A stretch of 64,000 nucleotides of DNA from Pseudofrankia sp. DC12 (GTDB lineage: Bacteria; Actinomycetota; Actinomycetes; Frankiales; Frankiaceae), in NCBI RefSeq assembly GCF_000966285.1, contig NZ_KQ031391.1, forward strand, positions 1,508,378 to 1,572,377. Direction: 5' to 3'. Shown here one piece after another: positions 1-64,000 of this stretch; positions within the stretch are counted from its first letter, which is position 1, and each line of letters starts with the position of its first letter. A model generated the notes under the pieces. It saw nothing but the letters and a program-made list of their open reading frames with translations, made no database searches and was not told where the DNA came from. A program made the translations under genes and the position numbers.

Positions 1-881
1 GACTGCTGGCCGTGCAGGGTGACGACGTCCACCGAGTCCCGGTGGCCCGCGATCCGGCCGGCGACCGCGGCGATCTCGCCGGCCCCGGGCAGGAAGACGA
101 GCACGTCCCCGGACGTCTCCCGCAGGGCCCGCCCGATGGTCGCGGCGACGTGGTCGAGCAGCCGCGGGTCGACCCGCAGGCCGTGCGCCGCCGTGATCGC
201 AACCGGTGCCGGGGCCCAGACCACGTCGACGTCGAACAGCGGGGCATCCGTGCCCACGACGGGCGCCGCCGGCCCGGAGCCGCCGAGCAGGCCGGCGAGC
301 CGCCGTGTGTCGGCGGTCGCCGAGGTCGCGAGCACCATCAGGTCAGGGCGCAACGTCGCGCGGACGTCGAGCAGGAACGCGAGGCCCAGGTCGGCGTCGA
401 GGTGCCGCTCATGGCACTCGTCAAGGATCACGACGCCGGTCCCGGGCAGCTCCGGGTCGCGCTGCAACCGCCGGACGAGCACCCCCGTCGTCACCACCTC
501 GACCCGGGTGGACGGCCCCACTCGGCGGTCGCCGCGGATCGTGTAGCCGACCGCCCCACCGACCTCACCGCCGGCGTCGCCGCCGGCGTCGCCGCCGGCG
601 AGGGAAGCCATCCGCCGCGCCGCCGCCCGGACGGCGACGCGCCGCGGTTCCGCGACCAGGACCCGGCCGCTGACCTCGTCCGCCAGCGCCAGCGGGACCA
701 GCGTCGTCTTGCCCGTGCCGGGCGGCGCCACCAGCACGGCGGCCCCGCCCGCATCGGCTCCGTCCGGGGCGGCGCCGGGGCCGCGAGTAGAACGCCCGTC
801 GCCGGTCAGCGCGGCGATGAGCGCGGGCAGGACGTCCCGGACGGGCAGGTCCACCCCGGTGGCCGCGCGGTCGGGCAACAT
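1..881 (-). CDS. hrpB: ATP-dependent RNA helicase HrpB (5' part, runs off the window)
   Basis: Reading leftward from an ATG at 881, the protein begins MLPDRAATGVDLPVRDVLPA and is open to base 1, so only about the first 293 residues are present. A Walker A motif PPGTGKTTLVPLALADE, the motif Ia-like EPRRVAVRAAARRMA, YTIRGDRR, TTGVLVRRL, the DExH box ILDECHERHLDADLG and motif III ATSATAD follow in the order expected for DEAH/HrpB helicases. Residues DVLVFLPGAGEIAAV mark the start of the second RecA domain. HrpB is a nucleic-acid-dependent ATPase of uncertain physiological role in actinobacteria. A short in-frame repeat encoding AGGD units lies near 570-600 between the Walker A region and YTIRGD. 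The gene stands alone, divergent from the small membrane protein to its right. Confidence 0.9.
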   Translation of the reverse strand, partial: MLPDRAATGVDLPVRDVLPALIAALTGDGRSTRGPGAAPDGADAGGAAVLVAPPGTGKTTLVPLALADEVSGRVLVAEPRRVAVRAAARRMASLAGGDAGGDAGGEVGGAVGYTIRGDRRVGPSTRVEVVTTGVLVRRLQRDPELPGTGVVILDECHERHLDADLGLAFLLDVRATLRPDLMVLATSATADTRRLAGLLGGSGPAAPVVGTDAPLFDVDVVWAPAPVAITAAHGLRVDPRLLDHVAATIGRALRETSGDVLVFLPGAGEIAAVAGRIAGHRDSVDVVTLHGQQ

Positions 882-983
882 GCGGCCAGTGTCCCATCGA
901 CGATCACGCATCGCGACCCACGGCCGTCGTTCGGGCGGCGGTGGGAAGCTCGGCCCGTAGACACGCGCCGGCGGGCCGAGCGG

Positions 984-1406
984 ATGGCGCAGGCCCGCCG
1001 GCTGGTCGGCCAGGCCGGACAGGACCGCACTGTGCCCTGGTACCTCGCGTTCGGCTGTGCCGCGGCCGGGGCCGGCGCGTCCTTCGACGCGTTCGGCGAC
1101 ACCATCGGTTTCTTCTACGCCCTCGGGCTGTCCGTCGCGTTCGCCGGGCTGTCCTGGGGGACGCTGCGGCTGGTCCCGGCCATGCTGGCGGACCTGAGCC
1201 AGGAAGGATACGGCGCGCCGAGGACGTGGCTGACGCTGCTGCGGGCTCCGGTGACGGCCCGGGGATCTCTCGTCCTGGCGGCCGCCGTCCCGGTCGCGGT
1301 GGCGCTGGCGAAGACGGTCGGGTTCTTCTTTCTCGGCGGGGTTGCGCTGGTTCTGGTCGCCACGGGCCTGGCCCTGGCCGCCGCGTGGGCGCTCAACCGG
1401 TCCTGA
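984..1406 (+). CDS. Small integral membrane protein, function unknown
   Basis: This 140-residue protein starts MAQARRLVGQAGQDRTVPWY at ATG 984; no in-frame ATG or GTG immediately upstream is convincing. It shows a basic N-terminus, then hydrophobic stretches around residues 20-65 (LAFGCAAAGAGASFDAFGDT, FFYALGLSVAFAGLSWGTL) and two more near 90-137 (LVLAAAVPVAVALAKTVGFF and FLGGVALVLVATGLALAAAW), consistent with four membrane segments and a short loop between pairs. I do not recognise the family. It is divergent from hrpB with about 100 bases between, so the two could share a promoter region. The end is followed by a 70-base gap before the convergent kinase gene. Confidence 0.6.
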   Translation: MAQARRLVGQAGQDRTVPWYLAFGCAAAGAGASFDAFGDTIGFFYALGLSVAFAGLSWGTLRLVPAMLADLSQEGYGAPRTWLTLLRAPVTARGSLVLAAAVPVAVALAKTVGFFFLGGVALVLVATGLALAAAWALNRS

Positions 1407-1479
1407 CCGCGGCGCCCGGCGAAGACCGCGGAGCCGCAGGTGCTGGGCGGCGGACATCGCGAACCGCCATGGACTCCGG

Positions 1480-2616
1480 TCAGCCTGTGTACGGATTCCG
1501 CAGGCTCACCGAAGCCAACCGGTCGAACAGGGCGACCTGGTCGGGGCCGGCATTAGGCCGCACCGAGACGGTTGATGATCTTGTCGAGGTTCTGGAGCTC
1601 GGCGTCGGCGGATGAGCCGTAGGCCAGGGCCAGGGCCGCGCGAAGGCCGGTGAAGGCGGCCAGCGCCGCCTGCGCCTGGCCGGTGGCGGCGAGCATGAAC
1701 GCCGCGGTACGGCGAGCTTCGAGGAGGCGCAGGGGTCCTCCGCGGCCGGGTCGACATGGTCGAGGTAGGCGCGAAGACGGTCGAGGGCTGCCTGCGGATC
1801 CGCCTGGACCGACGGCGGCGCGGCCTGGACGTGCAGTGAGCGCAGCGACTCACCGCTCCCAGTGCCGTAGAAGACCCGTTCGCCGGTGAGAAGACCGAAA
1901 AGCAGGCAGCCAAGCGAGTAGATGTCGGAAGCGGTGGTGATGACGCTGCCGAGGTGTTGCTCGGGCGACATGTAGTCCGGGGTGCCGATGGTGTGATCGA
2001 CCTGGGTCAGGCGCGGTGGGGCGTCGGCGCCGCGCAGGATCGCGATGCCGAAGTCGAGAACCTTGACGAACCCACCGGGGACCAGCATGAGGTTCGCCGG
2101 CTTGATGTCCCGATGGACGATGTCGACCGCATGGACGCTCGCCAACACGGCCGCGACCTGAGCCGTGACGCCTGCCGCCTGGGCGATGCCAAGCGGGGCC
2201 TTCTCATAGTCAGCGCTTTCGATGAGCGTTTCGACGGTGGACCCGCGTAGCAGCTGCATGACGAGCCAGATCCGCCGGCTGCCGTCCGGAAACGTATGGA
2301 CGCCGGTGTCGAAGACGGCGGGAATGCCGGGGTGCTCCAGACCGGCCGTCGTCCGGATCTCCCGCAGGAACCGCTTCTGGGTGATGGCCTGCTGCTCGTC
2401 AAACGTCAACCGCTCCGGGCTGCCCGGTGGGCCGGGTGGGCTCCCGGGCGGCCGGAGCAGCTTGATCGCGACGGGACGGTCCAGGCGCTCGTCGTAGCCG
2501 TAGAAGACCTCGCTCATGCCGCCGCTGCCGAGCAGGCCGTCGACGCGGTAGCGACCGGCGAGGCGGATCCGCTCGTCGGGGGCGTTCGCGCTTTCCGTCG
2601 TGTGCGGGTCAGTCAC
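1480..2616 (-). CDS. Serine/threonine protein kinase, C-terminus probably frameshifted
   Basis: A GTG start at 2616 follows a good ribosome site (AGGGTGAGG). The kinase domain fills residues about 20-290: glycine loop LLGSGGMSEVF, VAIKLL lysine, catalytic loop IVHRDIKPANL, DFG in VKVLDFGIA, and GTPDYMSPEQHL activation segment. It is a Hanks-type (PknB-like) cytosolic kinase. No membrane segment is seen. After about residue 300 (AYLDHVDPAAEDP) this frame becomes arginine/proline-rich nonsense, whereas the -1 frame continues as LRLLEARRTAAFMLAATG and QAALAAFTGLRAALALAYG, ending INRLGAA at a stop at 1553-1555. The shift falls in a short C run near 1730, so one C is probably missing, either a sequencing error or a real lesion. 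The intended gene is then 1553-2616. Confidence 0.85.
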   Translation of the reverse strand: MTDPHTTESANAPDERIRLAGRYRVDGLLGSGGMSEVFYGYDERLDRPVAIKLLRPPGSPPGPPGSPERLTFDEQQAITQKRFLREIRTTAGLEHPGIPAVFDTGVHTFPDGSRRIWLVMQLLRGSTVETLIESADYEKAPLGIAQAAGVTAQVAAVLASVHAVDIVHRDIKPANLMLVPGGFVKVLDFGIAILRGADAPPRLTQVDHTIGTPDYMSPEQHLGSVITTASDIYSLGCLLFGLLTGERVFYGTGSGESLRSLHVQAAPPSVQADPQAALDRLRAYLDHVDPAAEDPCASSKLAVPRRSCSPPPARRRRRWPPSPAFARPWPWPTAHPPTPSSRTSTRSSTVSVRPNAGPDQVALFDRLASVSLRNPYTG

Positions 2617-2700
2617 GCCTCACCCTGCCGAGGTGTCGCATCCTTCTACGGTTTTACCGCGCCGGACCTGCCGCGAGTTGTCCTGTTTGGGAAGAGCTGG

Positions 2701-5700
2701 TCAGGTCGTCTCGCGGAGCATCTCGGTGCGCAGCCGGGCGAGCGCCTCGTCGCGGGCCGGGTCGGTGATGATCCGGTAGGCACGGGTCCGGGCCGCCTGC
2801 TTGAACGCCTGCTGGAACTCGGCATTGTCGAAGTAGAGCTTCATGAACTCGTTGTTCCGCTCGGCGTTGACCGCGACGATGTCGTCCAGACGGCCGTCGG
2901 CGACCTGGCCGAACCGCGCCTCGTCGTTCATCAGCGCGACCTGCTGCATCCGAGGATCCTCGACCAGGCCGGCGACCTGCTGGAAGAGCAGGATCTGGTC
3001 GGACGTGCCCAGATCGAGGCCGAAATGCTCGTTCAGGTCGTTGATGACGTCCGCGAGCCGGGCCAGCTCCGGCTCGACGAAACCACCGCCGTCGGCCGCG
3101 TGGCCGCGGACGACCTGGTCGCCGGACGGCGAGAGCGACACGTCGTGGCGGCCGGTGAACTCGAGGCGATAGTGGGTCAGGTCCGAGTCGCCGATGTCGA
3201 CGGCGGCGGCTTCCCGGCCGGGGAGGCGCCGTAGGAGGATCCGGCCGTACTGATAGAGCCGCTCCAGGGTCGGGTCGCCCCAGTCCAGGATCTGCGCGAG
3301 CAGGCTGTAGGCCCGGCAGTACTTCGTCAGCGCGTCGCGGAACTGCTCACGCTCCGCCACGGTTTCCAGCGCTCTGAACCGGTCGACGGCGGGGTCGAGG
3401 AGCCGGTGCAGCTCGGCGTGCAGCTTGCGCTCGGCCGCGCCGGGCATCCGGTCCGGGCCGGCCGCCGCGAGCACCCGCATGAACGACTCCAGCTCGGAGA
3501 CGTCCAGGATCTGGTAGCCCATGACCTCGGTCTGCTTGCTGTACAGCAGGTTCGCGTCGGGCTGCTCGGTCAGTGCGCCCTCGAACCAGGGCTTGAACGA
3601 CGTCTGGATGTCCTCGGCGTCGTTGACGAAGTCGACGATCCGGACGTCGTCCTGGCTCTTGAGCGGGTGGGTCCGGTTCAGCCGGGACAGCGTCTGGACC
3701 GCGGCCACGCCGGTCAGCGGCTTGTCGACGTACATCGCGCACAGCAGCGGCTGGTCGAAGCCGGTCTGGTACTTGTCCGCGACGACGAGAATCCGGTACT
3801 CGTCCTGGTTGCGCGCCGCCGCGTCCGGGTCGTCGGCCTTCGTGTAGGCGAACCTCGCCGGCAGCTGGCCTTCCGGGAACCCGTTGATCTTCGATTCGGT
3901 GAACTCGTGGCTGCTTTCCTCGTCGGTCAGCGTGCCCGAGAACGCGACCAGCGGGCGGCAGTTCGTGAGCCCGGCGTCGTCGACGAACCGGCGGATCGCC
4001 TGGAAGAGGTTCAGCGCCTGCTGACGGCCGTCGGTGACGACCATGGCCTTCGCCCGGCCGCCGAGCCGGCCGGAGATGTTCTTGTCGAAGTCCTCGACGA
4101 TCAGCCTCGCCTTCTGCGCGGCCGAGCCGGGGTGCGCCTCGACCAGCTGCACGAGCTTGCGCCGGGCCTTCTTCTTCTCGACCTCCGGGTTGGAGATCTC
4201 CGACTCCTGCTGCTCGACGGCGGCGCTGCTCAGCCGCCACATCGCCTCGTAGGTGAGGTAGTTCTTCAGCACGTCGAGGATGTAGCCCTCGTCGATCGCC
4301 TGCTGCATCGAGTAGATGTGGAAGGGCGCGAGCAGTGGCTCGCCGCCGTCGTCCAGGCGCGTCGGGTCGGGGGTGCCGAACAGCTTCAGCGTCGCCGACG
4401 TCGGAGTCGCGGTGAAGGCGAAGTAGGACAGGTTCGGCTGCCGGCCGCGGACCCTGGTCTGGTAGGTCGCCTCGTCCTCGTCGGGATCCCGGTCCGATCG
4501 CGCACCGATGGCCTGCTTGAGCTTCGCCGCCTGCTCGCCGGTCTGCGAGGTGTGCGCCTCATCGATGATCACGGCATAGCGCTTCGCGCGCAGGCCCTTG
4601 CCGGCGACCTTGTCGAGGATGAACGGGTACTTCTCCAGCGTCGAGATGATGATCTGCGACGTCGCGTCGGCCAGCGCGGCGGCGAGCTGCGCCGAGTCCT
4701 CGTCGATCTTCTTGACGACGCCAGGGGTGTGGTCGAACTGGTAGATCGTGTCCTGGAGCTGCCGGTCGAGGACGACCCGGTCGGTGATGACGACGACCTT
4801 GTCGAACACCTTCTGGTTCTTCTCGTCGAACAGGGTCGACAGGCGGTGCGCGAGCCAGGCGATCGTGTTCGACTTGCCCGAGCCGGCGGAATGCTGGACC
4901 AGGTAGTTCTGGCCGGCGCCGGACGCGCGGGCATGGCCGACCATCTTCTGGACGGCGTGCCACTGGTGGTAGCGGGGGAAGATCCGGTCCAGCTCGTGGA
5001 CGCTGGTCTTCGTGCCCTTCTTCGTCCCCTTGGCATCGACGTGCGCGAACCGCTGCAGCATCTCCAGCCAGTTGTCCGGGCTCCAGACCTGCTCCCACAG
5101 GTAGGCCACCCGGTAGGAGCCCTCCGTGGCCGGCGGGTTGCCGGCCGCGCCGGACTCCCCCGGGCCGTTCGAGCCGAGGTTGAACGGCAGGAACCGGGTG
5201 TCCGCTCCCTTCAGCCGGGTCGCGACGAAGGCCCGGTCCGGGTCGACGGCGAAGTGCACCAGGGCGCGCTTCGCGAAGAACAGCTCCCGCGGGTCCCGCT
5301 TCCGGTACTGCGCGATCGCGTCCTCCGCGGACTGCCCGGTCATCCCGTTCTTCAGCTCGACGGACGCCACCGGCAGACCGTTGACGAAGAACGCCAGATC
5401 CACCGACTCGTGCGGGTTCTTCGCGCTGAAACGCAGCTGCCGGGCGACCGTCAGGACGTTGGCCTCGTACTCCTTGAGCGCGTCGACGGCGAGCGTGTGC
5501 CCGGGCCGGAAGTACGCCAGGTCGATCTGGACCCCACGATCCCGCACACCCTGGCGCAGCACGTCCAGAACGCCGCGGGCGTCGATCTCGGACGCCACCC
5601 GCTGCGAGAACTGCCGGTGCGCCACCACCTTGTCGCCGTAGAGCTCAACCAGCCGGTCCCAGCTCTTCTGCTGGGTCGCGCCGATGAACCGCAGAAGCTC

Positions 5701-5826
5701 GGCCGTGTCGATCCCCTGCACGGCGTCAAACCCGAGGGTCGGCTGGCCCCGCTTCCACCCCCGGTCGAGCAGCTCCTGCTCCACCCGGGCCTCGAACGCC
5801 AGCTCCGTGTACGCCCCCGGCGTCAT
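2701..5826 (-). CDS. hsdR: Type I restriction enzyme, subunit R (HsdR)
   Basis: This 1041-residue protein is full length for HsdR. The N-terminal nuclease lobe carries VDLAFFVNGLPVASVELKN (residues about 140-160), a PD-(D/E)xK-like core. The motor follows: Walker A HSAGSGKSNTIAWLAHR near residue 310, VVVITDRVVLDRQL, ISTLEKYPFI, the DEAH box VIIDEAHTSQTGE, TATPTSATLKLFG, and second-domain motifs VVADKYQTGFDQP and VQTLSRLNRTHP. HsdR translocates DNA and cuts it when the site is unmethylated, in an R2M2S complex with the neighbouring HsdM and HsdS. Its ATG overlaps the stop of hsdS1 in an ATGA, so the order on the transcript is hsdM-hsdS1-hsdR with tight translational coupling. Confidence 0.95.
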   Translation of the reverse strand: MTPGAYTELAFEARVEQELLDRGWKRGQPTLGFDAVQGIDTAELLRFIGATQQKSWDRLVELYGDKVVAHRQFSQRVASEIDARGVLDVLRQGVRDRGVQIDLAYFRPGHTLAVDALKEYEANVLTVARQLRFSAKNPHESVDLAFFVNGLPVASVELKNGMTGQSAEDAIAQYRKRDPRELFFAKRALVHFAVDPDRAFVATRLKGADTRFLPFNLGSNGPGESGAAGNPPATEGSYRVAYLWEQVWSPDNWLEMLQRFAHVDAKGTKKGTKTSVHELDRIFPRYHQWHAVQKMVGHARASGAGQNYLVQHSAGSGKSNTIAWLAHRLSTLFDEKNQKVFDKVVVITDRVVLDRQLQDTIYQFDHTPGVVKKIDEDSAQLAAALADATSQIIISTLEKYPFILDKVAGKGLRAKRYAVIIDEAHTSQTGEQAAKLKQAIGARSDRDPDEDEATYQTRVRGRQPNLSYFAFTATPTSATLKLFGTPDPTRLDDGGEPLLAPFHIYSMQQAIDEGYILDVLKNYLTYEAMWRLSSAAVEQQESEISNPEVEKKKARRKLVQLVEAHPGSAAQKARLIVEDFDKNISGRLGGRAKAMVVTDGRQQALNLFQAIRRFVDDAGLTNCRPLVAFSGTLTDEESSHEFTESKINGFPEGQLPARFAYTKADDPDAAARNQDEYRILVVADKYQTGFDQPLLCAMYVDKPLTGVAAVQTLSRLNRTHPLKSQDDVRIVDFVNDAEDIQTSFKPWFEGALTEQPDANLLYSKQTEVMGYQILDVSELESFMRVLAAAGPDRMPGAAERKLHAELHRLLDPAVDRFRALETVAEREQFRDALTKYCRAYSLLAQILDWGDPTLERLYQYGRILLRRLPGREAAAVDIGDSDLTHYRLEFTGRHDVSLSPSGDQVVRGHAADGGGFVEPELARLADVINDLNEHFGLDLGTSDQILLFQQVAGLVEDPRMQQVALMNDEARFGQVADGRLDDIVAVNAERNNEFMKLYFDNAEFQQAFKQAARTRAYRIITDPARDEALARLRTEMLRETT

Positions 5827-7088
5827 GCCACAGCCCCTGTCCGCGCCGTCGTCACATCGATCTGCTCAGTCACGGCGGCCGTAATGAGCTCCTGCCGCCG
5901 CGCTGCGGCGAGAGCGTTCTGCCGCGCGAAGGCGGTCAGGGCACCCCGATGTCGTTCCTCGTCCCAGGTGCACGCCATGACGATTGACTCCTGGGCTTCT
6001 GGCGGGGGTATCAAGAGGGGCGTCCCCAGCAGTATCGCCGTGCTGAGATTCGCCATCGTGCTACCTACCGCATACTTCTCAAAGTAGTGTCGAATCGCCG
6101 AGATGGCCAGGTACCTCTGCATATATTCCGGGTGGAAATCATCGTTGGAGAAGCGGACCCGAAGGGCGCCTGTCCCGCACAGCCAGCCGCCCTGATGTTC
6201 GCCGACGACCGCCGCCCGTCCCAGTTCCCCGCGCCGTGCAAAAACTACGTCCCCGGGCTCGAGGACGTGGCGCCCGAGGCGCGCGCGAATCTCGTCACTG
6301 ACGGTCGTGCTGTAGTCCGGAAGGAGGCCGGTCGGGCCAATATTGGCCGGGTTGATGATCGGCCAGCCGCCGTCGATGTAATCTTCGGCGTGGAGTTGAC
6401 TCCCGAACGGGCCGGTTTGCACGTCGCACTCCACGCTCCGCAGGCGTGCCTGCCCCCAACTGTCGGGAACCGCGCCGAGGGGCGCATAGTCCGCGGGCGT
6501 GAGATTTGGCAGGTCCTGGCCCCGAATACGGTTGTCCAGAACGACTGCCAGCCGTTCGGACCAGGATCGAATCGTGTTCGCGCGCAGCTCCCTGAAGCGG
6601 TCGATCTTCGAAATCTCGCTGTCGAGGAAGTCGGCGATGCGGCGTTGCTCATCAAGCGGCGGCAGGTGCACCGATATGGCCCCGAGGTCACCCGGGTTGA
6701 TCGCCGGGTAGCTCACACCCGTAGACCGTGCGACCACCTCCTCAATGAAGCATGTCGATTGACATGTGTAAGCGAGGAAGCGGCCGTCGACGGTTGGTCG
6801 TGGCTCGACCACCGCGAAGCCTGTCGAGAAGACAAGCGGTTCCTCGGCGACCGGAACATGGGCCACCGCCCGAAGGTAGGTGCGGACGGTCGAAACAATT
6901 GTGCTTCCCGCGGGCGCGAGGCGACGCGCCCGAGAGGGAGCGGAAGCAAATGTTGTCCGCTCGACTGGAATCTCTATTGCACCAGCCGAGCTGACCGATG
7001 AGATGTCGATGTACTTGAAGGCGAAATCCGGGCTGGTCGACTCGGACAGGACGTACCGGTTGATATAGCCCGTATCCTTGAGTCTCAC
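5823..7088 (-). CDS. hsdS: Type I restriction specificity subunit S, first copy (HsdS1)
   Basis: A 421-residue S subunit with two target recognition domains, each followed by a conserved helix. The first conserved block is LPPLDEQRRIADFLDSEISKI near residues 142-162; the second is the region EAQESIVMACTWDEERHRG before the C-terminus. The GTG start at 7088 overlaps the hsdM stop as GTGA, and the stop overlaps the hsdR ATG. TRD1 (YINRYVLSESTSPDFAFKYI) and TRD2 (CDVQTGPFGSQLHAEDYIDG) show no obvious match to those of the second hsdS at 9120-10454, but the tails are alike (ITAAVTEQIDVTTARTGAVA against VMAAVTGQIDTSTARGAVP). The DNA from about 6090 to 7060 is visibly AT-richer than its surroundings, as expected for a recently exchanged TRD segment. 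Confidence 0.92.
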   Translation of the reverse strand: MRLKDTGYINRYVLSESTSPDFAFKYIDISSVSSAGAIEIPVERTTFASAPSRARRLAPAGSTIVSTVRTYLRAVAHVPVAEEPLVFSTGFAVVEPRPTVDGRFLAYTCQSTCFIEEVVARSTGVSYPAINPGDLGAISVHLPPLDEQRRIADFLDSEISKIDRFRELRANTIRSWSERLAVVLDNRIRGQDLPNLTPADYAPLGAVPDSWGQARLRSVECDVQTGPFGSQLHAEDYIDGGWPIINPANIGPTGLLPDYSTTVSDEIRARLGRHVLEPGDVVFARRGELGRAAVVGEHQGGWLCGTGALRVRFSNDDFHPEYMQRYLAISAIRHYFEKYAVGSTMANLSTAILLGTPLLIPPPEAQESIVMACTWDEERHRGALTAFARQNALAAARRQELITAAVTEQIDVTTARTGAVA

Positions 7089-9070
7089 GACGTGACCTCG
7101 CCGAGGAGCTTCTGGATCTGGGCTTCCAGCTCGCGGAGCTCAGCGTCGATCTCAGCCAGGGGCCTGGGCGGCGTGTACACATAGAAGTGCCTGGTGAAGG
7201 GGATCTCGTAGCCGACCTTGGTCTTTTGGTGGTCGATCCAGGCGTCGGGGACGTGGGGGGTGACCTCGCGGGCGAAGTAGGTCTCGATGTCCTCGTCGAG
7301 GGGGACGTTCTCGAAGTCGCGCAGGTCCGGGTCGGGCAGCGGGGCGCCCGTCCTGTCGCGCTGCACCTCGCCCTCGGGATCGGAGACCGCGACCGCGCCC
7401 CAGAACGCCTTGAGATGCGCCGCGGTACCCGGCAGGCTCGCTCCCCCGGCCATCGCGGCACCGAGCAGCGCGGCCGTCGCCTCGTCCTTCGTCCACCAGA
7501 CGGAACCGATCGCGTCGCGCAGCGCCTCGACCAGCCTCTCGCGACCGTCCCACTTCAGCAGCGCCTTCGCCTCGGTGAGGGCGAGCAACGTGTCCTCGCT
7601 GATCTCGAAACGCTGCCTGAGCGGCCGCTCGACGGTGATCCGGTGATAGCCGAAGTCGCGCGTGCCGAAGATCTTCACCTTGGCGTGGTCCGGATGCGCG
7701 GGCTCGGCGGCTACCTCCAACGCACGGCCGTACAGCGTCGTGATGTGGGTGATCTGGGCGGCGGAGATCTGCTTGCGCTTGTCCCCCAGGGACTTGCGCA
7801 TCTTCTCCCACTGGTCGCGGGCGTCGAGCAGGATCACCTTGCCGGCCAGCTTCGCCGGCTTGCGGTTCGAGAGGATCCAGAAGTACGTCGAGATCCCGGT
7901 GTTGTAGAAGAGCTGGTCAGGCAGGGCGACGATGCCTTCGAGCCAGTCGCGCTCCAGAATCCACTGGCGGATCCTCGACTCGCCGGACTCGGCCGCCCCG
8001 GTGAACAGTGGCGAGCCGTTGAAGACGATCGCGAGGCGGGCGCCCTTGCCCTCGGCGTTCTCCATCTTCGAGATCATGTGCTGGAGGAACAGGAACGACC
8101 CGTCGTTGATGCGCGGCAGGCCGGCGCCGAACCGGCCGGCGTACCCGAGCTCGGCCTCCCCCTCGACCTCGTCCTTGACCTTCTTCCACTCCACGCCGAA
8201 CGGCGGGTTGGCGAGCATGTAGTCGAACCGCCGGCCGGGGAACCGGTCCTCGCTGAACGAGTTGCCGAGCGCGATGTCCCCACTCTGGTTACGCAGCAGC
8301 ATCTCCGACTGGCAGATCGCCCAGGACTCCGGGTTGACCTCCTGGCCGTTGAGGAAGACGTTGACGCCCGGGTTCATGCTTCGCAGATGGTCGGCGGCGG
8401 CGGTCAGCATGCCGCCGGTCCCGCAGGAGGGGTCGTAGACATTGATCACCTGGCCCGGCCCGGCGACGGTGTCGGCGTCCGGGGCGACGAGCAGGTTGAC
8501 CATCAGCTCGATGACCTCACGGGGAGTGAAGTGCTCACCGGCGGTCTCGTTCGAGTCCTCCGCGAACTTGCGGATCAGGTGCTCGAAGACGTAGCCCATG
8601 TCGTGGCTCGACAGGCTGCCGAGGTCCGTCATCTGCTTGAACCGGCCGACAACCTGGTACAGCAGCTTCGCGCTGGCGAGCCTGCCGATCTGGTTGTCCA
8701 GACCGAAGGCCTCCAGAACGGCCCGCACGTTCGGCGAGAAGCCGTTCACATAGTCCCGAAGGTTCTTCGCCACGACCGTCTGGTTGGTGGAGTCGGCGGC
8801 GACCGTCGCGAAATCCTGCTGGGAGACGTTGTAGAACTGCCGCCCGGCGGTGCTCACCAGGACCGGGTGCTTGTTCAGGTGGGTCAGCGAAGCGTCCTTG
8901 TCGCGGACGGCCTGGCGGGTGTCGGCCATGACCGCGTCGAGGCGCCGCATCAGCGTGAACGGAAGGATCACGCCGCCGTACTCGTGCCGCTTGTAGTCGC
9001 CGCGCAGCAGGTCGGCCACCGCCCAGATGTCGGCGGCCATCTTGGAGTGACTGGGCCCGGGGGAAGTCAC
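7085..9070 (-). CDS. hsdM: Type I N6-adenine DNA methyltransferase, subunit M (HsdM)
   Basis: A 661-residue M subunit starting at GTG 9070 (MTSPGPSHSKMAADIWAVAD). The N-terminal helical HsdM domain spans residues about 10-150. Then comes the SAM-binding motif I VYDPSCGTGGMLTAA and the catalytic motif IV MLANPPFGVEW, followed by HMISKM, GARLAIVFNGSPLF and LDARDQWEKMRK. It methylates adenine at the site chosen by HsdS and protects host DNA. The C-terminal helix ends LEAQIQKLLGEVTS. It overlaps hsdS1 by four bases. The first 100 bases and the 40 bases before the start recur almost unchanged at 10480-10623 (see the hsdM relic), so this operon has been duplicated in part. Confidence 0.95.
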   Translation of the reverse strand: MTSPGPSHSKMAADIWAVADLLRGDYKRHEYGGVILPFTLMRRLDAVMADTRQAVRDKDASLTHLNKHPVLVSTAGRQFYNVSQQDFATVAADSTNQTVVAKNLRDYVNGFSPNVRAVLEAFGLDNQIGRLASAKLLYQVVGRFKQMTDLGSLSSHDMGYVFEHLIRKFAEDSNETAGEHFTPREVIELMVNLLVAPDADTVAGPGQVINVYDPSCGTGGMLTAAADHLRSMNPGVNVFLNGQEVNPESWAICQSEMLLRNQSGDIALGNSFSEDRFPGRRFDYMLANPPFGVEWKKVKDEVEGEAELGYAGRFGAGLPRINDGSFLFLQHMISKMENAEGKGARLAIVFNGSPLFTGAAESGESRIRQWILERDWLEGIVALPDQLFYNTGISTYFWILSNRKPAKLAGKVILLDARDQWEKMRKSLGDKRKQISAAQITHITTLYGRALEVAAEPAHPDHAKVKIFGTRDFGYHRITVERPLRQRFEISEDTLLALTEAKALLKWDGRERLVEALRDAIGSVWWTKDEATAALLGAAMAGGASLPGTAAHLKAFWGAVAVSDPEGEVQRDRTGAPLPDPDLRDFENVPLDEDIETYFAREVTPHVPDAWIDHQKTKVGYEIPFTRHFYVYTPPRPLAEIDAELRELEAQIQKLLGEVTS

Positions 9071-9108
9071 AGGTTCTCCTCTTGGTCTTCCTGCGTCGGC
9101 ATGGGTCG
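8965..9108 (-). repeat. Copy A of a 144-base duplicated hsdM 5' segment
   Basis: This stretch covers about 38 bases upstream of hsdM and its first 35 codons. The same stretch, with scattered substitutions, occurs at 10480-10623. The shared upstream part encodes PTQEDQEENL here and PTQEDREDSL at the end of the methylase gene 10582-12375. Confidence 0.9.
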
Positions 9109-9119
9109 AGGGGGCGGTG

Positions 9120-10454
9120 TCAGGCGGCGGCAGCGCTCATCGGCACCGCGCCGCGAGCCGTCGAGGTGTCGATCTGTCCGGTCACCGCGGCCATGACGAG
9201 CGCCTGCCGGTATTCCATCAGCCTGGCCAGCTGCCGGTCGACGAGCTCGGACCGCCTGCGCTGTAGCTCGTCCTGCTCGTCCAGCAGGCCGGCGAGGATC
9301 TCCTGGTCGCGCGAAGGCGGAAGCGCGAACCTGAACGAACCGATCTGGTCGCCGCTGATATGCGGAACGGACACGCCGGTCGTCTCGCCTTCCAGCGCCA
9401 GCCTGAAATGGCTGGAGCCAAGCACCCACCGCAGGTATCGAGTCGACGCGGCGCCGCGCGGGCGAAGGCACGCCACCCGCTGCAACAGCAGCGCCGGAGT
9501 ATCGCGCTCACGGATCAGCGCGACCCTCGTACCGCCGCCGATCCACGTGCGGTCCATACCGACAACCAGGTCGTCGACGCGCAGGTGGAAGCGGCTCTCG
9601 ACCGGCCGCGCCCGAGCGTCCCAGGACACGGTCTCAGCGTCCCAGCCGACCCGGCCGATCCCGACGTTGATGCCGCGCAGCAGCCGCGTCCCGCCCTCCT
9701 GCCGGAAGTTCGCGCTGTCGAACGCGAAGCCCGGGGTGATGCTGAACAGGTGCGACACCTTCGCCGCATCCCAGTCGCCGCCGTCCGCGCCCGACCCGAT
9801 CTCCGCCAGGGATTCGCGGACGCCGGCGACGACGCCGTCGACGATCTGACTGGAGCGGCTCTCGCTCAGCGCCCGGTAGCTCCTGCGTAGCTGGGCTATG
9901 CGATCGATCCGCGCGGTCTCGGCGTCGAGGAGGTCGGCGATGCGGCGCTGCTCGCCGAGCGGGGGCAGCGCGACGGGAGCGGCCGCGAGCCGCTCCAGGT
10001 AAAGCTCGATCTGGTTGGTCGCGCCGACGACCAGCGAGGCGTAGATGTAGTCGTAGAACAGGCTGCTGCCCAGCCAGTAGTACAGGTACCGAGGCTCGAT
10101 CACCTCGCGGCGGGCCCGCACGACGGTGATGTGGCCGTCGGCGATACACGGCCTGCCGTCCGGCCCGCCCTCAAAGTAGCCGACGCGGCCGAGGGTGCCA
10201 TTTCCGGTCGAGTTGATCAGCACATCGTCCGGACACAGGTATCCCTTGAGCAGCCGTGGACTGCCTTCGTGGCCGTGGAGGCGAGTGCGCTGCCAGTCGA
10301 GCCCGGAGAGCTGGTTCGAGGCCTGACCGATCACCCGAGTGAGCCCGTCGTCCACATAGTTCGGCGCCGTGCCCCGACCGAGCTGCGCGGCCGCGAACTT
10401 GAGCGGCAGCCATGACCAGGCGGCGGGAAGCGCCATGCCGAGACCTGTGCTCAT
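9120..10454 (-). CDS. hsdS: Type I restriction specificity subunit S, second copy (HsdS2)
   Basis: A 444-residue S subunit. I chose ATG 10454 because GAGGTGA lies a few bases before it and because the ATG overlaps the stop of the upstream hsdM relic (ATGA), the same arrangement seen for hsdM-hsdS1. TRD1 covers residues about 10-165 and TRD2 about 225-390. The conserved spacer helix is LPPLGEQRRIADLLDAETARIDRI (residues about 172-195), and the C-terminal helix is LPPSRDQEILAGLLDEQDELQRR. It lies 49 bases upstream of the hsdM start and probably shares the transcript. With only one intact hsdM and one hsdR, HsdS2 would compete with HsdS1 for the same partners and give a second recognition sequence. 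Confidence 0.92.
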   Translation of the reverse strand: MSTGLGMALPAAWSWLPLKFAAAQLGRGTAPNYVDDGLTRVIGQASNQLSGLDWQRTRLHGHEGSPRLLKGYLCPDDVLINSTGNGTLGRVGYFEGGPDGRPCIADGHITVVRARREVIEPRYLYYWLGSSLFYDYIYASLVVGATNQIELYLERLAAAPVALPPLGEQRRIADLLDAETARIDRIAQLRRSYRALSESRSSQIVDGVVAGVRESLAEIGSGADGGDWDAAKVSHLFSITPGFAFDSANFRQEGGTRLLRGINVGIGRVGWDAETVSWDARARPVESRFHLRVDDLVVGMDRTWIGGGTRVALIRERDTPALLLQRVACLRPRGAASTRYLRWVLGSSHFRLALEGETTGVSVPHISGDQIGSFRFALPPSRDQEILAGLLDEQDELQRRRSELVDRQLARLMEYRQALVMAAVTGQIDTSTARGAVPMSAAAA

Positions 10455-10585
10455 GCCGTCACCTCGAGAAGGAGCTTCTGGATCACGCCGCCGCACCCGT
10501 GCCGCTTGTAGTCGCCGCGCAGCAGGTCGGCCACCGCCCAGATGTCGGCGGCCAGCTCGCAGTGGTGCGGCCCCGGGGAAGTCAC
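10451..10585 (-). pseudogene. Internally deleted hsdM relic, 44 codons
   Basis: From GTG 10585 the frame reads 35 residues matching the HsdM N-terminus (AADIWAVADLLRGDYKRH in both) and then jumps to QKLLLEVTA, which matches the last nine HsdM residues (QKLLGEVTS). About 617 codons are missing, in frame. On the forward strand the intact gene has ggatc at both future break positions (8965-8969 and near 7109), and the relic has a single ggatc at the junction (10480-10484), which indicates a deletion between 5-base microhomologies. The GTG overlaps the stop of the upstream methylase gene (GTGA), and the stop overlaps the hsdS2 ATG. The relic may survive because it keeps hsdS2 translationally coupled. 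Confidence 0.85.
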
Positions 10586-10623
10586 AGGCTGTCCTCTCGG
10601 TCTTCCTGCGTCGGCGTGGGTCG
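10480..10623 (-). repeat. Copy B of the duplicated hsdM 5' segment
   Basis: Near-identical to 8965-9108. It includes the last codons of the HTH-methylase gene and the 5' part of the hsdM relic. Homology stops at the deletion junction on one side and within the methylase tail on the other. Confidence 0.9.
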
Positions 10624-12375
10624 GGACGAGCGCCGGTCGGGGGTCAGCGTTCCAGCCGTCAGCCCGTGCAGCGTCTGATCGATCATGGTCGAGCTCAGCC
10701 TGGCCAGCGTCGCCAGGGCCTCCCGGAGCTCGCTGAGCCGGCGGAACTCGGCGCCGTAGCGGCGCTGCTCGGCGATCGGCAGCCGTGGGATCCGGCAGCG
10801 GCGCAGGTCCTCGCGCCCGAGCACTCCGAGCACCTTGTGGATCGGGACGGCGTCCACCTCGGGCCGCAGGAACGCGGCCACGAACGCCGGGTCGAGCCGG
10901 GCCTGGTCGAGCTCGATCACGTGGCTGGCCATCGCGGCGACACTCTCGCCACCGGACGCCACGACGACGGCCGGGGTGCGCGGCCAGACGAGGACGTCGC
11001 CCGCGCGCGGCTCGGTGCGGCGCGCCCGGATGACCAGCGCTCCGGCGCGTTCCAGCTCGGCCAGCGTCACGGCCGAGAACCCGGCCCCGCCGCCGGCCGC
11101 CGCGTACCGGGGCAGGCCCGCGCCGACCCGGGCGTAGAGCGCCTCGACCTGGCCGCTGACCCGGGCCAGGTCGTCGGCGCTCGGCTCGGCGCGCGTGCTG
11201 ACGTACCGGGACGGCAGCAGGTTCGTCTCGCCGTCGAGCAGGCGCAGCCGGGAGACCGACCGGGCCACCGCCGGGCCGGGCCGGGGCCGGCCAGCGCCGA
11301 CCGGCGCGGCGGCGGCCAGCTCGAACAGCCGCTGCCACACACCGAACTGCTGCGGCACCTCGGCCATGTCCGGAAAGCCGGTCAGGTCGACCATGTCGAC
11401 GGGAGCGGTGTCGGACTCGCCGTGTGGCCGCCGCAGTACCCAGAGGTTGACGTCGATGCCGGACGAGCTCATCTTCGGCGGCAGCGCGATCACGGCGCGC
11501 AGCGCGCCGGAGCGGACCATCGCCTCCCGGATCGGCTGGCCCGAGGGCGAGACGCAGGTCCGCGGCGAGACGGCGATGACCGCGGTGCCGTGCGGGCGCA
11601 GGTGGGCGTAACAGTGCTGCGCCCAGGCCAGCTCGCCATCGCGGGGCGCGGGGATACCGAACTCCCAGCGCCGGTCGGTGGTCAGCTCGCCGGCCGGCCA
11701 GTCCGGCCGGTCGAACGGCGGCTCGCAGACCACCGCGGCCGCGCGGCCGAGCAGTTCGGCGAACCGGTTGCCGAGCAGCGAGTCGCCCAGGCGGATGTCG
11801 TACGGCCCGGCGAGTGGGTGGCCGCGCAGGCGCAGCGTCGCGCTCTGCGCGAGGCCCTCGTCGATCTCCTGGCCGAGCAGGCGGGCCCGGTTGTCGAACC
11901 GGTCCGCGGCCGCGGCCAGCAGGGCACCGTTCGCGCAGGCCGGGTCGAACACGGCCGGAAGGTCGTCCGCCGGCGCGGAGTGATCGTCACCGCTGGCCGC
12001 ACCGGCCGTCGTCGCCGGCGGCAGCAGCGAGACGACCACCTTGGCCAGCAGGTCACCGGACTCCAGCGTGGTGACGGCTTGCTCGCGGTCCTCGAAGCGC
12101 GTCGTCCAGCCGCCAGTCGGGCCGTCAAGCGCCTGGGTGCCGGTCTCGGTGCGGCCGGCCTTGGCGAGCTGCTCGGCGCGGCCGGACTGCTCCAGCCAGG
12201 CCGCGATGTCGGCCCAGCGGAACGTCGGGTTGCCGGGACCGCCGCCGACCGGCCGCGGGAAGTCGTCGTAGCGCCGGCGCCAGTTCGAGACGGCGGCACG
12301 GCCGACGCCGACGCGCCGCGCCACCGCGGCGGCTGTCAGCTCTTCCTGCCCGTCGAACACCACAGGCCCGACCAT
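10582..12375 (-). CDS. HTH domain / N6-adenine methylase / TRD-like fusion protein
   Basis: A 597-residue protein from ATG 12375 (MVGPVVFDGQEELTAAAVAR). Residues about 12-65 form a helix-turn-helix region (AAAVARRVGVGRAAVSNWRR). Residues about 130-340 are an N6-methylase fold: motif I VFDPACANGALLAAA and motif IV AVVCEPPFDRPDW, where the usual N/D/S before PP is Glu. The last 200 residues (AGDVLVWPRTPAVVVASGG, IPRLPIAEQRRYGAEFRRL) resemble an HsdS half with its own recognition domain. Such HTH-methylases occur in other actinobacteria, and the Glu may be normal for that group, but activity is uncertain. The stop overlaps the relic GTG, so it heads the RM transcript. It may regulate the operon or act as a self-guided methylase. 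Confidence 0.8.
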   Translation of the reverse strand: MVGPVVFDGQEELTAAAVARRVGVGRAAVSNWRRRYDDFPRPVGGGPGNPTFRWADIAAWLEQSGRAEQLAKAGRTETGTQALDGPTGGWTTRFEDREQAVTTLESGDLLAKVVVSLLPPATTAGAASGDDHSAPADDLPAVFDPACANGALLAAAADRFDNRARLLGQEIDEGLAQSATLRLRGHPLAGPYDIRLGDSLLGNRFAELLGRAAAVVCEPPFDRPDWPAGELTTDRRWEFGIPAPRDGELAWAQHCYAHLRPHGTAVIAVSPRTCVSPSGQPIREAMVRSGALRAVIALPPKMSSSGIDVNLWVLRRPHGESDTAPVDMVDLTGFPDMAEVPQQFGVWQRLFELAAAAPVGAGRPRPGPAVARSVSRLRLLDGETNLLPSRYVSTRAEPSADDLARVSGQVEALYARVGAGLPRYAAAGGGAGFSAVTLAELERAGALVIRARRTEPRAGDVLVWPRTPAVVVASGGESVAAMASHVIELDQARLDPAFVAAFLRPEVDAVPIHKVLGVLGREDLRRCRIPRLPIAEQRRYGAEFRRLSELREALATLARLSSTMIDQTLHGLTAGTLTPDRRSSRPTPTQEDREDSL

Positions 12376-12619
12376 ACCGGCGTGATCGGCTTCCAACAAG
12401 ATGTGTAAACACTTCGAGTCCCCGTACACACGCGACGAGTTCACGGTTGACAGTCGAGGCGGGCCGGCCCTGACGTCATGACCGTCGCGGCACGGCCGCG
12501 CGAAGTACGCGCACCGGGACAGCCGGCCGTAGCGCCGTCGGCCGGACCGCACGCTCGCCTGCCCCGAGCAGGGGCAGCGGCATTTCGCCGTTCCGGGGCA
12601 ATGGCTACCGTTCTCGGTC
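12376..12619. promoter_or_regulatory. Divergent promoter region, RM operon and methyltransferase
   Basis: No gene seen. It contains a small palindrome gtgtaaacac at 12403-12412 and a second gtacacac at 12424-12431. On the minus strand the tacacat element lies about 25 bases before the methylase ATG, so the RM transcript may have a very short leader; no ribosome site is visible there. Confidence 0.35.
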
Positions 12620-13321
12620 ATGACGCAGCCGGCGTACCTCGACGCGACCCGTGCCGCCTACGACGCCGTCGCCGAGCAGTACGCCGCGCTGTTCGCCGAC
12701 TCGCTGGCCTCCAGGCCCCTCGAGCGGGCCCTGCTGACCGCGTTCGCCGAGCTCGCCCACACCAGCCCGGCCCGGCCGGTGGCCGACCTCGGCTGTGGTC
12801 CCGGCCATCTGACGGCCTTCCTGAGCGGCCTGGGCCTCGACGCGTTCGGCGTCGACCTCTCCCCCGCGATGATCACTATCGCCCGTCGCGCGTTTCCGGA
12901 CCTGCGCTTCGAGGTCGCAGCGATGACCGACCTCGGCCTGGCCGACGGGACCCTCGGCGGCATCGTCGCGTGGTACTCGATCATCCACGTCCCGCCCACC
13001 GACCTGCCCGGCATCCTCGCCGAGTTCCACCGGCTGCTGGCCCCCGGCGGCCAGCTGCTGGTGGGCTTCCAGACGACGGACCAGCCCGACGGCTCACCCC
13101 AGCCGTTCGACCACAAGGTCACCACCGCCTACCGGTGGCCGGCCGATTCCGCCGCCGCCCTGTCTCGCGACGCCGGCTTCGTCGAGACCGCCCGCGTCGT
13201 GCGCCCCCCGGACGGCACGGAGCGCTTCTCGCTGGCGGTCCTCTTCCTGCGCAAGACATCACCGTCACCCCAGGACGTCCGGTTCGTCAGGAAGGACGGC
13301 CACGTCCACAAGGGCGCCTGA
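12620..13321 (+). CDS. Class I SAM-dependent methyltransferase
   Basis: A 233-residue protein starting MTQPAYLDATRAAYDAVAEQ. Motif I VADLGCGPGHLTAFL lies near residues 55-69, with FGVDLSPAMITIAR (acidic loop, motif post I), LGGIVAWYSIIHVP (motif II) and LLAPGGQLLVGFQ (motif III). This is the UbiE/Methyltransf_11 type small-molecule methyltransferase; the substrate cannot be read from sequence. It stands alone, divergent from the restriction-modification operon and convergent with the HelR gene only 11 bases away. The C-terminal tail after SLAVLFLRK is polar and probably disordered. Confidence 0.85.
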   Translation: MTQPAYLDATRAAYDAVAEQYAALFADSLASRPLERALLTAFAELAHTSPARPVADLGCGPGHLTAFLSGLGLDAFGVDLSPAMITIARRAFPDLRFEVAAMTDLGLADGTLGGIVAWYSIIHVPPTDLPGILAEFHRLLAPGGQLLVGFQTTDQPDGSPQPFDHKVTTAYRWPADSAAALSRDAGFVETARVVRPPDGTERFSLAVLFLRKTSPSPQDVRFVRKDGHVHKGA

Positions 13322-13332
13322 GGGAGTCCGGC

Positions 13333-15495
13333 TCAGCTGGTGAGGATGACGAGCCGCTGGGTCGCCCGGGTCATCGCGACATAGCGGTCGACGGCTCCCT
13401 CGATGCCGGCGCCGAACGTGTCCGGGTCGATGAGAACGACCAGGTCGAACTCAAGGCCCTTGGACAGCTCGGGAGTCAGCCACCGAACCCGCGCCGTCGC
13501 CGGGAGCGCCTCGGCCTGGGCGTCGCCGGCGCCGATGACGCAGGCGATCCCGTCGGCATTCTCGGCGAGCCAGCCGTCGAGGATGGAGCGCAGCTGCCCG
13601 ACGGCGGCGTGGACGACGGGCTGGCCGCCCGCGCGGATGGAGGCCGGCACGTTGGCGTCCGGCAGCACGGCGCGGATCACCGGTTCGGCCGCCGCCATGA
13701 CCTCCTCCGGCGTCCGGTAGTTGATGGTCAGCGAGGCCAGGGTGATCCGGTCGAGGCCGGCCCGGGTCAGCCGGTCCCGCCACGACTCGGTGAAGCCGTG
13801 CCTGGCCTGGGCGCGGTCCCCCACGACGGTGAAGCTGCGGGACGGGCAGCGCAGCAGCAGCATCTGCCACTCCGCGTCGGTCAGCTCCTGGGCCTCGTCG
13901 ACGACGATGTGCGCGAACGGCCCGGCGAGCTGGTCGCGGCCGGCGCTCGGCAGCGCGGCCTCGTCGACCAGGACGGTGCGCAGGTCCTCCCCGCGCAGCA
14001 TCGTCACCGCGCCCTCACCGTCGTCGTCGGCGTCGAGGATGGTCTCGACGACCCGGGCCATGCGGTCACGTTCGGCGGCGGCCGCGGCCTTCTCCCGGCG
14101 CCGGCGCCGGGACGCTGCCGGGTCGCCGAGCCGCTGGCGGGCCGCGTCCAGCAGCGGCAGGTCGGACACCGTCCAGGCCCTGGTGTCCCCGCTTCGCCGC
14201 AGCTTGCGCGCGTCCTCGGGCGTGAGCCAGGGCGCGCACCGGCGCAGGTAGGCGGGGACCGACCACAGGTCCGCGACGAGGTCGGCCGCCTCCAGCAGCG
14301 GCCACGCGCCGTTGAGCGTCCTGAGCAGCTCCCTGTTCGCCAGCAGCGACCGTCTGACCAGCGCGGACGGGAGGTCGCTGTCGTGCTTGTCGGCCAGGAT
14401 CGTGAGCAGCTTCTCCAGGATCTGGTCCCGCGCGTCGTTGTGCGCGGTGCCCGGTTCCGGCGTCTCGAAGGCCTCGATCCAGTCGTCGGCGCTCAGCCAG
14501 ATCTCGGCGCCGTCGACCGCGACCGTCATGCCCTCGGCCGGCGGCTCCTCGTAGAACCGGACGGCCGTCTCGATCGCCTTCACCAGGTCGGCGGACGACT
14601 TCAGGCGAGCCACGGCCGGGTCGGCCTCGGTCGTCGCGGTGGCTCCCTCGGCGACGAGGTCGCGCAGGGTGCAGGTCTGCACGCCCTCCTCGCCGAGGCT
14701 CGGCAGGACATCGGCGACATAGGCCAGGTAGGGCTGGTGCGGGCCGACGAACAGCACGCCGCCCCGGCGGTGGCCCAGGCGCGGGTCGGAGTAGAGCAGG
14801 TAGGCCGACCGGTGCAGGGCGACGACGGTCTTGCCCGTGCCAGGACCGCCGTCGACGACGAGGGTGCCGCGCGAGCCCGCCCGGATGATCGCGTCCTGGT
14901 CGGCCTGGATCGTCCCGAGCACATCGCGCATCCGGGCGGTGCGGTTGGTGCCGAGGCTCGCGATGAACGCGGACTGGTCGTCCAGCGCCGCATGCCCCTC
15001 GAACCCGTCGGGGGTGAACACCTCGTCCCAGTAGTCGCTGATCCGGCCGCGGGTCCAGCGGTAGCGCCGGCGGCTGGCCAGGCCCATCGGGTTGGCATGG
15101 GTCGCCCCGAAGAACGGCTCGGCCGCGGGCGAGCGCCAGTCCAGCAGCAGCCGGCGGCCATCGTTGTCGGTCAGGCCAAGCCGGCCCACGTAGACCGGTT
15201 CCGGGTCGTCAGCGCCGACGATGCGCCCAAGGCAGAGATCGAGGCCGAACCGGCGCAGGGTGCGCAGCCGGGCGGACAGCCGGTGGACCTCCAGGTCCCG
15301 GTCCATCGCCGCCCGGCCCTTGCCGCCCGGGGCCCGGCGCTCGGCGTCGAGGCGGTCGGAGAGGTCCGCGATCGACGCCGCCAGGCTCTCGGCGATCTGG
15401 GCGAAATGCCGTTCGTCACCGTCGGTCAGCGCCGGGACGGCCTTGGCCGCGAGCTGAGCCGGAAGGTCGAACGCACTCGTGGTCAGCGGGGTCAC
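13333..15495 (-). CDS. helR: HelR/HelD-type RNA polymerase-recycling ATPase (rifamycin tolerance)
   Basis: A 720-residue UvrD/Rep-like ATPase. I place the start at GTG 15495 (MTPLTTSAFDLPAQLAAKAV) because known HelR proteins begin in this way and a G-rich ribosome site precedes it; a TTG at 15564 is possible. Walker A is LVVDGGPGTGKTVVALHRSA, Walker B IVVDEAQELTDAEWQ, then FTVVGDRAQARHG and INYRTPEEVM, and the C-terminal motifs LEFDLVVLIDPDTFG and YVAMTRATQRLVIL. HelD proteins enter RNA polymerase and remove stalled complexes; HelR of Streptomyces also displaces rifamycins. The element at 15609-15627 upstream is the published signature of rifamycin-responsive genes, which supports this role. 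Confidence 0.88.
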   Translation of the reverse strand: MTPLTTSAFDLPAQLAAKAVPALTDGDERHFAQIAESLAASIADLSDRLDAERRAPGGKGRAAMDRDLEVHRLSARLRTLRRFGLDLCLGRIVGADDPEPVYVGRLGLTDNDGRRLLLDWRSPAAEPFFGATHANPMGLASRRRYRWTRGRISDYWDEVFTPDGFEGHAALDDQSAFIASLGTNRTARMRDVLGTIQADQDAIIRAGSRGTLVVDGGPGTGKTVVALHRSAYLLYSDPRLGHRRGGVLFVGPHQPYLAYVADVLPSLGEEGVQTCTLRDLVAEGATATTEADPAVARLKSSADLVKAIETAVRFYEEPPAEGMTVAVDGAEIWLSADDWIEAFETPEPGTAHNDARDQILEKLLTILADKHDSDLPSALVRRSLLANRELLRTLNGAWPLLEAADLVADLWSVPAYLRRCAPWLTPEDARKLRRSGDTRAWTVSDLPLLDAARQRLGDPAASRRRRREKAAAAAERDRMARVVETILDADDDGEGAVTMLRGEDLRTVLVDEAALPSAGRDQLAGPFAHIVVDEAQELTDAEWQMLLLRCPSRSFTVVGDRAQARHGFTESWRDRLTRAGLDRITLASLTINYRTPEEVMAAAEPVIRAVLPDANVPASIRAGGQPVVHAAVGQLRSILDGWLAENADGIACVIGAGDAQAEALPATARVRWLTPELSKGLEFDLVVLIDPDTFGAGIEGAVDRYVAMTRATQRLVILTS

Positions 15496-15608
15496 CTCAG
15501 CCCCACCCGACCGGTCGGCCCCGCCCGATACGTCGACAGCAGCACACGCATTCAGCGTCCCCAATATCCGCAGGTTCTGGCTCGACCGCCGATTCTGCGG
15601 TACGACCC

Positions 15609-15627
15609 GGGTCTTGCCGCAAGCCCC
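15609..15627 (-). promoter_or_regulatory. Rifamycin-associated element (RAE)
   Basis: On the minus strand the 19 bases read ggggcttgcggcaagaccc, an inverted repeat around the central cggc-type core. This agrees with the RAE, as I recall it, found upstream of rifamycin-inactivating genes and helR in actinomycetes. It lies about 115 bases before the helR start, in the right orientation. A tatagc sequence just upstream on the same strand (15635-15641) could be the -10 box. Confidence 0.8.
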
Positions 15628-15653
15628 CAGGTGCGCTATACGTTAAGAGTGGC

Positions 15654-15679
15654 GGGGAGTTCGTACTCCCCCCTTTTTT
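15654..15679 (+). terminator. Hairpin with T run on the plus strand
   Basis: Stem ggggagt / actcccc (7 bp) with a tcgt loop, followed by two C and six T. It has the form of an intrinsic terminator for rightward transcription. No rightward gene ends here, so it may stop antisense transcripts coming from the helR promoter region before they enter the riboswitch-bluB unit. Confidence 0.5.
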
Positions 15680-15776
15680 GTCCGCGGCTTGCGGTCGACA
15701 GCTGTGGTCGACGGTACGGCCTCAAACCCAGCGATGGCCCCCACGCCCTGATAGCGTGCGCGACGGCATCGTTTGT

Positions 15777-15941
15777 GGGGTGCCCCGGGCAACCGGGGAG
15801 AATCGGGAAGCCGGTGCGAGTCCGGCACGGGCCCGCCGCGGTAACCGGGAAGTCGCTGTCCACGCGCTACGCGCAGCCACTGGGCCTCACGGCCTGGGAA
15901 GGCGGACTGCCGGCGTCGATCCGGGAGTCCGAAGACCGGCC
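15777..15941 (+). promoter_or_regulatory. Cobalamin (B12) riboswitch upstream of bluB
   Basis: The conserved blocks of the AdoCbl riboswitch are present in order: gggaagccggtgcgagtccg with the paired ccggc arm (15804-15826), cgggcccgccgcggtaac (15828-15845), the B12-box region gccactgggcctcacggcct with gggaaggcgg (15875-15904), and the closing gagtccgaagaccggcc (15925-15941). It ends about 60 bases before the bluB start. Binding of cobalamin would be expected to shut off bluB expression. In this GC-rich leader the switch may act on translation. Confidence 0.9.
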
Positions 15942-16002
15942 CCGCACGGGTGCCGCCCCCGGTGTTGTAGCCGGCAGGGCGGCCGGACGGCGGGAGCCTG
16001 TC

Positions 16003-16659
16003 ATGCCTACAACCGGGTACGACCCGACAGCCGTGTACGACGTCATCCACCGGCGGCGCGACGTCCGCGGCCAGTTCACCGGCGCGCCGATCCCCGGCGA
16101 CACGCTCGACCGGGTGCTCACCGCCGCGCACGCCGCGCCCAGCGTCGGGCTCAGCCAGCCCTGGGACTTCATCCTCATCAACGACGAGCGGACCCGGCGG
16201 GCCTTCCACGCCCACGTCCACCGCGAGCGCGCGGTGTTCGCCGCGTCGCTGGACGAGCCGAAGGCCGCCGGCTTCGGCCGGATAAAGATCGACGGGGTAC
16301 TGGAGTCGACCCTGTCGCTCGTCGTGACCTACGACCCGCGACGAGGCGCGCCGGCGGTCCTCGGCCGGCACGCCATCGCCGACGCCGGCCTGTACTCGGC
16401 GTGCCTGGCGATCGAGAACCTGTGGCTCGCGGCCACGGCCGAGGGCCTCGGCGTCGGGTGGGTCTCCTTCTACCGGGAGGCGTTCGTCCGCGAGCTGCTC
16501 GCCATCCCGGCGGATGTCCGGCCCGTCGCGTGGCTGTGCCTGGGCCCGGTCACCCACCTTGAGCGCGCCCCTGACCTCGAACGCCACGGCTGGGCCCAGC
16601 GGCGCCCACTGCGCCAGGCGATCCATCAGGAACGCTGGCATCCCGACGGCCAACAGTAG
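16003..16659 (+). CDS. bluB: 5,6-dimethylbenzimidazole synthase BluB
   Basis: A 218-residue nitroreductase-fold flavoprotein that cleaves reduced FMN with O2 to make 5,6-dimethylbenzimidazole, the lower ligand of cobalamin. Motifs: VIHRRRDVRGQFTGAPIPGD near the N-terminus (FMN phosphate contacts), VLTAAHAAPSVGLSQPWDFI, GRHAIADAGLYSACLAIENL, and EGLGVGWVSFYREAFVREL with the BluB-typical GWVSFY. The ATG at 16003 has a weak ggcgggag ribosome site. The cobalamin riboswitch immediately upstream fits a B12-repressed ligand-synthesis gene and independently supports the assignment. It stands alone, with a hairpin terminator overlapping its stop. Confidence 0.93.
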   Translation: MPTTGYDPTAVYDVIHRRRDVRGQFTGAPIPGDTLDRVLTAAHAAPSVGLSQPWDFILINDERTRRAFHAHVHRERAVFAASLDEPKAAGFGRIKIDGVLESTLSLVVTYDPRRGAPAVLGRHAIADAGLYSACLAIENLWLAATAEGLGVGWVSFYREAFVRELLAIPADVRPVAWLCLGPVTHLERAPDLERHGWAQRRPLRQAIHQERWHPDGQQ

Positions 16660-16686
16660 GACCCGGCCCGCGCGTGGGCCCGGTCC
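16658..16686 (+). terminator. Hairpin terminator after bluB
   Basis: aggacccggccc pairs with gggcccggtcct (12 bp, one mismatch) around a gcgcgt loop. There is no T run, as is common in high-GC actinobacteria. It could serve the convergent PPOX gene too. Confidence 0.55.
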
Positions 16687-16735
16687 TGCGCGTGCGTCAC
16701 CTTGCGCCCGTCGGCGAGCTGGCGGCGCTGGCTAG

Positions 16736-17245
16736 CTAGGAGGCCGGGGAGACCTGAGGCGCCGTCGTGCCGCCCAACGGTATCGGGCTCAGGCCGAGCT
16801 TGCGGTGGTCCCAGGACCGGGTGCGCTCGACGTCGACGCGCACCGCGACCCGCTTGTGCAGCATGAACTCCACCAGCGGCTTGACCTCGTCGGTGTAGGG
16901 GCCGTGGTAGCGCTCCCAGACGTTGACGCCGACGGCCCACAGCGCGTCCGGGTCCGTCACGATCTGGGCGCGGCCCTCCATCGAGACACCGCGCAGCGTG
17001 TCGTAGGTCAGGCCGTCCTCCAGCAGGACGGTGACGCGTGGGTCGCGCCGGATGTTGAGCGCCTTCTGCGCCTTCGCCTTGGTCTCGAACCACAGCACCC
17101 CGTCGAGGACGCCGAACCACATCGCGACGGCGTGCGGCTGGCCGGTCGGCCCGAGGGTCACCAGCGTCGCCGTGCGCCGCGTCGCCAGGTAGGCCGAGAT
17201 CTCCTCGCCGGTCATCTCGACCTGCGATCGCTGGTTAGTGCCCAT
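16736..17245 (-). CDS. PPOX-class (probable F420/FMN-dependent) flavoprotein
   Basis: A 169-residue split-barrel protein. From ATG 17245 it reads MGTNQRSQVEMTGEEISAYL; an internal ATG at 17215 (MTGEEISAYLATRRTATLVT) is an alternative start. The fold signature is RRTATLVTLGPTGQPHAVAM, then LWFETKAKAQKALNIRRDPR (cofactor phosphate contacts) and VTVLLEDGLTYDTLRGVSME. This is the pyridoxamine-5'-phosphate oxidase-like superfamily; in actinobacteria this branch mostly uses F420H2 or FMN to reduce unknown substrates. A 26-base palindrome at 17322-17347 upstream suggests single-gene control by a dimeric repressor. Confidence 0.82.
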   Translation of the reverse strand: MGTNQRSQVEMTGEEISAYLATRRTATLVTLGPTGQPHAVAMWFGVLDGVLWFETKAKAQKALNIRRDPRVTVLLEDGLTYDTLRGVSMEGRAQIVTDPDALWAVGVNVWERYHGPYTDEVKPLVEFMLHKRVAVRVDVERTRSWDHRKLGLSPIPLGGTTAPQVSPAS

Positions 17246-17321
17246 GGGTACCCGAGCTGAGCCCGCGCGAGCTGACATGGCGCGCGAAACTACCAGACAG
17301 TCCAGCCGCGAGACGCCGATC

Positions 17322-17347
17322 GTCACACATTGTCTACAAAGTGTGAC
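17322..17347 (-). promoter_or_regulatory. 26-base operator-like palindrome before the PPOX gene
   Basis: Outer arms gtcacac / gtgtgac and an inner ttgt-ct-acaa make a 26-base dyad with only two mismatched pairs. It lies 77 bases before the PPOX start and 33 bases after the end of the DUF574 gene, typical of a TetR or GntR operator. The cognate regulator is not adjacent. Confidence 0.55.
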
Positions 17348-17379
17348 CAGGCGACGCGCACTGCCCACCTGGCGCCGGG

Positions 17380-18180
17380 TCACGGGATGCGGGCGAACCC
17401 GGTGTACGAGTCGAGCGCCTTGCCGCGGGCCCGCCGGCCGGGGCGCCACAGCGGGGTCGAGACGACGCCGGGCTTCAGCAGCTCCAGGCCGTCGAAGAAC
17501 CGGACGAGCTCCTCCGGCGTCCTGGACCGGTACGGGGCGTTCTCGGGGTTGCGCCGGATCGCCGCGTCCCGCGCCGGGCTCGCCGTGCCGTCGTTGAGGG
17601 ACAGGTAGCTCCCGGCGGGCAGGGCGCCGGCGAGCTTCCCGACGATCGCGTGGGCCTCGTCGTCGTCGATCACGTTGGCCATGACGCCGAACAGGATCAG
17701 CCCGATCGGCTGGTCGAAGTCGAGGACCTTGGCCGCGCCGCGCAGGATCTTCTCCGGGTCGCGCACGTCCGCGTCGACGTAGGAGGTGACGCCTTCGGGG
17801 CGGCCGACCAGCAGGGCCCGGGCGTGCACGAGGACCAGCGGGTCGTTGTCGACGTAGACGACCCTGCTCTCCGGCGCGATGCGCTGCGCGACCTCGTGGG
17901 TGTTGTCCGCCGTAGGCAGGCCGGTGCCGATGTCGAGGAACTGGCGGATGCCGAGGGTGCCGGCGAGATGGGTCACGACCCGGTTGAGTAGCAGCCGTGA
18001 GCTGCACGCGATCTCGGTGATCTGCGGGAAGACCTCGACGACCCGGTCCGCGGCAGCGCGGTCGGCTGGGAAGTTGTCCTTGCCACCTAGCCAGTAGTTC
18101 CACATCCGCGCCGAATGAGGCACCTCGACGTTCAGGGATGAGGCCAGACTGTCGCTGGGGGGCGCAGAGCTGTCCGGCAT
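17380..18180 (-). CDS. S-adenosyl methyltransferase, DUF574 family
   Basis: A 266-residue protein beginning MPDSSAPPSDSLASSLNVEV. The family hallmark SARMWNYWLGGKDNFPADR lies at residues about 24-42, followed by FPQITEIACSSRLLLNR, the SAM loop QFLDIGTGLPTADNTHEVAQ, VVYVDNDPLVLVHARALL, and DFDQPIGLILFGVMANV. The family is widespread and amplified in actinobacteria such as Streptomyces and Frankia; targets are unknown, and members often sit near regulators. Here it has its own transcript: a 220-base gap upstream holds a 21-base palindrome at 18324-18344. Confidence 0.88.
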   Translation of the reverse strand: MPDSSAPPSDSLASSLNVEVPHSARMWNYWLGGKDNFPADRAAADRVVEVFPQITEIACSSRLLLNRVVTHLAGTLGIRQFLDIGTGLPTADNTHEVAQRIAPESRVVYVDNDPLVLVHARALLVGRPEGVTSYVDADVRDPEKILRGAAKVLDFDQPIGLILFGVMANVIDDDEAHAIVGKLAGALPAGSYLSLNDGTASPARDAAIRRNPENAPYRSRTPEELVRFFDGLELLKPGVVSTPLWRPGRRARGKALDSYTGFARIP

Positions 18181-18323
18181 GCGTCCGTCCGATCCGTGAT
18201 CGCTGTCCGATCCGTGGCGATATCGGTGACCTGCACCGCGGCACCGATGCTAACCGACGCAGCTTTGCGACAGGGCGCTACTCTTTCGGCAGCCAAGTGA
18301 GACGAATGCCACACAGTCCAGTT

Positions 18324-18344
18324 TCTCAATCAAGTTGATTGAGA
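18324..18344. promoter_or_regulatory. Perfect 21-base palindrome (operator-like)
   Basis: Arms tctcaatcaa and ttgattgaga flank a single g. The sequence is AT-rich against a very GC-rich background and resembles MarR-type operators. It lies between the DUF574 methyltransferase gene and two gene remnants, so it may belong to a promoter whose gene has been lost. Confidence 0.55.
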
Positions 18345-18373
18345 TAAAAGCCCGCATTGTGCGGCTCGCTGAT

Positions 18374-18402
18374 CCGCCGGTGCCGACGGTCGGCACCGGC
18401 GG
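18374..18402 (-). terminator. Strong hairpin after the oxidoreductase remnant
   Basis: ccgccggtgccg pairs perfectly with cggcaccggcgg (12 bp) around acggt. It begins one base past the stop of the FAD-oxidoreductase remnant on the minus strand. Confidence 0.55.
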
Positions 18403-18558
18403 TCAGCGCTCAACCGGGTGGTTCGACCTGATCAAGTCGGCAGGGCCGTAGGCGGCCCTGACCTGCCGGAGCCGTTCGTAGGCCGCGCCGAACAGCGCCT
18501 CACCCGACCGGCGCCGTCCGGCGAAGTCCAGGTAAGCGCGGCCCGTCGACGGACGCCG
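18403..18558 (-). pseudogene. C-terminal remnant of a berberine-bridge-type FAD oxidoreductase
   Basis: The frame ending at 18403 reads GRAYLDFAGRRRSGEALFG, then AAYERLRQVRAAYGPADLIR and SNHPVER. This is the C-terminal BBE motif of FAD-linked oxidases (YxN/DF, then Y-LRxxxxYxPxxLFR-N). The other 400 or so residues are missing; the homology stops at about 18558, where a LuxR remnant on the other strand begins. There is no start codon or promoter. Confidence 0.7.
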
Positions 18559-18565
18559 CCCGGGC

Positions 18566-18790
18566 GGCCGCGAGCAGGAGATCACCAGGGCGGCCGCCCG
18601 CGGCCTGTCGAACCCGGAGATCGCCGCCGAGTTGTTCCTGTCCCCGCGCGCGGTCCGCAACCACCCGCAGACGATCTTCGCCAACGCCGGCGCCGGCAGC
18701 CGCGGCGAGCTCGTCGCCAAGCTCTTCGCCGAGCGCTACGGCCCGGTCCTGCACGCCCCCGACGCCCCGGCCGTCCACGTCGAGTACTGA
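18566..18790 (+). pseudogene. C-terminal remnant of a LuxR-family regulator
   Basis: Reading from 18566 the frame gives GREQEITRAAARGLSNPEIA, AELFLSPRAVRNHPQTIFAN and GELVAKLFAERYGPVLH, ending at the stop at 18788-18790. This is the LuxR C-terminal helix-turn-helix. A Pro stands in the recognition helix (NHPQTIF) where Leu is usual, and only the last 75 or so residues remain, without a start. It abuts the FAD-oxidoreductase remnant tail-out at a deletion scar near 18560. Confidence 0.75.
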
Positions 18791-18841
18791 GCCGGGGCCG
18801 GCCGCGGGGCAGCATCACCTAGACCACGAAGCGCCACGGAA

Positions 18842-19675
18842 ATGTCGCGGTGGAAACATGGCGGGGTGGACGTCACGCTGGTCGGCGGTGGTCGGGACAC
18901 GGCCGCCGCGCCGACGCTCTTCGGCCCGTTCGTCGCCGCGGCCGGGCCCGGCGCCGTGATCGCCTGCGTGCTAGTCGACGAGGCCGACGATCGGCCGGCG
19001 CCGCCGTGGCTCCGCGCCTACCGGCGCGCCCGCCGGCTCGACCCGTTCGGCCGCTGGTCGCGGCTGCTGACGGCCGCCGGCCCATGCCGGCCCGTGCCGG
19101 TGCAGATCCCGTCCGGCGGGCGGCTCGACGTCGCGGCGTTGGACGGCGCGGCCGGGCTGTTCGTCGCCGGCGGCCTCACCCCCGACTACGCGACGGCGTT
19201 CGCGCCCGTCCGCGCGGACGTGCTCGCCTGGCTCGCCCGCACCGGCGCCCCGTTCGCGGGTTACTCCGCCGGCGCGGCCATCGCGGCCGACCGGGCCGTC
19301 ATCGGTGGCTGGCGTTCAGACGGCGTGCCGATCTGTGACGAGGAGGCCGGGGAGCGCCTGGACGAGGTCACCGTCACCGACGGCCTCGGCCTCGTGCCCG
19401 CCCTCGTCGACGTCCACTGCGCCCAGTGGGGTACCCTCCCTCGCCTGCTCGCCGCGGCCCGGGCCGAGGCCGCCGCCGGGCGCCCCACCGAGGGCTGGGG
19501 CATCGACGAGGACACCGCCGTCCACCTGACCGACGGCGCGGTGACCGTCCTCGGCCGCGGCCGCGTCCACCGCCTGGCCCCCGGCCCGGACGAGATCGCC
19601 GTCGAACACTTCGCGTCGGCCGAGCGGCTCCCCTATCCACGCGTGCCGCAGCCCCAGCCCGAGACGGCCGACTAA
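18842..19675 (+). CDS. Peptidase S51 / class I glutamine amidotransferase-like protein
   Basis: A 277-residue protein. The core VTLVGGGRDTAAAPTLFGPF starts near residue 11, and the nucleophile elbow GAPFAGYSAGAAIAADRAVI (Ser in GYSAGA) lies near residue 140. The following GWRSDG, VTVTDGLGLVPALVDVHCAQ and GWGIDEDTAVHLTDG match cyanophycinase/dipeptidase-E-type S51 enzymes, which hydrolyse Asp-containing peptides. ATG 18842 is used; a GTG at 18866 (VDVTLVGGG) fits the domain start equally well. It is a single gene with remnants on both sides. Substrate unknown. Confidence 0.8.
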   Translation: MSRWKHGGVDVTLVGGGRDTAAAPTLFGPFVAAAGPGAVIACVLVDEADDRPAPPWLRAYRRARRLDPFGRWSRLLTAAGPCRPVPVQIPSGGRLDVAALDGAAGLFVAGGLTPDYATAFAPVRADVLAWLARTGAPFAGYSAGAAIAADRAVIGGWRSDGVPICDEEAGERLDEVTVTDGLGLVPALVDVHCAQWGTLPRLLAAARAEAAAGRPTEGWGIDEDTAVHLTDGAVTVLGRGRVHRLAPGPDEIAVEHFASAERLPYPRVPQPQPETAD

Positions 19676-19797
19676 TCGCGGCCGAGCCGGCAAACGGCCA
19701 GATGTTCGTGGCGGCCGTTGTGTCATCCTGATACAGGTCGGTCTTCCGCCTGGAGGGATGATCGTGACGGCAGACATGGAGCGTCGCCGAAAGGTAA

Positions 19798-19962
19798 CGC
19801 TCAGCGAGCCGCCCACCCAGCGGTCCGTGGGCCGCCATCGCCGGCATGCGAAACCACCTGGTACACGGCTACTTCGCAGTCGACACGGATCTGCTGTGGA
19901 TCGCGGTCACCGTCGAAATCCCAGGCCTTGCCCAGACCGTGTGGTCCTGGCTGGACGAGTGA
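19798..19962 (+). pseudogene. HepT-like (DUF86) toxin C-terminal fragment
   Basis: The frame shows PWAAIAGMRNHLVHGYFAVD, then TDLLWIAVTVEIPGLAQTVW and SWLDE before a stop at 19960-19962. HepT RNase-like toxins carry exactly this RxxxxH motif (RNHLVH) followed by aromatic/acidic residues. Only about 54 codons are open, the frame is closed upstream by a stop at 19795, and the MntA antitoxin gene is absent, so the module appears dead. An ATG at 19846 could start a 38-residue peptide. Confidence 0.6.
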
Positions 19963-20014
19963 GTCTGGCCGGCACCTTTGCGGGCTCGCGGCGTGATCGA
20001 ACGGGAACTGGGGC

Positions 20015-21199
20015 GTGATGGGGCTTCCTCAGCCGTTTGGTGACTTTCAGCTTGAGATCTACCTGCAGGGGCTCAGCGGGGTCGTTCCGACGTTGCCGAT
20101 GGTGTTCGACGAGCTTGAACGCCGGGCACAGAGCGCGTTGCCGGCGCCGGTCTGGGCCTATGTGGCCGGCGGCGCGGGCGACGAGGCGACGCAGCGGGCC
20201 AACGTGGCCGCGTTCCAGACCTGGGGACTGATCCCGCGGATGCTGGTCGGCGCGGTCGAGCGGGACCTGTCCGTCGAGCTGTGGGGCCGGCGCTGGCCGG
20301 CGCCGGTCTTCCTCGCGCCGATCGGGGTCATCGGGCTGTGCGCGCAGAGCGGCCACGGTGACCTGGAGACGGCACAAGCCGCCGCAAGCGCCGACATCCC
20401 GATGGTCGCCTCGACGCTGACCGTCGACCCGATGGAGGACGTGGCCGCCGAGCTGGGCGAGACGCCGGGCTTCTTCCAGCTCTACACGCCGAAGGACCGG
20501 GAACTCGCCGAGAGCCTGGTGGCCCGGGCCGAACGCGCCGGCTTCGCCGGGATCGTCGTCACCCTGGACACCTGGGTCACCGGCTGGCGGCCCCGCGACC
20601 TGGCGACGTCGAACTTCCCGCAGCTACGCGGCCACTGCCTGGCGAACTACTTCACCGACCCGCGGTTCCGCGAGATGCTCGGCGCCGACCCGGCCGAGGC
20701 GGCCCAGGCGGCCGTCCTGCAGTGGGCCACGACCTTCGGGCACGCCGTCACCTGGGACGACCTGGCCTGGCTGCGCTCGCTCACCGGCCTGCCGCTGATC
20801 CTCAAGGGCATCCAGCATCCGGACGACGCCCGCCGGGCCCGGGACGCCGGGGCGGACGGGATCTACTGCTCGAACCACGGCGGTCGGCAGGCCAACGGCG
20901 GCCTGCCCGCCATCCAGTGCCTCCCGGGTGTGGTCGAGGCGGCGGATGGCCTGCCCGTCCTGTTCGACTCGGGCATCCGGTCCGGCGCCGACGTGGTGAA
21001 GGCGCTCGCCCTCGGCGCCTCGGCGGTCGGGATCGGCCGGCCTTACGCCTACGGCCTCGCGCTCGGCGGCGTCGACGGCATCGTCCACGTCCTGCGCACA
21101 CTGCTGGCCGAGGCCGACCTGATCATGGCCGTGGACGGCTACGCGACCTTGGCCGACCTGACCCCCGACACACTGCGACGGGTCGTCCTGCCCGGCTAG
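20015..21199 (+). CDS. FMN-dependent alpha-hydroxy acid oxidase, lactate 2-monooxygenase type
   Basis: A 394-residue TIM-barrel flavoprotein starting gtg-atg at 20015/20018 ([20 protein letters not shown]). Motifs: [115 protein letters not shown], the catalytic [20 protein letters not shown] (His-Arg pair), and [20 protein letters not shown] (FMN phosphate). Such enzymes oxidise L-lactate or related 2-hydroxy acids with O2. The C-terminus [16 protein letters not shown] is repeated as a separate fragment at 21705-21758. Confidence 0.88.
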
Positions 21200-21704
21200 G
21201 CCCAGCGGAGCCTGATGATCTCCCAGGCGGAAGTGACCGCCGGCTTGTGCCCGAGGCGGCCATCCGATTGGCGCGCGGCGCCGAAAGGCGTGAGCCGGCC
21301 CTCGTGGCGCCCGCGCCGGCACCGCGCGCCCGGAAACCCACCGCGCCGCCGGCCGGCTCAACGCCAGCCTCCCTACCCAACTGGCGATCTCCAGCGACTT
21401 TCGGCGGCCTTAGCCGCCATGATCGCGAACCGGGCAGGGAAGCGGGCGTTCGGTGTCCGATTTCGTGCCTTTTATCCCTGCGCAACGGGCGATCATGTCA
21501 TGCCAGCCGGGGAGCGAAGGGCCGAAGATCTCCGTCTGCGTAGGCGATCGGGCGTCACCCGCTCCGCCACGATCGACGAAGGATCCCGGGGATCGTCCGT
21601 AGTGGAGGGACGCGCTGCGACGGAGATCGCCGCCGGCCGAGGCGCGGCCCGCCGGCCGTTGATCGCGGTTCGGCCCCAACGGGTAGAGATCGGCGCCTCC
21701 CGCG
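21200..21704. other. Non-coding spacer before the monooxygenase tail remnant
   Basis: About 500 bases after the monooxygenase gene with no convincing gene. Frames are open on both strands because of GC content, but none shows recognisable motifs. An AT-richer part near 21455-21500 (cgatttcgtgccttttatcc) stands out in composition. Probably decayed DNA linked to the second monooxygenase copy. Confidence 0.5.
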
Positions 21705-21758
21705 GCCCTGGCCGATCTGACCCCGGACACGCTGCGCCTCGTCGCCCTCCCCGGCTAG
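21705..21758 (+). pseudogene. Last 17 codons of a second lactate monooxygenase-like gene
   Basis: The frame reads [17 protein letters not shown] then TAG, against [17 protein letters not shown] at the end of the intact gene 500 bases upstream. No other part of the second copy is visible. Its TAG overlaps the stop of the convergent thiolase gene in the palindrome ctag. Confidence 0.75.
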
Positions 21759-23215
21759 GGACCGAACGTGTCACCGTGGACGGTCACGACACGTCCGGCC
21801 CAGTCCTGCGAGGTCATCGCGTCGAGGAGATCAGGGGCGGTACTCGCCGCCACGGTGCGGGTGCCGTCGACGAGGGTCACGACGGCGAAGGCCCGCGCCG
21901 ATGCCCCCTTCTCGCAGGCGACGGTGAAGCCGGCGACCCGGCCGGTGCCCGTCACGACGTCCTCGGCGACCGGAAGCGGCGGCTCGGCGGCGCGGACCTC
22001 GGCGGAGACGTCCTCGGCGCGGAAGCCGGCCGGTGGTGGGGCGGTGCTCCACAGCAGGCCGCCCTGCTTGGTGACCAGGCCCGAGACGCAGGTGACCAGC
22101 CCGTGGGCGCCCGGCTCGGCGGCCCGCAGGAGCTGGGCCATCTTCACCGTCGACTGGAAGGCGTAGTTGTTCAGCGGCCCGCCGGCGAAGGTCATGCCGC
22201 CGGTCACGGTGAGGTCGGCGCGGCCGGCGAGACCGAGCTCGCGGATCTGCAGACGGACCGCGGCCGGGAAACAGCTGTAGAGGTCCACGAGCTCGGCGTC
22301 GGCCGGCGCGGCCCCGGTGAGCTCGGTGAGCCGGCGTCCGACGGCGGCGAACCCGGGCGAGCGAGCCAGGTCCGGCCGCGCCGAGACCGGCGTCATGACG
22401 TTGGACTCGGCGGCCGCCACCGGGAAGACCCACCTGTCCCGCGGCACCCGGAGGCGCAGCGCGGTCCGAGCCGAGCACAACAGCATCGCCGCGCCCTGGT
22501 CGACCCCGGCCCGGGAGCAGTGCGAACGGGTGTAGGGCCAGGACATCATCGGGTTGCGGTCCGAAGCGACCAGATCCCCCGGGGTCACCGGATGGCGCGC
22601 CCAGGCGTCCTCGTTGCCGGCGGCGACGCGGGAGAAGCCGGCCCACAGTTCCGCGACCTCGTCCGCGTGCGCGGCGAGGCCGAGGCCGTCGGCCGCCCGC
22701 AGCGCCGACTCCAGCACCGCGTACTGCCAGACCGGCAGGTAGAGGCCGCGGCGGACCTCCAGCCGGTGCAGGATGTCGCCGTGCGGGGCCAGCACCTCGT
22801 CTGGCCCTTCCTCGCTGCACCCGCCGCGGCCCTCCGCGCTGAGCCGGCCGGCGGAGAGCCGGACCCCGCCGGCGCTGTGGGCCGCCTCGGCCCCGAGCAC
22901 CAGCACGACGTCGGCCCGGCCGGCCGCGACGTCCAGGCAGCCCCTGGTGACGAGGGTCTGCTGCAGCACGCCGAGCTCGGCGACGACCGAGTGGACCTTC
23001 GCCGCGCCGAACCGCGCCGCGACCGAACGGGCCGGGTCCGGGCCGGTCCAGGAGCCGCGCGCGACGTACACCCGGTCGACGCGGGCGAGCAGGCCAGGGA
23101 CGCCCGCGTCGAGCGCCGCGGCCTCGGCGGCGGCCGCCATCAGCTCGATCGCGTCGGGCAGCCGGGCCGCCGCGGCGGCGCCGACGAGGACGGGCGTGTC
23201 CGGCGGGACGCTCAT
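21755..23215 (-). CDS. Thiolase-superfamily acetyl-CoA acetyltransferase-like protein
   Basis: A 486-residue protein from ATG 23215 (MSVPPDTPVLVGAAAAARLP). It follows the long thiolase-like layout seen in steroid and acyl-CoA catabolic clusters: N-terminal ADVVLVLGAEAAHSAGGVRL, a middle MMSWPYTRSHCSRAGVDQGA with the catalytic-region Cys/Ser, and AELVDLYSCFPAAVRLQIRE, MTFAGGPLNNYAFQSTVKMA and LVTCVSGLVTKQGGLLWSTA (late GGPLNN and CVSG motifs). A C-terminal OB-like domain follows (EDVVTGTGRVAGFTVACEKG). It probably performs thiolytic or retro-aldol cleavage at the end of the pathway encoded by this operon. Its start codon lies within a 20-base tandem duplication. Confidence 0.8.
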   Translation of the reverse strand: MSVPPDTPVLVGAAAAARLPDAIELMAAAAEAAALDAGVPGLLARVDRVYVARGSWTGPDPARSVAARFGAAKVHSVVAELGVLQQTLVTRGCLDVAAGRADVVLVLGAEAAHSAGGVRLSAGRLSAEGRGGCSEEGPDEVLAPHGDILHRLEVRRGLYLPVWQYAVLESALRAADGLGLAAHADEVAELWAGFSRVAAGNEDAWARHPVTPGDLVASDRNPMMSWPYTRSHCSRAGVDQGAAMLLCSARTALRLRVPRDRWVFPVAAAESNVMTPVSARPDLARSPGFAAVGRRLTELTGAAPADAELVDLYSCFPAAVRLQIRELGLAGRADLTVTGGMTFAGGPLNNYAFQSTVKMAQLLRAAEPGAHGLVTCVSGLVTKQGGLLWSTAPPPAGFRAEDVSAEVRAAEPPLPVAEDVVTGTGRVAGFTVACEKGASARAFAVVTLVDGTRTVAASTAPDLLDAMTSQDWAGRVVTVHGDTFGP

Positions 23216-23240
23216 GCGGCCGGCGGGACGCTCATGCGGC
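23201..23240 (-). repeat. 20-base tandem duplication at the ligase-thiolase junction
   Basis: The unit cggcgggacgctcatgcggc occurs at 23201-23220 and 23221-23240 without a mismatch. Each unit holds a cat (ATG on the minus strand). As a result the ligase stop at 23232-23234 overlaps an ATG that opens only MSVPPAA, whose stop (23212-23214) in turn overlaps the thiolase ATG. Confidence 0.95.
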
Positions 23241-24851
23241 CGGCGGCGCGGCGCCGGCGGCCTGCTTGGCCCAGGCGAGGTCGGCCTTCCCGGACGGCGT
23301 GCGCCGGACGGCCTCGACGAGCCGCAGCACCCGCGGCACCTTGTAGCCGGCGACGTGGGCACGGCAGTGCGTCTGCAGCTCGCCGAGCGTCGGCGCCTTC
23401 CCCGGCCGGGGCGCGACGATGGCGGCCACCGTCTCGCCCCAGCGCTCGTGTGGCACTCCGACGACGATCACGTCGTACACGTCCGGATGACTCTTGAGCG
23501 CACTCTCGACCTCCTCGGGGAAAATCTTCTCCCCACCGGAGTTGATGGTGGCCGAGCCGCGCCCGAGCAAGGTGATGCCGCCGTCGGCCTCCAGGCGGGC
23601 GAAGTCGCCGGGAACCGAGTAGCGACGCCCGTCCGGGCCGACGCGGAACACCTGGGCGGACCGTTCCGGGTCGCCTAGATAGCCGATCGGGATGTTGCCC
23701 CGGCGGGCCAGCCGGCCGATCTCGCCGGCCGGCAACGGCCGGAGGTTCTCGTCGACGACCAGCGCGTCGTCAATCGCCTTCACCCGGACGCCGGCCTGCT
23801 CGCCGGCCTGCCCCTTCGCCGAGATACTCACCCCGTGTGACCCGGCCTCGGAGGCGCCGACACCGTCGGTGACGACCAACCCGAGGCGTTCCATGAACGC
23901 CTCCTTGAGCACCGGCGAGAACAGCGCGGCGCTCGACGAGAGCGCGTACAGCGAGGAAAGGTCCAGCCCGGCACGCTGGGCGTCGTCCAGGGTGTCGAGC
24001 AACGGCCGGGCCATCGCATCCCCGGTGATCATGACCATGTTGACGCGCTCCGCCTCGACGAGGCGCCAGACCTCCACCGGGTCGAACGCGTCGACGAGGA
24101 CCGTGCGCTGGCCCTTGCTCAGCCCGGTGTTCAGGCACCACTGGGTGGCACCGTGCATGAGCGGCGCGATCGGCAGCGAGGTGACGACACCGCCGGCGCC
24201 CTTCTCGGTCAGGTCGGCCGGCCTGCTGGCCCGCTCCCCCGTCATCAGGTCGATGCCGCCGCCCAGGGCGAAGATGACGTCCTCCTGGCGCCAGAGCACG
24301 CCCTTGGGCAGGCCAGTCGTCCCACCGGTGTAGAGCAGGTAGTGGTCGTCACCGGAGCGCGGCTCGAAGTCCCGGCCCGGCCGGGAGGCGGCCAGCGCGT
24401 CCTCGTAGCGGACCGCGCCGAGCGCCTCGGCGTCGGCCCCGGCGGGATCGGTGCCGTCCTCGACGACGACGAGGTGGCGCAGGCTGGCGACCTTCGGCGC
24501 GACCTCGGCGACCCGGCCGGTGAACTGGCGCTGGAAGACCAGTGCGACGGGCGAGGCGTTGTCGAGCAGGTAGGCGAGCTCCTCGGCGACATACCGGAAG
24601 TTCACGTTCACGCAGACCGCGCGGATCTTGTAGATCGCGACCATCGTCTCGACCCACTCGGCGGCGTTGTAGGCGTAGATGGCGACGTGCGCGCCGGGTC
24701 CCACCCCGGCGCCGCGTAAGTGGTGCGCCATCCGGTTCGCGCGCTCCTCCAGCTCGGGGAAGGTGCGCCGGGCCGGGCCGGCGACGAGGGCGTCCCGTTC
24801 CGGGAAACGGTCCGCCGCGTGCTCGAAGAGGTCTGCGAGGTTGAACTCCAT
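23232..24851 (-). CDS. AMP-forming acyl-CoA synthetase
   Basis: A 539-residue ANL-family ligase. The ATP loop is YLLYTGGTTGLPKGVLWRQE (residues about 181-200); the A5-like motif is VVTDGVGASEAGSHG; then GRRYSVPGDFARLEADGGIT (A7) and GRGSATINSGGEKIFPEEVE (A8 hinge), and the catalytic Lys in RTPSGKADLAWAK near the C-terminus. The N-terminus MEFNLADLFEHAADRFPERD is typical of FadD17/FadD19-like enzymes that load steroid side chains or branched acids on CoA. It sits between the crotonase (23 bases upstream) and the thiolase genes in one minus-strand operon. Confidence 0.92.
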   Translation of the reverse strand: MEFNLADLFEHAADRFPERDALVAGPARRTFPELEERANRMAHHLRGAGVGPGAHVAIYAYNAAEWVETMVAIYKIRAVCVNVNFRYVAEELAYLLDNASPVALVFQRQFTGRVAEVAPKVASLRHLVVVEDGTDPAGADAEALGAVRYEDALAASRPGRDFEPRSGDDHYLLYTGGTTGLPKGVLWRQEDVIFALGGGIDLMTGERASRPADLTEKGAGGVVTSLPIAPLMHGATQWCLNTGLSKGQRTVLVDAFDPVEVWRLVEAERVNMVMITGDAMARPLLDTLDDAQRAGLDLSSLYALSSSAALFSPVLKEAFMERLGLVVTDGVGASEAGSHGVSISAKGQAGEQAGVRVKAIDDALVVDENLRPLPAGEIGRLARRGNIPIGYLGDPERSAQVFRVGPDGRRYSVPGDFARLEADGGITLLGRGSATINSGGEKIFPEEVESALKSHPDVYDVIVVGVPHERWGETVAAIVAPRPGKAPTLGELQTHCRAHVAGYKVPRVLRLVEAVRRTPSGKADLAWAKQAAGAAPPAA

Positions 24852-24874
24852 GGCTGAGCCCTCTCCGTCGTCGG

Positions 24875-25735
24875 TCAGCGCCCGGTGAAACGCGGGGTCT
24901 GCTTGTCGGCGAAGGCACGCGGGCCGATCTTCGCGTCGGCCGACAGGTAGACCCGCATGCCGATCTCGGACTCGATCCGGAACGCCTCGTCCTCCGGCAG
25001 CGACTCGGTCTCGCGCAGCGTCCGCAGCACGGCCTGCACGGCGACCGGCCCGTTCGCGGCGATCGCGTCGGCGATCTCCCGTGCCCTGGCCAGCGCGGTG
25101 CCGTCGGGGACGACGTAGTTGACCAGGCCGATCTCCTTGGCCTCAGCCGCCCCGAGGTGACGACCGGTCAACAGCAGGTCCGCGGCGACCGCGTAGGGAA
25201 CCTGTCGGCGCAGCTTCACCGCGGACCCGCCCAGCGGGAACAGCCCCCAGCGCACCTCGGAGACCCCGAACCGGGCCGACTCACCGGCCACCCGGATGTC
25301 GGTTCCCTGCAGGATCTCGGTGCCGCCCGCGATCGCCGGCCCCTCGACCGCCGCGATCAGCGGCTTGGCCAGGGTGAAGCCCTTCAGGACCCACTTCATG
25401 ACGGACATGTCCATCGCGAGCCGGGTCCCGTCACCGCCGCCGGTGAACGCCTCGCCGGGCGGCCGCCGGGACATCTGTTTCAGGTCGGCGCCGGCGCAGA
25501 AGGCTCCGCCGGCCCCGGTGAGGATCGCGACCCGGATGTCCGGGTCGGCGTTCACCTCGTCCCACGCCTTCTCCAGAATGCCGATCATCTCGGGGGTGAC
25601 GGCGTTGCGGGCGTGCGGCCGGTTGAGCGTGACGGTCAGGACGTGCCCGTCCCGCTCGACGAGGGCATGCGGCTGGGATCCGGTCACGGGCGCTCCTGTC
25701 GACGAGCCGTCGGGACCCGAGTCCGGCGCGGTCAC
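24875..25735 (-). CDS. Enoyl-CoA hydratase/isomerase (crotonase) family protein
   Basis: A 286-residue crotonase. GTG start at 25735 overlaps the dehydrogenase stop (GTGA). After a 26-residue polar leader, [20 protein letters not shown] opens the fold; [20 protein letters not shown] supplies one oxyanion-hole strand and [20 protein letters not shown] the second, followed by [20 protein letters not shown] with the catalytic-Glu region. The C-terminus [20 protein letters not shown] is typical of EchA19-like enzymes. It would hydrate the enoyl-CoA made by the two acyl-CoA dehydrogenases of this locus. Confidence 0.9.
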
Positions 25736-26943
25736 CGCGGCGGCCGGGGCAGGCCGAGGCCGAGCATCGCGATCATGTCGCGTTGGATCTCGTTGGTGCC
25801 GCCGCCGAAGGTGAGCATCAGGATCTGCCGGTAGGCCCGCTCCAGCCGGCCGGCGAGCACCGCGCCTGGCGAGTCCCGGCCTTCACCCGGCCCTGGCCGG
25901 GCCAGGTAGGCGTCGTCGTCGAGGCACTCCATCAGCAGCCGGTAGGCCTCGACCGCGAACTCGGTGCCGAAGATCTTCGTCGCGCTCGCCTGCGCCGGCC
26001 CGAGCCGCGCCCCGTGGTCGACTCCCCAGGCGATCTTCCAGTTGATCAGCTTGAGGAACTCGGCCTTGGCGTACACGGTCCCGAGATTGCGCCGCACCAG
26101 TGGCCGGTCGATGATCCGGCCGCCCTCCGGGGCCGGCGTCTCCTGCGCCCACCGCCGGGTCCACAGCAGCAGCTGCTGGATGCCCGCCGCCGAGCACAGC
26201 GCGACCCGCTCGTGGTTGAGCTGGCCTGTGATCAGCTTCCAGCCGCCGTTGACCTCGCCGACCAGCGCCTCGGCCGGCACGTGGACGTCGGTGTAGAAGG
26301 TCTGGCTGGTGATCCCGCCGGAGATCGTCGGGACCGGCGTCCAGGAGAAGCCCGGTGCGTCCGTCGGCACGCAGAACACCGACAGGCCGCGGTGGCGGGC
26401 CTGGGACTGGTCGGTGCGGGCGGCGAGCCAGACGTAGTCGGCGGCCTGGATGACCGACGTCCACATCTTCTGCCCGTTGATCACCCAGCCGTCGCCGTCC
26501 CGGTCGGCCCTGGTCCGCAGGCTCGCCAGGTCGGTCCCAGCACCGGGCTCGGAGTAGCCGATGGAGAAGTGCAGCTCGCCGGCCAGGATCTTCGGCAGGA
26601 AGAAGTCCTTCTGGTCCTGGGTGCCGTACTCCATGATCGTCGGACCGACGCTGTTCATCGTCAGCAGCGGGATCGGGACGCCGGCGAGCGTCGCCTCGTC
26701 GCCGAAGACCAGCTGTTCGAGCATGGTCCGGCCCTGGCCGCCGTACTCGGCCGGCCAGCCGATACCCAGCCAGCCGTCCTTGCCCATCTGGCGGATCACC
26801 CGGCAGTAGGCGCCGTCCTTTCCCAGCAGCGTCGTCTCGCCGGTGGCGAGCTCGGCGCCGAGCTCCGGCGTGACCAGCTGGGCGAAGTAGCCCCGCAGCT
26901 CCTGGCGCAGCCGCTCCTGCTCCTGGCTGTACGCGACGCGCAT
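25732..26943 (-). CDS. Acyl-CoA dehydrogenase (FadE28/34-type partner 1)
   Basis: A 403-residue ACAD. The start ATG at 26943 follows cgggagag. Motifs: [40 protein letters not shown] (FAD loop), [40 protein letters not shown], and [20 protein letters not shown] at the C-terminus. It is the first gene of a minus-strand operon (dehydrogenase, crotonase, ligase, thiolase) and is divergent from a second, shorter ACAD at 27115. Such unlike, adjacent ACAD pairs form alpha2-beta2 heteromers in cholesterol side-chain oxidation, which is the likely arrangement here. Confidence 0.92.
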
Positions 26944-27048
26944 CGGCTCTCCCGTCCGGCCGGCCCGGCCCGGCTCCTCGGCAGGCGGCGCCGCGACGCG
27001 AGCGACGCGGTACCCACCTGATGGGCCGTCAGACTGTGGTGACCGATG

Positions 27049-27077
27049 CTAGCGCGTGCGCTAGAACAAGTTCTAGC
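27049..27077. promoter_or_regulatory. Two overlapping palindromes, one KstR-like, in the divergent promoter
   Basis: gctagaacaagttctagc (27060-27077) is a perfect 8-bp-arm palindrome and fits TNNAACNNGTTNNA, the operator of the TetR-family cholesterol regulator KstR. The overlapping ctagcgcgtgcgctag (27049-27064) is a second perfect dyad that shares the ctag. Both lie between the divergent ACAD genes, 38 to 106 bases from the starts. Confidence 0.7.
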
Positions 27078-27114
27078 TTTAGAGGCCATCGCTGCTGACC
27101 GAGGAGCGCCCGCC

Positions 27115-28284
27115 ATGGATTTCGCCCACACCGAGGAACAGCGGGAGCTGACCGCCCTGGCGGCCCAGATCCTCGACAGGATGGTCACCCCCGAGCGGCT
27201 CACCGCGATCGAGGCCGACGTGCTCGCTGGCCACGGCGACGGCTTCGACCGGGACCTGTGGGCGGAGCTCGCGAAGGCGAACCTGCTGGGTGTCGGCGCC
27301 CCGGAGGAGTTCGGCGGCCTCGGCTACGGCGTGTTCGAGGAGTGCCTCGTGCTGGAGGCGGCGGGCCGGGTGCTGGCCCCGGTGCCGCTGTGGGCCTCGG
27401 CGTCGGCCGCCGCCGGCACGATCGCCGCCCACGGCACACCCGAGCAGCGCGACGCCTGGCTGCCGGCCGTCGTACGCGGCGAGAAGATCGTCACCGTCGC
27501 GCTCGCCGAGCCAGGCGGCCCGGACGCGGCCGGCCCCACCACGGCGGCGGCCCGGACGCCGGCGGGCTGGCGGCTGGACGGCGTGAAGACCGCGGTGCCG
27601 TTCGCCACGGTCGCCGACGCGGTCCTCGTCCCGGCCAGGACCGAGCGCGGGGTCGCGGTCTTCCTGGTCGACCCGGCAGCGGGCGGCGTGCGGGTCGAGC
27701 GCCAGCTCACCACGGCGCGCGAGGCCGTCGGGCTGCTCACGCTGGACGGCGTCCTCGTCGACGACGAGGCGCTGCTCGGCGGGCCCGACGGCGCGGTTGG
27801 CACCGATGTCGCCCTGGCGCTGCGCGACCGGGCGACGCTCGGGCTGTGCGCCCTCCAGCTCGGCGTCACCGAGCGGGCGATGCGGGCCGCCGCCGAGTAC
27901 ACCACCAACCGGGTCCAGTTCGGCCGCCCGATCGGGTCCTTCCAGGCCGTCGGGCACCGGCTGGCCGACTGCTTCATCGACGTCGAGGCGATCCGGCTGA
28001 CCCTGTGGCAGGCGGCCTGGCGGCTCGCCGAAGGGCAGGACGCGACGGAGGCGGTCGCCACCGCGAAGTTCTGGGCGGCCGACGGCGGGCACCGGGTCGC
28101 CAGCGCCGTCGTCCACGTCCACGGCGGCATGGGCGTCGCCGAGGAGTACTTCGTCCACCGCTACTTCCTGCACGCCAAGCGGCTGGAGTTCACCCTCGGC
28201 AACGCCCCCGAACAGGCCCGCCGCCTCGGCGCGCTCCTCGCCGACACCCCCCCTTGGCCCTCGATCCCGACGAGGACCACCTGA
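27115..28284 (+). CDS. Acyl-CoA dehydrogenase (shorter-active-site partner 2)
   Basis: A 389-residue ACAD. ATG 27115 (MDFAHTEEQRELTALAAQIL) has a gaggag ribosome site 9 bases upstream; an upstream ATG in frame at 27046 lies inside the operator and is unlikely. Motifs: LLGVGAPEEFGGLGYGVFEE, VTVALAEPGGPDAAGPTTAA in place of the usual FAD loop (weaker than in the partner), LRDRATLGLCALQLGVTERA, EYTTNRVQFGRPIGSFQAVG with the NRxQFG signature, and VVHVHGGMGVAEEYFVHRYF. The degenerate FAD-binding loop suggests it works as the partner subunit of the dehydrogenase at 25732-26943. Confidence 0.9.
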   Translation: MDFAHTEEQRELTALAAQILDRMVTPERLTAIEADVLAGHGDGFDRDLWAELAKANLLGVGAPEEFGGLGYGVFEECLVLEAAGRVLAPVPLWASASAAAGTIAAHGTPEQRDAWLPAVVRGEKIVTVALAEPGGPDAAGPTTAAARTPAGWRLDGVKTAVPFATVADAVLVPARTERGVAVFLVDPAAGGVRVERQLTTAREAVGLLTLDGVLVDDEALLGGPDGAVGTDVALALRDRATLGLCALQLGVTERAMRAAAEYTTNRVQFGRPIGSFQAVGHRLADCFIDVEAIRLTLWQAAWRLAEGQDATEAVATAKFWAADGGHRVASAVVHVHGGMGVAEEYFVHRYFLHAKRLEFTLGNAPEQARRLGALLADTPPWPSIPTRTT

Positions 28285-28351
28285 AAGAAGCCGCCTTCCA
28301 CCTCCGCCCCGGGGACGCGCTGCTCGCCGGCGGCCAGAGCCGGCGATCTCG

Positions 28352-28750
28352 ACGGGCGACTCAGGTCGGGCAGGTCCACGCCGACGCTGCGCAGGAGCTC
28401 GGTATAGATGTTCGGATGGTTGAGGTCCGGGTCACCGCCGCCCAGCTCGTCCGCGTAGATGCCGAACAGCAGGGCCCGCACCTCGTCCATCGGGCCGACC
28501 GGCGCTGTCCCTCGTAGCCAGCAGCCATCCGTCTGGTTGAAGGGGGCCATCTGCAGGATCCACTCGACGACGTCCGCGCGGGTCCGTTTCGTCCAGGCAC
28601 GGTCCGCCTCGTAGCGGTCCGCCTCGCCGGCCATCCGCTGGTAGACGGCGTCCAGTCGCGGGCCTACGCGGACAACCCGGCCCTCCTCGACTCGGCGTTC
28701 ACCCAACCGCTTTTCCTTTTGGTTCTCTCGCAGTTTCCGCAGGACTTCCA
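28352..28750 (-). pseudogene. Fragment of an iron-containing redox (haem-oxygenase-fold) enzyme
   Basis: The frame holds GPRLDAVYQRMAGEADRYEA, VVEWILQMAPFNQTDGCWLR, GPMDEVRALLFGIYADELGG and DPDLNHPNIYTELLRSVGVD, characteristic of the iron-containing redox enzyme family (HO-like diiron fold). Homology begins without a proper N-terminus and stops near 28365 in VDLPDL. No credible start precedes it. It is flanked on its 5' side by a protease remnant on the other strand. Confidence 0.65.
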
Positions 28751-28759
28751 TAGGGGGAC

Positions 28760-29019
28760 TTGTCGCGCAGCGGGCGCCAACGGCCGAGCTGGTCGCGCGC
28801 ACCGTGCTCGACCATGACGGCCTCAACGTCTCGTCCTGGGCCGTGGCGAACGCGATTGTCGACGTTCTCGACTTCGACATCGCGGTCCTCAACCTGTCGT
28901 TGTGCTGCGCGACCGCCAAGTTCGACGGCTACGCCCGTTGGAGTGGAACGTCGTTCGCCGCCGCCAACGTGAGCGGTGCCGTCGCCGCGCTCGTCGAGCC
29001 GGGCCACCGGAATGGCTAG
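28760..29019 (+). pseudogene. Internally deleted subtilisin (S8) peptidase remnant
   Basis: The frame reads PTAELVARTVLDHDGLNVSS, WAVANAIVDVLDFDIAVLNL, then jumps to FDGYARWSGTSFAAANVSGA. The GTSFAA block contains the catalytic Ser of S8 proteases and the earlier part resembles the strand that ends in NLSL, but the segment between them and the Asp and His regions are missing. It ends at a stop at 29017-29019. Confidence 0.65.
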
Positions 29020-29115
29020 GACGCCCTCGGCCTCCTCCGGGAAAAGGGGGTGCAGGGCGGCGACATCGTGGAGTACGGCCGAGCTACCAGCCCGATCTGT
29101 CGACGCAGGGAGTGG

Positions 29116-30048
29116 TCAGGGGATGGAGAAGGCGCGCCCGCCGGGGTCGGTGGTCGGCTGGCGGGCTCGAGGCGGCGGCTCAGGGGCCGGCGGGCCGGGG
29201 GGTGGCGGCGGGCCGGGGGGTGGCGGCGGGGTCGGGGTGGCCAGGTGGCGGTGGACGAGGCTGGCCAGGTCCCAGTGGTGCGGGTCGGCGAAGAACGAGC
29301 CGCGGTCAGTCGGGATGACGGCCAGGTGCAGCTCGGCCACCGGGGCGCGTTCCCAGCCGAGGCAGCGGGAGTCGTGCAGGGCCAGCTGGGACGGCAGGCC
29401 CCAGTTGCTCGTCCGGTCGGCGGGACGGGCCAGCACGACGGGCAGGTCCGACGGTCCCGGGCGGTAGGCGGCGTAGGCGCGCAGGGCGGCGGTGTAGGTG
29501 CCGATCGCCGCGAGCAGGTGGTCCTCATAGCCCGCCGGGTCCCGGGCACCGAGCGCGCGGGCGATCCGGGCGCCCTGCTCGGACAGCGGGGTCGCGTGGT
29601 CGATGCCGCAGCGGCAGGTGCCGTGCCACAGGCAGGGCAGGTGCCGCATCCGGGCCAGCTCCCGGATCGCCAGCTGGGGGTTCGGCCGCGGCGGCGGCTG
29701 GCCCGGCAGCGGCAGGGCGGCGTCGAACAGGATCACCGGGGCGACCGGCTGGCCGATCCCGCGCAGCAGCCGGCCCAGCTCGTAGGCGAGGATGCCGCCG
29801 AAGCCGTACCCGGCCAGCTGGAACGGCCCGCCCCACGGCTGGACGAGCAGCACCCCGGGCAGGAAGTAGGACGCCATCGCCCGGACGTCGTCCAGCGGCG
29901 GACGGGCGCCGTCGCGGCCCGGGAGATCCAGTCCCCGGCACGGCATCGTGTCGATCAGCGCGCTCGCCAGTGCCTGTCCCGGATGAGGCGGGCCTTCCAG
30001 CCCGCCCACGAAGAACAGCGGCGGACGCCGGTCTGGCTGCCCGCTCAA
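29116..30048 (-). CDS. Thioesterase-like alpha/beta hydrolase with Gly in place of the nucleophile Ser
   Basis: A 310-residue protein similar to the thioesterase domains of peptide and polyketide synthetases. I choose TTG 30048, which overlaps the stop of the upstream gene (TTGA) and places PPLFFVGGLEGP at the N-terminus, where the first strand belongs. The nucleophile elbow reads FQLAGYGFGGILAYELGRLL: the usual G-x-S-x-G is G-Y-G-F-G, so the catalytic Ser is Gly (about residue 82). Other parts are well kept (PVAPVILFDAALPLPG; IPTDRGSFFADPHHWDL near the expected His). The C-terminus is a proline-rich tail (PTPPPPPGPPPPPGPP). It ends a conservon operon, so a binding or scaffold role is more likely than hydrolysis. 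Confidence 0.7.
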   Translation of the reverse strand: MSGQPDRRPPLFFVGGLEGPPHPGQALASALIDTMPCRGLDLPGRDGARPPLDDVRAMASYFLPGVLLVQPWGGPFQLAGYGFGGILAYELGRLLRGIGQPVAPVILFDAALPLPGQPPPRPNPQLAIRELARMRHLPCLWHGTCRCGIDHATPLSEQGARIARALGARDPAGYEDHLLAAIGTYTAALRAYAAYRPGPSDLPVVLARPADRTSNWGLPSQLALHDSRCLGWERAPVAELHLAVIPTDRGSFFADPHHWDLASLVHRHLATPTPPPPPGPPPPPGPPAPEPPPRARQPTTDPGGRAFSIP

Positions 30049-30380
30049 GCGGGCCCGACCCAGCCGTCCGGCAGCACGTCGTGGGCCGGGCTGTGCAGCA
30101 GGTCGGCCAGCTCCGGGTAACTGGCGCCGGGAACAGCCGCGCGGGCCACGTCGAGCAGCGCGTGCGCGGCCAGCACCCATTCGGGGACACACCCGCCGGC
30201 GGTCACGCAGACGGCGGCCCACCGGTCGAGCAGGTGGGCGAGCTCGGCGGCCCGGTACGGCGGCATGCGCAGCACGACCGCCGGCAGGGTGGCCCCCGGC
30301 GGGTCTTCGACGACCATCCGCTGGGCGCGGTCGACGCGGATCTCGAGCTCGAGGTCGGCGACCCGGATGCCGGAGCTCAT
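30045..30380 (-). CDS. Unknown 111-residue protein of the conservon operon
   Basis: It starts MSSGIRVADLELEIRVDRAQ at 30380, 40 bases after the CvnD stop, and its TGA overlaps the TTG of the thioesterase-like gene. The first 40 residues look like beta-strands (VADLELEIRVDRAQRMVVED, LPAVVLRMPPYRAAELAHLL); the rest is helical (AELAHLLDRWAAVCVTAG, VLAAHALLDVARAAVPG). No signal peptide or membrane segment and no family recognised. Coupled translation suggests that it acts with the thioesterase-like protein and the GTPase. Confidence 0.7.
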   Translation of the reverse strand: MSSGIRVADLELEIRVDRAQRMVVEDPPGATLPAVVLRMPPYRAAELAHLLDRWAAVCVTAGGCVPEWVLAAHALLDVARAAVPGASYPELADLLHSPAHDVLPDGWVGPA

Positions 30381-30420
30381 CGCTCAGCCCTCCGGGGACG
30401 GGCGGGTGCAGCGGCGCATG

Positions 30421-31113
30421 TCAGGTCCTCGTTGGCAGGGGTGGCGTCGGGAGAGGTGCCCGAGCCGCGCGCGCCTCCTCGGCGAGGGTCGCGTCGAGGG
30501 CATGGCGGACGAGTTCGATCAGGGCGGCTCGGGAGGTGAACCGGCTGCGGGCGTCGCAGGACAGCACGGGATGGTCGATGTCGAGGGCACTGCGGACGTC
30601 CCCGACGGGGTGCTCGATCGCGCCGTCGAACCGGTTGACGGCGACGACGAACGGCACCCGCCGGTCCTCGAAGAAGTCGATCGCCGTGAAGCTGTCCTCA
30701 AGCCGCCGGGTGTCGGCGAGCACGATCGCGCCGACGGCGCCGAGCGTCAGCTCGTCCCACATGAACCAGAAGCGGTCCTGGCCGGGAGTGCCGAACAGGT
30801 ACAGCACCACATCCTGTTCGGGCAGGGTGATCCGGCCGAAGTCCATCGCCACGGTCGTCGTCGTCTTGCCCGCGACCTTGGAGGTGTCGTCGACGCCGAG
30901 CGCGGCCGCCGTCATGTGGGCCTCGGTGGTCAGCGGGGGGATCTCGCTGACCGCGCCGACGAAGGTTGTCTTCCCCACCCCGAAGCCGCCGGCGATAATG
31001 ATCTTCAAGGGGGTCGTGGTCGGCTCCTGGACGGTGTCGGAGCCGAGCGGGCTTGAGCTGCCGAGGCGTCCAGGGCCGCCGAGGTGGCCGGGGCTAGAGC
31101 CGCTGAAGTCCAT
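30421..31113 (-). CDS. cvnD: Conservon GTPase CvnD
   Basis: A 230-residue small Ras/MglA-like GTP-binding protein. After a 35-residue polar leader, LKIIIAGGFGVGKTTFVGAV carries the P-loop, EAHMTAAALGVDDTSKVAGK with TTTTVAMDFGRI is the switch I/effector region, LYLFGTPGQDRFWFMWDELT is the switch II (DxxGQ is here GTPGQD), and VVAVNRFDGA is the N-R-F-D version of NKxD typical of CvnD. In Streptomyces, CvnA-D form a membrane-tethered, G-protein-like signalling complex. The ATG overlaps the DUF742 gene by 20 bases. Confidence 0.92.
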   Translation of the reverse strand: MDFSGSSPGHLGGPGRLGSSSPLGSDTVQEPTTTPLKIIIAGGFGVGKTTFVGAVSEIPPLTTEAHMTAAALGVDDTSKVAGKTTTTVAMDFGRITLPEQDVVLYLFGTPGQDRFWFMWDELTLGAVGAIVLADTRRLEDSFTAIDFFEDRRVPFVVAVNRFDGAIEHPVGDVRSALDIDHPVLSCDARSRFTSRAALIELVRHALDATLAEEARAARAPLPTPPLPTRT

Positions 31114-31474
31114 CGAGGACCTTTCGCAACAGGGCGGAGTCGGGGCGCCAGTCGGGGCGCTCGGGCCGGTGCACCGCGACCAGGCCGTCGGCGGCCATGT
31201 CGGCGACCAGCACCTGGGCGACGCCCAGGGGCAGGTCCAGATGCGCCGAGATCTCCGCGACCGACTGCAGGTGCCGGCACAGGAAGGCGATGTCGCGCTG
31301 CTCGGGGGGCATGCCGGGCGGCGGGTTGCGTGCGGTCATCACGCCGCGGCTGGTGGTGGCCACCAGAGCGACCAGCTCCAGCGGGGCGGTGGGCCGGGTC
31401 CGCCCGCCGGTGACGGCGTACGGGCGTACGACCGGGCCCGCCTCCTCGTCGGGCAGTTCCTCGTCCCGGGTCAC
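31094..31474 (-). CDS. cvnC: Conservon DUF742 protein CvnC
   Basis: A 126-residue DUF742 protein. GPVVRPYAVTGGRTRPTAPL is the family signature (VRPYxxTxGRT), followed by LELVALVATTSRG and a winged-helix-like part RDIAFLCRHLQSVAEISAHL and DLPLGVAQVLVADMAADGLV. CvnC bridges CvnB and CvnD in the known conservons. It starts 8 bases after the roadblock stop and overlaps cvnD. Confidence 0.92.
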   Translation of the reverse strand: MTRDEELPDEEAGPVVRPYAVTGGRTRPTAPLELVALVATTSRGVMTARNPPPGMPPEQRDIAFLCRHLQSVAEISAHLDLPLGVAQVLVADMAADGLVAVHRPERPDWRPDSALLRKVLDGLQRL

Positions 31475-31482
31475 CGCGGCCT

Positions 31483-31875
31483 CTAGGCGTGCGCGCGCAT
31501 CGGCGGGGAGAGGACCTGCCCGGCGCGGGTCACGAGCCGGGCCATCTCGAACGCGATGACCCCCGGATCCGCGGCCGGGCTCGCGGCGACCGCGAGGCAG
31601 GAGCCGTCGCCGATCGCGGAGACGAACAGGTAGCCGCTGTCCATCTCGACGATCGTCTGGCGGACGTCGCCACCGTCCATATACCGCGACGCGCCGAGCG
31701 CCAGCGAGCGGAACCCGGAGGCGACGGCGGAGATGTGGTCGCCGCCCTCCCTGGTGAGCGCGGCCGAGCGGGCCAGCTGCAGGCCGTCGGCGGACAGCGC
31801 GACGGCCCAGTGGACGTCGACGATCCGGCGTTCCAGGTCGTTCAGCAGGAAGTCGAGGTTACCGGTGGGTGGCAT
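31483..31875 (-). CDS. cvnB: Conservon roadblock/LC7 protein CvnB
   Basis: A 130-residue roadblock/LC7 domain protein, from ATG 31875 with an aaagga ribosome site. LDFLLNDLERRIVDVHWAVA, LSADGLQLARSAALTREGGD, HISAVASGFRSLALGASRYM and IVEMDSGYLFVSAIGDGSCL follow the family pattern. Such proteins bind small GTPases and could act as an activating or anchoring partner of CvnD. It overlaps the end of cvnA by 17 bases. Confidence 0.93.
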   Translation of the reverse strand: MPPTGNLDFLLNDLERRIVDVHWAVALSADGLQLARSAALTREGGDHISAVASGFRSLALGASRYMDGGDVRQTIVEMDSGYLFVSAIGDGSCLAVAASPAADPGVIAFEMARLVTRAGQVLSPPMRAHA

Positions 31876-34654
31876 CGCCGATCCTTTCGTCGTCGCGGGG
31901 CGACCTGGCAGGGAGCCCTTGTTGGAAGCCAGCGCGGAAGGCCGTGACGAGGCGGCGGGCCTTCTCCGGGTCGGGGCCGCCGGCCCTGGGTCCGCCCCCG
32001 GCGACACCGCTGGTGGCATACCGGCCGCCGCGCAGCTCGGCGTTCAGGCTCTCGCCCCGGCTCCGTCGCGGTAGGTGCCCGATCCTCGGCTCGTCTTCGG
32101 GCCAGTCGTCCGGCTCCGGCACCGGGGCGGCGGACCAGGCCGCCGGCCGTTCGGGCCGCGGCGACGCGACGGCGCGGGCCGGCAGCCCGGGCCGTCCCGG
32201 CTGCCAGGAGTGGGTGTCCGGGGCAGGGCCGGTGGCGCGGGCGTCGTCCCGGTCCGGGTGGCGGACCGGCGGGGGCAGGAAGAAGCTGTCCCGGACCGCC
32301 GCGGGGACCAGCGGCCCGGTCGCCCGACGGCGGCCGAGGCCGTCGCCGCCGGCACCGCCGGCACCGCCGGCACCGCCGTGGCCGCCGTCGTGGCCGCAGC
32401 CGCCGTCATCGCCGTGGCCGCCGGCACCGCCGAAGCCGGCGTCGTGGCCGTAGTCGTAGCCGGCGTCGTGGCCGTAGTCGTAGCCGGCGTCGTGGCCGTA
32501 GTCGTAGCCGGCGTCGTGGCCGTAGTCGCTGTCGTGGGTGTACCGGGCGTCGTGGCCGTAGCCGGCGAAGTCGACCTCACTGTCGAGATCATCGTGACCG
32601 CCGAGGTCAGCACGCGGGTCAGCGGGCGACCCGGCTGCGGCCGCGGCAGGTGCCGGCGTCTCGTCGTAGCCGGAGCCGACGACGTCGAGCCGGTCGAACG
32701 CGCCCATCCGGGCCAGCGCGGCCCGCAGCGGCTCGTCGTCGGGCGGCCCGGCCAGGACGGGGGCGTCGGCCTCGGCGAGGACACTCGCCGGAAGCACCAC
32801 GACCGCGCTGACCCCGCCATAGGCACTGCGGGCGAGAGACACGTCGATCCCGTGCCGGCGGGCGAGGTTCGCGACCACCCAGAGCCCGAGCTTTTCCGCC
32901 TCCGACTCGGGGTGGAACGGCGGCGGGTCGGCCAGCCGCTGGTTGAGTCCGGCCAGCGCGGCCGGCTCGATGCCGATGCCGCGGTCGGAGACCTCGACCG
33001 CGATGCCCGCCCCGACCGGGTTGCCGGTGACGACGACCGGGGTCTGCTCGGGCGACATCTGGCACGCGTTCTCGATGAGCTCGGCGAGCAGGTGGATGAC
33101 GTCGCCGACCACCGGGCCGGCGATCCAGGCGTCGACGGTCGCGCTCGCCTCGACCCGGGTGTAGGCCTCGACCTCCGCCACGGCGGCCCGCATCGTGTCG
33201 ATCAGCTTGACCGGCTGGCGGAAGACCCGGCTCGGCTGGCCGCCGGACAGCGCGATCTGGCCCTCGACCTCCCGGCGCATCCTGGTGGCCAGGTGGTCGA
33301 GGCGGAAGAGCCGCTCCAGCATGTCGGGATCCTGCTGGTCGCGCTCCAGAACCGTGATCAGCTTGAGTTGGCGGTGGATCAGCGTCTGGCTGCGGCGGGC
33401 CAGGCTCTGCATCGACGACGACAGCGAGTTCTGCGCGGCCACCTCGGTCGCCGCCAGCACGGCGGCGGCGTAGACGGAGCGCAGCGCGCGGGAGACGTCA
33501 CCGATCTCGTCCTCGGGAACCAGGCCGGCCCGCTCGTCCGGGTCGCCGGCCAGGCCGGCCGGGTCCACCGGGCGACGGTCCCGGATCGCGGCCGTGACCG
33601 AGGGAAGCCGCTGCTCGGCGACGGTCACCGCGTCGGCCCGCAGGGCGCGCAGCTGCCGGACGAGCCGCCGCGCGATCACCACGGACACGACGATCGCCAG
33701 CAGCATGACCGCGGCCGCCGCGCCACCGACGAGCGCGGCGCGCCCGCGGGCGGCGGAGACCAGCGAGCTGCTCTGGTCCGCCAGACTCAGGTTGATCTGA
33801 GCCTCGACGGCCCGCAGCTGGTCGATCTTCGAGTTGACGTTGCCGAGCCAGACGGCGGGCTGGACGTCGATGGGCCGCCCGGCCGCGGCCGCGGCCAGAA
33901 CCTGGTCGCGCAGCGCGTTGACCGGGTCGATGGTCGGCCCGACGCGCTGGTCGTAGAGGCGGCGCTGGTCGTCACTGGCCGCGGCGTCGAACTCGGCCAG
34001 CCAGGCCGCCTCTGCGCCGGTCGCGGTCCGGATGCGCCCGACGTTGTCGGCGACCCGGTCGTGCAGGAACACGGTGAGCGAGACGTAGCCGCGCTGCTGG
34101 GCGGTCTGCTCCGTGACGGCGCTGATCGCGGCGAGCGCGGTGGCCGTCCGCACGAGCTGCGAGCTCGCGGTGCCGAGGCCGATCTGGGCCGAGGACACCC
34201 CGAGCCACGCGCCGACGATGTTGTCGTAGCCGTCCGAGACCGGGCTGATCGTGGCGGTACGGGCATCGACCTGGCTGCGCAGGCCGGGCAGCTGGCTCAT
34301 CTGCTGCTGGGCCGCGGCCAGGGACGCGTGCAGCCGCGCGTCGTCGGGCGCGCCCGAGGCGGCGGCCGTGACCTGGCGGTAGGCCTCGTCAACCGGGCCG
34401 CGGGCCGCCGCGGTGTCGGCCTGCATCACGACATAGCCGGAGGCGACGAACGACGACGTGGCGTACCGCTCCTGGGCGAGCGCGCGGACCAGGACGTTCA
34501 CCTTGATCGTGAGCTGGGCCGCGGTCCGGGTTCGCCCGGCGGCGTGCGCCGCCTGCAGCTGGCCGACCACGAGGGCCGCGCTCAGGCCGGCGACCGCCAG
34601 CAGCGGCACGACCAGCGCGGCCGCGAGTCGGTACCGAACCGGCCAGCGCTCCAT
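31859..34654 (-). CDS. cvnA: Conservon sensor histidine kinase-like protein CvnA
   Basis: A 931-residue membrane sensor. ATG 34654 has gggag upstream; the in-frame TTG at 34660 is less likely. One membrane segment lies at residues about 10-33 (LAAALVVPLLAVAGLSAALV), then an extracellular nitrate/nitrite-sensor-like helical domain with TAQQRGYVSLTVFLHDR, a second segment near 310-330 (VGGAAAAVMLLAIVVSVVIA), a HAMP-like region, and an HATPase domain: LLAELIENACQMSPE (N box), VEVSDRGIGIEPAAL (G1), EKLGLWVVANLARRHGI (G2). The phospho-acceptor His of ordinary kinases is replaced by IHRQLKLITVLERDQ typical of CvnA. The C-terminal 280 residues are low-complexity, with a GHDAGYDY tandem repeat and a Gly/His-rich stretch. 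Confidence 0.92.
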   Translation of the reverse strand: MERWPVRYRLAAALVVPLLAVAGLSAALVVGQLQAAHAAGRTRTAAQLTIKVNVLVRALAQERYATSSFVASGYVVMQADTAAARGPVDEAYRQVTAAASGAPDDARLHASLAAAQQQMSQLPGLRSQVDARTATISPVSDGYDNIVGAWLGVSSAQIGLGTASSQLVRTATALAAISAVTEQTAQQRGYVSLTVFLHDRVADNVGRIRTATGAEAAWLAEFDAAASDDQRRLYDQRVGPTIDPVNALRDQVLAAAAAGRPIDVQPAVWLGNVNSKIDQLRAVEAQINLSLADQSSSLVSAARGRAALVGGAAAAVMLLAIVVSVVIARRLVRQLRALRADAVTVAEQRLPSVTAAIRDRRPVDPAGLAGDPDERAGLVPEDEIGDVSRALRSVYAAAVLAATEVAAQNSLSSSMQSLARRSQTLIHRQLKLITVLERDQQDPDMLERLFRLDHLATRMRREVEGQIALSGGQPSRVFRQPVKLIDTMRAAVAEVEAYTRVEASATVDAWIAGPVVGDVIHLLAELIENACQMSPEQTPVVVTGNPVGAGIAVEVSDRGIGIEPAALAGLNQRLADPPPFHPESEAEKLGLWVVANLARRHGIDVSLARSAYGGVSAVVVLPASVLAEADAPVLAGPPDDEPLRAALARMGAFDRLDVVGSGYDETPAPAAAAAGSPADPRADLGGHDDLDSEVDFAGYGHDARYTHDSDYGHDAGYDYGHDAGYDYGHDAGYDYGHDAGFGGAGGHGDDGGCGHDGGHGGAGGAGGAGGDGLGRRRATGPLVPAAVRDSFFLPPPVRHPDRDDARATGPAPDTHSWQPGRPGLPARAVASPRPERPAAWSAAPVPEPDDWPEDEPRIGHLPRRSRGESLNAELRGGRYATSGVAGGGPRAGGPDPEKARRLVTAFRAGFQQGLPARSPRDDERIGDATHR
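32435..32530 (-). repeat. 24-base tandem repeat inside cvnA (4 units)
   Basis: Four head-to-tail units beginning gccggcgtcgtggccgtagt encode GHDAGYDY repeats; three are identical and the last differs in the final bases. Further degenerate units (YGHDARYTHDSDYGHD) continue the pattern. The unit length keeps the reading frame when copies are gained or lost. Confidence 0.95.
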
Positions 34655-35169
34655 CTTCAACTCCCGTTCGACGGCCCGCCGCCATTACGGCAAAGGCCGC
34701 AAAAGGGCAGAGGCGCGCCAGGCCGGACCAGGGACACGAGGGGTGGTCCCTTCCGTCAGGGTCAGTCGAGGGGGTCGCGGCGGCCGGCACCCATCCGTGG
34801 GGATTTCTACCGGGAGTGCCAGGCCCGTCCCGGCGCGTCGCAGAAAAGTAGCCCGGCCCTGCCCTTCAGGGGAAGGTTTTGGGCGTGGCCAGCTTTGGCC
34901 ACCTGTCCACATGTGGCCAAGCCTCGGAAACCTGTTCGTAACAATTGCCCTGGCGCTGCGCAGTCAGGCCGAGAACGGTGTGCGCAATAGGCCTATTAGT
35001 GCTATTGATCGTCTTGGGTGGGACCAGATCGGGACAACTCCCCCTTCCCTGGATCACGCGCACGGGGCACGATTCCGCCACCCCTGTACTACGACGCCGG
35101 GTAGCTGACGAACCACGGAAGCCAACGAACCACGGAAGCCAACGAACGACGCGAAACACGGACGCCACG
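34655..35169. promoter_or_regulatory. Divergent regulatory region, cvn operon and HTH regulator, with 17-base tandem repeat
   Basis: No convincing gene. The part from 34860 to 35060 is AT-richer. At 35110-35143 a 17-base unit gaaccacggaagccaac is present twice in direct tandem, followed by a partial third copy gaacgacg, just before the TTG start of the regulator. These could be operator or iteron-like binding sites. Confidence 0.5.
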
Positions 35170-36186
35170 TTGACCAACCTCGATTTTCTGGGCCTGACCC
35201 CGTTCGGCCAACAGGTCTACGAACAGGTGGCCCTGCACCCATATGCCGACACCGACGGCATAGCGGGCTTCCTTGGCGCCGACGTCGCCGCCGTGGCCGC
35301 CGAACTGCGCGATCAGGCGAACCGCGGCCAGATCCGCTCGGTGGGAGGCGCCTGGCTGGCCGAGGACCTGACCCAGTGGCTGGACACCGAGCACGCCCGT
35401 CAGCAGGCAGAACAGGCGACCGCCGCGGCCGAACGGGCCCGGCAGCGTTCCCGACTGCTGCGCAGTCGTCTTCCGGCGGCACATCGGCAGGGCACCCGAA
35501 AACTCGTGGGCAACGACGGCACCGAGCTCGTCACCCACGGGGAGGTGAGCATCCGGATCGCGGAGCTCGCCGAACAGTCCACCGACACGCTGCGGTTCAT
35601 GCTCAACGGCAACGCGGGATTCGGCCCCAACCCGCATGTCATCCGGGCCTTCGTCAGCGCGGCGAAGCGCGGGGTACGGCTGACCAGCGTCTGGACGCCC
35701 GAATGCATCGCCGCCGCGCGCGGAGCGCCGAACGGGCGGTTACCACCGCTGGGCCAGGTGCATGCCAGCCGTGACGTGCCCTACCGCGCCGTGGTCGCCG
35801 ACGGGCGGGCGGTCCTCGTGCAGCGCGAGCCCGACGATCCGAGCCTGGGTGCCCTCGTCATCACGCACCATCCGACGGTGGCGCTGTACGCGCACCTCAT
35901 CGACGCGCTGTTCCGGGCCGGGCAGCCGCTGTCACCGAACGTGCCCCCGCCGCCGGCGGAGCACACGTTCGACCCGCAGCGCGAGTCCCAGATCCTGCAC
36001 CTGATCGCGACCGGTGCGACGAACGACCTCATCGGCAAGAATCTCGGCGTCTCGACCCGCACCGTCCAGCGCGAGGTGAGCCGCCTGATGGAGCGCTACC
36101 AGGCGCGCAACCGGATCGAGCTGATCAGCCTCACCACGGACCTGCCGGCCGACCAGCTCGGCGACGCCGTCGGCAACGGGAGCTGA
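35170..36186 (+). CDS. Helix-turn-helix regulator (TrmB-like N-terminus, LuxR-type C-terminus)
   Basis: A 338-residue protein. I use TTG 35170 (MTNLDFLGLTPFGQQVYEQV), since conserved sequence starts there; the frame is open back to a TTG at 34945, which would put the tandem repeat into coding sequence. Residues 1-75 form a winged helix (YADTDGIAGFLGADVAAVAA), followed by a coiled-coil-like Arg/Ala/Gln helix. The centre (STDTLRFMLNGNAGFGPNPH, VIRAFVSAAKRGVRLTSVWT) resembles the phospholipase-D-like domain of TrmB regulators. The C-terminus holds a LuxR HTH: ESQILHLIATGATNDLIGKN, LGVSTRTVQREVSRLMERYQ. It is divergent from the conservon and may control it. Confidence 0.82.
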   Translation: MTNLDFLGLTPFGQQVYEQVALHPYADTDGIAGFLGADVAAVAAELRDQANRGQIRSVGGAWLAEDLTQWLDTEHARQQAEQATAAAERARQRSRLLRSRLPAAHRQGTRKLVGNDGTELVTHGEVSIRIAELAEQSTDTLRFMLNGNAGFGPNPHVIRAFVSAAKRGVRLTSVWTPECIAAARGAPNGRLPPLGQVHASRDVPYRAVVADGRAVLVQREPDDPSLGALVITHHPTVALYAHLIDALFRAGQPLSPNVPPPPAEHTFDPQRESQILHLIATGATNDLIGKNLGVSTRTVQREVSRLMERYQARNRIELISLTTDLPADQLGDAVGNGS

Positions 36187-36516
36187 CCACCCGCCCCGCC
36201 GCCCGGCGCACCCGAGCGGGCCTGGCCTGCCGCGCCGTTACCGGCCGCGGGTGAGCGAGCGGGCCCGCTGGACGCGGGCCACGAAACGACCTTCGGGGCG
36301 GGCCGCCCGGATCGGATGCGCGAAACAGGCCGCGGACGAGGTCCACCCCGTCCGCGCGCAGCACCTCGGCGGCCGGCTCCGGCATCAGCCCGTCCCTCCC
36401 AATCGTGGTTCCCGTCGACCGGCCCTACTGGGCGGGGAGCCGGGCTCCGGGCCGCCGGCGCAGCCCAATCAGGCCTTGTGGTCGGGATCGCGCCCGGCGG
36501 TTCGTACGCTGGCCGC
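36187..36516. other. Intergenic region, no gene recognised
   Basis: About 330 bases between the regulator and the PaiB-like gene. Both strands are open in several frames because of composition, for example MPEPAAEVLRADGVDLVRGL on the minus strand from 36385, but nothing is recognisable and no ribosome site supports a start. Confidence 0.4.
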
Positions 36517-37122
36517 ATGTATGTGCCCAGGGTGAACAGAGTCGAGGATGAGACTCTGGTCAGCGACTTCGTCGCCGCGTGCGGGGCCGCGACCCTCGTG
36601 ACGGTCGGCCCGGACGGGGAGCCGGACGCGACCCTGCTGCCGGTGCTCTGGGAGTCCGGCGAGGTCGTCGGCCACCTGGCCCGCGCGGGCGAGCACTGGC
36701 GCCGGATCCGGGACGGCTCCCCCGGGCTGGCCGTGGTGACCGGGCCGCAGGCCTACGTCTCGCCGTCCTGGTACCCGAGCAAGGCGGAGCACGGCCGGGT
36801 GGTGCCGACGTGGAACTACTCGGCCGTCCAGCTGCGCGGCACGATCACGGTGCATGACGACCCGGAGTGGCTGCGCGGGGTCGTCACCCGGCTCACCGAC
36901 CGCCACGAGGCCGGGCGGGCCGACCCGTGGGCGGTGACCGACGCGCCCGAGCGGTTCATCGACGGCCAGCTGCGTGCCATCGTCGGGGTGTGCCTGCGGG
37001 TCACGTCCCTCGACGCGAAGGCCAAGTGGAGCCAGAACCGGTCCGACGCCGACCGGGCCGGCGTTCTCGCGGGACTGGCCCACCCGGCGGCGCGGGCGCG
37101 GATGCGGTCCGCTTCCCTCTAG
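36517..37122 (+). CDS. FMN-binding negative regulator, PaiB family
   Basis: A 201-residue split-barrel flavoprotein beginning MYVPRVNRVEDETLVSDFVA. Family marks are the MYVP start, ATLVTVGPDGEPDATLLPVL, GEVVGHLARAGEHWRRI, VVTGPQAYVSPSWYPSKAEH, VVPTWNYSAVQLRGTITVHD (the PTWNY motif) and the C-terminal IVGVCLRVTSLDAKAKWSQN. PaiB of Bacillus represses sporulation and protease genes; in actinobacteria the role is open, and it may be an enzyme acting on small molecules. Single gene. Confidence 0.9.
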   Translation: MYVPRVNRVEDETLVSDFVAACGAATLVTVGPDGEPDATLLPVLWESGEVVGHLARAGEHWRRIRDGSPGLAVVTGPQAYVSPSWYPSKAEHGRVVPTWNYSAVQLRGTITVHDDPEWLRGVVTRLTDRHEAGRADPWAVTDAPERFIDGQLRAIVGVCLRVTSLDAKAKWSQNRSDADRAGVLAGLAHPAARARMRSASL

Positions 37123-37317
37123 GCCCGGCCCCGCCGGCCCCCGCCGACGATAAAGACGAGAGCAAGTGCTTACTAAGTTCTCGTCACGAGCCTAGGGGCG
37201 GACCTGGTGTGTCCCGTGCCTCATCCGCCGCTCGGAGGCCTGGCTGGCTGGCTGAGGCGGCGTACACGCCGAGCGACGAGGGGACCCGCCATGATCGAGG
37301 ACAAGGTCGTCACCGCG

Positions 37318-39210
37318 TTACAGCGGCACTGGGAGGACGGGCTTCGCGTCGGACCAGCGGCTGATGACGGCGATGTCGGCGACGAACCGGACCGCACTGC
37401 CGGCGGCCCAGTACGCGGCGGTCGCGTCGAGAGCCCGGTGTGTGGCGGCGGCGGCCACCTCGGCGGCCGGCTCGGGAACCTGGAGCAGCAGTTCGTCGTG
37501 CAGGCACAGGACGATCGCGGCGCCGAGCGGGATCAGCGCCTGGCGGACCGTCACGGCCCAGGCCTTGAACAGCTCCGCGGCAGCGCCCTGGACGACGGCG
37601 TTGCGGGCGAACCGGCCGTAGGCCGCCGCCGCGCGGCCGATGTCGCCGTCCGCGCCGGCCGGCAGCGCGCGCAGCGGGATTCGCCGTCCGCCGAACGTCC
37701 GCAGCGGCGCGGTGGGCGTGGCGCCGAGAGCGGCGGCGCGACCGGCGGCGTCCGCCGTGTCGAGGTAGGCCAGCGCGACAGGATAGGTCTCGCGCATCTG
37801 GCGCAACGCCTGACCGGCCGCGCCGGTGGTCTGGCCGTACATCGCGGCGAGGACCGCGACCTTGGCCGTCGGCCGGTCGACGCCGAGCCGGGTCGCGACC
37901 GGGGCGTACAGGTCGTCCTGCCTGGTCGCCCTGGTCAGCTCCGGGTCACCGGAGACGACGGCGAGCACCCGCGGCTCGATCTGGCCCAGGTCGGCGCGCA
38001 CGAACCGGTGGCCGGGCTCGGCCACGACGGCGACCCGCATCTCGGCGGGCAGGTTGTGCAGCCCGGCGTCGGCCGTCATCCGGCCGGCCGCGCCGTCGCT
38101 GCCATGCCACCGGCCGCGCAGCCGGCCGTCGGCGCCCACGTGGGCCGCGAGCCACCGGTGCCCGTAGGTCGTCGCGATCCGCTCCGCCTTGCGCCAGGCG
38201 AGCAGCTCGTCGATCACCGGATGGGCGGCGCTCAGGGCACGCAGCCGCCCGGACCTCGTGTCCGGCACGTCGATCCCGACCGAGGCGAGCCCGGCTCGGA
38301 CCGACGCCGGGCTGCGCAGGTCGACTGATGAGCTCAGGTGGCGCAGCACCGGGGCGTCCCGCGCCCGTCTGGCCGCGGCCTCGCCCGCGTCGCCGACGGG
38401 CGGCGGGCCGATGATCTCGCTGATCGTCGCCGTCGCGGCCTGCCGGTCGACCGGCAGGCCGTGGCGTTCCAGCTCGCGGGCCAGCACCTCGGCCGCGGAC
38501 TCGGCGCGCGCGGTCAGCAGCGCCAGCGGCAGCCGCCCGGGCCGCTGGCGCGGGTCCGGCAGCGCGCTCAACGCCTGCTCCTGCGCCGCCATCACGACGA
38601 GGGCGAGCCGGGCGAACCGTGCCGCCCGGGCCAGCAGGGCGCCCGGCGCACCGGGCGCGCCGGCGCGCAGCGTCTCATCGACCCAGCCGGGCCGCAGCTG
38701 CCCGTCGGGCCCGACCGGGCCGTCCGCGTCGACGTCGTCATCGTCTGGCTGTTCGACCATCGCCAGCAGGTCCAGCTGGCCATCTCCGCGGGCACGTCGA
38801 GGCGGCGGCGGCGCCGGGAGGCCACGCGCGGCCGCCCAGACCGCGCCCGGGTCGTCACGGTGGCCGCCGCGCAGGATCCGGTGCACCGCGGCGAGGTCCC
38901 AGCTCAGCGCCGGGCCGCGCTCCGTCGTCCGGCGCCATCCGCCGGCCAACGGCGACCCGGCGCCACCCGCCGACCACCACACCCACCGCGGGCCGATCGC
39001 CCCCTCCACGTCGGCCAGCACCACCTGCGGGTCCGCGGGGCCGGCCCAGCCGCCGTCCCCAAATGCCAGCGCCACGCCGACGCCGGGCACGGCGACCACC
39101 GCGACCGCGGTCCCGGCACCGACGCCGCCGGCCCGCAGCGCCAGTACCGTCGTGGCCACCCGGCCCGCCGGCTGCTGAGCCGGACCATCAGCCGTCCTGG
39201 ACGAGACCAC
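37318..39210 (-). CDS. PolA-like bifunctional 3'-5' exonuclease/DNA polymerase
   Basis: About 630 residues. The start is uncertain: GTG 39210 is used here, GTG 39261 is possible. The C-terminal 400 residues are a family A polymerase: motif A RFVRADLGQIEPRVLAVVSG, the O-helix region DRPTAKVAVLAAMYGQTTGA (motif B), and motif C IVLCLHDELLLQV. The N-terminal part is a degenerate exonuclease domain, as in the actinobacterial stand-alone family. It lacks the 5'-nuclease of DNA polymerase I and probably fills gaps in repair. The natural end ISRWSDAK is followed by PVLPVPL before the stop, so the 3' end was probably joined to foreign sequence near 37340. Confidence 0.85.
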   Translation of the reverse strand: MVSSRTADGPAQQPAGRVATTVLALRAGGVGAGTAVAVVAVPGVGVALAFGDGGWAGPADPQVVLADVEGAIGPRWVWWSAGGAGSPLAGGWRRTTERGPALSWDLAAVHRILRGGHRDDPGAVWAAARGLPAPPPPRRARGDGQLDLLAMVEQPDDDDVDADGPVGPDGQLRPGWVDETLRAGAPGAPGALLARAARFARLALVVMAAQEQALSALPDPRQRPGRLPLALLTARAESAAEVLARELERHGLPVDRQAATATISEIIGPPPVGDAGEAAARRARDAPVLRHLSSSVDLRSPASVRAGLASVGIDVPDTRSGRLRALSAAHPVIDELLAWRKAERIATTYGHRWLAAHVGADGRLRGRWHGSDGAAGRMTADAGLHNLPAEMRVAVVAEPGHRFVRADLGQIEPRVLAVVSGDPELTRATRQDDLYAPVATRLGVDRPTAKVAVLAAMYGQTTGAAGQALRQMRETYPVALAYLDTADAAGRAAALGATPTAPLRTFGGRRIPLRALPAGADGDIGRAAAAYGRFARNAVVQGAAAELFKAWAVTVRQALIPLGAAIVLCLHDELLLQVPEPAAEVAAAATHRALDATAAYWAAGSAVRFVADIAVISRWSDAKPVLPVPL

Positions 39211-39302
39211 GCTGCCATGCTGCCCCACGCCACCGACACTTCGGGGCGTGCCGGCCCGCACCGGGGCGCTGCCGCCGTGACCTCAGGCCCGTTTCCCGGC
39301 AG

Positions 39303-39340
39303 CCGACAAGTTTGGGCTTGTTGACAAAATTTCTTGTCGG
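39303..39340. promoter_or_regulatory. Operator-like inverted repeat before the ArsR-type gene
   Basis: ccgacaag (39303-39310) and cttgtcgg (39333-39340) are perfect 8-bp arms 22 bases apart, with ttgttgacaa between them. The block lies 15 bases before the ATG at 39356, where autorepression would act, and could also touch the divergent polymerase promoter. Confidence 0.6.
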
Positions 39341-39355
39341 TCCGACGATGGCTCC

Positions 39356-40003
39356 ATGCTCGACGTAGCGGTCATCGATAGTCCGGGCGCGGCCGAGGCC
39401 TCGCTCGACCCGGTCCGGGCGCGGCTGTTGGCCGCGCTCGCGGAGCCGGGCTCCGCGACGAGCGTCGCCGCCAGGACCGGGCTGACCAGGCAGAAGGTGA
39501 ACTATCACCTGCACGCGCTGGAGCAGCACGGGCTGCTGGAGCTGGTCGAGGAGCGGCGCAAGGGGAACTGCACCGAACGGGTCCTTCAGGCGACCGCCAG
39601 CTCGTACGTGATCTCACCGGCCGCGCTGGCCGACGTCGCCCCGGATCCCGACCGAGCGCGCGACGAGGGCTCGGCGCGCTGGATGCTTGCCCTTGCCGCG
39701 CGGCTCATCCACGAGGTGGGGCAGTTGCTCGCCGGCGCGACGGCCGCCCGCAAGCGGCTGGCCACCTTCGCGGTCGACAGCGAGATCCGTTTCGCCACCG
39801 CCGCGGACCGGGCGGCGTTCGCGGCGGAGCTGTCCGACACGGTCACGGCGCTGGTCTCGAGGTATCACGACGAGACGGCCGCCGGCGGCAGGCCGCACCG
39901 GCTCGTGATCGCTCTGCATCCCAGCCTCAGGCCCCCGAACGTCGCCACCGATGCGCATCCCGATCCAGACCCGGCCGAGCCCGGCCGCACCGAGGAGAGC
40001 TGA
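39356..40003 (+). CDS. ArsR-type winged-helix transcriptional regulator
   Basis: A 215-residue protein (MLDVAVIDSPGAAEASLDPV). The winged helix is RARLLAALAEPGSATSVAAR, TGLTRQKVNYHLHALEQHGL and LELVEERRKGNCTERVLQAT, with the beta wing ending near residue 80. Residues 100-190 form a helical/beta effector part (WMLALAARLIHEVGQLLAGA, TFAVDSEIRFATAADRAAFA, RPHRLVIALHPSL). No metal-binding Cys cluster is seen. Its TGA is one base from the ATG of the next gene, an SRPBCC protein, so the two are cotranscribed; this pair (HTH with an SRPBCC/AHSA1 protein) is common in actinobacteria. Confidence 0.88.
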   Translation: MLDVAVIDSPGAAEASLDPVRARLLAALAEPGSATSVAARTGLTRQKVNYHLHALEQHGLLELVEERRKGNCTERVLQATASSYVISPAALADVAPDPDRARDEGSARWMLALAARLIHEVGQLLAGATAARKRLATFAVDSEIRFATAADRAAFAAELSDTVTALVSRYHDETAAGGRPHRLVIALHPSLRPPNVATDAHPDPDPAEPGRTEES

Positions 40004-40004
40004 C

Positions 40005-40769
40005 ATGCCGAACGAGCCGACCAACGACGCGCCAGACGACAAGCCCGCCGCCGGCGGGCGGGAGTTCGCGATCGAGCGCGAGGTCGAGCTGCGGACCACA
40101 CCCGAGGACTACTGGGACGCGGTCACCACCGGCAACGCGGCCTGGCTCTGGCCGATGGAGGCTCCTGAGCCGCGGGTCGGCGGCGCCGCCGCGTTCGGCG
40201 GCACCGTGCTGGCCTGGGAGCCGCCGCATCACCTGATCATGCGCAGCGAGGGCCCGGACGGCTGGTTCAACCAGCTCGAGCACCTGATCGAGGCCCGGGA
40301 CGGTGGCACCACCTGGGTCCGGTACGTACACAGCGGCGTGCTCGTCGACGACTGGGACAACCAGTACGACGGCGCGGGCAAGCACACCGACTTCTACCTG
40401 CACACCCTGGGCCGGTACCTGCGCTACTACAACGGCCGGCCGGCCAGGTACGTCAGCGTCGACGCCCCGGCGGCGTCGGTCACGCCCGACGGCTTCGACG
40501 CGCTGCGCCGCGCCGCCGGCCTCGCGGACGCCACGGTCGGCGACCGGGTTCAGCTAACGATTCCGGGCCTTCCCACGCTGGACGCGGCCGTCGACTACCT
40601 GACTCCGCATTTCCTCGGGTTCCACACCGAGGACGCGATGTACCGGGTCTTCGGTCGCAACGCGTTCGGCGCCCCGGTGGCGGTCGCCGTCCACCTGTTC
40701 AGCCCGGACGCGGACGAGCCCATCGTCGACAAGGCCCTGCGCGCCTGGCTCGACGGCGTCTACGCCTGA
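40005..40769 (+). CDS. SRPBCC (START/AHSA1-like) domain protein
   Basis: A 254-residue protein with a 24-residue polar leader. REFAIEREVELRTTPEDYWD starts the helix-grip fold; AWLWPMEAPEPRVGGAAAFG, VLAWEPPHHLIMRSEGPDGW and TTWVRYVHSGVLVDDWDNQY follow, with FYLHTLGRYLRYYNGRPARY as the long C-terminal helix. A second, shorter part (VQLTIPGLPTLDAAVDYLTP) is less clear. The fold binds hydrophobic ligands. It is cotranscribed with the ArsR-type regulator and is followed by a strong hairpin terminator. Confidence 0.85.
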   Translation: MPNEPTNDAPDDKPAAGGREFAIEREVELRTTPEDYWDAVTTGNAAWLWPMEAPEPRVGGAAAFGGTVLAWEPPHHLIMRSEGPDGWFNQLEHLIEARDGGTTWVRYVHSGVLVDDWDNQYDGAGKHTDFYLHTLGRYLRYYNGRPARYVSVDAPAASVTPDGFDALRRAAGLADATVGDRVQLTIPGLPTLDAAVDYLTPHFLGFHTEDAMYRVFGRNAFGAPVAVAVHLFSPDADEPIVDKALRAWLDGVYA

Positions 40770-40793
40770 CGTCCCACGCCTGACCCGGCGCTC

Positions 40794-40832
40794 GACGGGC
40801 GGGACCGGCACCTGGTGCCGGTCCCGCCCGTC
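40794..40832. terminator. Perfect 39-base hairpin after the SRPBCC gene
   Basis: gacgggcgggaccggcacc and its exact complement ggtgccggtcccgcccgtc (19 bp each) flank a single t. No T run follows. Very stable; it should end the ArsR-SRPBCC transcript in either orientation. Confidence 0.7.
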
Positions 40833-41269
40833 CGTCCGTCGTCTCGGCCCGACGCTGGCCCACGTTCGAGGGCGCCGGTTGGCTCGCGACGGCCACCTGC
40901 CTCCAGACGGGCCCCACGGGCGGACCCGTGCGTTGGAGTGGCAGGCCCGCCGCGGGGCTGTTTCGACCGGGTCCGGCGGGTTCGACGATGATCGCCCGTC
41001 GGGCAGAAATGGCATGTCTACCAGCGGTTTCCCGCCGCCGAGTCGCGCCGGTCGGCTACCGGAGCGCCCGTTGGCGCGACGCCCGCCACGGCTTTGGGCC
41101 GCCGGAGCAGCGGTTGCGGGCGCCGATGAGGAGGCCCGGCCCGCGCTATTCTCTGATCGGACGCAGATCTGCCGACATCTTGTCGGGCCCATTTCGTCAA
41201 CCGGTGCCGGGTTTCCGGCCACGGCGGGGGTGCTAGGTCGTCTATGAAGTGCATGAAGGCTGGGCCGTG
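40833..41269. promoter_or_regulatory. Non-coding region before the secretion/toxin island
   Basis: About 440 bases without a recognised gene. At 41172-41186 there is a dyad ccgaca-tct-tgtcgg whose arms share ccgaca/tgtcgg with the larger repeat at 39303-39340. It lies about 84 bases before the first gene of the island and may be its operator. The region 41145-41260 is AT-richer and probably contains the promoter. Confidence 0.45.
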
Positions 41270-41635
41270 ATGGCCAGCGTATTCGGGCTCGACAGGAAAG
41301 CAGCGATCGCGCTGTCGGGCGAGCTGACCTCCATTCGAGCGTCATTGGCGTCGCTCGGCTCCGATATCGACGAGGCGCGCAGCAATACCGGCGCACCCGA
41401 GGTTGAGGGCGCGTTGGTAAGGTTCGTGCACGGTTCCGCGGACAGCCGGGGAAATCTCGACCAGTTGCTGGCCAGGGCAATCGGGCTCGTGAACGGGCTG
41501 ATCGACGGCACCGGCGCCGTCGACGCGGGTCTTGCGCGGGCGCTGGGCCCGGCCGGCGCACCCCTGTCCGCCGCGCCAGATCTCGCGGGCGGGCTGGGCG
41601 GCGCCCTCGGCCTGGCGGCGGCGGGTGCGCCGTGA
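41270..41635 (+). CDS. Small helical protein of the type VII-like cluster
   Basis: A 121-residue protein from ATG 41270 (MASVFGLDRKAAIALSGELT), with a GTG at 41267 just ahead. It is nearly all helix, with a heptad-like pattern (LSGELTSIRASLASLGSDID, LDQLLARAIGLVNGLIDGTG) and an Ala/Gly-rich tail. Size, helicity and position before a WXG100 gene suggest an EspC-like or WXG-like secreted partner. No WXG motif is present. The stop overlaps the GTG of the next gene. Confidence 0.6.
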   Translation: MASVFGLDRKAAIALSGELTSIRASLASLGSDIDEARSNTGAPEVEGALVRFVHGSADSRGNLDQLLARAIGLVNGLIDGTGAVDAGLARALGPAGAPLSAAPDLAGGLGGALGLAAAGAP

Positions 41636-42273
41636 CCACGATGGCGACCGGGCAGCGCGGGTTCAGCCTGCGGGTTCCGGACTCCTGGTTCGCGTTCGAC
41701 GTGCGCCGCGCGACGCGGACCGGGGATCTGGCCCGGCTGGTAGACGCGCGCACGGCGGCCCAGCCACGCCTGCGCCCGTATCGTTCCGCGCTGCTCAAGC
41801 TCCTGCGCGAGGCCGCCGACCGGGCCGAACGTCGCGGCGCGGTGTACTGCGCGGCGGCGCCAGGGGACGACCCGGGCGGCGGCGCGATCGCCACGCTGCT
41901 GGTGTTCCAGACCGTCGGCGCCGACGGTCCAGCGGGCAACACCGTCGGCGCGATCGCCGGGGCACTGGTCGCCCGCGCGCCGTCCCGGCCGGGTGGCCCG
42001 TGGCGCACCGTCGAGATCGCCACCACCCCGGCCGGCGAGGCGGTCCGGGTCCGCGCCGTCGAGCCCGCCGCGCTCGACGGCGGCGCGACGGTCGACACCG
42101 TCACGATGCAGACCCTCATTCCAGTGCCTGCCACCGATCACGAGGAATTGCGAGCCGGCGTGCTGAACGTCGTTCTGACCAGCCCACACGTTGGTCTCGC
42201 CGACCCGTTGCTCGACCTGTTCGAGGCCATCAGCGACACGCTTCAGTGGTCCACCAGCGATCTACCGGTCTAG
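41632..42273 (+). CDS. Unknown 213-residue protein of the type VII-like cluster
   Basis: GTG start at 41632 inside the stop of the previous gene (GTGA). It is alpha/beta, soluble, without signal peptide: FSLRVPDSWFAFDVRRATRT, ALLKLLREAADRAERRGAVY, GGAIATLLVFQTVGADGPAG, VEIATTPAGEAVRVRAVEPA and TVTMQTLIPVPATDHEELRA. The late part resembles the shape of small substrate-chaperone-like proteins, but I do not recognise a family. Coupling to the helical protein and the downstream WXG100 gene suggests a role in making or exporting the Rhs toxin. Confidence 0.65.
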   Translation: MTTMATGQRGFSLRVPDSWFAFDVRRATRTGDLARLVDARTAAQPRLRPYRSALLKLLREAADRAERRGAVYCAAAPGDDPGGGAIATLLVFQTVGADGPAGNTVGAIAGALVARAPSRPGGPWRTVEIATTPAGEAVRVRAVEPAALDGGATVDTVTMQTLIPVPATDHEELRAGVLNVVLTSPHVGLADPLLDLFEAISDTLQWSTSDLPV

Positions 42274-42402
42274 TACCCCCTTTCTGGCATCTTTCCCGAC
42301 CGCCGACGACGCGCCGGGCGCCGTCTGCCTGTCCGACACCTCCAGCCTTTACGGCCGTCCCTACCCTCTCCTGCCCTTTTCCGTGCCGATGGGAGATCTC
42401 CG

Positions 42403-42699
42403 GTGCCAAACATCCAGGTTGACTACGAGGCCATCCGGTCAACGGCGACCGCGCTGTCTCGCGCGCAGACCGATATGGAAAACCAGCTGACCACCCTCAA
42501 AGGCCTGATCGACAACCTGGTGACCAGCGGTTTCAGTACCGAACTGGCATCTGGTCGTTTCCATGAGTCATACGGCAGCTGGGACACCGGAACCCGCCAG
42601 GCCATCACCGGGCTCGCGGGGATGAGCCGGTTCCTCACCGACGCCATCGCCCAGCACCAGCAGCTCGACACGGCCCTCGGCCAGGCCGCCGGCGGATAG
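42403..42699 (+). CDS. WXG100-family type VII secretion substrate
   Basis: A 98-residue protein from GTG 42403 (MPNIQVDYEAIRSTATALSR). Two helices are separated by a turn at YGSWDTGTRQAI, where WDTG stands for the usual WxG. The size, the hairpin layout (TDMENQLTTLKGLIDNLVTS, GLAGMSRFLTDAIAQHQQLD) and Gly-rich C-terminus fit WXG100 proteins, which form dimers and are exported with their partners by EccC-type ATPases. It is 29 bases upstream of the Rhs toxin gene. Confidence 0.82.
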   Translation: MPNIQVDYEAIRSTATALSRAQTDMENQLTTLKGLIDNLVTSGFSTELASGRFHESYGSWDTGTRQAITGLAGMSRFLTDAIAQHQQLDTALGQAAGG

Positions 42700-42728
42700 C
42701 CCGCACACCCGCACGAGGGGAGCACCCG

Positions 42729-45700
42729 ATGAGCAGCGACTGGCAGGTGCTGGGGCTCGACGCCGATCCCACACCCGGAGATCCGGCGGCGGTACAGGCC
42801 CTCGCCACCCGGTTGGGGCGCGACGCGACGACGGCGGACGACGGGACCCGCCGTCTGCGCTCCGTCGCCGCCGGGGGCGGCGACCTGGCGATGCGCGGTG
42901 ACTACGCGGCCAGCTACGCCGGAGCGTTCGACGACCTACCGGGCCAGCTGGCCAAGCTCGCCCGGGCCTACCGCGGCTGCGGCACGGCGCTGTCCGCCTA
43001 CGGCACCACGCTCGGCCGCGCGAAGGCCCAGGCCGGTGCCGCGCTGCGCCAGGGGCTCGACGCCCATACCCGCTACCAGGGCGCGCTGGCTCGCGTCGAG
43101 TCGATGCTGCCGGCCGAGCGGGCGCTGCTGCTGTGGCCCAACGACGAGCTCAGTCCAGGCTCGATCGCGGCGGCGACCGCGGAGCTGGCCGTCCCCGGCG
43201 TCGCCGACCAGGTCCGGGCGGTCGCCAGGCAGGGTGAGGACGCCCGGCACGACCGTGATCTCGCGGCCCGGCTGGCCCGGGACGCCGCCAGCCTCCGCGA
43301 CGGCGCGGCGAGAACCTGCGCCGACGGCATCGACACCGCGCTGCGGGACAGCGGGATCAAGAACCGGCCCTGGTACCTCAAGGCCTGGGACAGCACCCGC
43401 CACGTCGTCACCGAGCCGTTCACGTCCTGGCACAACTTCGTCGGGTTCTGCGCGGACGTCGCGCTTGTCGCCGGCCTCGCCGTCCTGGTCGTCTCCGGCC
43501 CGGCCGGCTGGGCCCTGGGCGCCGTCGTCCTGGGCGCGGGCGCCGTCGTCCTGACGGACGCGCTGCGCCGCTATGGCCGCGGCCAGGCGTCACTCGGCGA
43601 GGTGCTGATCGACGCGGTCGGCGTCATCCCCGGTGGCCGGGGCGCGGCCGGAGGCGCGCGTGGGCTGGGCGAGGCCGCGCGGGCCGTCCGCGCCGGCCGC
43701 GGCGGGTCACGGGTCGTTACCACGGCCCTGCGCCTCGGCCGGCGGCTGGGTCCGCTCAGCCGGCGGCTCGGGACCGCCACGCCCCGCGGCATCGAGGAGG
43801 GAAGCCGGATCCGCGGCCCGCTGCGGCGCGCGGAGGTGTACGCGAAGGCGGCGTGGTGCCGGGTCACCGGCCGCGACCCCATCGACCTGGCCAGCGGCCA
43901 GATGATTCTCGACCAGGAGGACGTCGAGCTGCCCGGCGTCCTGCGGTGGGCGTTGCGGCGCACCTACCAGTCGGGCTACACCGCCGGCCGCTGGTTCGGC
44001 GCCGGCTGGAGCTCGACGGTGGACCTGCGCCTGGAGGTCGACGACGAAGGCGTCTGCTTCGCGGCGGCGGACGGGATGGCGCTCGCGTTCCCGCATCCGG
44101 CACCCGGCGGCCCGCCCGTGCTGCCCGCGGCGGGGCCAGGACTGGAGCTGACGCTCGACGAGGCCGGCCAGTACACGGTGCTGGACGCGGCGGCCGGGCA
44201 CAGTTACCGGTTCGCCGTTCCCGCCGACGGCCAGCGCGGGGTCGCGTTACCGCTGGCCGCGATGGACGACCGCAACGGCAACCGAGTCGAGCTCGGCTAC
44301 GACGCCGACGGTGACCTCGCCCAGATCAGCCACTCCGGTGGTTACCAGCTCACCGTGCGCACCGACGGCCAGCGGATCGTGGCCGTCGGCGCGGTCACGG
44401 CCGAGGGCGAGCAGACCGTGGTCCGCTACGGCTACGACGCGACCGGCCAGCTCACGCACGTCATCAACTCGTCCGGCCGGGCGCTGCGGTTCGACTACGA
44501 CCCCGACGGACGGATCGTCCGCTGGCTTGACCGCAATGGCACCGAGTACCGGTACACCTACGACGCCACCGGCCGGGTCGTGCGCACCGCCGGCTCGAAC
44601 GGCTTCCTCGCCGGAACACTCGCCTACGACGACGAACACCACGTCACGACGGAGACAGACTCCCTCGGGCACGTCACCACGCACCACTTCACCGACCGGC
44701 TGCGCCCCGGGCGCCGAGTCGACCCCCTCGGGCGAACAACCACCTTCACCTGGGACCGCTTCGACAACCGGACCGCGGTCACCGATCCCCTTGGCCGCAC
44801 AGTCCGCTACCACTACGACGACGTTGGCAACCTCGTCGCGGTGGAACGACCGGATGGCAGCCGAACCAGCACGGTCTGGAACTCGCAGCGCCTGCCGCTG
44901 GCATCCGTCGACGCCGACGGCACCCGCTGGGAACGCGAGTACGACACCCGCGGCAACCTGGTCGCCGTCGTCGACCCGGCCGGCGGCCGCACCGAGCTCG
45001 TCCACGACGACCACGGCCGGCTGGTCGCCGTCACCGATGCCCTCGGCCAGCTGACCCAGCTCGAGACCGATGGCGCGGGCCTGCCGATCGCCGTGACCGA
45101 CCCCACCGGCGCGGTCACCTCCTGGGACCGGGATGCCCTCGGCCGCGTGGTCGCGACGACCGGCCCGCTCGGCGACGTCACCCGTCTGTCCTGGACACCT
45201 GAGGGCCAGCTGGCGGCCCGCATCCACCCCGACGGCGCCACCGACGCCTACCGGTACGACGCGGAGGGGAACCTCGTCGAACAGGTCGACCCGGCCGGCT
45301 TCGTCGCCAGCACCGAGTACACCCACTTCGACCTGCCGGCCGCGCGCACGAGTCCTGACGGCACCCGGATGGCCTTCGGCTACGACACCGAACTCCGGTT
45401 GACCAGCGTCACCAGCCCGCAGGGGCTGGTCTGGCGCTACGAGTACGACGCCGCCGGCCAGCTCGTCGCCGAAAGCGACTTCGACGGCCGGACGGTCCGC
45501 TACGGCTACGACGCCGCCGGTCACCTGGTGGAGCGCACCAACGGCGCGGGCGAGACCGTCACCTACACCCGGGACCCGCTCGGCCGCGTCGTCGGCAAAT
45601 CCGGTCCGAGCGGCCTCACAACGTTCGCCTATGACGCCCGCGGCCGAGTTGTACGTGCCACCAGCCCCGACGCCGAGGTCGTCCTCGAACGCGACCTTCT

Positions 45701-47438
45701 CGGTCGGGTCACGGCGGAGACCTGCGACGGGCGCCGCCTGACGTCGCGGTATGACCCGCTCGGCCGCCGGACCCGGCGGGTCACCCCGTCGGGCGTCCAG
45801 AGCGCCTGGGAGTACGACCCGGCTGGCCGGCCGCTGACGCTGCGCACCGCCGGCCAGGTACTGACCTTCACCCACGACGCCGCCGGGCGGGAGCTCGAAC
45901 GCCTCCTCGCCCGCGACGCCCCGGGCGGCGCCGAGGTCCTGCTCACCCAGCGTTGGGACACCCGGGACCGGCTGCGCTCCCAGACGCTCGTCGCCGGCTC
46001 GTCCCGGCGCCCGGCCGTCGGTCAGCCAGGCGGCGCCGCCACGCTTCTGCAGCGCCGCGACTTCGCCTACACCTCGGACGGCTACCTCGCCGAGATCGAC
46101 GATCTCGGCGCCGGCTTCCACCGCTTCGAGCTCGACGCGATGCGCCGCGTCACCGGCGTCCAGGGCGCGGCCTGGGCCGAGCGTTACGCCTATGACCCGG
46201 CCGGCAACCTCGTCGGCGCCTCATGGCCGGCGTCCCTCGGCCCCGGCACCGCCGACGAGCAGGGCGCGCGCGAGCACTCCGGCACGCTGATCCGCCAGGC
46301 CGGCGCGACCCGGTACGAGCACGACGCCCAAAGCCGGGTCATTCTTCGCCAGCAGTCCTACGACAGCGAGGAGACCGGCACCTGGCGATACAGCTGGGAT
46401 GCCGACGATCACCTGACCGGCGTCACCACGGCGGACGGCACCCGCTGGCGCTACCGGTATGACGCCTTCGGTCGGCGCGTCGCCAAACAACGACTCAACG
46501 GCGCCGACGACATCGTCGAACAGACCGCGTTCGTCTGGGACGGCCTCGTCCTCGCCGAGCAGCACCACACGGTCCACGCCAAGTCGGACGGCACCGGTGA
46601 CCCGGCCACGACGGTCACCACCTGGGACTGGGAACCGAACACCTTCCGCCCCCTCACCCAGTCGGAACGCCACCCCATCGACCACCAGACGCTGTCCCTG
46701 GACTGTGGGCCAGACGATCCCGGTCAGGCCTGGTACGACGCCCAGTTCCACGCCATCATCACCGACCTGATCGGTACCCCCACCGAACTGGTCAACCCCG
46801 ACGGCCACCTGGCCTGGCACTCCCGCACAACCCTCTGGGGCGTCTCCCCACCACCGGCCCCCGCCACGACCGACTGCCCGCTACGCTTTCCCGGCCAGTA
46901 CCACGACCCCGAAACCGGCCTGAACTACAACTTCCACCGCTATTACGATCCGTTCACCGCCGGCTATCAGACCCCGGACCCGCTCGGCCTGGCGGCGGCC
47001 CCGAACCCGCGAAGCTACGTCAGGAACCCGCTGTCCTGGCTCGACCCGTACGGCCTTGCCCCCTGCAGCCTGAACCCCAACACCATTCGCTTCAGCCAGT
47101 CATCCGTCAACGATGCCCGAGAAATCATCGACAGCATGAGGACTGTCGGCTGGGTCGGCGGCGCGATAGACGCCGTCCGCATGCCGGACGGCGTCCTGAC
47201 AAGCGTCGACAACACCAGAGTTCTCGCCGCGCGCCACGCAGGCATCGACGTCCAGGCCGAGATTCACGAATTCAACGAGACACTTCCGGTGGACAATATC
47301 CGACGATTCAGGTTCCCGAGAGGATCGGCTCCGAACTGGGGAGACGCGATCCTCGCCAGGATCGGGCGCCAGCGGGAGGGCTTTCGAGATACAAACCCCT
47401 ACGGGACGTTCGACATGCCCAGATGGAACGGAAGCTAG
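42729..47438 (+). CDS. Rhs/YD-repeat polymorphic toxin with ParB-like C-terminal domain
   Basis: A 1569-residue protein. Residues 1-230 are helical and WXG-like (DYAASYAGAFDDLPGQLAKL), suiting type VII export. A hydrophobic segment follows (VALVAGLAVLVVSGPAGWAL). The DUF6531-type start of the shell is RDPIDLASGQMILDQEDVEL near 385-405, followed by about 900 residues of YD repeats (GYDATGQLTHVINSSGRALR, for example). The Rhs core ends FPGQYHDPETGLNYNFHRYY, PDPLGLAAAPNPRSY and PLSWLDPYGLAP. The last 124 residues (47064-47435) are the effector: GGAIDAVRMPDGVLTSVDNT then RVLAARHAGIDVQAEIHEF resembles the ParB/sulfiredoxin nuclease fold. The tip DNA is AT-richer than the shell. The neighbour at 47443 is the immunity candidate. 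Confidence 0.9.
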   Translation: MSSDWQVLGLDADPTPGDPAAVQALATRLGRDATTADDGTRRLRSVAAGGGDLAMRGDYAASYAGAFDDLPGQLAKLARAYRGCGTALSAYGTTLGRAKAQAGAALRQGLDAHTRYQGALARVESMLPAERALLLWPNDELSPGSIAAATAELAVPGVADQVRAVARQGEDARHDRDLAARLARDAASLRDGAARTCADGIDTALRDSGIKNRPWYLKAWDSTRHVVTEPFTSWHNFVGFCADVALVAGLAVLVVSGPAGWALGAVVLGAGAVVLTDALRRYGRGQASLGEVLIDAVGVIPGGRGAAGGARGLGEAARAVRAGRGGSRVVTTALRLGRRLGPLSRRLGTATPRGIEEGSRIRGPLRRAEVYAKAAWCRVTGRDPIDLASGQMILDQEDVELPGVLRWALRRTYQSGYTAGRWFGAGWSSTVDLRLEVDDEGVCFAAADGMALAFPHPAPGGPPVLPAAGPGLELTLDEAGQYTVLDAAAGHSYRFAVPADGQRGVALPLAAMDDRNGNRVELGYDADGDLAQISHSGGYQLTVRTDGQRIVAVGAVTAEGEQTVVRYGYDATGQLTHVINSSGRALRFDYDPDGRIVRWLDRNGTEYRYTYDATGRVVRTAGSNGFLAGTLAYDDEHHVTTETDSLGHVTTHHFTDRLRPGRRVDPLGRTTTFTWDRFDNRTAVTDPLGRTVRYHYDDVGNLVAVERPDGSRTSTVWNSQRLPLASVDADGTRWEREYDTRGNLVAVVDPAGGRTELVHDDHGRLVAVTDALGQLTQLETDGAGLPIAVTDPTGAVTSWDRDALGRVVATTGPLGDVTRLSWTPEGQLAARIHPDGATDAYRYDAEGNLVEQVDPAGFVASTEYTHFDLPAARTSPDGTRMAFGYDTELRLTSVTSPQGLVWRYEYDAAGQLVAESDFDGRTVRYGYDAAGHLVERTNGAGETVTYTRDPLGRVVGKSGPSGLTTFAYDARGRVVRATSPDAEVVLERDLLGRVTAETCDGRRLTSRYDPLGRRTRRVTPSGVQSAWEYDPAGRPLTLRTAGQVLTFTHDAAGRELERLLARDAPGGAEVLLTQRWDTRDRLRSQTLVAGSSRRPAVGQPGGAATLLQRRDFAYTSDGYLAEIDDLGAGFHRFELDAMRRVTGVQGAAWAERYAYDPAGNLVGASWPASLGPGTADEQGAREHSGTLIRQAGATRYEHDAQSRVILRQQSYDSEETGTWRYSWDADDHLTGVTTADGTRWRYRYDAFGRRVAKQRLNGADDIVEQTAFVWDGLVLAEQHHTVHAKSDGTGDPATTVTTWDWEPNTFRPLTQSERHPIDHQTLSLDCGPDDPGQAWYDAQFHAIITDLIGTPTELVNPDGHLAWHSRTTLWGVSPPPAPATTDCPLRFPGQYHDPETGLNYNFHRYYDPFTAGYQTPDPLGLAAAPNPRSYVRNPLSWLDPYGLAPCSLNPNTIRFSQSSVNDAREIIDSMRTVGWVGGAIDAVRMPDGVLTSVDNTRVLAARHAGIDVQAEIHEFNETLPVDNIRRFRFPRGSAPNWGDAILARIGRQREGFRDTNPYGTFDMPRWNGS

Positions 47439-47442
47439 TGCG

Positions 47443-47793
47443 ATGGCCGAACTCATCGACGAGAGCACGCTACCCACAGGATTCTCCTACCCACGGGAGT
47501 TTATTGCCATCCTGAATATTGGGATGACCGATCTAACTCCGTGGTGGATTCCGACCGGAGAAATGCTGCAAGACCGCTACAGCGGGCTGCGGGAGCGATT
47601 CACGGGGCGAGACCTGGTGCCCTTCGCCGAGCGACAGGACAATGACGACGTTGCCTGCTGGGATGTACAGTCGGAGAGGGTCGTCATCGTTCACGACTTC
47701 GGCGATCCCAGGGCGCCGGACCGTGCCACGTTTGACAATTTCTTCGGCTGGCTCCGCCAGGCGGTCGAGGACCTCATTGAATGGCATTCGTAG
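47443..47793 (+). CDS. Putative immunity protein for the Rhs toxin (SUKH-like)
   Basis: A 116-residue acidic protein starting 4 bases after the toxin stop. STLPTGFSYPREFIAILNIG begins with the pattern of SMI1/KNR4 (SUKH) immunity proteins (YPREF-x-I/L), and VACWDVQSERVVIVHDF matches their later acidic/aromatic block. Its composition is AT-richer than the genome, like the toxin tip. By position and size it should neutralise the C-terminal domain of the Rhs protein. It ends about 100 bases before the convergent EccC-like gene. Confidence 0.75.
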   Translation: MAELIDESTLPTGFSYPREFIAILNIGMTDLTPWWIPTGEMLQDRYSGLRERFTGRDLVPFAERQDNDDVACWDVQSERVVIVHDFGDPRAPDRATFDNFFGWLRQAVEDLIEWHS

Positions 47794-47894
47794 GAGGCCC
47801 CTCGAGAGTCCGCCTTCGTGATCGGGTTGATTCACGGCCCGCACGCGGCCCGTTGATTCGCTGGTCGTGCGGGTGCGGACATGAGGTGCGGCCG

Positions 47895-50800
47895 TCAGGT
47901 TGCCAGCTGGATCAGGGTTGTGGCTCCCCGGATGGTGAGGTAGCCGCGGCCGGGTGGGGTGGCGAAGAGTTGGTCGGGTTCCAGGCGGAGGTTGTGGTCG
48001 CGGGCGGTGTGCGGCGAAGTCGGAGTTAGCAGGAGGACGCCGCCGGAGGTCCTGATCTCGTTGGTCACCTTGAGCAGGGCGCGGCGCTGGCCGTTGAGGA
48101 TGGGAACGGCGTCGCCGCAGAGAACGAGGGCTTGGTGTCCGGCGGCGGCTGGGCTGGCGGCTTCTTCCAGCAACGTGCGCGCGTCGGCGAAGTTGACGAC
48201 CGTGGGCTCGATGGTGAGGTGGTCGCAGTCGTCGACGATGACGGCGAACCGGCCACCGTCGAAGGCCGCGGCGGCTTCGCGGAGCCAGGTGTCCTTCACG
48301 TCGCCGGCGCGGACGAGGCGGATGCCCTGATCACCGTCGCCGAGCAGGGCGGGCAGTGGCGATCTCGGCGGCGCGACGACCAGCGCGCCGACGCCGGCGC
48401 GCCGAAGGACCCTGATGATGGTCGCGGCCGCGGTGGTCCGGCCCGATCCGGGCGAGCCTGACACGAGCAGCGCGTGCGGGCCCGGACCGAACAGGTCGAC
48501 ACCGACGGCCGTCACCTCCTTGCCTCCGACACCGAGCGGCAGCCAGGTCGCGGAAGGCGCAGGATGCGGCGGCGGTAGCTCGTCGGCTCGCACGCGGATC
48601 GGCATCGACGGGAACGCGCGCGGCAGTCCAACGGCCAACGGAACGACCGCCGCCGGTGGCAGGAATGCGTTGCGGTGGGTGCCCGATCCGGCCCCGGCCG
48701 GGGGTCGGCCGTTGGCGGCAGGGTTGCTCCGGGATGGACGATCCGTCCTGGCCGGCTTTCCGGTACCGGACCGGCCAGGCGCCGGTCGTAGCCCCGATGC
48801 GCGGGCATCGCGAGGTGCGGGGCCGAGCTGGAGCTGGGTGACGTACTCGGTCAGGCGGCCCGCCGAGAGGTGGGAGCGGGCCAGGTGGACGTGCGTGCCG
48901 GTCGCGGCGTCGACGGCCCGGCCGGGCAGGTCGGGTGGGCTGGCGGTGCCGGTCGGATAGTGCAGCCGGCGGAGTTCCTCCTTTCCGAACGGCAGCAGGA
49001 GCCGGCGGGTGTACAGGGCCGCGGTTCGGCTGCCGGCGAGGTCCTGGCCGCCGAGCAGGACGACATGGATGCCGACGGGTGGACCGGCCGCGATCACCTC
49101 CCGTAGCTCCTGCAGCGGGGTCGTCTCGACGAAGTTCGGGTCGGCCCGATTCTCGAAGTGCTCCCAGCCGTCAACGATCAGGAGGATCCACGGCCACCGC
49201 GAACTCGCACCTGGCCGCCCGGTCAGGGGCGCCTGGCCTGCGTCGGCGAGACCAGCCGGGCCAACCCGGGCGGTCCGGCGGATGCTCACCTCTTCGTGCA
49301 GCCAGGCGGCCAGCCGGCGCACGCGGTCGGGTTCCGCGATGGAGACGACGGCGCCGCAGTGCGGCAGGGCCGCATAGGCGTCTAGTCCGGCCGGTTGGCG
49401 CTCGATCACGTAGATATGAGCCTCGTCGGGCCGAAATCGGGAGGCAACGCCCGCGACGAGGGCGCCGGCCAGCGTGGTGCGGCCGCTTTGCGGTCCCCCG
49501 GCGACGAGGAGTCGATCCGTGCCGGCAAGGTCGAAGACCAGCGGCGGTTGCGCCTGGGCGGCCGGTTCGTCGGCCAGCCCGAGCGGGATCTCGGTGGCGC
49601 CCACCGGTGTCGTCGCGGCGGCGGCCAGATCGGCGATCGTCAGGTCGGCGGGCAACGGCGGCAGCAGGGGCCGAAACGGCGCCGGTAGGGCTGCGTGGAC
49701 GGCCGCTTCCTCGATGGCGCGGATGGTCAGGGTCTGATCGGTGGCGGCACCACGGTGGTCGATCTTCGCCTCCGGCCGCGGGAGGCCGAGCGCGCCCCAG
49801 TCGACGACGCGGACTCGGGCCGGCGGCGCGCCGTCGGCGGGGGGCGGGTCGCCGAGGTAGCCGGACTGGAACGGCCGCGGCGCGCGGGTCTCGTCCTTGG
49901 TGAAAAGGATCAAGCCGCGGCCACGCAGCCGGCCAGGGATGGCCGCCGCGTCGGGGACGCCGAGGACCTCGACGCTGTCGGCCGGCTCGTTCTGCCGGAG
50001 GGTGATCCGCAGGTCGATGTTGTTCTTCAGCTCGGCGGACAGCTTTCCCTGCAGCGACTGGGTGGCCAGTACGAGGTGCATTCCGAGCGACCGGCCCTTG
50101 GCGGCGACGTTGACCAGCTCACTCAGGAAGTCCGGGGACGTCTCCAGCACCCGGGCGAACTCGTCGAACACAAGGACGAGCCGCGGTAGGGGCGTCGACG
50201 GGCCTCCGACGCGGAGGGCGCGCCAGTACTCGTCGATCTCGCCGCCGTACCGGGCGAGCAGCCGTTCCCGCCGGTGGACCTCGGCTCGGACCGAGGCGAG
50301 CACGCGCCGGGCGGCCGCCTCGTCGAACACCTCGGCAGCCGTCTCCCCGGTCGAGCGCAGCAACGCGACCACATGGGGACAGTTCTCGAACGGAAGGAAC
50401 GCGCTGCCGCCTTTGAAGTCGATGAGCACCAGATTCAGCTCGTCTGGCGTGTTCGCCAGCAACAGGGAGGTCACCAGCGTCTGCAGCAGGATGCTCTTGC
50501 CCGTGCCGGTCGCGCCGGCGAGCATGGCGTGCGGTCCCTGCGCGGCGAGGTCGACGGTGACGGGTCCGTCGGCGCCCGCGCCGAGCACGACGCGGGTGGC
50601 CGGTCCCGGGCACGTGGCCCACAGCTCGGCGACGGCACGGGCGGTCGGCCGTTGGATGCCGAGCAGGTCGAGAAGCCGGACCTCCCGGGGAATGCTCGCC
50701 GAGGTGCCACCCAGGCTCAGCCGGTCCCGCATCGGCGCGACGGCGCGGGCGAGCTCCGCTGCCAGGTCGGCGCCGAGGCCCTCCGCGCGGCCACGGATCG

Positions 50801-52421
50801 GCGGCTCGCCGCGCCCGCGGGTGAGCTCCAGGGCGAGCTGGTCGTCGACGACGCAGGTGCCGCGGCATTCGTTCGGCGCGGTCCGGTCGACCGCGAGGAC
50901 GTAGACCCCGGCCTCGGGACCGTCGCGAAGGATCGCCTTCATGCCAGGCAGGTTGCGCAAGGCGAGAGCGCCGTCCAGCAGGACGACGACGTCCTCCTGG
51001 TAGCGGACCTGGGTGTTCCCGCGTCTTTCGGCCAGCCGGATCGAGATCAGCTCGCGGAGCTCGCGGACCCGGTCGGCCCGGGTCGTGGCCGTGTTCCCCA
51101 GCCAGCAGGGGAGATCGCCGGCCTCGCCGTCGCCTGCGTGCGGTAGCCAGGTCGCCCAGGCGAGGTCGGCGTCGTCGTTCGAGGTGATGAGCACGAGGCG
51201 CAGGTCATCGGGGCTGCGCAGCGTGCCGAGCTGGATCAGCAGCCATCGGGCGAGCGAGGCCGCCTCAGCCGTCGACCCGACGATTCCAAACACTCCGACG
51301 GTACGCAGGTCCACCGTCAGGGGGATCCCGCGTAGCGCGGGCTCCCGGAAGCCGGCCCAGCGCTCGCCCCGGATCGCGAACGAAGGCGTGGCGGTGCCGA
51401 CACCGAGCCGTAAGCACAACCCATCCGGCGAGTCCGCGTTGCGCGGCCACAGCTGCCGGCTGGCGCCCGTCGCCGCAAGTGTGAGGTCGACCAGATCGGG
51501 TGCCTGCGCCCGGCGGACCCTCTCCTCGTCGGCGAGCCGCACGGCGAGATCACGGGCCACGGCGGCCGTGGCTTCGTCATAACGCTCGCGGTCGAGCCGG
51601 CGTTGGCGCCGGTCGCTGAACTGGGTGCCGATCACCCCGATCGGCCCCAGCAGGCACATCAGCAGGACCAGCGTCCGGTGCGTGACCACCGCGAGCACCA
51701 GGCCCATCGCCACCGGCAGCAGCGCCGAGAGCCACGTACCCAGCCGTGAGGTGGCCGGCCGGGTCGGTGGCGTCGGCAGCACGATCTCGGCTGGCTGGAC
51801 GGCCGGTGGGGAGACGAACGTCCGGTCGAAGTCAAGCCGGCCGTCACCACCCGGCTTCGTGACCAGGCCGGCGGCCGGAAGCGGAACCCATTCCATCCGG
51901 TCGGAGCCGACCGTGAGTAACGCGCCGGCCGGCAGTGACGCAGGCTCGGTCAGCCGCTCGCCGCCGAGGAAGGTGCCGTTGAAGGACCCGGCGTCGACGG
52001 CTGCCGCTCGGCCGAGGACGTCGATCTCGATCTCGACGTGCTCGCGGGACGCCTGTTCGCAGTGCAGGACGAGGTCGGCGTCACCGGCGCGGGCCGCCGT
52101 GCGCCGGCCGGGCGCGAGCCAGGCGACGAGCCCCGCGTCATGGCCGTCGACGACCCTCAGCGCACCGACTGCTCCCGGCTCCGTCGCTCGCTGACGCGGG
52201 CCGGGCGCGCCGATGCTGACCGTCGCGCCCTGGAGCAGCGGGCTCTCCCCCACAGTGGCCGCCGGGTCGAGCAGCTGCTCACCGACGTAGCACGGACGGC
52301 CGGCGGCCGGCAGCGGCAACGCGGCCAGGATGGACGCGACGGGCGTGGCGGGCTCCACGGTGATCTCGACGTCACGGCTCGCCCCGGTGGTCGCGTGTCG
52401 CACCGTCACCCTGATGATCAC
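47895..52421 (-). CDS. FHA-domain FtsK/SpoIIIE (EccC-like) type VII secretion ATPase
   Basis: A 1508-residue protein. Residues 1-75 are ubiquitin-like (VTVRHATTGASRDVEITVEP), about 95-170 an FHA domain (CEQASREHVEIEIDVLGRAA with SFNGTFLGG), and 230-275 a membrane pair (LSALLPVAMGLVLAVVTHRT, VLLMCLLGPIGVIGTQFSDR). Three FtsK-type ATPase domains follow: the first is intact (MLAGATGTGKSILLQTLVTS; LVLVFDEFARVLE), while the second and third P-loops read LLVAGGPQSGRTTLAGALVA and ALLVSGSPGSGRTTAAATII, with Arg for Lys. This is the layout of EccC of actinobacterial ESX systems, which unfolds and exports WXG100-tagged substrates. It faces the Rhs operon and is the only ESX membrane component in the window. 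Confidence 0.9.
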   Translation of the reverse strand: MIIRVTVRHATTGASRDVEITVEPATPVASILAALPLPAAGRPCYVGEQLLDPAATVGESPLLQGATVSIGAPGPRQRATEPGAVGALRVVDGHDAGLVAWLAPGRRTAARAGDADLVLHCEQASREHVEIEIDVLGRAAAVDAGSFNGTFLGGERLTEPASLPAGALLTVGSDRMEWVPLPAAGLVTKPGGDGRLDFDRTFVSPPAVQPAEIVLPTPPTRPATSRLGTWLSALLPVAMGLVLAVVTHRTLVLLMCLLGPIGVIGTQFSDRRQRRLDRERYDEATAAVARDLAVRLADEERVRRAQAPDLVDLTLAATGASRQLWPRNADSPDGLCLRLGVGTATPSFAIRGERWAGFREPALRGIPLTVDLRTVGVFGIVGSTAEAASLARWLLIQLGTLRSPDDLRLVLITSNDDADLAWATWLPHAGDGEAGDLPCWLGNTATTRADRVRELRELISIRLAERRGNTQVRYQEDVVVLLDGALALRNLPGMKAILRDGPEAGVYVLAVDRTAPNECRGTCVVDDQLALELTRGRGEPPIRGRAEGLGADLAAELARAVAPMRDRLSLGGTSASIPREVRLLDLLGIQRPTARAVAELWATCPGPATRVVLGAGADGPVTVDLAAQGPHAMLAGATGTGKSILLQTLVTSLLLANTPDELNLVLIDFKGGSAFLPFENCPHVVALLRSTGETAAEVFDEAAARRVLASVRAEVHRRERLLARYGGEIDEYWRALRVGGPSTPLPRLVLVFDEFARVLETSPDFLSELVNVAAKGRSLGMHLVLATQSLQGKLSAELKNNIDLRITLRQNEPADSVEVLGVPDAAAIPGRLRGRGLILFTKDETRAPRPFQSGYLGDPPPADGAPPARVRVVDWGALGLPRPEAKIDHRGAATDQTLTIRAIEEAAVHAALPAPFRPLLPPLPADLTIADLAAAATTPVGATEIPLGLADEPAAQAQPPLVFDLAGTDRLLVAGGPQSGRTTLAGALVAGVASRFRPDEAHIYVIERQPAGLDAYAALPHCGAVVSIAEPDRVRRLAAWLHEEVSIRRTARVGPAGLADAGQAPLTGRPGASSRWPWILLIVDGWEHFENRADPNFVETTPLQELREVIAAGPPVGIHVVLLGGQDLAGSRTAALYTRRLLLPFGKEELRRLHYPTGTASPPDLPGRAVDAATGTHVHLARSHLSAGRLTEYVTQLQLGPAPRDARASGLRPAPGRSGTGKPARTDRPSRSNPAANGRPPAGAGSGTHRNAFLPPAAVVPLAVGLPRAFPSMPIRVRADELPPPHPAPSATWLPLGVGGKEVTAVGVDLFGPGPHALLVSGSPGSGRTTAAATIIRVLRRAGVGALVVAPPRSPLPALLGDGDQGIRLVRAGDVKDTWLREAAAAFDGGRFAVIVDDCDHLTIEPTVVNFADARTLLEEAASPAAAGHQALVLCGDAVPILNGQRRALLKVTNEIRTSGGVLLLTPTSPHTARDHNLRLEPDQLFATPPGRGYLTIRGATTLIQLAT

Positions 52422-52602
52422 ACCGGGCTCGCCTCCGGGACGCGCGGTCGCCGCCGTGTCTATGATCTTCTGTGCGCTGTCAGACTAGCCGGAAATCGCG
52501 CCGCTCCGGGCGGGGTTGAACCTCTCCGCACGCGCCCGGCCGCCGGCCCGATACGGGTCGGCGGCCGCGCTGAGACGTTCCGTTCCCGCTGTCCTGCAGC
52601 GG

Positions 52603-53397
52603 TTAAGAGCCGGTGACGGTGGCCGTGGACGCGGCCGGCCAGTCCGGCGCCGGGGGTGTGGACGTGGGCGAGGGGTCCGGGCCGCCCTGGTCGAGCCGGA
52701 ACGGCGGGTAGACGTCGGTCAGCAGGGCCGCGTAGGCGATGACCCTGGCGGTCCACCGATCCAGGCCGATGATCAGGTCGTACAGCGGCCGCGGGTAGCG
52801 GCCCCTGAACAGCAGAAGCACGGCGGCGACCGCGATCAGGAGGCCGAGCAGCCCCGGCGACCCGCCGAGCCCGTGGTCACCGTGCAGGATCCGGTGGCCG
52901 CCGCCCCAGCCGCCGGTCCCGGTGAGCGCCGCGAGCACGAGGTACTGCGGGATCGCGAACAGCCACCACTTCACCAGGACGAGGCGGCGCGAAAGGCGCT
53001 CCGGATACGCGACGTCGAAACGGGCCGGATAGTCCGGCACGTCACCGAGCGTGAACGGCGGATACCGGTCGGTTCCCAGGGCGCCATACGCGTAGTACCG
53101 GACCCGCCAGGTCCAGCGCAGGACACCGACATTGAACCGGAAGATTCCGCGTGGGTAGCGGCCGGTGAACAGGATCGCGAAGAAGGCGAAGACCGTGAGC
53201 AGGACGAACGCGATCCAGAGAAACACCAGGATGATCGAGTGCGGGATGATGAGGAACCATTTGACCAGCCACAGCCAGCGCGAAAGCCGCTCGTCGGGCT
53301 CGGGCTCGGCGTCGAGACGGACGGGGTGGCCGGCGTAGGCAGGCAAAGGGGCGGACATGGGCGGGGAGTCCGGGTAGGGCTCGGTTGGCATCGACAT
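52603..53397 (-). CDS. DUF4389 membrane protein
   Basis: A 264-residue membrane protein. It contains two DUF4389-like units with the pattern LSRWLWLVKWFLIIPH and LSRRLVLVKWWLFAIPQYLV, each followed by a hydrophobic segment and by a RYPRGIFRFNVGVLRW or RYPRPLYDLIIGLDRW block. About four membrane segments (IIPHSIILVFLWIAFVLLTV, VFAFFAILFTG, LVLAALTG, LLGLLIAVAAVLLLFRG) are seen. The N-terminus is polar and proline-rich, and the C-terminus is disordered. The family's function is unknown. A promoter region with a 15-base direct repeat lies upstream. Confidence 0.85.
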   Translation of the reverse strand: MSMPTEPYPDSPPMSAPLPAYAGHPVRLDAEPEPDERLSRWLWLVKWFLIIPHSIILVFLWIAFVLLTVFAFFAILFTGRYPRGIFRFNVGVLRWTWRVRYYAYGALGTDRYPPFTLGDVPDYPARFDVAYPERLSRRLVLVKWWLFAIPQYLVLAALTGTGGWGGGHRILHGDHGLGGSPGLLGLLIAVAAVLLLFRGRYPRPLYDLIIGLDRWTARVIAYAALLTDVYPPFRLDQGGPDPSPTSTPPAPDWPAASTATVTGS

Positions 53398-53500
53398 TCG
53401 CTTTCCTTGTGCACCGGGTGACGTTCTGACTCCAAGATCCCCGCTTTGGGCGCGTTTGGGGTCCCTGCCGTTAGCCCCCAGCTGTCCCGCGCCGGGTCCA

Positions 53501-53557
53501 CCGAAAGAACGACCGGTGGATCGGCCGGATGGTAGAAATCAGCCGAAAGAACGACCG
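53501..53557. repeat. 15-base direct repeat in the intergenic region
   Basis: ccgaaagaacgaccg occurs at 53501-53515 and 53543-53557, 42 bases apart (about four helical turns). It lies between the divergently arranged DUF4389 start (53397) and the end of the channel gene (53660), about 100 bases upstream of the former. Nothing else is seen in 53398-53659. Confidence 0.6.
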
Positions 53558-53659
53558 CCGGACCAGCCAGGCGGCCCACCTCGGGCGGCGGGCGGATGGG
53601 CTGCGGCGCCACCGGCGACAATCACGACCTGTGGCAGGCCGGATGAGACGGCGGAAACG

Positions 53660-55792
53660 TCAGCGGTCGCGCCGTTCCGGCTCAGCCACCCCGCGGGCGG
53701 CTGCCGGCGCGAGCCACTCCGATGCGAGGGCGTCGGAGGGACGCTGGTTGCGACGGATCATGTCGACGACCTCGGTCACCGGGCCGACGACCAGCAGTTC
53801 GTCGCCCGCCCGCAGCCGCGTGTGGCGGCTGGGCCGCAGGTTGGGGCGGCCTGGTTCGGTGCCATTCACCGCCCGGCCGGGAGTCTTCCCGTTGGAGCCG
53901 GTCTTGCCCGGTTCCGCCACGGACGCGGCGGTGACGGCGAGGATGCGGGCTCCGGTGGCCAGCTCCGCGAGGGTCGGGCCGACCAGGGCGGCACCCCGCC
54001 GGACGACCATGCGAGCTACCAGGAACGGGGTGCGTTCGAGGTAGAAGGTGCTGATGACGTCGTAACCGAGCGCTGCCCCGACGAAGTAGGGCGACGCGAG
54101 CGCCGCGGCGCTGCGCACGGTGTGGATGTCGAAGCGACGTTCGACCTCGGAAGTCATCGACGAGTCGGCGACGCGCAGCACCACCCGCAGTGCGGGCTCG
54201 TCGTGGGCGGCATCCGGCGCCGGGCCGGCCCCGCCGCGGGCATGCCGCTGGTAGGACCGGCCGCCCGCCTTGCTGGCCGCGTGGCGGGCCGCCACCCGCT
54301 CGTAGCGGGCCTGGGCGAGCTCTTCGTAGGCGTCACGGGCGGACAGCGCAGTCTCCAGGTTGGCGACGCCGTCGCTGGTCAGAGCCGCGATCGCGGTCGC
54401 GCGACCGAGCCCGGCCTGCAGCAGGGTCGTCCGCACCGTCGCGTCGCCGATCACCACCGGGACGCCACGCTCACGGGCAACCGGCAGGAACCGGTTGTGT
54501 TCCTCTCGCTCGATCACCACGACGTCACGGCCGGCCCGCAGCAGCCCCTCCATGGTCGCCGTACCGATCTTGCCAAGCCCGCAGAGCACCACATGGCCGC
54601 GCAGCGCCCCGGCCTGGCCGCGACCGAGCGCCTTCTCCAGCCTCCGGCTGATGATGACGTTGGTGATGAAGGCATAGATGACGGCGATCGACAGCGCCCC
54701 GACCAGCATCAAGAAGATGCCGAACACCTGGAGCGCATGGCTCGCCGCCCCGAAGTTGAAGTCGCCATAGCCGACCGTCGTCATCGTCTCGACCGTCAGG
54801 TAGAGCGCGTCGAAAGCGTCGAAGTCGCGGGGCGCCGCCGGATCGTTGGCGGCGTAGGTCAGCCGCAGGACGACGGTGCTGAGGACCACGATCGTGAACA
54901 CGGTGCCGAGCGCCCAGCGGAACGGCCCGTCGAACTCGCCGCGCACGGTCGAGACCAGCGCCCGGAACCGGCCATGCGACCCCTGGCCCACGTCGCTCTG
55001 CTGGAGGGTGACGGTGCCGGACCGTTCCTGGCGCCTGCGCGCAACAGCGGCGATCTCAGCGAACGTGCGGGCGTCGTGCATACCGGCAACCGTCAGCCCG
55101 CGGGCGTCGAACTCGGCGAGACGCCCCAGCATCGTCAGCTGGTCCCCCGGCGCCAGCGGAATGTCTCTCGGTGGGCAGAGCACTGGGTCCCGGTCGGCCT
55201 GCCGACGCAGCGCGATCGGGGTGAGGTCGCCATAGCGGGCCCGGAACGCGTCGGCTTCGTCGACGGTGGCGTCAACGACCGCGAAGACCTCGGATGCCTG
55301 CTCCTCACGGCTGATCGCGGAGTCCGTGAACGCGGAGTCCGTGAACAAGGTGAAGGCGTGCACCACGTCGGACCGGATGCAGGCCTCGACGAAGCTCGGC
55401 CCGACCCGGTCCGCCATGTTGATCACGGTCGCGGCCGGGATCGCGGCGGAGAGCTGGTCCCCGAGCTGCGCGTTGTCGATGCTCACGACCAGCCGCGTGT
55501 CCGGGGCGACCTCGGCGGCGGCGATCGCGGTCTGCAGGTTGTCCAGATCCAGGTCCCCGCAGGCCGCGACGGCCAGAGCGGTGTCGATGTCCGCCTCGCG
55601 CAGCGCCTCTGGGCTGTGCGCGCTCTCCGGGACGACCCGGACGCCGCTGCGTTCCAGCCGCCGCCGCGACCCCGTCGGGTCGCGGTCGTCGACGACCACG
55701 ACCTCGACTCCAGACGCCACCAGCTGCTCGGCCACCCGTGAACCCAGGGCGCTCAGCCCGCAGACGATGACGTGCCCCGTCACCTTCGCCAC
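53660..55792 (-). CDS. Potassium channel protein with two TrkA-N (RCK) domains
   Basis: A 710-residue protein. I take GTG 55792 (MAKVTGHVIVCGLSALGSRV), which has ggaggagg 10 bases upstream. The N-terminal Rossmann RCK domain begins HVIVCGLSALGSRVAEQLVA. Membrane helices follow near 280-300 (ALGTVFTIVVLSTVVLRLTY), the pore loop YLTVETMTTVGYGDFNFG carries the K+ filter TVGYGD, and a second helix is VFGIFLMLVGALSIAVIYAF. A second RCK domain begins HVVLCGLGKIGTATMEGLLR, with VIEREEHNRFLP binding a nucleotide. RCK domains gate such channels by nucleotide or cations. The layout (RCK-pore-RCK) resembles the CASTOR/POLLUX-like bacterial proteins. Confidence 0.9.
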   Translation of the reverse strand: MAKVTGHVIVCGLSALGSRVAEQLVASGVEVVVVDDRDPTGSRRRLERSGVRVVPESAHSPEALREADIDTALAVAACGDLDLDNLQTAIAAAEVAPDTRLVVSIDNAQLGDQLSAAIPAATVINMADRVGPSFVEACIRSDVVHAFTLFTDSAFTDSAISREEQASEVFAVVDATVDEADAFRARYGDLTPIALRRQADRDPVLCPPRDIPLAPGDQLTMLGRLAEFDARGLTVAGMHDARTFAEIAAVARRRQERSGTVTLQQSDVGQGSHGRFRALVSTVRGEFDGPFRWALGTVFTIVVLSTVVLRLTYAANDPAAPRDFDAFDALYLTVETMTTVGYGDFNFGAASHALQVFGIFLMLVGALSIAVIYAFITNVIISRRLEKALGRGQAGALRGHVVLCGLGKIGTATMEGLLRAGRDVVVIEREEHNRFLPVARERGVPVVIGDATVRTTLLQAGLGRATAIAALTSDGVANLETALSARDAYEELAQARYERVAARHAASKAGGRSYQRHARGGAGPAPDAAHDEPALRVVLRVADSSMTSEVERRFDIHTVRSAAALASPYFVGAALGYDVISTFYLERTPFLVARMVVRRGAALVGPTLAELATGARILAVTAASVAEPGKTGSNGKTPGRAVNGTEPGRPNLRPSRHTRLRAGDELLVVGPVTEVVDMIRRNQRPSDALASEWLAPAAARGVAEPERRDR

Positions 55793-55917
55793 GCCGTTCG
55801 TGCCTCCTCCGCCCAGGAGAGCGAACCACGACCGTCTGTCCACGGTGGAACGGGTCCGTTTCTCCGTTGGAACAGGCCCGCGGGACGAGCGGGACCCAGC
55901 CGACCCGACCGGAGCCC

Positions 55918-55937
55918 TATCTCGATATATCGGGATA
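55918..55937. promoter_or_regulatory. 20-base near-perfect palindrome upstream of the siderophore-interacting protein
   Basis: tatctcgatatatcgggata is symmetrical except for one pair. AT-rich, 35 bases before the ATG at 55973; it resembles PadR-type operators that are common upstream of siderophore-interacting flavoproteins in actinobacteria. No regulator gene is adjacent. Confidence 0.65.
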
Positions 55938-55972
55938 TGCTCGAAACGGTCATCGAGGGTCGAGGAGCAACC

Positions 55973-56788
55973 ATGACGACACCATCTACTCGGGGCACCG
56001 CCGGCCGCCGCGGCCATCGTCCGCCGCCGCGCCAGGTCGAGGTCGTCGGGGTCGAACGACTGACCCCGCGCCTGACCGCCGTCCACTTCGGTGGGACCGG
56101 ACTCGCGGGCTTCCCCACGCCAGCGCCAACCGCCCACATCAAGGTCTTCCTTCCCGACGAGAACGGCGCACTCGCGCTGCCGCAGGCCGGTCCCGACGGT
56201 CTGGTCATGCCGCCCGGGAAGCGGCCGACGATGCGCACCTACACGCCACGTCGTTACGACCCGGCCACCAACACCCTTGAGGTCCAGTTCGTGCTGCATG
56301 GCGCGGGCCCGGCGTCGACCTGGGCGCAACGGGCGGCGGTCGGCGACCAGGTGGCCGTCGCCGGTCCCGGCGGCCGGTTCTCGCTCGACGAGAGCGTGCC
56401 GCACTGGTGGATCGGCGCGGACGAGAGCGCGATCCCGGCCGTGGCGACCCTGCTGGAGGCACTTCCCGACACCGCGACCGCCGAGGTCCATCTGGAGGTG
56501 GCCGGCGCCGAGGACGAGCTTGCGCTGCCCGCCCCGGCCGGTGCCACGATCACCTGGCACCATCGCCGCGTCGCCGACGCCTGGGGCGCCGATCTCGCCG
56601 CGGCGGCACGGTCCGCGGCACCGCCGCCGGGCACGCACGTCTGGGTCGCCTGCGAGGCAGGTGCCGTCCGCCAGCTGCGGACGCATTTCCTGACGGAGCG
56701 AGAGTGGCCCCGCACCGCCCTCACATCCAGGGGCTACTGGCGCCTCGGCGCGGCCGACCATCCGGACCACGACTACGGCGAGGACTAG
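55973..56788 (+). CDS. FAD-binding siderophore-interacting protein (ferric-siderophore reductase-like)
   Basis: A 271-residue protein. ATG 55973 follows gaggag. RQVEVVGVERLTPRLTAVHF opens the FAD-binding barrel; KRPTMRTYTPRRYDPATNTL holds the RxYTxR FAD motif, and LHGAGPASTWAQRAAVGDQV with VAGPGGRFSLDESVPHWWIG continues to the NAD(P)H domain. ESAIPAVATLLEALPDTATA and HVWVACEAGAVRQLRTHFL complete it. Such proteins reduce ferric-siderophores with NAD(P)H and are usually iron- or PadR-controlled. It is a single gene divergent from the K+ channel gene. Confidence 0.92.
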   Translation: MTTPSTRGTAGRRGHRPPPRQVEVVGVERLTPRLTAVHFGGTGLAGFPTPAPTAHIKVFLPDENGALALPQAGPDGLVMPPGKRPTMRTYTPRRYDPATNTLEVQFVLHGAGPASTWAQRAAVGDQVAVAGPGGRFSLDESVPHWWIGADESAIPAVATLLEALPDTATAEVHLEVAGAEDELALPAPAGATITWHHRRVADAWGADLAAAARSAAPPPGTHVWVACEAGAVRQLRTHFLTEREWPRTALTSRGYWRLGAADHPDHDYGED

Positions 56789-56896
56789 CCAACCCGCGCA
56801 CCAGTGACGAACTCAGCGTCGGCGCTGATCCGTTCCCAACCTCGCGACGGCGGGTCCCGGCCGTTCCCCGGGGCCAACGGCAGGGTTGAGTCGAAC

Positions 56897-56922
56897 TGAG
56901 ACGTGTTACATGATCCGTCTCA
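56897..56922. promoter_or_regulatory. Operator-like inverted repeat overlapping a truncated TetR gene start
   Basis: tgagacg and cgtctca form 7-bp perfect arms, 12 bases apart, and end in the ATG at 56922. Such placement is typical of TetR autorepression. The regulator itself is broken. Confidence 0.6.
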
Positions 56923-57122
56923 TGCCGCGGGCAGTGATCGCGACGGACCCGGCCACCAGGAACGCGGTGCTGTCGGCGGCGGCGGAATGCTTCGTCCGGC
57001 ATGACGTCACCCGGACGACCGCCGCCGACATCGCCCGTGGCGCCGGCATCTCCCGGGTCGTTGAAGTCGAGCGAACCCGCCCCGACCCGGATGCGTACCT
57101 CGCCGGGCCCGGGCACGGGTAA
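56910..57122 (+). pseudogene. Truncated TetR-family regulator (N-terminal helix-turn-helix only)
   Basis: MPRAVIATDPATRNAVLSAA, then AECFVRHDVTRTTAADIARG and AGISR is the TetR DNA-binding domain up to the turn before the recognition helix end. After about 45 residues the frame changes to unrelated VVEVERTRPDPDAYLAGPGH and stops at 57120-57122. The usual LYRYF and the ligand domain are gone. Confidence 0.8.
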
Positions 57123-57157
57123 CTCGAGGCGCCACCCGGGCTCGACGACGCCGATGC
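57057..57157 (-). pseudogene. Inverted N-terminal fragment of an MDR-type oxidoreductase
   Basis: On the minus strand the frame reads GVVEPGWRLELPVPGPGEVR then IRVGAGSLDFNDPG. This is the start of the GroES-like domain of quinone-oxidoreductase-type alcohol dehydrogenases (medium-chain dehydrogenases). It breaks off after FND, at the TetR junction. The matching middle of such a protein follows on the other strand. Confidence 0.65.
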
Positions 57158-57290
57158 GCGGCCTTCCTGCTGCCGTTCCACACCGGCGCACTCGCGGTGC
57201 TGCACCGGGCCCAGCTGACGCCCGCCGAGACGTTGCTGGTTCATGCCGGTGCCAGCGGGCTCGGGACCGCAGCGATCCAGCTCGGGCGGG
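57158..57290 (+). pseudogene. Middle fragment of an MDR-type oxidoreductase
   Basis: The frame gives FLLPFHTGALAVLHRAQLTP then AETLLVHAGASGLGTAAIQL. This is the NAD(P)-binding entry of medium-chain dehydrogenases (GASGxG). It probably belongs with the inverted fragment to its left as parts of one gene split by an inversion, and it ends where a sulfotransferase fragment begins. Confidence 0.65.
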
Positions 57291-57740
57291 GCCTATCCAG
57301 ATGCGCGGGTGATCTGGACCCATCGTGACCCGGCGCCCGTGTTCGCCGCGCTGGCCAGCCTCAACAACGCCGCTCAGCGCCCGCTGACCAGCCGCGCTGA
57401 CCCGCGTCCGACGGCCGAGGAATGGAAGGGCAAGGCTCGCCGGGCAATCAGCGCGGCGATGGCGTTCGACGCCGCCAGCCCGCCCGGCTGGTGTGTCCAC
57501 GTCCGTTCCGACCAGCTCATGGCCGACCCGGTCGGCGCCGTCACCAGTCTCTACGAACATTTCGGCCTGACCGTCTGGGACCTGCATTCCGGCCGCATGC
57601 GCGCCTGGCTCGCCCAGGTCCCCCAGGACGCCCACGGCCGCCACCGGTACACGCCGACCGACTTCGACTGGACCTACCCGCAGCTCACCGCCGAGTTCGC
57701 CGGCTACACCAGTCGCTACGCCGTCCCGACCGAAACCTGA
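57279..57740 (+). pseudogene. C-terminal fragment of a sulfotransferase
   Basis: From about 57285 the frame reads AYPDARVIWTHRDPAPVFAA, the PAPS 3'-phosphate motif of sulfotransferases (WTHRDP), then VSSLYEHFGL-type (VTSLYEHFGLTVWD) and HRYTPTDFDWTYPQLTAEFA to the stop at 57738-57740. The N-terminal half with the 5'-phosphate loop is absent. The frame itself is open from 57243, but those codons come from the neighbouring oxidoreductase fragment. Confidence 0.75.
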
Positions 57741-57793
57741 CCGACGCTCGGCGCGAGCCCCGCGTCACGCTGGCCGGCCGGCTACCTGTGGCC

Positions 57794-58111
57794 TCAGCCT
57801 GCTGGTTCGCGCTCGGTGCTCCACTCGGGGTCGACAAGGTCCGCGAAGTCGGGGTGCTTGCCGATCCAGGCGTTGATGAAGAGGCAACGCGGCCAGACCT
57901 TCAGGTGGCGGGCACGCGCCTCGTCGAGCACACCGCGGGCGAGGTCACCTCCGACGCCCTGACCAGCGAACTCCGGAAGTGTCTCCGTGTGGTTGAAAGC
58001 GATGATCCCTGCGTGCAGCGAGTAGGTGACGAACCCGGCCAGAGCGCCATCGATGTCCAGCTCGAACCGGTGCCGCGCGGTCACATCGGTCAACCTGCGC
58101 TTACCAGGCAT
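57794..58111 (-). CDS. Small GNAT-family acetyltransferase (NATD1-like)
   Basis: A 105-residue single-domain GNAT. ATG 58111 has gaggagggg upstream. ELDIDGALAGFVTYSLHAGI is the first sheet pair; FNHTETLPEFAGQGVGGDLA carries the acetyl-CoA pyrophosphate loop (Q/RxxGxG as GQGVGG), and VWPRCLFINAWIGKHPDFAD matches the YxxxWIxKHP motif of the NATD1/YjdJ group. Substrate unknown. Single gene. Confidence 0.88.
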   Translation of the reverse strand: MPGKRRLTDVTARHRFELDIDGALAGFVTYSLHAGIIAFNHTETLPEFAGQGVGGDLARGVLDEARARHLKVWPRCLFINAWIGKHPDFADLVDPEWSTEREPAG

Positions 58112-58220
58112 GGCTGCCCCTCCTCGGTAACGGGTCCGGCAGCCCCACGGTCCCATGCCCAGGCCCGTTCGTGACGTCCGGTCGAGCACCGATCGCTCGG
58201 GCCGGGTGGGCGCCAGCCGG

Positions 58221-58604
58221 TCAGGGCTCGTCGCGGGCTCGAGTAGCGGAGTTGCGGGGAAGGCGCTGGCGGGCGCTGAGGCCCGCCCAGCCCTCAGCCC
58301 AGTCGGACAGCGGTTCGAGCAGGCCCTGCAGCCGGCGGCCGTTCGAGGTGAGCCGGTAGTCGCCGGCCTCGTCAACCTCGAGCAGCCCCGCCTCCCGTAG
58401 CTCCCGGGTCCGCTGGGTGAGCTGCGCCGACGGAGCGTCGAGCAGCGATTCGAGCGCCCGGAACGACCGCGGCGCCGTCCGCAGGGTCCAGAAGATCATC
58501 AGACTGTGCCGTCGGCCGAGCAGGTCGAGCAGCACGGCCAAGGGCAGATCGGAACTGCCCGTCGACCGGTTCTCCGGCGCCGGGCGCGAAGTGGATCGAC
58601 TCAC
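58221..58604 (-). CDS. HxlR-family winged-helix regulator
   Basis: A 127-residue regulator. LAVLLDLLGRRHSLMIFWTL is the typical HxlR first helix (LxLLGxxWSLxIL), RTAPRSFRALESLLDAPSAQ the next, LTQRTRELREAGLLEVDEAG the recognition helix and turn, and YRLTSNGRRLQGLLEPLSDW the C-terminal helix. No redox Cys is present. The YtxH-like gene begins upstream, its stop 7 bases from this start, so the two are probably cotranscribed. Confidence 0.88.
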   Translation of the reverse strand: MSRSTSRPAPENRSTGSSDLPLAVLLDLLGRRHSLMIFWTLRTAPRSFRALESLLDAPSAQLTQRTRELREAGLLEVDEAGDYRLTSNGRRLQGLLEPLSDWAEGWAGLSARQRLPRNSATRARDEP

Positions 58605-58611
58605 CAGCCGC

Positions 58612-58827
58612 TCACGCGCCGCCCGGGTGGCTGCCGATCAGCGTTCTCGCCCGCCGATAGGCGCCACCCGCCTGCGCGGAGACGATGCCAGCGACGCTCT
58701 GCACCTCCGGGCGATCCCACACGAGGCGGGCCTGCCGGGTGATCTCGTCATAGCTCTCGCGGCCCGCGCGCGTGCCGAGCACGTAGCCGAGCCCGAACGC
58801 GACGGCAACCGTGGGGCGGATCCGCAT
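58612..58827 (-). CDS. Small YtxH-like membrane-associated protein
   Basis: A 71-residue protein from ATG 58827 (MRIRPTVAVAFGLGYVLGTR). One hydrophobic segment at residues about 5-18 ends in GYVLGTRAGRESYDEI, a pattern of actinobacterial YtxH-like proteins (GYxxGxxAGRxRY). The rest is helical (ITRQARLVWDRPEVQSVAGI). Its stop is 7 bases before the HxlR start. Function unknown. Confidence 0.75.
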   Translation of the reverse strand: MRIRPTVAVAFGLGYVLGTRAGRESYDEITRQARLVWDRPEVQSVAGIVSAQAGGAYRRARTLIGSHPGGA

Positions 58828-59194
58828 GCTGCCTCCCGAGGACTGGGCCGAGCAAGGTAGGCGACGCTGAGCTCGGTGGAGCCCTGTGACGTCGACCGGG
58901 TCAGCTGGCCTGCGTACAACCTCCACCCGGACGGGACGGGTCGAGCCTGCGCGCGGCCCACCCCGACCACAACGGACCTTACCCACCTGCACCGACAACT
59001 CCAGGCCCGATCGTCGGCCCCCGTCGAGGACACCGGCCACCGACAGCCCGGCAACGAGCCGTCAACGCGCACCTACCCCACCACCGAACCGCCCGAACCT
59101 CCGGTAAGCTGACTGACGTCGACCCAGGCCGAAGCAAGATCCCTCCGCAAGATCCTCCCGGAGGCGGACGCATCGGTAGAATCGACGCGAACGG
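58828..59194. other. Intergenic region before tRNA-Asn
   Basis: No gene recognised. tagaat at 59177-59182 could be the -10 box of the tRNA gene; no clear -35 box is seen. A short direct repeat gcaagatcc occurs near 59135-59160. Confidence 0.4.
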
Positions 59195-59267
59195 TCCTGC
59201 GTAGCTCAATTGGCAGAGCAGCCGGCTGTTAACCGGCAGGTTATAGGTTCGAGTCCTATCGCAGGAG
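59195..59267 (+). tRNA. tRNA-Asn (anticodon GTT)
   Basis: A 73-base cloverleaf without encoded CCA. The acceptor tcctgcg pairs with cgcagga with discriminator g; the D arm includes gctcaattggcagagc; the anticodon arm gccgg-ctgttaa-ccggc gives GTT; the T arm reads ataggttcgagtcctat. All four stems pair fully. Confidence 0.97.
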
Positions 59268-59594
59268 CCTGACCAGCACGTTTGTATGATTCTTTGAGTC
59301 ATTGATCATGCGGGTACCGCTTTGTTCGTCGGCCAGCACCCGTCGTCGGCACCTTTCACGATCTTGCGCGAGCACCACCGCTGCGCCCTTTGTGGCACGC
59401 GCCGCATTATCTGATCATGGGCCGGGAGGCGCCGCGGACAGGTCCCCGCGAGCCGTCGGCGACGTCGCGAAGGGCGCACCGGACGGGCGCGACGCGAGTG
59501 GCGCCCATGGACGTGGTGTACGGATTGCGATCGCCCGCTGGCCTGCTGGAGTGGCGGTCCGTGAACTGAAACGGCCACCAGGCCCTGGTGTGGA
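59268..59594. other. Non-coding region downstream of tRNA-Asn
   Basis: About 330 bases with no recognised gene. The first 80 bases are AT-rich (tttgtatgattctttgagtc), the rest GC-rich. I found no copy of the tRNA 3' end and no integrase, so there is no sign of an integrated element here. Confidence 0.45.
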
Positions 59595-60698
59595 TCAGGC
59601 CGCCGCGCTGGCGTCCACGTAGCGCGGAAGTACCCCGACGCCACCGGCCAGTGTTACGACGTCGGGCGGTGCGGCCACCAGTTCGGCGCCAGTCCCTACG
59701 GTCGCGCGGATGAGCGCCGCGTCGGCTGGTTCCTCGCGGGGATGGCCCACCCCGATGGACCGCAGGTCCTGCGCCGTGAGGGCAAGGTGCGTCGGCTCCG
59801 GTCCTACCCACAGCGGCCGGGTGAACGCTGCGGGAGGGTTGACCAGCAGTGCCTGTGCCTGGCCGCGCCGCAGTGCGGCGACGGTCGCGGCCATGCCCTC
59901 GACGGCCTGGGGATGTCGCGCCCGCTGCGCCAGAAAAACGTTGACCATCGTCCGGTCTCGATGGCCCAGGCGGCCGTGGAACACGTCCCGGAGGGTGTCC
60001 TCCAGCAGCGCCCGGCCGCCCGCGGTTCCCGCGAACTCGGCGTCGGCCTCGACCGTCGCGGCGCGCAACACTCTCGGTAGCTGGTGAAGCAGGTCGCGAC
60101 GTGCCCACATGTCCCCGGCCAGGACGATCATTTCGCTGCCGTGGGCACCGGCCAGGTCCTCGAGCTGGGCAACGACCTCGGCGGCCCGGGAGCGCCATTG
60201 GGCGGCCTGTAGCTGCCAGCGGCAGCGTAGGCCTGGCGAGGCCGCGCTCGTGGGCCAGCGACCGGTCTCGACTTCCACGTCGATGCAGGTCTCTGCCTGC
60301 CTGGTCGCGCCCCGTTGGCTGCGGATGACCAGGACGGCCACGTAGGGGATGTCCGGGGCATGTGCGATCGCGAGCCGCATCATGTCTGGAAGAGGACCGT
60401 ACCGGGCGCTGTCCCGCGCCGGCGGTTCGGCTAGCTCCTCGACCAGCGCGAGCCGGTCCTGCGCCGCGACGATCGCCTGGCCGTGCCGGCCGGATACTTC
60501 CAGGTCGCAGCCGACCGCCGCCGCGGCGGCGGTGATCGCTGCCGGGTCGGCGCCCTGGCTCCGCAGGTCGTCGCGCAGGTGCCGCCAGCGCAGCTCCACG
60601 GCCTTGCGCGGGTCGTCGACGTCAGTGGAGGTGTCCAGGTAGGCACAGGCGTAGGGGCCGGGTCGTGCGTAGACCGGGTCGAGGAAGGACAGTTTCAC
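59595..60698 (-). CDS. eRF1-like (Vms1/Rv2629-type) protein
   Basis: A 367-residue protein. GTG 60698 (MKLSFLDPVYARPGPYACAY) has gaaggag upstream and overlaps the stop of the truncated acyltransferase (GTGA). The N-terminal domain YACAYLDTSTDVDDPRKAVE, the middle VAVLVIRSQRGATRQAETCI and VVAQLEDLAGAHGSEMIVLA then GDMWARRDLLHQLPRVLRAA follow the bacterial/archaeal eRF1 (baeRF) and Vms1 fold. The equivalent of the catalytic GGQ/Q loop is not evident. Mycobacterial Rv2629, of the DosR dormancy regulon, belongs to this group and sits among similar neighbours, suggesting ribosome rescue or silencing under stress. Confidence 0.78.
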   Translation of the reverse strand: MKLSFLDPVYARPGPYACAYLDTSTDVDDPRKAVELRWRHLRDDLRSQGADPAAITAAAAAVGCDLEVSGRHGQAIVAAQDRLALVEELAEPPARDSARYGPLPDMMRLAIAHAPDIPYVAVLVIRSQRGATRQAETCIDVEVETGRWPTSAASPGLRCRWQLQAAQWRSRAAEVVAQLEDLAGAHGSEMIVLAGDMWARRDLLHQLPRVLRAATVEADAEFAGTAGGRALLEDTLRDVFHGRLGHRDRTMVNVFLAQRARHPQAVEGMAATVAALRRGQAQALLVNPPAAFTRPLWVGPEPTHLALTAQDLRSIGVGHPREEPADAALIRATVGTGAELVAAPPDVVTLAGGVGVLPRYVDASAAA

Positions 60699-61006
60699 GG
60701 CGGCTCCTTCGTCAGCACGCAGCACTCGCCATCAAGGACTTCGCGCCTGGCCGCCGCTACCGGCCGCCTCCCGGACGCCCCATCAGCCGGGAAGATTCCC
60801 ATGTGGCCCAGAGGCACCTCAACCAGCCGCTCCCGCAGCGGCGGGACCAGCGGTAGCCGCTCGGCGACATGATCCAACAGCCATCCGACGGTGAGCTCGC
60901 TGCCTGCCCCGCTGGGGTCGTACAGGGCCAGGCCTGCGACGTCGCCGAAGGTGCGTCCGTTCTCCCACGCGAGGAACTGAGCGCCGAGCGGGGTCATCTG
61001 CCGCAT
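60695..61006 (-). CDS. Truncated WS/DGAT acyltransferase (N-terminal 70 residues only)
   Basis: A 103-residue ORF from ATG 61006 with aggtgaggc upstream. MRQMTPLGAQFLAWENGRTF, GDVAGLALYDPSG and LPLVPPLRERLVEVPLGHM match the start of wax ester synthase/diacylglycerol acyltransferases (about 460 residues), including the SLDAxFL-like first strand. After VEVPLGHM the sequence (FPADGASGRRPVAAARREVL) is unrelated, and the catalytic HHxxxDG motif is absent. Its stop overlaps the next GTG, so it is translated ahead of the eRF1-like gene. It is either a decayed gene or a leader kept for coupling. Confidence 0.65.
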   Translation of the reverse strand: MRQMTPLGAQFLAWENGRTFGDVAGLALYDPSGAGSELTVGWLLDHVAERLPLVPPLRERLVEVPLGHMGIFPADGASGRRPVAAARREVLDGECCVLTKEPP

Positions 61007-61140
61007 GGCTGCCTCACCTGAGTCAGTAACGCCGGGTAGCCGTCAGGGGTACCTGGAACCATGCCCTCATCCGTGGCGCGGTGAACCCGGCCAGCCGTGG
61101 CCGAGGCGCGGATAACGGGTTGACGACGATCCGCGGGTGG

Positions 61141-62508
61141 TCAGCCGCCGCGATGGGCCCCGACGAGGCCGAGGTGGTGGATGAACCAGTCGCGGGCGAG
61201 GTCGGCTACGGTCTCCAGCGCGCCCGGCTCGGAGAACAGGTGGGTGGCCTCCGGGACGACGGCGACCCTGCTTTCGCACTGCAGTACCGCCTGGGCCTGG
61301 TTGTTGAGCTCGAGGACGAGGTCGTCGTCGCCACCGACGATGAGCAGGGTCGGGGCGCGGACGGCCGCCAGTCGCGAGACGGCAAGATCGGGCCGGCCGC
61401 CCCGGGAGACGACGGCAGCGATATCGGAGCCGGGCTCGGCGGCAGCCCACAGCGCAGCGGCGGCGCCGGTGCTGGCCCCGAAGTAGCCGACCGGCAGACC
61501 GCCGACGTCGGGCTGGCCGCGCAGCCAGCCGGTCACGTCGACGAGCCGGTGAGCGAGCAGGCGGATGTCGAACACGTTGGCCCGGTCAACCTCTTCGGCC
61601 GGGGTGAGCAGGTCGAACAACAGCGTCGCGAACCCGGCGGCGGCCAGTACGTCGGCGACGTAGCGGTTACGGGGGCTGTGCCGGCTGCTGCCGCTGCCAT
61701 GCGCGAACACAACCGCGCCGCGGGCTCCGCCGGGAACGGTGAGCCGGCCAGCCAGGCGGACCGGGACAGCCGGGATGTCGACCTCGACGTTCCGGACGGG
61801 CGAACGGGTCACGGTGGCAGGAGCAGGAGGGTCAGGGGCCGTAGCCGCAGCGGCCATGGGAGCGGGTGGTGCCGTCGCTGCGGCCAGGTCCAGGAGGTGT
61901 ACCACTTCGTCGTCGGGGGTCTGGGAGAAGTCGTCATAGAACTGGCCGATCCCGAAGAACGCCTCCGGGGTGTACAGGCAGACGACCTCGTCCGCGTCCC
62001 GGCGCAGCTGGCCGATCCGGTCCGGTGGCGCGACCGGAGCCGCGAGCACGACCCGGGCCGCACCGACGGCACGGACAATTTGACAGGCCGCGGACGCGGT
62101 CGACCCGGTGGCGATCCCGTCGTCGACCACGATCACGACGCGGCCGGCCAGCGGCACACGCGGACGGGAGCCGCGGAACCGGCGGGCTCGGCGGTCCAGT
62201 TCCTCCCGCTCACGCGCCTCAATGGCGGAGAACTCCTGCGAGGTGATGTCCGCCAGCCGCACGACCTGGTCGTTGACCACCCGGATGCCGCCCTCGGCGA
62301 TGGCGCCCATCGCGAGCTCGGGTTGGAAGGGTACGCCGAGCTTACGCACCAGGATGACGTCCAGCGGGGCACCCAGAGCCCGCGCGACCTGGTAGGCGAC
62401 AGGGACGCCACCACGAGGCAGCCCGACAACAACGACATCCTGCCCCTGCAGATACGCCAGCCTCCGGCCGAGCTGCCGACCGGCGTCCACGCGGTCACGG
62501 AAAGTCAT
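61141..62508 (-). CDS. Phosphoribosyltransferase / dienelactone hydrolase-like fusion protein
   Basis: A 455-residue two-domain protein. Residues 1-205 are a type I phosphoribosyltransferase: DVVVVGLPRGGVPVAYQVAR, ELAMGAIAEGGIRVVNDQVV, and the PRPP loop RVVIVVDDGIATGSTASAAC. A 40-residue Ala/Pro linker follows. Residues 245-450 are an alpha/beta hydrolase: GAVVFAHGSGSSRHSPRNRY, VGYFGASTGAAAALWAAAEP (nucleophile Ser in GASTG), TLLIVGGDDDLVLELNNQAQ (Asp) and VPEATHLFSEPGALETVADL (His). The same fusion is Rv0571c-like in mycobacteria, a DosR-regulon gene. Role unknown; its neighbours suggest a dormancy or hypoxia setting. Confidence 0.88.
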   Translation of the reverse strand: MTFRDRVDAGRQLGRRLAYLQGQDVVVVGLPRGGVPVAYQVARALGAPLDVILVRKLGVPFQPELAMGAIAEGGIRVVNDQVVRLADITSQEFSAIEAREREELDRRARRFRGSRPRVPLAGRVVIVVDDGIATGSTASAACQIVRAVGAARVVLAAPVAPPDRIGQLRRDADEVVCLYTPEAFFGIGQFYDDFSQTPDDEVVHLLDLAAATAPPAPMAAAATAPDPPAPATVTRSPVRNVEVDIPAVPVRLAGRLTVPGGARGAVVFAHGSGSSRHSPRNRYVADVLAAAGFATLLFDLLTPAEEVDRANVFDIRLLAHRLVDVTGWLRGQPDVGGLPVGYFGASTGAAAALWAAAEPGSDIAAVVSRGGRPDLAVSRLAAVRAPTLLIVGGDDDLVLELNNQAQAVLQCESRVAVVPEATHLFSEPGALETVADLARDWFIHHLGLVGAHRGG

Positions 62509-62569
62509 GCTCCACGCCTCTCACCGCCGAATGTTCTGCCACCAGGTACCGGCCGCTTCCCCGGCCGCC

Positions 62570-62587
62570 GCAGGTCGTATGACCTGC
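62570..62587. promoter_or_regulatory. Palindrome upstream of the phosphoribosyltransferase fusion
   Basis: gcaggtc and gacctgc form perfect arms 4 bases apart (gtat), 62 bases before the start at 62508. A second, weaker dyad (gtcag / ctgac) lies about 40 bases further upstream. It is not a clear DosR box. The rest of 62509-62896 holds no recognised gene. Confidence 0.5.
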
Positions 62588-62896
62588 CCGCGACCGTGGA
62601 CGGGTCGGCAGTCAGGACGTTTCTGACCTGCCCATGCCGGCCAGACACCCCTCAGGTGGTCGTCCCCAGTTCCCGGGCGCCGACACTCGCGGCGATCAGA
62701 TCTGCGCCGCGCGACCCGGGGCTGGCGGGGCAACGCCTGTCGAGCTCCAGCGTCAACGTGGCCGCCGGCCGTGGTGCGGCGCCGGCCATGCGCTGTCCGC
62801 GGGCCTCGGGTGACGTGCAGGACGTCAGCTACGGCGGGCCGGTAGTCACCCCTGGAGGGATGTGTCGCGCGGTTCCTTCACCTATCGTCTGGTCCC

Positions 62897-63874
62897 GTGA
62901 GGCATCAGGTTGTAGACGCCCGGGGGACGCGGATCCACTGTGTCGAGGAGGGGTCCGGGCCGTTAGTGCTGTTCGTCCACGGGTTCCCCGAGTCGTGGTA
63001 CTCGTGGCGTCACCAGCTGCCGGCGGTCGCCGCGGCCGGCTTTCGCGCTGTGGCGATCGACGTCCGAGGGTACGGAAGGTCCTCCGCCCCCCTTGAGATC
63101 GGGGCGTACGGAATGCTCCAGCACGTCAACGACAACCTCGGGGTCGTGGAGCGGCTCACCGGCCGGGGCTCACCGGCGATCATCGTCGGCCACGACTGGG
63201 GGGCGCCCATCGCCGCCCACTCGGCCCTGTTGCGGCCGGACATCTTCACGGCGGTAGCGCTGCTCAGCGTCCCCTACAGCCCGCCGGGCGGTCGTCGGCC
63301 CACCGATGCCTTCGCCGAGATAGGGAGGCTGGCCGGCCCGGACGAGGAGTTCTACATCAACTACTTCCAGGAGCCGGGACGGGCCGAGCGCGAGATCGAG
63401 ATCGACGTCCGGTCCTGGCTGCTCGGCTGCTACATCGCGTCGTCAGCTGACGGGGAGGCATCGACGCCGGCCGAAAAGACCGCCATCACCGTGGCGCGCG
63501 GAAAAATGATGCGGGACCGCTTTCCCACCCCCGACCGCCTCCCTGCCTGGCTCACCGAGAACGACCTGGATTTCTATGTCGAGGAGTTCGAACGGACCGG
63601 GTTCCGGGGAGCCCTCAACCGCTACCGCAACGTTGACCGGGACTGGCAGGACCTCCAGCCCTGGAGAGGCGCACCCCTCCGGGTTCCCTCCCTCTTCATC
63701 GCCGGCGAGCAGGACAGTCCGACCCAGTGGGGAGGCCGAGCCATCGCCCGCTTCCCCGACACCCTGCCAGGCCTGCGCGGCAGCCACATCCTCCCCGGTT
63801 GCGGCCACTGGGTTCAGCAGGAACGAGCCGATGAGGCCAACCGCCTCCTCGTGAACTGGCTGAAAACCCTGTAG
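62897..63874 (+). CDS. Alpha/beta-fold epoxide hydrolase-like enzyme
   Basis: A 325-residue protein from GTG 62897 (MRHQVVDARGTRIHCVEEGS). The oxyanion motif is LVLFVHGFPESWYSWRHQLP, then VAIDVRGYGRSSAP, the nucleophile elbow AIIVGHDWGAPIAAHSALLR (Asp in GHDWG), a cap domain (YINYFQEPGRAEREIEIDVR; LDFYVEEFERTGFRGALNRY, with Tyr candidates), and the catalytic Asp/His in FIAGEQDSP and HILPGCGHWVQQER. These are the marks of soluble epoxide hydrolases, which open an epoxide to a diol through an ester to Asp. Single gene, about 390 bases from the divergent fusion gene. Confidence 0.9.
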   Translation: MRHQVVDARGTRIHCVEEGSGPLVLFVHGFPESWYSWRHQLPAVAAAGFRAVAIDVRGYGRSSAPLEIGAYGMLQHVNDNLGVVERLTGRGSPAIIVGHDWGAPIAAHSALLRPDIFTAVALLSVPYSPPGGRRPTDAFAEIGRLAGPDEEFYINYFQEPGRAEREIEIDVRSWLLGCYIASSADGEASTPAEKTAITVARGKMMRDRFPTPDRLPAWLTENDLDFYVEEFERTGFRGALNRYRNVDRDWQDLQPWRGAPLRVPSLFIAGEQDSPTQWGGRAIARFPDTLPGLRGSHILPGCGHWVQQERADEANRLLVNWLKTL

Positions 63875-64000
63875 GCGTGCCGCTGAAGACGCGGCTCAGA
63901 ACTGACCGGCCCTGCGGCGCGCCTTGCGTTCGGCTGCTCGCGGGTCAGGGCTATCTCCTTGATCGTCGGACGATCACAGACCGCCTCGCTGCGCCGACCC
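63875..64000. other. Window end, no gene recognised
   Basis: The last 126 bases have no recognisable gene end or start on either strand. Confidence 0.4.

Follow-up and report, generated by a model that had tools for sequence, protein, structure and literature searches.

Comparative analysis of a 64,000-nucleotide stretch of the Pseudofrankia sp. DC12 genome (hereafter the window) shows that the last gene of a conservon operon encodes a thioesterase-family protein that is maintained without a Ser-His-Asp triad and is genetically tied to one clade of conservons. The signals that enter conservons and the proteins that act downstream of them are a largely open field: in the portion of a 2026 survey available to us, only two accessory types are described, CvnE (P450) and CvnF (GAF), overwhelmingly accompanying CvnA kinases that lack sensory domains (PMC13343842). 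The locus described here represents a third accessory module, combined with a kinase whose sensor is retained. Its features, with positions in the window, are:

35194..36186, plus strand: divergent LuxR-type (GerE) regulator; its true start is uncertain, the frame being open from 34945
31859..34660, minus strand: cvnA, 933-aa NIT-sensor histidine kinase (NIT and HATPase_c in Pfam)
31483..31875, minus strand: cvnB, Roadblock/LC7 protein (Pfam)
31094..31474, minus strand: cvnC, DUF742 protein (Pfam)
30421..31113, minus strand: cvnD, small GTPase (best Pfam model ATP_bind_1)
30045..30380, minus strand: U, 111-aa conservon-associated protein; predicted beta-hairpin and two helices
29116..30048, minus strand: Ser-less thioesterase-fold protein of 310 aa; its TTG start codon overlaps the stop codon of U
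29797..29811, minus strand: nucleophile elbow G80-Y-G82-F-G84 of that protein, with Gly at the Ser position
29596..29634, minus strand: its invariant motif C139-x-W-x-G-x-C145-x-C147-G-x-D-H151, probably in the lid region
29302..29304, minus strand: its R249, at the catalytic His position in the alignment to 4zxh
29116..29238, minus strand: its proline-rich C-terminal tail, which differs between relatives in sequence and length

A thioesterase-family protein without its catalytic triad

A first-pass annotation of this DNA had described a conservon followed by a 111-residue unknown and a thioesterase-like gene; its genes and coordinates are right, and Pfam agrees with them. The thioesterase-like protein matches the Thioesterase family (PF00975) with an E value of 9.6e-16 and 59.1 bits (curated cut-off 26.4), and its profile matches in the PDB are thioesterases of NRPS and PKS systems (4zxh, NocB 6ojc/6ojd and Pks13). 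Residues were mapped by profile alignment to the NRPS thioesterase 4zxh, which places GYGFG where G-x-S-x-G is expected (residues 80–84). A search of the eight genomes of the genus returned 29 matches: 11 close relatives including the window's own protein (56–100% identical, at least one in every genome) and 18 weaker ones. Ser occupies the nucleophile position in none of the 11 (eight have Gly, two Ala and one Asp), whereas all 18 weaker matches, which served as a control (L014–L031), carry G-x-S-x-G. The absence of Ser that the first-pass annotation had read from a single sequence is a property of the whole group, and no close homologue with an intact Ser was found.

The catalytic His position, whose loss had been missed at first pass, holds Arg in eight of the 11 proteins and His in three (L035, L036 and L037), and these three keep both the His and the Asp of the triad. 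Asp109, which we take to be the catalytic Asp after strand 6, is invariant throughout. The glycines of the elbow are strictly conserved, as are 96 of the 270 core residues across the 11 members. Judged from these alignments, the Ser loss is neither chance nor a local mutation.

Downstream of Asp109, all 11 proteins share the Cys-rich motif C-x-W-x-G-x-C-x-C-G-x-D-H, in a region that we presume, from general knowledge of the fold and the 4zxh alignment, to be the thioesterase lid. The motif is absent from the four PDB alignments inspected, and the pattern C-x(4-8)-C-x-C occurs in none of 21 segments from other thioesterase-like matches; the motif may have arisen, once catalysis had gone, as a metal or redox element. 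The proline-rich tail noted at first pass is real and present in 11 of 11 aligned members. The tight TTGA coupling claimed in the same annotation fared less well: the overlap exists in the window, but the start is not conserved. In L033 and L034, both close orthologues, an ATG stands 15 bases upstream at a codon that reads CTG in the window, and the window's TTG start is missing from one of the pair, so that such coupling is not a feature of the family.

An AlphaFold model of the protein has a mean pLDDT of 49.5, and its best Foldseek matches are again NRPS/PKS thioesterases (E 7.6e-5, TM-scores only about 0.3). The model is too poor for a pocket to be read from it, and this structural match counts for little.

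At E ≤ 1e-20, the Ser-less protein was found in 0 of the 27 other genomes of the family. When 84,980 species were scanned by pattern, six close loci emerged, all in records of Frankia or Pseudofrankia, along with three weak ones (L060–L062). The elbow of L062 contains Ser (GFSGG); of two segments at L060, one contains Ser (GHSFG) and the other Cys (GFCAS) at that position; and at L061 no segment passed. The Ser-less proteins form one group with support of 99 and a long stem in a 30-row tree, which contains many short rows outside this group and for which the software cautions that long branches may be grouping together. Ratios of dN/dS lie between 0.08 and 0.28 in the nine closest pairs and between 0.33 and 0.68 in distant pairs, the latter, we think, reflecting underestimated dS in high-GC DNA; none of the 11 matches contains an internal stop. 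On this evidence, the Ser-less protein is one clade under purifying selection.

The conservon, its accessory genes and the LuxR-type regulator

The conservon, an actinobacterial G-protein system (AGPS), is complete and in operon order, with cvnA (HATPase_c), cvnB (Roadblock), cvnC (DUF742) and cvnD (small GTPase). Ras and other GTPase models match CvnD below their cut-offs, and its P-loop (GGFGVGKTT) was recognized by reading the translation. An LPRR in the C-terminal extension of CvnA, likewise read in the translation and not found with a model, corresponds to the LPxR motif given as a conservon trait in the available part of an earlier study (PMC4316618). The NIT match of the window's CvnA is strong (E 5.4e-39, Pfam), and NIT was detected in 18 of the 19 CvnA rows scanned, which did not include the 970-aa CvnA of L035. 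The row without it is taken to be L126, represented there by a 228-residue fragment of a 440-residue frame that looks cytosolic. The source genome (6.88 Mb, a single contig) holds three further conservons, all without U (L124, L125 and L126); if the NIT-less row is indeed L126, then L124 and L125 also carry NIT, so the domain is not special to the conservons with U. No sigma-70-type promoter was found at the locus, and its one terminator-like match is at chance level.

Genes cvnA to cvnD lie upstream of the module in 10 of the 11 loci with a Ser-less protein (the window and nine of its 10 relatives), and the conserved neighbourhood with CvnD implied by the first-pass annotation is borne out. 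The exception is the 6-kb contig L041, from a metagenome-derived genome (G007): U and the Ser-less gene adjoin each other there with no conservon beside them, and the closest CvnC in the rest of the genome shares only 65% identity.

U matches no Pfam or NCBIfam family and, by sequence profile, no PDB entry. Its model (mean pLDDT 77) is a beta-hairpin with two helices, for which Foldseek found nothing in the PDB better than E 1.2. A U profile hit 14 of 35 family genomes, namely all eight of this genus and all six of a second genus. A wider survey of 393 genomes of the class covered at least 34 of the 35 family genomes and scored no more than 12 candidates in each genome, which limits its sensitivity; it gave no convincing match outside the Frankiaceae, the sole match there being weak and containing stops. 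Conservon genes adjoin U in 15 of 16 loci across the two genera, and U follows cvnD in each of the six genomes of the second genus. A CvnA tree unites the U-bearing conservons with two U-less orthologues in a single group of 16 rows (support 99), apart from the three other conservons of the source genome and measured against only three outside rows that are long-branched and include one fragment, and with L035 left out. U thus marks a larger conservon clade across two Frankiaceae genera.

Within that clade, the accessory genes vary. U is present in nine of the 11 loci with a Ser-less protein, as two tandem copies in four of them (L038, L039, L040 and L042); in L033 and L034, the window's closest orthologues, a deletion has left only remnants of it. 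Since the Ser-less gene is intact in those two loci, the genes are not an obligate pair, and not every locus can depend on U as an adaptor, unless the second locus of those genomes supplies U in trans. A further gene, X (about 280–330 aa), lies between U and the Ser-less gene in L035, L036, L037, L039 and L040; four aligned rows share an invariant C33-x2-C36 and H67-x2-C70. X was not found at the window's locus and is broken in L042, the second locus of the source genome, whose Ser-less protein and that of the window are 61–64% identical. At L092, the order is cvnC, U and X, with no cvnD or Ser-less gene detected.

The LuxR-type regulator is the other fixed element. It lies less than about 1 kb from cvnA in the window, as does a homologue (33–95% identical) in 16 of 16 other fetched conservons of the U clade, divergently oriented in this genus and co-directional in the second. 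None of the three other conservons of the source genome has one beside it, L124 containing only one 36-residue matching stretch elsewhere in its locus, and none of the five regulator-like places in that genome (E ≤ 1e-12) is near them. Across the family, 14 of 35 genomes encode the regulator, of which 13 have U and one (G022) does not; the fourteenth genome with U, G007, lacks the regulator. Several genomes also carry relatives of it elsewhere, so the regulator family extends beyond these loci.

Comparison with described systems

The locus shares with the CvnE and CvnF conservons, as the available portion of the survey presents them, the cvnA-B-C-D order followed by an accessory gene; it differs in having U, X and a Ser-less thioesterase among its variants instead of a GAF or P450 protein, a NIT domain on CvnA, and a LuxR-type regulator fixed beside it (PMC13343842). 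In Pfam searches, neither U nor the Ser-less protein matched GAF at E ≤ 1 or the P450 family. Because the module fits neither accessory family by sequence, we regard it as a new variant within the conservons, one with a pseudo-thioesterase. Literature searches, judged by titles and the openings of abstracts and with subscription papers mostly outside their reach, found no description of a conservon with a thioesterase or pseudo-thioesterase, nor of a Pseudofrankia conservon.

The type I thioesterases of NRPS/PKS systems to which the Ser-less protein is matched share its sequence family, the elbow glycines and Asp109. In contrast to them, it lacks Ser and usually His, is free-standing, carries the Cys-rich motif and is encoded in a regulatory operon. 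MfpA, of the mycobacterial Mfp conservon, is a pentapeptide-repeat protein, a family to which neither U nor the Ser-less protein has a Pfam match. In position the genes are alike: mfpA also directly follows a conservon, and MfpA is reported, in the part of the study available to us, to interact with the GTP-bound GTPase MfpB (PMC4316618). The alpha/beta hydrolase fold occurs in another signalling module too. Its representative there, RsbQ, has an intact triad and belongs to a different branch of the fold from the Ser-less protein. What the two have in common is membership of that fold within a signalling module, RsbQ being, according to the accessible part of the source, a free-standing hydrolase paired with RsbP (PMC3183031).

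Candidate roles of the Ser-less protein

With no Ser-bearing close homologue and a conserved CvnD neighbourhood, the non-catalytic sensor or scaffold proposed at first pass is still the best reading, and the Ser-less protein probably serves for sensing or scaffolding rather than catalysis. The explanation we prefer, to which we give about as much credence as doubt, is a lineage-specific conservon extended stepwise, in which the Ser-less protein would serve as a non-hydrolytic subunit for binding a ligand or for docking. The order of gain can be read from the distribution of the parts: U and the LuxR-type regulator would have come first, followed by X and then by the Ser-less protein, an order that appears simplest given present gene contents.

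Mechanistically, the protein may keep the ligand pocket of its fold and bind without cleaving, or may dock, and could pass its state to the conservon via U, where U is present. It might act downstream of CvnD-GTP, as MfpA is reported to do after the mycobacterial conservon, or it might act on CvnA, in the manner of CvnF8, which, in the available portion of the survey, binds and stimulates CvnA8 (PMC13343842). We slightly favour the CvnD-side (effector) route over the CvnA-side (input) route, because CvnA has its own NIT sensor and an extra sensor would be less needed; the conservon partner of U and the Ser-less protein need not be CvnD, the protein named at first pass. The adjacent LuxR-type protein would be the likely output, and its fixed position as a candidate output makes the signalling path genetically testable. 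That the Ser-less protein is a receptor, its pocket reading a thioester-linked or free acyl or peptidyl signal and its Cys motif serving as a metal or redox switch, so as to set the Ras-like GTPase via U and drive the LuxR-type regulator, strikes us as rather unlikely.

We also doubt that the protein is still an enzyme, with a site rebuilt from C139, C145, C147, D150 and H151, perhaps with a metal, and that it is controlled by the conservon or makes a product that controls the conservon, an arrangement that may also hold for the P450-type CvnE. The Cys-rich motif, universal in the Ser-less group and missing from the 21 other segments, would suit such a site, as would the retention of the triad His and Asp in L035–L037. 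P450 enzymes are a known accessory family in the survey portion cited above (PMC13343842), and another conservon of the source genome has a styrene-monooxygenase-type gene after cvnD. However, the positions of the nucleophile (Gly, Ala or Asp) and of the base (Arg or His) vary, which is unusual for conserved chemistry there, and the four PDB alignments offer no precedent for a site of this kind.

It seems similarly improbable that U and the Ser-less protein form a purely structural scaffold, the tail and the surface of the fold tethering conservon proteins with no small-molecule ligand. Such a role is consistent with the proline-rich tail in every aligned member, the lost catalytic residues and the occurrence of U as one or two tandem copies; yet the tail is poorly conserved, and it is the core, including the elbow glycines and Asp109, that is kept strictly. 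That the gene is an inert passenger, or one decaying after the loss of its enzyme function, is highly improbable: other module parts do decay (U in two orthologues, X in L042), but the low dN/dS of the closest pairs, the open frames and the invariant core residues, new motif included, argue against it, and on dN/dS and conservation we rejected a decaying pseudogene.

The first-pass annotation had further suggested that the protein may link acyl or peptidyl carrier metabolism to CvnD, for which the neighbourhood gives weak support. Genes for FadD, an enoyl-CoA hydratase and two acyl-CoA dehydrogenases lie at 23232–28284 of the window; acyl-CoA dehydrogenase genes recur beside L033 and L034, and the hydratase beside L034. 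The other eight fetched loci, whose stretches end near there (L041 spans only 6 kb), have none of the four. We rejected a link by neighbourhood. A test of nine flanking genes, weak evidence given that small number, produced no carrier protein. These nine, from six relatives' loci (a tenth protein in the test came from the non-U conservon L126), matched no carrier-protein, adenylation or ketosynthase family. Two had no match and the others belong to varied families, among them a short-chain dehydrogenase for which the related KR and enoyl-ACP-reductase models gave matches too.

Incomplete loci and elbow variants

Two loci of the clade that carries U, the 111-residue conservon-associated protein, were incomplete or broken. 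One (L092, G003:C98) retains cvnA-B-C, U and X, the gene found between U and the Ser-less thioesterase in five relatives, and neither cvnD nor the Ser-less thioesterase was detectable there. At the second Ser-less thioesterase locus of the Pseudofrankia genome (L042, G000:C1 about 267530-268000), X is split into pieces in different frames, and the adjoining U and thioesterase genes are both intact.

U also adjoins a Ser-less thioesterase at a locus with no conservon (L041, G007:C800), where the elbow reads GVDFG, placing Asp at the nucleophile position. An Eremiobacterota record (L060) encodes a thioesterase-like segment, 38% identical to the Ser-less protein over partial length only, whose elbow, GFCAS, has Cys at this position.

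Another conservon with a flavoprotein gene

The same Pseudofrankia genome contains a conservon distinct from that in the window:

L126:4539-8765 (G000:C1 about 5481538-5485764), conservon

Its 440-residue kinase frame looks cytosolic and without NIT. After cvnD, overlapping its extreme 3' end by a few bases, begins a gene for a styrene-monooxygenase-type flavoprotein (Smoa_sbd match, E 2.5e-44). The pairing of a redox-enzyme accessory with a sensor-less kinase fits conservons described in the published account (PMC13343842), though the accessory differs from that of its CvnE conservons in not being a P450.

Sequence flanking the window thioesterase

The stretch between the thioesterase and acyl-CoA dehydrogenase genes holds what look like gene remnants:

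28161-29020, putative remnants, including a frame matching PF14518 (haem-oxygenase-like; profile positions 2-70 of 177)

Window 28251-29112 was absent from matches to the two loci with the closest thioesterase orthologues (L033, L034). A subtilase-like end was also read by eye on the + strand within 28161-29020. In the window CvnA, translation showed GHDAGYDY tandem repeats in the variable linker (about 32400-32570).
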